From assembly GCA_021157445.1 (NCBI GenBank), contig JAGGWM010000205.1, positions 1 to 15,662 on the forward strand: a stretch of 15,662 bases of DNA, given 5' to 3'. Positions 1 to 15,662 of the stretch are shown here, one piece after another. The position numbers and the translations under genes are program-made. The notes below the pieces were generated by a model. That model was not told the origin of the DNA. It did not search any database and was given only the letters and a program-made list of their open reading frames with translations. How positions within the stretch are numbered: position 1 is the first letter of the stretch; every line of letters begins with the position of its first letter. This DNA comes from Thermococcus sp. (GTDB lineage Archaea > Methanobacteriota_B > Thermococci > Thermococcales > Thermococcaceae).

Positions 1-331
1 GAATGTGTGAGTGTATCCTTTCAAGTTCCGCTATTATGGGTCTTATGTACTGAGCTCTTGGAGGTGCTTCAATGCCCAAAGCCTTTTCACTGCCAATAAC
101 GAATGCATAAGGATGAGATATTGAACATATCCCGCATATTCTTTCAGAGAGGTATAGGGTCTGTATCGCATTCCTTTTCATTCCCATGTACTCGATTCCT
201 CTGTGGGCAAAACCTCTCTTGACGTCAACCTTTACCACCTTTTCTCCCTCAACCTCCGCCTCCACTCTTATTGGCTCTTTTAAAGCTGGATGAATTGGGC
301 CAATAGGGACGTAGTAAGTTGTTTTAGCCAT
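1..331 (-). CDS. Group 4 [NiFe] hydrogenase large subunit (MbhL/NuoD-like) of second cluster, 3' truncated by window edge
   Basis: This is the N-terminal ~110 residues of a second catalytic large subunit; the rest lies beyond base 1. I translated it by hand from the ATG at 331-329, which is preceded by a GGGGTGA ribosome site and overlaps the end of the K gene by 8 nt. The start reads YYVPIGPIHPALKEP, and the first Ni-ligand motif ERICGICSISH carries Cys66 and Cys69. In a [NiFe] hydrogenase these two cysteines plus a C-terminal DPCxxC bind the Ni-Fe site; that second motif is outside the window, so catalytic competence is unproven. The sequence is clearly diverged from the complete MbhL at 7524-8816 (HRGIEYMGMKRNAIQ against LRGLEWVGMRRNYIQ). 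It could be a second MBH, or the core of a formate- or CO-linked group 4 hydrogenase. Confidence 0.93.
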   Translation of the reverse strand, partial: MAKTTYYVPIGPIHPALKEPIRVEAEVEGEKVVKVDVKRGFAHRGIEYMGMKRNAIQTLYLSERICGICSISHPYAFVIGSEKALGIEAPPRAQYIRPIIAELERIHSHI

Positions 332-884
332 TCTGCTCACCCCTTTGTTTCCTAATCTCCTTTACACTCTTATGGGTGTGTTTAATCATATCTTCAACTC
401 CATACTCATCTCTTCTCCATGGGTATTTCCCTTCAGGCCAGTCATCAGGTAAGAACAGGTGTCTCTTGTTCTTAAGTCCATCAAACTCAATGCCAAGCAT
501 TTCCCTGATTTCTCTTTCATTTGTCTCTGCGCCGATCATAAGATCCGTTATTGTAGGAAGAACGAGGTTGCTCTTCGGAAGGTCGAGCTTCATTACTATG
601 CTTACTTCACCCCATGGGTGGGAATGGAAGAGTCCGAAGGAGTATATCATCTTGATTACTTCACCAACGTCCTCCCCAGTTATAAAGTGTAGATGAGGAT
701 AGTCTATTTCAAACATTGCCTCGACAGCTTTTCTGAAGGCGTCTTTGTTAATCTCCATCCAGATTTCTTGGTAGGCTCTGGGCTTTTTGACTCCCATTTT
801 GTATTCCTTTATCTCATAGTTTAATATCGCATCCCCGAGCTTTTCTTTTAACCTTTCAAGGATCTCTTCAGCTGTTAGTGTCAT
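324..884 (-). CDS. MbhK/NuoC-like hydrogenase subunit (30-kDa type), second cluster
   Basis: 186 aa, the NuoC-type structural subunit that sits against the large subunit in the peripheral arm of group 4 hydrogenases; it binds no metal. The family signature is visible in the C-terminal half: TNEREIREMLGIEFDGL followed by RHLFLPDDWPEGKYPWRRDE. The start overlaps the J stop as ATGA (884-881). It is longer than the operon 1 paralogue (173 aa) and very different in its N-terminal half. An unusual segment rich in His and aromatic residues (HLHFITGED, FGLFHSHPWGE) lies at about residues 66-91. The C-terminal tail is basic and hydrophilic. Family assignment is firm; which group 4 subtype it belongs to is not. 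Confidence 0.93.
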   Translation of the reverse strand: MTLTAEEILERLKEKLGDAILNYEIKEYKMGVKKPRAYQEIWMEINKDAFRKAVEAMFEIDYPHLHFITGEDVGEVIKMIYSFGLFHSHPWGEVSIVMKLDLPKSNLVLPTITDLMIGAETNEREIREMLGIEFDGLKNKRHLFLPDDWPEGKYPWRRDEYGVEDMIKHTHKSVKEIRKQRGEQNG

Positions 885-1327
885 TTCTTCTTCCCCTCCA
901 GCTCTTTTTCAAGCTTCTCAATTTTGAGCCATGCCTTTACAATTCCATCTATTATTGCCTCTGGCCTTGGAGGACATCCGGGGACGTAGACATCCACGGG
1001 TATTATTTCGTCTATTGGCCCAACTATGTTGTAGGAGTCGTAAAAGACCCCACCTGTGGTTCCGCAGTTCCCTATTACAACAACAGCCTTTGGATCTGGC
1101 ATTTGCTCATAGATACGTCTAAGTTTGTCAGCAAAGTCCCTTGGAATGGCTCCTGTGACTAGAAGCACATCCGCATGTCTCGGAGAACCGACGAGTTTTA
1201 TTCCAAACCTTTCTGCATCGTATCTTGGGGTAAGGACGGCCACTATTTCAATATCACATCCGTTACATGAACCTCCTGAAGCATGAAAAACCCAAAGAGA
1301 GCGCTTAAAGGTAGTTAGTTTGCCCAT
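881..1327 (-). CDS. MbhJ/NuoB-like hydrogenase small subunit with one [4Fe-4S] cluster, second cluster
   Basis: 148 aa small subunit that carries the iron-sulfur cluster closest to the Ni-Fe site. The four expected ligand cysteines are present: Cys21 and Cys24 in SGGSCNGCDIE, Cys88 in VIGNCGTTGG, and Cys118 in VPGCPPRPEAI. I chose the ATG at 1327 (MGKLTTFKRS) because it follows a GGAGGGGTG ribosome site at suitable spacing just after the stop of gene I; a further in-frame ATG at 1342 would lie inside I. The middle loop (CGTTGGVFYDSYNIVGPIDE) differs from the operon 1 MbhJ (CPTGGSVFFESPFTNAPLDK). That is the region facing the partner subunits, which suggests a different branch of group 4 rather than a recent copy. 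Confidence 0.95.
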   Translation of the reverse strand: MGKLTTFKRSLWVFHASGGSCNGCDIEIVAVLTPRYDAERFGIKLVGSPRHADVLLVTGAIPRDFADKLRRIYEQMPDPKAVVVIGNCGTTGGVFYDSYNIVGPIDEIIPVDVYVPGCPPRPEAIIDGIVKAWLKIEKLEKELEGKKK

Positions 1328-1328
1328 A

Positions 1329-1670
1329 TTACACCCCTCCAATTAGGATAAAGGTTATTATAGCTCCAATTCCCAGGTACCATAAAATATAGTCCCTCAT
1401 GTCCCCGGTATGAATTGCTTGGAGCACTTTGTAGTATTCCTTCAAAGCCTCGATAAATCCCCAATAGATATCTCCAGCTTTTACCTGGACCTTTTCCTTT
1501 GTGGGTTCCGGATTACCACTCAAGTAGGGCTTTATCTGCTCAGTGTTCTTCTTATAGGATGGGTTGCCTCTGGAGTATATCAGATAGGCTATTATACCAA
1601 AGAGGACCAAGAATATCAGCCATAGGAGGGGATTCCAAAATCCTGAAGGAGTAGTTAATGTGAAGCTCAT
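1329..1670 (-). CDS. MbhI-like linker membrane subunit, second cluster
   Basis: 113 aa with two predicted membrane helices (about residues 10-30 and 92-112) flanking a charged, partly helical middle (residues 35-85). This matches the position and architecture of MbhI, which joins the antiporter-like H subunit to the hydrogenase module in MBH. The ATG overlaps the H stop as ATGA (1670-1667). Sequence similarity to the operon 1 copy is weak except near the end (GxITFILIGG against GALVIGG), so the call rests mainly on order, length and topology. A separate I gene argues against the MBX/MBS layout, where as I recall a second MrpD-like gene (H') occupies this position. Confidence 0.8.
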   Translation of the reverse strand: MSFTLTTPSGFWNPLLWLIFLVLFGIIAYLIYSRGNPSYKKNTEQIKPYLSGNPEPTKEKVQVKAGDIYWGFIEALKEYYKVLQAIHTGDMRDYILWYLGIGAIITFILIGGV

Positions 1671-3220
1671 GCCAGACCACCCCAGCTGTGGTATTGAGCA
1701 AAGTTAATTAACGCATCAACTGCCGGATAAACAAGCTTGTCAAGTACTAAGTTCGGGAAGAGACCGAAGAGTATACAAAGCGCTGCTAGGATTACCATTG
1801 CAATTATCATCGGCTTGGGAACCTCTCTCGTGTTCTCGAACTTCTCCAGTGGCGGACCGAGGAAAGCTGATGCAAATACCTTGACGAAGGAAGCCAAAGT
1901 TAAAACACTGGTAACCATGGCAAACACTGTAAGGAGAGGGTTAAGTCTGTATGATGTTTCATATATGAGAAGCTTGCTTGCAAATCCGTTAAACGGCGGT
2001 AAACCAGATATCGCAGCAGCCCCCACCATGAAGCTTATTGCTGTTATAGGCATCTTCCTAGCCAAACCCCCCATTTCATTAAGATTTCTCGTTCCCGTAA
2101 CGTAAAACAAAGCTCCAGCGGTCATTAAGAGTAAGCTTTTGTAGATGATGTGGTTTATTATGTGAAATACTCCCCCCGCCATAGCATCTCTTCCAAACTC
2201 CGCAAGCTTTGAAGGATCATGTAAAACCGTTAAACCAACCCCAACACCGAGAAGCATGTAGCCAGTCTGGGATATAGCATGATAACTCATCAATCTCTTG
2301 ACGTCCTTCTGCACCAAGGCCATTGTAACGCCTATGAACATTGTAAGCACTCCCAGGATGGACATAATCCAGCCTACTCTAGCGAGGTCTATTACAACGT
2401 TTGCAAATAGTGTGAAGCTTACTCTAAAGAGAGCATAAAGGCTTGCGTAAGTTGCTACCAGGAGAGGAGGGTTTATTCCTGCAGGGACTTCTGTATATGC
2501 ATCCGGCACCCAGTAGTGCATCGGCACAGCACCGCATTTCATTGCAAAGGAGGTGAAAAGCAATCCGAGTGCGATCATATCAACCATGTTAAAGGACACG
2601 TTCTTGGCTATGTATGCAAGGTTTAAGTTCCCATACTGTCCGTAGAGTATACCTACTGCAAAGAGCACCATTAAAGACGCCACTGAACTAACCATCAGAT
2701 ATTTAATTCCTGCTTCACTTGCCTCACCGCGGTAGTTTCTAAATCCCACCAATGCCGATCCCGCTATACCAGCTATTTCTAGGAAGACGAAGAGGTTAAA
2801 GAGATCTCCCGTAAGCACCATACCGAGAATTCCTACCTCAAGGAGCATTAACAGTGCATAGTACTTTTCCAGACCCGTTTCCCTCTCTACATGACTGTAG
2901 GAGTAGAGAGCCCCTATAAAGCTCATCAGCGTTGCAGATATTGCCATAAAGACACTCATGGCATCTACTTCAAACATGATTCTTATTGGAACAGAATAAC
3001 CAGATGGCAACACTAGGGTTGGCTTGTCTGCACCAAAGACATAGACCATTATTCCCCCAGTAACAACTTCCTTGGCAAGCAGGAGGGATAGCACCACGGT
3101 TATGCCGGTTATTATGATTGTCCATATTGAGACTTCCCTATAATGCTTCTTAAAGAGAGGTGCTGTAAATGCCCCAAATAGAGGAACGGCAATCATTAAA
3201 GCCGGTAGGTGCTCCATCAT
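1667..3220 (-). CDS. MbhH/MrpD-like antiporter subunit, second cluster
   Basis: 517 aa polytopic protein of the NuoL/M/N and MrpD family, about 14 membrane helices. Visible family features are the TM5 glutamate (Glu148 in FVFLEIAGIAGSAL), the TM7 lysine (Lys228 in FAMKCGAVPMHYW), histidines and lysine in VFHIINHIIYKSLLL, and the TM12 SK..IYE (Lys416) after GLPPFNGFA. It lacks the SAMLxGLVIKxG segment of the operon 1 copy: at that place it reads INPPLLVATYASLYALFR, with no lysine. The start is the first of two ATG codons behind GGAGGTTAAGGGG and overlaps the G stop as ATGA. By family knowledge this subunit moves ions when the redox arm turns over; the missing lysine may change that path (see findings). 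Confidence 0.96.
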   Translation of the reverse strand: MMEHLPALMIAVPLFGAFTAPLFKKHYREVSIWTIIITGITVVLSLLLAKEVVTGGIMVYVFGADKPTLVLPSGYSVPIRIMFEVDAMSVFMAISATLMSFIGALYSYSHVERETGLEKYYALLMLLEVGILGMVLTGDLFNLFVFLEIAGIAGSALVGFRNYRGEASEAGIKYLMVSSVASLMVLFAVGILYGQYGNLNLAYIAKNVSFNMVDMIALGLLFTSFAMKCGAVPMHYWVPDAYTEVPAGINPPLLVATYASLYALFRVSFTLFANVVIDLARVGWIMSILGVLTMFIGVTMALVQKDVKRLMSYHAISQTGYMLLGVGVGLTVLHDPSKLAEFGRDAMAGGVFHIINHIIYKSLLLMTAGALFYVTGTRNLNEMGGLARKMPITAISFMVGAAAISGLPPFNGFASKLLIYETSYRLNPLLTVFAMVTSVLTLASFVKVFASAFLGPPLEKFENTREVPKPMIIAMVILAALCILFGLFPNLVLDKLVYPAVDALINFAQYHSWGGLA

Positions 3221-3582
3221 CCCCTTAACCTCCTTATCTTTGTAACGTCGAGGGTTCCGTAGTGTTTGTAGATATTAACGGCAAAAGCCAACATTAGAGC
3301 AGATACAGCAACACCGATAACTATGCTCGTGAGAGTTAGTGCCTGTGGGGTTGGTAGAACCATTTTTCCCGCAGCTTCAGGAGGTGCTTGTGTGTAGATG
3401 GGGGCATAGCCTCCTTTTACATAGCCTAGCGCCACAATGAACATGTTCACCGCTCCTTCTAGAATTTCAACGCCAATTACGACCTTTATGAGATTACGCT
3501 TAAATCCAATTGTGTAAAAGCCAAGGGCGAGCAATACTGCAACTACGATAAACGGAAGGTTAACAAAGATGCTACCATTCAT
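3217..3582 (-). CDS. MbhG/MrpC (NuoK-like) membrane subunit, second cluster
   Basis: 121 aa, three membrane helices, equivalent to MrpC and NuoK. Motifs shared with the operon 1 copy are FKRNLIKVVIGVEIL in helix 1-2, TPQALTLTSIVIG in helix 3, and the terminal tail IYKHYGTLDVTKIRRLRG. Helix 2 carries the typical buried glutamate of this family (GVEILEGAVN). The ATG at 3582 follows GGAGGGAGAGAG and overlaps the end of F by 11 nt; F stops with TAG inside this gene's first codons. Part of the Mrp-like ion-translocating module of the second complex. Confidence 0.95.
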   Translation of the reverse strand: MNGSIFVNLPFIVVAVLLALGFYTIGFKRNLIKVVIGVEILEGAVNMFIVALGYVKGGYAPIYTQAPPEAAGKMVLPTPQALTLTSIVIGVAVSALMLAFAVNIYKHYGTLDVTKIRRLRG

Positions 3583-4039
3583 CTCTCTCCCTCCTTAGGA
3601 TAAGGAAGAATATCAGAACTATACTCGTAAGACCCGCCAATACTTTTGTTCCCACAAAGATGTTGAGGTATGAAAGCGTTCCACCAGTGTTGAGGTAGCC
3701 CGGATTAATCCCTTTGGGAGTTGGAGCCCCAAAAAGGAAGTCGCTGTTTGCAATCACGTTTTTCAAGAATGTATATCCCATAAGACCCAACGCACCAATG
3801 CCTAAGAATCCCAAGGCTCCGAGGCTTTCCAGCTGACTCAAAGGAACCTTATCAAAAAGTTCCTTGACTTTTTCTTTATTATTTGCCACTATCAGCAGAG
3901 CTAAGCCGCTTGCAAATACAGCTCCACCCTGAAATCCTCCCCCGGGTGTGAGGTGCCCATGCAAAATGATATATGATCCAAAGACCAATATCAGGGGCGC
4001 TAAAATTTTTGTTGTTGTTCTTATGATTGTGGTTGTCAT
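3572..4039 (-). CDS. MbhF/MrpB-like antiporter subunit, second cluster
   Basis: 155 aa, four membrane helices, MrpB family. The diagnostic loop [15 protein letters not shown] lies at residues 27-41 after the first helix. The ATG at 4039 overlaps the E stop as ATGA, and the gene ends in TAG inside the G start. The coding DNA for the [13 protein letters not shown] loop is identical over 41 nt to the operon 1 copy although the rest of the protein has diverged (see findings). In Mrp antiporters and MBH this subunit belongs to the part associated with sodium transport; that role is inferred from the family. Confidence 0.95.
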
Positions 4040-4311
4040 TTCTCCTTCCCTCCGTAGTGTCTTAGTGCCATTAGAACTCCAGAAACTGCAGTGAAAAGAA
4101 CCGTTGCTTCTCCAAGTGTATCGAAACCTCTGTAGTCAAATACAACACTAGTAACAACGTTGTTGGCTGAGGCTTCTTCTTGAGCATGCTCTATGAAGTA
4201 GGTGTCCATCTCGGCATGGGGAGGTTCTCCAAAAGGTCTCAAGCTTATAGCTGCAGCCAAGAGAAATATTATGAATGATAAGAATGCAAACAGCCCCAGT
4301 GCCCTCCTCAT
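4036..4311 (-). CDS. MbhE-like subunit (MrpA C-terminal domain type), second cluster
   Basis: 91 aa, two membrane helices separated by a polar loop. The second half carries the signature [20 protein letters not shown], shared with the C-terminal end of MrpA and with MbhE. The first helix is near residues 5-27. The ATG at 4311 overlaps the D stop as ATGA. It is eight residues shorter than the operon 1 MbhE; the difference lies in the loop between the two helices. Component of the Mrp-like module. Confidence 0.93.
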
Positions 4312-4571
4312 TCTATCACCTCCTCATCGGTGGTGTTCTTGATAGCAAGAAGATACATTGCCGTTGTCAATCCCGCTCCAACACCCGCTTCTGCTATAGC
4401 AACATCTGGTGCCTGAAGAACATAGAATTCCACGGAAAGAGCCAAGCTGAAGACCGCCATTGCTATTACTGCAGCAATTAAGTTCTTAAACCTGATAGCG
4501 GCTATTGAGCTTCCTATTAATGCAATTGCAATGAGGATTTGCAGAATCCAGAAGAAGTTTTCAAAGTTCAT
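4308..4571 (-). CDS. MbhD-like subunit (MrpA C-terminal/NuoJ-like), second cluster
   Basis: 87 aa, three membrane helices. The family motif [16 protein letters not shown] is at residues 52-67, as in the MrpA C-terminal part and MbhD. I chose the ATG at 4571 ([11 protein letters not shown]) because it follows a clear GGAGGGATACT ribosome site and gives a length matching the operon 1 copy (88 aa); the upstream in-frame ATG at 4589 would overlap C by 29 nt with no better site. The chosen start overlaps C by 11 nt. Component of the ion-translocating module. Confidence 0.93.
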
Positions 4572-4917
4572 AGTATCCCTCCAGTTCATCTATTACAGCC
4601 CCATAAGGTCTTATTCCCGACTTTCTAGCTGCCCTACCAATTGCATGGGCTCCAACTGGGTTTGTTAGCACTAAAAATATCACTACAAGTGCCGAGTGGA
4701 TTCCTATTGTGATCCATCTTGCATCATGGTTTGGAAGCCATCTGTAAATCGAGTACACCACGGTTGCCAAGACTATGAAAATCGTCCCAAAGGTTGTGCA
4801 TTTTGTTGAAGCATGGATTCTTGTATAGACATCTGGGAACCTAAGGATTCCAATGCTGGCCAGTAAATTGAACCCAACTCCAATTGCAAGAAGTATCGCC
4901 AAAAGTGCCTCTATCAT
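4561..4917 (-). CDS. MbhC/MrpG-like antiporter subunit, second cluster
   Basis: 118 aa, three membrane helices, MrpG family. The diagnostic stretches are LRFPDVYTRIHASTKCTTFG after helix 1 and LTNPVGAHAIGRAARKSGI before the C-terminal tail. It starts with ATG at 4917, overlapping the B stop as ATGA; the operon 1 copy uses GTG instead. Small Mrp-module subunit, required in Mrp antiporters for assembly and activity of the complex. Confidence 0.95.
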   Translation of the reverse strand: MIEALLAILLAIGVGFNLLASIGILRFPDVYTRIHASTKCTTFGTIFIVLATVVYSIYRWLPNHDARWITIGIHSALVVIFLVLTNPVGAHAIGRAARKSGIRPYGAVIDELEGYYEL

Positions 4918-5189
4918 GCCAATCCCACCCTTTTCTTTACTAAATACCTCGCTATATACAGAGTTGCAATATAGCTAAGAACTGCATAAACAAGCGCAAC
5001 ATCGATAATCACAGCTTGCTCTGTAATCACTCCGTACAAAACCATGGCACCAGCAGTCGTGGTTGTTAAAGCATCCAATGCTACAACCCTGTCGGGAATC
5101 GTTGGACCGATTAGCATTCTCATCATTGTTAACGTAGCTGAAAGGAAAAGCAATATCATCGCTCCCATGAACAAACTTTCAGGCGTCAT
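4914..5189 (-). CDS. MbhB/MrpF-like antiporter subunit, second cluster
   Basis: 91 aa, three membrane helices, MrpF family, with the motif LIGPTIPDRVVALDALTT between helices 1 and 2. I took the ATG at 5189 (MTPESLF) because it forms an ATGA overlap with the A stop and lies behind AAGGAGGA; the longer frame from 5228 would add residues that merely read through the end of A. The same arrangement is seen in operon 1. Part of the Mrp-like module. Confidence 0.94.
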   Translation of the reverse strand: MTPESLFMGAMILLFLSATLTMMRMLIGPTIPDRVVALDALTTTTAGAMVLYGVITEQAVIIDVALVYAVLSYIATLYIARYLVKKRVGLA

Positions 5190-5689
5190 TCCGCAATCCT
5201 CCTTGCCCATTTTGGTAGATATCCACAAAGTTCTTCAGGGGTTGGCTTTTCTTTTCCTGGCGGAACGTTAATCCAATGGACGTATAAGTTCCCTTCATCA
5301 TCGATTTCAAGCGTAAACGTTCCCGGGGTGAGGGTTATTGAATTTGCAAGAAGGGTTCTGCTTTCATCTCTCGTTAATCCGGGAGATATTTTCACTATAC
5401 CCGGCCTTATTTTTCCAGTAATCACCCTATAAGCAACGTCTAAATTTGCCTTTGCCATGGCGTAAAAGAACGGCCCCACCGCATAAATCAGGAAAAGTAC
5501 CCACCTTTTTGGATTGAAAAAGTAATCAAGCCGTTCGTCCATTATGTTTCTCGTTGCATATCCTATGAGAGCCGCTATTACAATGCCAGCCACTAGCTCT
5601 GCTGGACTCCATAGTAAAACACTGCCAGAACCTGCGGTTAAGATCAGATACACAATCAACGACCACAGGAAAGATGTTGTAAGGGACAT
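5186..5689 (-). CDS. MbhA/MrpE-like antiporter subunit, first gene of second cluster
   Basis: 167 aa, MrpE family. Membrane helices fill residues 1-75, followed by a soluble tail. Family motifs: GPFFYAMAKANLDVAYRV, TGKIRPGIVKI and NSITLTPGTFTLEIDD, ending YVHWINVPPG. The ATG at 5689 is preceded by GAGGTGGGAGA, the same ribosome site and spacing as mbhA in operon 1. It is the first gene after a 282-bp spacer and so should be the promoter-proximal gene of the second transcription unit. A 29-nt stretch encoding ANLDVAY is identical to the operon 1 gene (see findings). Confidence 0.96.
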   Translation of the reverse strand: MSLTTSFLWSLIVYLILTAGSGSVLLWSPAELVAGIVIAALIGYATRNIMDERLDYFFNPKRWVLFLIYAVGPFFYAMAKANLDVAYRVITGKIRPGIVKISPGLTRDESRTLLANSITLTPGTFTLEIDDEGNLYVHWINVPPGKEKPTPEELCGYLPKWARRIAE

Positions 5690-5700
5690 TCTCCCACCTC

Positions 5701-5717
5701 AACTTTAAGTTTTAAAC
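5701..5717 (-). promoter_or_regulatory. SurR-type operator in the leader of the second cluster
   Basis: Read on the minus strand the 17 bases are GTTTAAAACTTAAAGTT, an exact match to GTTn3AACn5GTT, the extended motif of the sulfur-responsive regulator SurR in Thermococcales. It directly abuts the ribosome site of the A gene and lies downstream of the predicted transcription start, a position that favours repression. The match is seen; SurR binding is inferred. Confidence 0.6.
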
Positions 5718-5767
5718 CGTTTAAGAGCATATTTCAAACTATCTCATTATTAGCTTGTCTAAAATCC

Positions 5768-5784
5768 ATTAAATACATTTCTTT
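5768..5784 (-). promoter_or_regulatory. Predicted TATA/BRE promoter of second cluster
   Basis: On the minus strand the sequence AAAGAAATG-TATTTAAT gives a purine-rich BRE-like element followed by a TATA-like box at 5775-5768. The expected start of transcription, about 25 nt further, would be near 5745, leaving a leader of some 57 nt before the ATG at 5689. The box is not a perfect consensus. Confidence 0.5.
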
Positions 5785-5801
5785 AACAAAAGGTTAAAAA
5801 C
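5785..5801 (-). promoter_or_regulatory. SurR-type operator upstream of second cluster promoter
   Basis: On the minus strand the bases read GTTTTTAACCTTTTGTT, exactly GTTn3AACn5GTT. It lies about 10 bp upstream of the predicted TATA box, the position from which SurR activates hydrogenase operons in Pyrococcus. The same motif lies at the same relative place upstream of operon 1 (14351-14367). Confidence 0.65.
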
Positions 5802-5929
5802 ATATAATTTGACAAATATAAAGGTAATAAAGCTTTACATAAAATAGAACATAAAAATACAAGAATGTCCAAGAAAGTTCAGCAATGTTAAAAATTTTGA
5901 CAGCTATGATGATAAATGGTAGGGCTTTT

Positions 5930-5962
5930 GATATAAAAACTGTTAAAAGGAACAGGGAAAAG
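5930..5962 (-). terminator. T-rich terminator-like stretch after mbhN
   Basis: On the minus strand, 10-40 nt after the mbhN stop, come two pyrimidine runs (TTTCTTTTCCC and then CCTTTTAACAGTTTTTATAT). Archaeal transcription often ends in such T-runs without a hairpin. The second run also resembles a TATA box, so termination is only a moderate call, and read-through into the second cluster is possible. Confidence 0.4.
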
Positions 5963-5971
5963 AAACAATGT

Positions 5972-6541
5972 TCATTCTTCGTATTCTTCTATTGCACCAA
6001 AGCGACATACTGTTGCACATATTCCACATCCGACACACTTGCTGGGATCAATTTTATGCACTTTTCCGGGCGATCCTTCAATGGCATTCTGCGGGCAGTT
6101 TCTGGCACACAGCGTGCATCCCTTACACTTGTCTGCAATTATGCGGTATTTCTTTGTTTTCCCTCCTTGCTTTGTGAGCATTTCTTCAATTTCTTCATTT
6201 TTGAGCCATCTGAGGTTGTCATCGTATTTATCATAAGTAGCCAAAAGAAATTCATTGCTCATCTCCAATGCATTTACCGGACAGACATCAACACACTGCT
6301 GGCAAAAGACACATCTTCCAAGCCAAAGGGTCACCTTTTTAAGCTCCGGCACGTATTCAAACACTCCTGCCGGACAGACGGTAATACAGAGCCTACAGCC
6401 TATGCACTTGTCCACATGGTAGATCAACTTTCCCCTAAATCCTTCTGGGGTTGGAACCGGGTCACTCTGAGGGAAAGGGTTTGTTGCCGGCTTCTTGAAG
6501 AGGTTACCTAGAACTACAGAGAGAGTTGGAGGAAGCTTCAT
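5972..6541 (-). CDS. mbhN: MbhN-like iron-sulfur subunit with an extra C-terminal 2[4Fe-4S] domain
   Basis: 189 aa electron-entry subunit of the hydrogenase. The N-terminal part (residues 1-115) matches ordinary MbhN: LFKKPATNPFP, then two CxxCxxCxxxC motifs with cysteines 46/49/52/56 and 77/80/83/87, then NEFLLATYDKYDD. A linker and a second ferredoxin domain follow (about residues 131-189, bases 6151-5975), with motifs CKGCTLCARNC (139-149) and CVGCGICATVC (169-179). That makes sixteen ligand cysteines, enough for four [4Fe-4S] clusters. As I recall, P. furiosus MbhN is about 140 aa with only the first two. The added domain resembles the C-terminal ferredoxin domain of NuoF/HndC-type flavoproteins. 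ATG overlaps the M stop as ATGA. It is the last gene of operon 1. Confidence 0.95.
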   Translation of the reverse strand: MKLPPTLSVVLGNLFKKPATNPFPQSDPVPTPEGFRGKLIYHVDKCIGCRLCITVCPAGVFEYVPELKKVTLWLGRCVFCQQCVDVCPVNALEMSNEFLLATYDKYDDNLRWLKNEEIEEMLTKQGGKTKKYRIIADKCKGCTLCARNCPQNAIEGSPGKVHKIDPSKCVGCGICATVCRFGAIEEYEE

Positions 6542-7527
6542 GCAATCACCCCCAGAACGTCTATGACCAATAACACAACTCCTATCAGGCTCATTGGAAG
6601 AATCCTACTCCAAAACATGCTGACTGCCTGTGTAATCCTGAGTCTTCCGGTTATAGCCCTAAATATGCTCATACTCACAAAAAGCACTGCAAAGGCTTTA
6701 AGCGTGTGGAAGACTAAATCAAGGATTACTGCCCCCACGCCACTTAAACCAAGGTACCCACTTACGCCCCATGGGAAAAAGATTGCCACAACCAAACTGG
6801 CACTTGCGAATTCTTTTAATGCACTGCTTAGCTTAAATAGTGCTAAATGTCTTCCACTGTATTCTGCCATGGGACCTTCCGCGACTTCTGTTTCTGCCTC
6901 GGGAATGTTGAAGTAACCAACCTCAATCTCGCTTGCAAGCCAAAGCAGGAACACCATAAGAAGGACAAACGTACCAACGATTGTCAAAGGAGTTCCAATT
7001 TCCCAAATGTTATACTGATAAAACGTTCCCACGCTGAAAGGTTTTTCAACTCCAAGTTTGCTCAAACGCCAGAGTATTGTAAAGAGTCCCAACATCATGG
7101 GAACCTCTCTGGAAGCGAGCATGATAATCTCTCTCTGAGCTCCTATTTGGGCATATGGAGAGCCTGAGCTAACGGCACCAATTACTCTTACAAATGCTAT
7201 AAGGGTAAGCAGGTAAATGAAAACTATCACGTCTCCCTTTGTGGCCAAGATTGGTTCAAATCCAAGAGGGGTGTAAGCTAAGAGAGCTATTGAAGCTGCC
7301 AATGCCAATATTGGAGCGATTTCAAAGAATTTATTAGCATCCCTCGGGATTATTGACTCTTTACTGACTAGCTTTAGGAAATCATAGAAGGGCTGGAGTA
7401 TTGGAGGACCCATTCTTCTTTGCATTCTTGCAACAAGCTTTCTATCCAGTCCCTCCCAAAGGAGAGAAGCGAATGAAACGTAAAGATAAATCGCTATTAA
7501 CCCCACAGTCACGTAAAGGATTTTCAT
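6538..7527 (-). CDS. mbhM: MbhM/NuoH-like membrane subunit anchoring the hydrogenase arm
   Basis: 329 aa, about eight membrane helices, homologous to NuoH of complex I. Visible family motifs: LVARMQRRMGPPILQPFYDF followed by KLVSKESIIP on the inner-side loop, and the charged loop YFNIPEAETEVAEGPMAEYS with GRHLALFKLSSALKEF. In NuoH this acidic loop forms part of the path between the redox arm and the membrane. The ATG overlaps the L stop as ATGA, and the gene stop overlaps the N start in the same way. It links MbhL/J to the ion-translocating membrane arm. Confidence 0.96.
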   Translation of the reverse strand: MKILYVTVGLIAIYLYVSFASLLWEGLDRKLVARMQRRMGPPILQPFYDFLKLVSKESIIPRDANKFFEIAPILALAASIALLAYTPLGFEPILATKGDVIVFIYLLTLIAFVRVIGAVSSGSPYAQIGAQREIIMLASREVPMMLGLFTILWRLSKLGVEKPFSVGTFYQYNIWEIGTPLTIVGTFVLLMVFLLWLASEIEVGYFNIPEAETEVAEGPMAEYSGRHLALFKLSSALKEFASASLVVAIFFPWGVSGYLGLSGVGAVILDLVFHTLKAFAVLFVSMSIFRAITGRLRITQAVSMFWSRILPMSLIGVVLLVIDVLGVIA

Positions 7528-8816
7528 AGCCTAACACCTCCGCAGGTGCCCCCAATTGGTTCTGGTTTTGCCTTTATGTTTGGATTTATTTCTCTCGTTT
7601 TCTCGATTGAAGCTTTAAGAAGGTCTTTTTCCGTGAGTATCTTCTTTTTTCCAGTTTTTGAATCTATCACCGCTACCCTGTCAGTACAGCTCAAGCAAGG
7701 ATCTATCGACGCTATTGCAACTGGCACATCAGCAAGCTGTTCTCCCACCAAAGCTCTTGCAACTGCAAAGAGATTTGGAAAGGTGGGTTCCCTCATCTTC
7801 CATCTTTCCGGAATTTCACTACCTGGGTTGGCCATTACGTAGTGGACAAGCTCTCCTCTCGGGGCTTCATATCTCCCAATACCTTCGCCCTCCGCTTTTT
7901 TAAGCCTGACAAGGGCTACATTGTCCTTTGGAAATGCCTTTATTTTTCCTTCCGGCATTTGGTCTAAAGCCCTCTCTATAAGCTCCATGCTCTGCCAGAG
8001 TTCTCCAACTCTGACGACCATTCTGTCAAACACATCTCCCTTGATTATCCCTGTGAACTCTTTTGGAGTTATCGGTTTAATTCCTAAGTCGGGATAAACT
8101 CCCAGATGTTCATTGTATCTAACGTCCTTCTCAACACCGCTTCCCCTTGCCGTTGGACCTTGGGCACTGTACTCAATAGCTATTCTCTTGGGTATAACAC
8201 CCGCATCTCTAAGTCTAGCTTCAACCGTTGGGTCATAGAGGAATATTTCCTCAATCTTTGGCATGACCTCCTCCCGGTAGTATTTTATCATATCGAGAAT
8301 CATTCTCTTGTGCTTCTCTCCTATATCTCTTCTAACTCCCCCGATCGTATTTATGGAGTAGTTTACCCTGTTTCCCCCTATTGCCTCCAAGACGTCCATA
8401 ACTCTCTCTCTGGCAAGCCAGCTTAGATGGAGAACCGTATCATAGCCTATGGCATGTCCTGCAACTCCAAGATTGAGCAAGTGTGAATGAATTCTTTCGA
8501 GCTCTCCTATTATTGCTCTTATATACTCGGCCCTTTCTGGCACTTCTATTCCAGCCATTTCTTCGACCGCTCTGGCATACGTATGGTTGTGAGAAAACGA
8601 ACAGATTCCGCATATCCTCTCAGCGAGGTAAAGTATCTGGATGTAATTTCTTCTCATGCCAACCCATTCTAATCCCCTCAAGTTATATCCCAGCTTTACA
8701 TCAACGTTTACTATCCTCTCTCCGTCGAGAGTGATGATGAACTTTTCCGGCTCTTCAAGTGCTGGGTGAATGGGACCAATTGGGATTTTAACCCAGTATT
8801 CCACTCTATTCTCCAT
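7524..8816 (-). CDS. mbhL: MBH [NiFe]-hydrogenase catalytic large subunit
   Basis: 430 aa, NuoD-like large subunit that binds the Ni-Fe(CN)2CO centre and evolves H2. All four ligand cysteines are present: Cys69 and Cys72 in ERICGICSFSH, Cys374 and Cys377 in DPCLSCTDR. The beginning (EYWVKIPIGPIHPALEEP) and the DPCLSCTDR end strongly resemble P. furiosus MbhL as I remember it. Fifty residues follow the DPCxxCxxR motif and end in GGTCGGVRL; by analogy with HycE of E. coli a maturation protease could cut behind Arg380, but this is inference. The start has a strong ribosome site (AAGGAGGGTTAAAA) and lies 2 nt after the K stop. The complete ligand set separates this from MBX/MBS-type subunits that do not make H2. 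Confidence 0.97.
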   Translation of the reverse strand: MENRVEYWVKIPIGPIHPALEEPEKFIITLDGERIVNVDVKLGYNLRGLEWVGMRRNYIQILYLAERICGICSFSHNHTYARAVEEMAGIEVPERAEYIRAIIGELERIHSHLLNLGVAGHAIGYDTVLHLSWLARERVMDVLEAIGGNRVNYSINTIGGVRRDIGEKHKRMILDMIKYYREEVMPKIEEIFLYDPTVEARLRDAGVIPKRIAIEYSAQGPTARGSGVEKDVRYNEHLGVYPDLGIKPITPKEFTGIIKGDVFDRMVVRVGELWQSMELIERALDQMPEGKIKAFPKDNVALVRLKKAEGEGIGRYEAPRGELVHYVMANPGSEIPERWKMREPTFPNLFAVARALVGEQLADVPVAIASIDPCLSCTDRVAVIDSKTGKKKILTEKDLLKASIEKTREINPNIKAKPEPIGGTCGGVRL

Positions 8817-8818
8817 TT

Positions 8819-9340
8819 TTAACCCTCCTTTTTCATTTTGTAAGGATGGCCTGCGTTCTTTATCATCGCACTGCTGATACCTTTCTCATCTTTCCTCAGA
8901 GGATAAACGCCCTCTGGAAAGTCTTCTGGTAAAAACAGCTTCCTTGGATCCGGTATTCCCTCAAAGAATAATCCCAGAAACTCCTGAACTTCCCTCTCAT
9001 AGGGAAGTGCACTTAGAAACACATCCGCGACAGTCGGAAGTTTTGGATCGTCTTTAGGACATTTAGTCCCAACTATAAGCGATATACTTGGGGCATGATC
9101 GTAGAATAATTCAAGATGGTACTTAGCTTCCAAGTAGTCCCCTCCATCCCTGGCTATTATTATGGAAAACTGCGCTTTTGGATCAATCTCCTTGATAAAC
9201 TTCATAATTTCTTTGAACTCCTCCCTATCTACATTTATCCAAACTCTCTTTCTCGGATGAGGAAGTTTGTTCTCGCGAATTTCTCCCTCAACACCGGGGA
9301 ATTTTTTCACGATAATATCCAAAAATTCTTCAGGGGTCAT
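8819..9340 (-). CDS. mbhK: MbhK/NuoC-like hydrogenase subunit
   Basis: 173 aa, NuoC-type subunit of the peripheral arm, with no metal ligands. Family signature: PYEREVQEFLGLFFEGIPDP, then RKLFLPEDFPEGVYPLRKDE. The length is what I expect for MbhK. The ATG overlaps the J stop as ATGA (9340-9337). It supports MbhL structurally. Only the C-terminal half aligns convincingly with the K gene at 324-884. Confidence 0.95.
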   Translation of the reverse strand: MTPEEFLDIIVKKFPGVEGEIRENKLPHPRKRVWINVDREEFKEIMKFIKEIDPKAQFSIIIARDGGDYLEAKYHLELFYDHAPSISLIVGTKCPKDDPKLPTVADVFLSALPYEREVQEFLGLFFEGIPDPRKLFLPEDFPEGVYPLRKDEKGISSAMIKNAGHPYKMKKEG

Positions 9341-9807
9341 TCCTTCTCACCTTCTATCTTTTTTATGAGCCTTTCTAACCCCAAGACCACTCCGTGGAGT
9401 ATTGCCTCTGGCCTGGGGGGACATCCCGGAACAAAAACATCCACCGGGATGTGCTTGTCTAGGGGAGCATTTGTGAAAGGACTCTCAAAGAACACGCTGC
9501 CACCGGTTGGGCATGCTCCTACGGCAACAACCACCTTTGGATCTGGAGTCTGCTCATAGATCAATTTAACCCTTTCAAGGCTTTGGTCTGTAATCGGCCC
9601 GGTTACCAACAAGATATCGGCATGCCTAGGAGTCCCAACAAGCTTCACTCCAAATCTCTCCGCATCGTATCTAGGGGTTAGAGCGGCTATTATTTCAATA
9701 TCGCATCCATTGCATGATCCGCTGTTAACGTGAAATACCCAAGGTGATCTTCCAAGATACTTGCAGAGCGTTGAAATTTTTTTCTCAAGCGTTTCTCTCT
9801 CACTCAT
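9337..9807 (-). CDS. mbhJ: MbhJ/NuoB-like hydrogenase small subunit with one [4Fe-4S] cluster
   Basis: 156 aa small subunit holding the cluster proximal to the Ni-Fe site. Ligand cysteines are Cys32 and Cys35 in SGSCNGCDIE, Cys99 in AVGACPTGG, and Cys129 in VPGCPPRPEAI. The ATG at 9807 (MSERETLEKK) follows GGGGGGTGAAACA and comes just after the stop of I; the upstream in-frame ATG at 9837 would read the end of I in another frame. It passes electrons from MbhN to MbhL. Confidence 0.95.
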   Translation of the reverse strand: MSERETLEKKISTLCKYLGRSPWVFHVNSGSCNGCDIEIIAALTPRYDAERFGVKLVGTPRHADILLVTGPITDQSLERVKLIYEQTPDPKVVVAVGACPTGGSVFFESPFTNAPLDKHIPVDVFVPGCPPRPEAILHGVVLGLERLIKKIEGEKE

Positions 9808-9811
9808 TGTT

Positions 9812-10159
9812 TCACCCCCCAATAACCAGCGCTCCAAGCACTATCGCTATAGTAATCAAAAGATATGCAACATAATCTGTAAGCAAACCAGTGTGTTCTC
9901 TTCTAAATACTAAAAACATTCTGTGGACTCCTCTTATCAGACCCCACATTACATGTCTGCCAGTGAAGTATCCACTAAGATGCTCAAAGTGAGGAATAAC
10001 TTTATCCTGATCCTCACCGCTGATATAAATCTTTGTTCCATCCCCCGTTCTCCTAGTGCCCATGCTAACTTTTTCTGCCCATTTCATGAGCAAGTAGCTA
10101 ATTATCAGACCAATAAGGAAAGCATAAAGGAAGTAGAGGGCATCCCAATAACCGAACAT
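9812..10159 (-). CDS. mbhI: MbhI linker membrane subunit
   Basis: 115 aa with a membrane helix at each end (about residues 4-26 and 93-113) and a charged, arginine-rich middle containing SGYFTGRHVMWGLIRGVHRM. By position between H and J it is MbhI, which in MBH bridges the antiporter-like H subunit and the hydrogenase module. I chose the ATG at 10159, behind GGGGGTG and one base after the H stop; a GTG at 10168 is an alternative adding three residues. Outside Thermococcales-type MBH this gene has no clear Mrp or complex I counterpart. Confidence 0.88.
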   Translation of the reverse strand: MFGYWDALYFLYAFLIGLIISYLLMKWAEKVSMGTRRTGDGTKIYISGEDQDKVIPHFEHLSGYFTGRHVMWGLIRGVHRMFLVFRREHTGLLTDYVAYLLITIAIVLGALVIGG

Positions 10160-10160
10160 C

Positions 10161-11744
10161 TCATGCACCCCCGATGAATTTTAAAAGGGCCATTATGTAC
10201 TCCCCATTTAGCTGTTCAAGCATTCTTGCTGTTGGCACCATTATTTTGTCGCTTATCTGCCATGGAAGGAGCCCCATCACAATTATTACTGCTACCAGGA
10301 TCAACATTGGAATTATCATGCTTTTTTCTGGCTCTTTTGCTTCTTTTATCATATCACTCTCTCTGCCCAGGAAGGTAAAGAGCACTCTGGTGTAGGCGGC
10401 AAGAGAGAACACCGTACCAACAACGGCAATAGCCGCTAGGACTGGATTGTACATGGCAGAGCTTTCGTAAATGATCCACTTGCTTGCAAACCCGTTCAAT
10501 GGTGGGAGACCAATTATTGCAGCCGCCCCAATTACAAAGGAGAATGTTGTTAACGGCATTTTCTTTGCCAGCCCGCTCAACTCATTGAGATTCTTTGTTC
10601 CCACCTGATGAATAACAGCACCAGCCACAAGGAAAAGCAGGGCTTTTATTAACGCGTGGTTTACTATGTGGTATATTGCCCCAGCCAGCGCTAATTCTCC
10701 TGCTTTAGTGCCATATGCTAAAGTTCCAATTCCGATTCCAAGCAGAATATATCCTATCTGCCCCACACTTGAGAAGGCAAAAAGCCTCTTCATATCGGTC
10801 TGCACTACTGCCATGGCATTTCCCACAAGGAGCGTTAAACAAGCAAAGAACACTATAACCCAGCCTATCACATCCATATTGACTGCGGGAGCATTGAATG
10901 CCCTTAGATATGCATGTAATCCAGGATTGAAGATACCAAATACTATCCTTGCTACCGCGTAAACTCCACCGGCTTTAATTACCAGTCCAGAGAGCATTGC
11001 AGAAATTGAGCTTGGAGCCGCTGGGTGTGCATCGGCTAACCACATGTGGACCGGAACAGCGCCGCTCTTAAAGAGTAACCCACCGATGAAGAAAGCCAAA
11101 GCAATTTTTGCCACAAGCGTTGGATTTTCGGCTATTTTTATGGCGAGATAGCTCATTGTAAGCGTTCCATACTGACCATAAAGCAAGGCAATGCCTAAGA
11201 GAATGAAGGAACTTGCAAGTGAGCCAACGAACATGTATTTTATTCCTGCCTCAATTCCTTCCCATGTGTCGTTTCTGAAAGCAACTAAAGCGTAGCTTGC
11301 AATGCTCATTATTTCCAGGAATACATAGAAGTTGAAGATATCTCCAGTGATTACAATTCCCAACATTCCCAGTTCCAAAATAAGTATTAGGGTGTAGTAT
11401 TTCTCCAAGCCCGTGTCATGCTTCATGTATCCAAGAGAGTATATTACTGCCAGAAAGCCCACGAAAGCTATTGTTAAAGCCAAAAGTGCCCCAAATAAGT
11501 CCACTTCCCACACAATCCTAATTGGGAATTTCACTCCCTTACCGATTGGACTATCGCTTCCCAGCGTATAGAGAATGATCTCATTGGTCTTCCATACCGT
11601 ATAGAATATTTTAGCGGAAACTGCAAGTGTAGCTCCGCTAACGATGACTGCCCAGTACTCTTTGATTTTCTTCCCAAGTAGGCTAACTATTGGCATTGAA
11701 AATGCCCCAAATAACGGAATTATAATCAGAAACGGGAGCGTCAT
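10161..11744 (-). CDS. mbhH: MbhH/MrpD-like antiporter subunit
   Basis: 527 aa, about 14 membrane helices, NuoL/M/N-MrpD family. The key charged residues of the family are visible: Glu144 (YVFLEIMSIAS, TM5), Lys226 (LLFKSGAVPVHMW, TM7), Lys257 (SGLVIKAGGVY, TM8), the His/Lys cluster YHIVNHALIKALL, and Lys422 in ASKWIIYE (TM12). GLPPLNGFA precedes the last of these. The ATG overlaps the G stop as ATGA. It is the main ion-moving subunit next to the hydrogenase arm. Confidence 0.97.
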   Translation of the reverse strand: MTLPFLIIIPLFGAFSMPIVSLLGKKIKEYWAVIVSGATLAVSAKIFYTVWKTNEIILYTLGSDSPIGKGVKFPIRIVWEVDLFGALLALTIAFVGFLAVIYSLGYMKHDTGLEKYYTLILILELGMLGIVITGDIFNFYVFLEIMSIASYALVAFRNDTWEGIEAGIKYMFVGSLASSFILLGIALLYGQYGTLTMSYLAIKIAENPTLVAKIALAFFIGGLLFKSGAVPVHMWLADAHPAAPSSISAMLSGLVIKAGGVYAVARIVFGIFNPGLHAYLRAFNAPAVNMDVIGWVIVFFACLTLLVGNAMAVVQTDMKRLFAFSSVGQIGYILLGIGIGTLAYGTKAGELALAGAIYHIVNHALIKALLFLVAGAVIHQVGTKNLNELSGLAKKMPLTTFSFVIGAAAIIGLPPLNGFASKWIIYESSAMYNPVLAAIAVVGTVFSLAAYTRVLFTFLGRESDMIKEAKEPEKSMIIPMLILVAVIIVMGLLPWQISDKIMVPTARMLEQLNGEYIMALLKFIGGA

Positions 11745-12103
11745 CCTCTCAACCTCCTTAGCTTGTTAACGTCAAGTGTCCCGTAGTGTCTGTAAGCGTT
11801 TATTGTTAATGCCATCGCCAATGAAAGCACACAAACTCCGATGACTATGCTCGTGAGCACTAAAGCCTGTGGTATTGGTCCAACCATTGGAGTGCCCTTT
11901 AATGTTTCATAGCCGGTGTAAATTGGAGCCGTTGGTAGGATTCCGTTTTCTAGTCTGTATCCTAAGCTTATTAGCAGGAGGTGTATGCCTGCATCAATTA
12001 AATTGAGAGCCAAGATAAGCTTGATGAGGTTCCTCTTGTATAAGAACGCATAAATGCCCATGAAGACCATTAAAAATGCCGTGATAAACTGAAGGGGTAT
12101 CAC
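11741..12103 (-). CDS. mbhG: MbhG/MrpC (NuoK-like) membrane subunit
   Basis: 120 aa, three membrane helices, MrpC/NuoK family: YAFLYKRNLIKLILALNLID, GPIPQALVLTSIVIG, and the tail YRHYGTLDVNKLRRLRG. The frame is open upstream to 12253, but those residues overlap F and match nothing in the family. I start at GTG 12103 (GTG ATA CCC CTT), which overlaps the F stop as GTGA and lies behind AGGAGGTGGAGGAA. This gives almost the same length as the second-cluster copy (121 aa). Confidence 0.93.
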   Translation of the reverse strand: MIPLQFITAFLMVFMGIYAFLYKRNLIKLILALNLIDAGIHLLLISLGYRLENGILPTAPIYTGYETLKGTPMVGPIPQALVLTSIVIGVCVLSLAMALTINAYRHYGTLDVNKLRRLRG

Positions 12104-12546
12104 TTCCTCCACCTCCTGAAAAGGGCTATTGCAAACACAGCACTCATTAGCCCCGTGTAAACCTTCAGGCCTACAGCCAAGTTCATTATTGGAAGATATC
12201 CAGCCGATAGAAGCGTACCGGGCTTTCCGTTGAATATTGGGCCATTGTGCCATAGTGTGTTGTAGAAAAATGCCACGCTAAGACCAAGCATAGCAACCCC
12301 TAGAAAAACTAAGCCTCCTAATCCTTCAAGAGCTGAATAAAGGCTTTTATTTATTCTTTTTTTGGCCTCACCGACTCCAAATGCTATTATGAACAATACA
12401 CCAGCTCCAGCAATTGTCGCTCCACCCTGAAATCCTCCCCCGGGTGTGAGGTGCCCATGAGAAACCACATAAGCTCCAAAAATTCCAATGAGAGGTATAG
12501 TTGCTCTTGCCATTGTTTTAACTATAAGTCCCATGTCACTCTTCAT
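12100..12546 (-). CDS. mbhF: MbhF/MrpB-like antiporter subunit
   Basis: 148 aa, four membrane helices, MrpB family, with [20 protein letters not shown] near the N-terminus. The ATG at 12546 (MKSDMGLIV) follows GGAGGGAGGAAA and overlaps E by 11 nt; the internal ATG at 12534, one base after the E stop, is a possible alternative that would match the second-cluster length more closely. The stop overlaps the GTG start of G. The loop-coding DNA is identical to 3921-3961 over 41 nt. Confidence 0.93.
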   Translation of the reverse strand: MKSDMGLIVKTMARATIPLIGIFGAYVVSHGHLTPGGGFQGGATIAGAGVLFIIAFGVGEAKKRINKSLYSALEGLGGLVFLGVAMLGLSVAFFYNTLWHNGPIFNGKPGTLLSAGYLPIMNLAVGLKVYTGLMSAVFAIALFRRWRK

Positions 12547-12835
12547 TTTCCTCCCTCCATTTTCTAAGCAATGCAACCGCTCCCGCTATTGAGGTGAAGA
12601 GAACAGTGGCCTCTCCAAGGGTATCGTATCCTCTGTAATCAAAGACTATATCTGTAACGATGTTAGTTCCACCTGTTTCCTCAATGCCGTGATCGATATA
12701 ATATTGATCAGTATAGCGGTATTTTTGCCAGTCTTCTCCCCCTAGACCAAATTTCAAGCCATAATTTGGATTAGCGATTAACAGCAATATTCCCAATATG
12801 AAAAGCAACGATAATGCTCCAAAGGTCTTTCTCAT
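12536..12835 (-). CDS. mbhE: MbhE-like subunit (MrpA C-terminal domain type)
   Basis: 99 aa, helix near residues 5-22, a polar loop rich in Tyr/Asp (KYRYTDQYYIDHG), then the signature [20 protein letters not shown] leading into the second helix. This matches the MrpA C-terminus and MbhE. ATG overlaps the D stop as ATGA. In MBH, D and E together stand in for the C-terminal part of MrpA, which is split into separate genes here. Confidence 0.94.
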   Translation of the reverse strand: MRKTFGALSLLFILGILLLIANPNYGLKFGLGGEDWQKYRYTDQYYIDHGIEETGGTNIVTDIVFDYRGYDTLGEATVLFTSIAGAVALLRKWREENEE

Positions 12836-13098
12836 GGCCCCTCACGCTCCCATCTCTCGGTTTTTGAGATCCCATAAACTACAATAGCGGTGACAACACC
12901 TGCACCAACAGCCGCCTCTGCTATAGCGACGTCTGGAGCATGAAGCATATAAAACTCCAAACTGAGAAGAAGACTCATAGCCGCAGATGCCAAAGCCGCT
13001 GAAAGTAAATCCCTTGTAGTTATCATCCAGTACGAAGAAAGCAGGATTCCAACAAGCAATCCCACTTGGATAGCCATGTCAACGCTTAATACGTTCAT
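12832..13098 (-). CDS. mbhD: MbhD-like subunit (MrpA C-terminal/NuoJ-like)
   Basis: 88 aa, three membrane helices, with the motif [20 protein letters not shown] in the last helix region. The ATG at 13098 overlaps the C stop as ATGA. Small core subunit of the ion-translocating module, clearly paralogous to the gene at 4308-4571. Confidence 0.95.
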   Translation of the reverse strand: MNVLSVDMAIQVGLLVGILLSSYWMITTRDLLSAALASAAMSLLLSLEFYMLHAPDVAIAEAAVGAGVVTAIVVYGISKTERWEREGP

Positions 13099-13460
13099 GC
13101 TCTCTCACCTCTCAATTTTCTCTCGTAGGCATCAATAACGGCCTTTGCCGGTTTGTAACCACTTAAATGCGCAGCTTTAGCTATTGCATGGGCTCCAGTT
13201 GGATTTGTAAGCATTAGTGCTATTAAGGCAACCACGCTGTGGAGTGCCATCTGAAGATACTTTGGATCACCTGTTTCTCTTATCTGCCAAATTGCATGAA
13301 CAACTACAGCCAAAACAGCAAATATTGTCCCGAAAGTAGTGCACTTTGTGGCACCATGTAAGCGAGTATAAACATCAGGAAATCTGTGAAGCGAAAAGCT
13401 CCCTAGTAAGTTGAAAGTAATGCTAATTGCCAGAAAAACATAGATTATGCTCTCAATCAC
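13095..13460 (-). CDS. mbhC: MbhC/MrpG-like antiporter subunit
   Basis: 121 aa, three membrane helices, MrpG family: HRFPDVYTRLHGATKCTTFG and LTNPTGAHAIAKAAHLSGYK. The start codon is GTG (13460-13458), forming a GTGA overlap with the B stop; no ATG is nearby, and the encoded N-terminus IESIIYVFLAI aligns with the ATG-started second-cluster copy. A Mrp-module subunit. Confidence 0.94.
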   Translation of the reverse strand: MIESIIYVFLAISITFNLLGSFSLHRFPDVYTRLHGATKCTTFGTIFAVLAVVVHAIWQIRETGDPKYLQMALHSVVALIALMLTNPTGAHAIAKAAHLSGYKPAKAVIDAYERKLRGERA

Positions 13461-13720
13461 TCCAATCCCCCCTGAAGATATTTAGCAATTACCAAGGTTC
13501 CGATATAGCTTAGCAAAGCATATACTATGGCTATATCAATGTAGATTACCCTGTCATAAGCTGCACCCAGGAGGATCATTCCAGCCACTATGAGCGTGTT
13601 TAAGGTATCGACACCAACGACTCTATCGGGAACACTAGGACCAAGCATTATGCGAATCAATGTTATGAATGCCCCAAGCGCGATTGCAATCGCTCCATAA
13701 AAAAACCCAGTAAAAATCAT
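13457..13720 (-). CDS. mbhB: MbhB/MrpF-like antiporter subunit
   Basis: 87 aa, three membrane helices, MrpF family with LGPSVPDRVVGVDTLNT. I use the ATG at 13720 (MIFTGFFYG), which lies behind AAGGAGGTTGGGGAA and overlaps the A stop as ATGA; the ATG at 13741 would add seven residues encoded by the ribosome site region. Same arrangement as in the second cluster. Confidence 0.94.
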   Translation of the reverse strand: MIFTGFFYGAIAIALGAFITLIRIMLGPSVPDRVVGVDTLNTLIVAGMILLGAAYDRVIYIDIAIVYALLSYIGTLVIAKYLQGGLE

Positions 13721-14217
13721 TTCCCCAACCTCCTTGCCCATTTTTCAAAAGAACCGGCGACTGGTTCTGATGTTTTTGGCTCTTCTTCTTTTACATAAAT
13801 CCAATGGACGTAGAGGGCTTTTTCCTCTGGACAAGCGTCTACAGTTAAAGTTCCGGGAGTAAGTGTAATTGAGTTGCTTAATATCGTATATTGGGCTTCA
13901 TTTTCAAGATCAACAGGCACTCTAACAATTCCGGGTTTTATTTTTCCAGTAACCACTCTGTAAGCAACGTCTAAATTTGCCTTTGCCATTCCCCAGAAGA
14001 GGGGACCCACAGCATAAACAATAAAGCCGAGCCATTTTATTGGGTTTAGAAATCTCTGCGTTTTTTCTCCTATGATATTCCTTGTTGAAAATCCAACTAT
14101 TGTTGCAAATATAATTCCTGCTATCAGTTCCTCGAGGCTCCAGAGCATCCCATTTGTGCCTGCTGTAAGTACAAGCCAGAGCGCGAACGACCATATAAAT
14201 GCAACAATGAAACTCAT
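13717..14217 (-). CDS. mbhA: MbhA/MrpE-like antiporter subunit, first gene of MBH operon
   Basis: 166 aa, MrpE family: N-terminal membrane helices to about residue 75, then a soluble domain. Motifs: GPLFWGMAKANLDVAYRVV, TGKIKPGIVRV, and NSITLTPGTLTVDA, ending LYVHWIYVKEEE. The frame is open to 14289, but I place the start at the ATG at 14217 (MSFIVAFIW) because AGAGGTGGGAAAA precedes it and the second-cluster homologue begins the same way (MSLTTSFLW). Leader gene of operon 1. Confidence 0.95.
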   Translation of the reverse strand: MSFIVAFIWSFALWLVLTAGTNGMLWSLEELIAGIIFATIVGFSTRNIIGEKTQRFLNPIKWLGFIVYAVGPLFWGMAKANLDVAYRVVTGKIKPGIVRVPVDLENEAQYTILSNSITLTPGTLTVDACPEEKALYVHWIYVKEEEPKTSEPVAGSFEKWARRLGK

Positions 14218-14336
14218 TTTTCCCACCTCTAATCTTAGTTTAAAATCCGAATTCTCACCATTTTTTGCTTTTGCCGATGTTAATTTCAACAGTTTCTTTT
14301 AAAAGACTTTTGTAAAAGCCTAAATTAACAATAAAG

Positions 14337-14350
14337 GTATAAAAAGGCTT
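14337..14350 (-). promoter_or_regulatory. Predicted TATA/BRE promoter of the MBH operon
   Basis: On the minus strand AACAAGCC-TTTTTATAC gives a BRE-like stretch and a TATA-like box (box about 14345-14338). Transcription would start near 14313, leaving a leader of about 95 nt ahead of mbhA. The SurR-type site lies 6 bp upstream of the box. Confidence 0.55.
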
Positions 14351-14367
14351 GTTTTTAACCAAAGGTT
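14351..14367 (+). promoter_or_regulatory. SurR-type operator upstream of the MBH operon
   Basis: The plus strand reads GTTTTTAACCAAAGGTT, an exact GTTn3AACn5GTT match. It sits immediately upstream of the predicted TATA box of the MBH operon, the expected place for activation. In P. furiosus SurR activates the mbh operon in the absence of sulfur. The match is direct; the regulation is inferred from that species. Confidence 0.7.
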
Positions 14368-14409
14368 ATGTAGAAAGTCGTTTCTTTTTGTTGTCTTATA
14401 AGCCGTGCA

Positions 14410-14463
14410 GCACAATAATGTACGTCAAGCAACTTTTAATTACTTGGATTATCACTATTGTGC
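14410..14463. repeat. Imperfect inverted repeat, 8-bp perfect arms
   Basis: GCACAATA at 14410-14417 is the exact reverse complement of TATTGTGC at 14456-14463. Inside, CAAGCAA and TTACTTG form a second, nearly perfect pair around CTTTTAA. It could be a hairpin of a small RNA, a protein-binding palindrome or the ends of a tiny degraded element. No function is assigned. Confidence 0.4.
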
Positions 14464-14600
14464 ATAGTCATGAGTTTTGGGAATACTCTATGACAAACTT
14501 AATACCCACGAATAGCGGAGTTATTAGGAAAAGAACTTTAAGCTGAGCATTCATAAGGGATGCCAAAGGTATCCTGACAGTACCCTGGCGAAAATGCAAA

Positions 14601-14611
14601 CCTTTATAAAC
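14601..14611 (+). promoter_or_regulatory. Predicted TATA box of the TRAM gene
   Basis: The plus strand has AAATGCAAAC-CTTTATAAA, a purine-rich BRE-like stretch and a good TATA box (TTTATAAA, 14603-14610). The start of transcription would fall near 14632, some 44 nt ahead of the ATG at 14676. Confidence 0.6.
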
Positions 14612-14675
14612 CCATAAAAGAACTAAATCTGGCGCTCTTCTAGGGTGCTGAAAATTTGAAAGGAGATTGTTGAAA

Positions 14676-14891
14676 ATGTATGGAGATAGTTTTGGGGGAA
14701 GAAGTTTGGAAGCTCCGTTTAGGGTTGGGAAAAGAAACAAGGTAAAAATTGAGAGTATTGGCCAAGGTCGAGATGGAATTGCTAGAATCAAAGGGTTTGT
14801 AGTCTTTGTCCCAAACACAAAAGTAGGGGACGAGGTGGAGATTGTCATTAACAGTGTGAAGAGAAAATTCGCATTCGCCGAAGTTATCTGA
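14676..14891 (+). CDS. Small TRAM-domain protein, likely RNA-binding
   Basis: 71 aa made up almost entirely of one TRAM domain (about residues 15-71): KVKIESIGQGRDGIARIKGF, then VVFVPNTKVGDEVEIVI, and KRKFAFAEVI. Stand-alone TRAM proteins are common in archaea and act as RNA-binding, cold-shock-like chaperones. The ATG at 14676 lies nine bases behind AGGAGA; TTG codons at 14667 and 14670 sit right against that site and are unlikely starts. It is transcribed away from the MBH operon and has its own promoter. Confidence 0.9.
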   Translation: MYGDSFGGRSLEAPFRVGKRNKVKIESIGQGRDGIARIKGFVVFVPNTKVGDEVEIVINSVKRKFAFAEVI

Positions 14892-14924
14892 TATCATCCT
14901 TAAAAGTCATCCTAAGATTTAAAT

Positions 14925-14950
14925 TTGAGCTTTTCTCTTAATTTTTACCG
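14925..14950 (+). terminator. T-rich terminator-like stretch after TRAM gene
   Basis: About 35-55 nt after the stop the plus strand reads TTGAGCTTTTCTCTTAATTT, a pyrimidine-rich run typical of archaeal termination, just before the next promoter. There is no strong hairpin. Confidence 0.35.
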
Positions 14951-14960
14951 CTGAACTACG

Positions 14961-14974
14961 AAAGGTTTATTTAC
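14961..14974 (+). promoter_or_regulatory. Predicted TATA/BRE promoter of uppP-like gene
   Basis: The plus strand reads CGAAAGG-TTTATTTAC: a BRE-like element and a TATA-like box (14966-14973). Transcription would start near 14996, so the leader before the ATG at 15007 is very short, consistent with the absence of a clear ribosome site there. Confidence 0.5.
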
Positions 14975-15006
14975 AATAATCCTAGTTAGTCTCTATAGTG
15001 ACGACA

Positions 15007-15662
15007 ATGGAGTATTATCAGGCCATTTTTATTGGGCTACTGCAGGGGATTACAGAATGGCTACCGATAAGCAGTTCTGGGCAGGTGATGCTATTTTTAA
15101 TAAACCTTCTAAAGATTCCTCCAGAGCAGGCCTATTCTTATTCCTTACTTTTACATTTAGGGACTCTCATGGCCTTGCTTTTTAAGTTCAGATACGATTT
15201 AGGTAGGATTCTGCTTAAATTGGTTCTCTTTAGATGGGAAGAGGAGGAAAGGTTCTTATTCTATTCCACGTTATTCACGGGTATAATAGGCCTGCCTATT
15301 TACAAAACGTTCAAGATAATTGCATCGTCATTTAATGGGGAAGTCATTAACGGTATAATAGGCATAGCCCTGATACTTACTGGCATAATCTTAAAGAAAG
15401 CCCAAGAAGCCCCTTTGGAAAAGCTGGAAAAGGGACTGAAAAAAGAAAAAGAAGAAGTTACAATATTTGATGCAATAGTTGCAGGGGTTGCCCAGGGGAT
15501 GGCAGTAATCCCTGGAATATCGAGATCAGGAATGACAATAGGAGGCCTCTTGCTTTTGGGTGTAAAACAGGAAAAAGCCGTGAAGCTTAGTTTTTTAATG
15601 GCCATCCCTGCTATTACAGGGGCACTGTTTCTGGAGCTGCCTGAAGTCTCAAGCACTTCTGA
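15007..15662 (+). CDS. uppP: UppP/BacA-like polyprenyl-diphosphate phosphatase, 3' truncated by window edge
   Basis: The first 218 residues of a membrane phosphatase of the UppP/BacA family; the frame is still open at the right edge. It should recycle polyprenyl-diphosphate carrier lipid to the monophosphate (in archaea probably a dolichyl-type carrier). The two family motifs are seen: QGITEWLPISSSG (residues 13-25, with Gln13 and Glu17) and PGISRSG (169-175, with Arg173). Where E. coli UppP has a histidine right after SSTG (SSTGH), this protein has glutamine (SSSGQ), a change at a position considered important for activity. The ATG at 15007 gives a start directly at the first motif-bearing helix. 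A lysine/glutamate-rich loop lies at about residues 130-150. Confidence 0.92.
   Translation, partial: MEYYQAIFIGLLQGITEWLPISSSGQVMLFLINLLKIPPEQAYSYSLLLHLGTLMALLFKFRYDLGRILLKLVLFRWEEEERFLFYSTLFTGIIGLPIYKTFKIIASSFNGEVINGIIGIALILTGIILKKAQEAPLEKLEKGLKKEKEEVTIFDAIVAGVAQGMAVIPGISRSGMTIGGLLLLGVKQEKAVKLSFLMAIPAITGALFLELPEVSSTS

Follow-up and report, generated by a model that had tools for sequence, protein, structure and literature searches.

A second 2[4Fe-4S] ferredoxin domain fused to the MbhN subunit in the MBH1 operon of some Thermococcaceae

The long mbhN gene and its operon

The window, which is the whole stretch of DNA analysed here (15,662 nucleotides of a Thermococcus sp.), comprises an entire contig of a genome that is 61% complete and carries two MBH gene sets on the minus strand (Table 1). 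Fourteen frames that follow the order mbhA-N make up the first set (14289-5972), with mbhN as the last; the genes A-H were called by Pfam matches over the cut-off, J-N by NCBIfam and the frame at the place of mbhI by its position and by its relatives. The second set, MBH2, is cut by the end of the contig; in G078, G002, G092 and G031 the same gene order continues with L, M and an N of the short form. In the window and in four relatives, neither the operon nor the stretch that separates the two operons contains a gene for a partner protein.

That the first operon corresponds to MBH1 is indicated by the spacing of the SurR-type motifs before the second operon, which matches the long SurR motifs at 11 and 96 bp of Mrp-Mbh2 from T. 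barophilus, as given in a table of PMC12162507. According to the accessible text of that study, T. barophilus expresses MBH1 more strongly than the other copy. In the window, three exact SurR-type motifs are present and ten motifs with at most one mismatch, compared to 3.25 expected. An exact motif is located also ahead of MBH1 (14351-14367, plus strand), a place for which the same part of PMC12162507 gives only altered motifs in T. barophilus. Adjacent MBH pairs as such are already described in PMC6981617 and PMC12162507 (excerpts), the organisms being Palaeococcus pacificus, Thermococcus sp. 4557, T. sibiricus and T. barophilus.

Table 1. Features of the window, positions counted from its first nucleotide
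Feature	Position	Strand	Remark
MBH2 genes A-K	324..5689	-	L, M, N past contig end
Two exact SurR-type motifs GTTn3AACn5GTT	5701..5801	-	11 and 95 bases before MBH2 start
mbhN of MBH1, long form	5972..6541	-	189 aa; PRK08348 above cut-off
Fused 2[4Fe-4S] ferredoxin domain, residues 131-189	5975..6151	-	domain match residues 131-185
CxxCxxCxxxC motif 4, C169, extra domain	6005..6037	-	in 21/21 long MbhNs
CxxCxxCxxxC motif 3, C139, extra domain	6095..6127	-	in 21/21 long MbhNs
Helix and linker, residues 113-130	6152..6205	-	block pLDDT 64-75; helix 115-124 in model
MbhN core, residues 1-112, two [4Fe-4S] sites	6206..6541	-	
CxxCxxCxxxC motif 2, C77	6281..6313	-	
CxxCxxCxxxC motif 1, C46	6374..6406	-	
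mbhM (NuoH-like)	6538..7527	-	NCBIfam
mbhL, NiFe large subunit, C69/C72 and C374/C377	7524..8816	-	
mbhK (NuoC-like)	8819..9340	-	
mbhJ (NuoB-like), cysteines fit one [4Fe-4S] cluster	9337..9837	-	true start may be ATG 9807
Frame at mbhI place, 118 aa, without Pfam match	9812..10168	-	
mbhH (Mrp antiporter/complex I membrane subunit)	10161..11744	-	PF00361
mbhA-G of MBH1, antiporter module with MbhD and MbhE	11741..14289	-	A probably starts 14217

The initial annotation of this DNA had described four CxxCxxCxxxC motifs in one frame of mbhN with first cysteines at 46, 77, 139 and 169, and exactly these positions are recovered in a single uninterrupted frame that ends with a TGA stop codon. The proposed match of the N-terminal part to normal MbhN equally holds, but reaches to about residue 124 and not 115, as residues 5-124 align without a gap to the 139 aa MbhN of P. 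furiosus (6cfw_N; E 1.3e-58), with 68% identity over the core in the structural alignment. The NCBIfam model PRK08348 covers residues 1-130 with 219 bits at a cut-off of 124. The last 60 residues, previously suggested to resemble the C-terminal ferredoxin domain of NuoF/HndC-type flavoproteins, indeed belong there, since residues 129-185 match HydB/NuoF-type C-terminal ferredoxin domains with 7p5h_B as the best match (E 3.6e-15; E 2.4e-16 with the extra domain alone as the query).

A C-terminal 2[4Fe-4S] domain of the HydB/NuoF/BfuB type is present in long MbhN by sequence and structural alignment, while Pfam detects Fe-S domains only on the 189 aa protein, the FMN/NADH-binding and SLBB parts of HydB/NuoF/BfuB being absent. 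In short MbhNs, a charged tail ends the protein where the long form has its helix and linker. At the level of sequence, the gene is confirmed to encode MbhN with a second 2[4Fe-4S] ferredoxin domain fused at the C-terminus, and judged by its motifs MBH1 would have five clusters (one in MbhJ and four in MbhN) rather than three.

Distribution and history of the extra domain

Among 94 surveyed Thermococcaceae genomes, an MBH1-type N is present in 91 (it was not found in G003, G049 and G093), 21 of which encode an MbhN with four complete motifs. The long form occurs in all 13 genomes of genus g1, to which the window's own genome belongs and in which it is counted, in all seven of g5 and in one of three of g2 (G002, with an N of 190 aa), and is absent from the 60 g4 genomes that carry the gene as well as from the nine g3 genomes. 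Outside of the Thermococcaceae, none of 21 genomes of the phylum has a match to the extra domain, with 115 genomes of the phylum searched overall. The N of MBH2 has two motifs only in all seven cases extracted (G002, G003, G031, G047, G078, G092 and G093), and the remaining MBH2-type matches are located in open frames of 120-166 aa. One genome, G093 (genus g6, 99% complete), has an MBH2-type N and both ferredoxin types, and no MBH1-type N was found in it.

In a protein search, only P0002-P0004 span the whole query at a level of at least 82% among the best 120 of 621 matches, with P0003 being a long N of 190 aa recorded for Palaeococcus pacificus. Long MbhN is not widespread among the characterised MBH enzymes, as the subunit has 139 aa in P. 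furiosus and 143 aa in G024, which presumably represents T. kodakarensis. Two metagenomic MbhN/NuoI-like proteins, P0055 (291 aa, six motifs) and P0059 (171 aa, four motifs), are distant and separate from long MbhN; with these motif numbers, a subunit of the MbhN/NuoI-type may have been lengthened more than once.

Purifying selection acts on the extra domain as it does on the core. For the last 60 codons, dN/dS lies between 0 and 0.09 in 11 of 12 close pairs (dS up to 1), compared to 0-0.08 for the core, and in the twelfth pair, G077/G082, dN/dS is undefined with zero change in the extra domain; in three distant pairs dS is saturated over part of the gene. The occurrence of the four-motif protein in 21 of 91 genomes, several of them single-contig, together with purifying selection excludes chance or an assembly error as the origin of the fusion.

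In the operon tree, calculated from L, M and the N core with the extra domain excluded, long MbhNs are found at three places. At the first place, G002 stands beside the short G047/G053/G064 with moderate support (95/73, 90/72); the second and third are held by g1 and by g5 beside a large short clade (g4 plus G001). A single clade of long MbhNs is rejected on this tree (AU p 0.0022). The cheapest history requires three changes, such as a single gain at the root of the MBH1 clade and two losses. As the fused domains are 83-97% identical to that of the window, one fusion with two later losses, or operon transfer, is preferred over repeated fusion, and the extra domain was probably lost twice. The MBH1 of G001, a genome of g2, groups with the g4 clade (100/100), which suggests transfer of the MBH1 operon into G001, and whole-operon transfer is possible more generally.

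A remnant of the domain downstream of N was not detected within the up to 1 kb searched at 91 loci of 90 genomes (20 long and 71 short, with G031 counted twice among the short and less than 1 kb present at eight of the 91 loci). Recent loss by frameshift in short genomes was rejected, the four matches obtained (E 5.8-9.0) being all short and chance-like.

With respect to the donor of the domain, the nearest sequences by identity are HydB-like fragments (70%; Christensenellaceae 69%), followed by Thermococcaceae BfuB (62%) and by sequences of about 647 aa that, on account of this length, are taken here to be IorA-like (57%). In a tree of 56 columns, the extra domain is placed beside the IorA-like sequences (98/93), and a joint clade with Thermococcaceae BfuB is not rejected (p 0.31).

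Electron entry and candidate donors

In P. furiosus, ferredoxin docks on MbhN and the electrons pass three clusters to NiFe according to the available text of PMC11228991, in agreement with the three-cluster chain from which the initial annotation had started. In the long form, soluble ferredoxin would dock on the extra domain of MbhN, with clusters 3 and 4 as the first acceptors of its electron, and the extra domain would relay the electron to the distal MbhN cluster, from where it would take the usual path N, N, J, [NiFe]. As a consequence of such a tethered ferredoxin module, the wire would grow from three to five clusters, with the docking site shifted outward, and in lineages with the extra domain the all-cysteine [4Fe-4S] ferredoxin may be the preferred donor. 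Cluster occupancy, electron path and docking partner are those that we infer for this scheme, in which the new clusters are predicted to extend the wire; that the tethered module is fed by soluble ferredoxin and extends the chain, possibly with a preference for the all-cysteine donor, is the reading to which the data incline, with rather more confidence than doubt.

The best relatives of the extra domain are the C-terminal domains of HydB/NfnB. In bifurcating enzymes, the C-terminal domain of HydB has been seen in two positions, and a ferredoxin exchange at its clusters is discussed in a scheme that the authors themselves call highly speculative (PMC9499530, excerpt), and entry of ferredoxin electrons via B4 and B3 is reported in the accessible part of PMC9304861. 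The net charge of the extra domain in the 21 sequences ranges from +6 to +9 if the five acidic residues at its end are left out and from +2 to +5 for the whole 60 residues, and the ferredoxins of the window genome have net charges of -10 and -11; the charge constitutes weak evidence not special to the extra domain, since short MbhN tails (median +3) and HydB-like fragments (median +4) are similarly basic. The model of long MbhN, built from an alignment without HydB fragments, has a pTM of 0.52 and leaves the orientation of the extra domain uncertain.

The extra domain could alternatively constitute a side branch or buffer that holds one or two electrons or makes the complex more stable, with ferredoxin docking on the MbhN core. 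The retention of MBH1 upon the loss of the domain, the low confidence of the linker in the model and a nearly unchanged core, in which long and short forms of the MBH1 clade differ in the majority residue at three positions, all conservative, are in line with such a role, but the conservation of both extra motifs, a dN/dS near that of the core and the discussion of homologous domains as ferredoxin-exchange sites speak against it and the alternative is considered unlikely. The probable double loss, by which the domain appears dispensable in some settings, counts also against the tethered ferredoxin module.

Another possibility, already raised in part in the initial annotation by naming formate dehydrogenase and a flavin-containing protein as partners, is a docking platform for formate dehydrogenase, CO dehydrogenase (CODH) or a NuoF/BfuB flavoprotein that acts without soluble ferredoxin. 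The domain type does occur at the C-terminus of BfuB/NuoF, and such a flavoprotein (PF10589) is encoded in 41 of the 94 genomes. However, none of the three candidates tracks the extension in its presence over the 94 genomes: NuoF/BfuB is found in 7/21 long versus 33/70 short genomes (and in one without N1), and CODH over the cut-off in 31/94 genomes (10/21 long, 20/70 short and one without N1), while formate dehydrogenase is matched in 94/94 genomes, long and short alike, with 85 over the cut-off. With no partner gene in the operon and the inter-operon gap of the window and four relatives, direct docking of one of these enzymes is regarded as highly improbable.

On the other hand, the remaining partner proposed at the outset, a different ferredoxin, gains support. 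Single-cluster ferredoxins of Thermococcaceae (PF13370) possess either aspartate (CIGDAIC) or cysteine (CIGCGVC) at the second ligand position, whereby the motif used for the count accepts CTG as well as CIG/CVG and also takes in a partial gene of G036. The all-cysteine ferredoxin is present in all 19 long-MbhN genomes that yielded a single-cluster ferredoxin, in eight alone and in 11 together with the aspartate form, versus two of 66 short-MbhN genomes with a ferredoxin found, the other 64 having the aspartate form only. A single-cluster ferredoxin was not found in two long (G083 and G084) and four short genomes. In the window's genome, both ferredoxins are encoded by genes located side by side (contig C161).

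The two short-MbhN genomes that deviate, G041 with both forms intact and G029 with the aspartate form and a frame-broken cysteine form, carry a different MBH1 clade, as judged for G041 by its outgroup position in the operon tree and for G029 from its N. Their all-cysteine ferredoxins beside the aspartate form have the sequence CTGC (G041:C2:145673-145831, L320, intact; G029:C1:430260-430370, L329, broken). Within the MBH1 clade of the long forms, the all-cysteine ferredoxin is present in 19/19 long and 0/23 short genomes (one further short genome has none found), and the contrast extends into genus g2, where G002 combines long MbhN with the cysteine form and G001 short MbhN with the aspartate form.

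The number of independent changes is small. From the species tree (EF-2 and RpoB of 30 genomes with G041 and G029 left out, and with a branch of 0.9 for G022, for which probably a wrong reading frame was chosen) and the operon tree, two supported independent contrasts are obtained, or three including weak branches. Upon pairing in the operon tree, both contrasts point in the same direction in 178/200 cases, and in 22/200 one points in the same direction and one is without difference. With a sign test p of 0.5, significance is out of reach, and the co-occurrence, with only two to three independent changes, is suggestive but not proof, which weakens also the ferredoxin preference of the tethered module.

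The pairing could also reflect shared ancestry, as two old features present in the same lineages without a functional link. This explanation concerns the ferredoxin pairing only and is compatible with the tethered ferredoxin module. It is consistent with the small number of changes and with the all-cysteine ferredoxin of the short-MbhN genomes G041 and G029, as well as of G093, in which no MBH1-type N was found; yet both traits change together in the MBH1 clade including within g2, and shared ancestry is given slightly less than an even chance. The stronger proposal that the MBH entry module and the ferredoxin of the cell have evolved as a matched pair, with five-cluster MBH1 matched to all-cysteine ferredoxin and the three-cluster form, in lineages that have returned to it, to the aspartate type only, is tentative and on the doubtful side. 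If true, the routing of electrons to hydrogen would depend on a docking domain that can be exchanged and is adapted to the donor's ligand type.

The ferredoxin loci themselves display some irregularities. At L306 (G091), the flanks of one ferredoxin are those of the aspartate form but its ligand position is a cysteine, and the ferredoxin at L308 (G088) resembles a chimera of both forms; the pattern suggests gene conversion between the neighbouring ferredoxin genes. In G089, a degenerate additional ferredoxin match with an internal stop (G089:C1:541085-541225, L318) is located near an intact all-cysteine copy.

Isoform-specific docking on MBH is plausible, as MBH of T. kodakarensis takes electrons from and depends on one ferredoxin isoform only, the separate Fd-3 (TK2012; 15.6 kDa, basic, nine cysteines), as stated in the accessible text of PMC6401487. 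This known donor, not being of the all-cysteine type, is an argument against the reading with the tethered module fed preferentially by such a ferredoxin. The dependence on Fd-3 would, moreover, fit a Rosetta-stone replacement, whereby the fused domain substitutes for Fd-3 and the ordinary ferredoxin pool feeds MBH1 directly. A protein with the features of Fd-3 (141 aa, nine Cys, pI 8.0) is encoded in G024 at L454:1363-1785 (minus strand), near the place expected from the gene numbers, and is likely Fd-3 (TK2012). A homologue search (55 proteins), though, recovered relatives in other archaea and in bacteria, for example Thermosipho and Desulfurobacterium, so that Fd-3 is not MBH-specific by its distribution, and the replacement is seen as distinctly unlikely.

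Among respiratory enzymes related to complex I, MBH is one of the simplest, and it has been described as a three-cluster machine. A natural MBH with five sites would allow a direct test of how rate, potential and ferredoxin choice depend on the length of the entry chain and on the docking site. The ferredoxin ligand (all-Cys versus Asp) and the entry subunit change largely together, which offers a handle on electron routing to H2, and the pairing bears also on the question why Thermococcales retain two ferredoxin ligand types.

Comparison with known systems

In the open-licence literature, as far as its accessible text extends, no description of a four-cluster MbhN or of a link to ferredoxin type was found. 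The tandem MBH1/MBH2 arrangement of Palaeococcus pacificus and T. barophilus is the equal of the pair in the window, with SurR distances before MBH2 near those of T. barophilus, which itself would be expected to have a long N. The accessible portions of the tandem-MBH papers (PMC6981617, PMC12162507) treat copy number and regulation and do not mention extra MbhN clusters. While tandem MBH has already been published, the conserved fusion in a clear set of lineages is a new form of the known MBH.

The extra domain equals the C-terminal domain of HydB/BfuB from the bifurcating hydrogenase and Nfn-ABC in fold and length, with 51% identity to 9bp5_B, but HydB/BfuB carry a flavin/NADH-binding part, whereas on MbhN the domain sits alone. 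Fd-3 of T. kodakarensis is a basic iron-sulfur protein reported to be a dedicated donor of MBH, but is a separate soluble protein with no covalent link. The homologous entry subunits NuoI of complex I and HycF of formate hydrogenlyase are two-cluster proteins and are not known to have an added ferredoxin domain like that of long MbhN.

The closest characterised relative, the MBH of P. furiosus (6CFW), is like the window in its antiporter genes and genes H-N, in the cysteines for one cluster in MbhJ and in the NiFe cysteines, which are C68, C71, C374 and C377 in P. furiosus (PMC11228991, excerpt) and C69/C72 and C374/C377 in MbhL of MBH1. It differs in MbhN, which in P. furiosus has two clusters and in the window the added 2[4Fe-4S] domain. 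To judge from these sequence features, MBH1 of the window is a variant of the three-cluster chain, the remaining features tested placing the enzyme in MBH.
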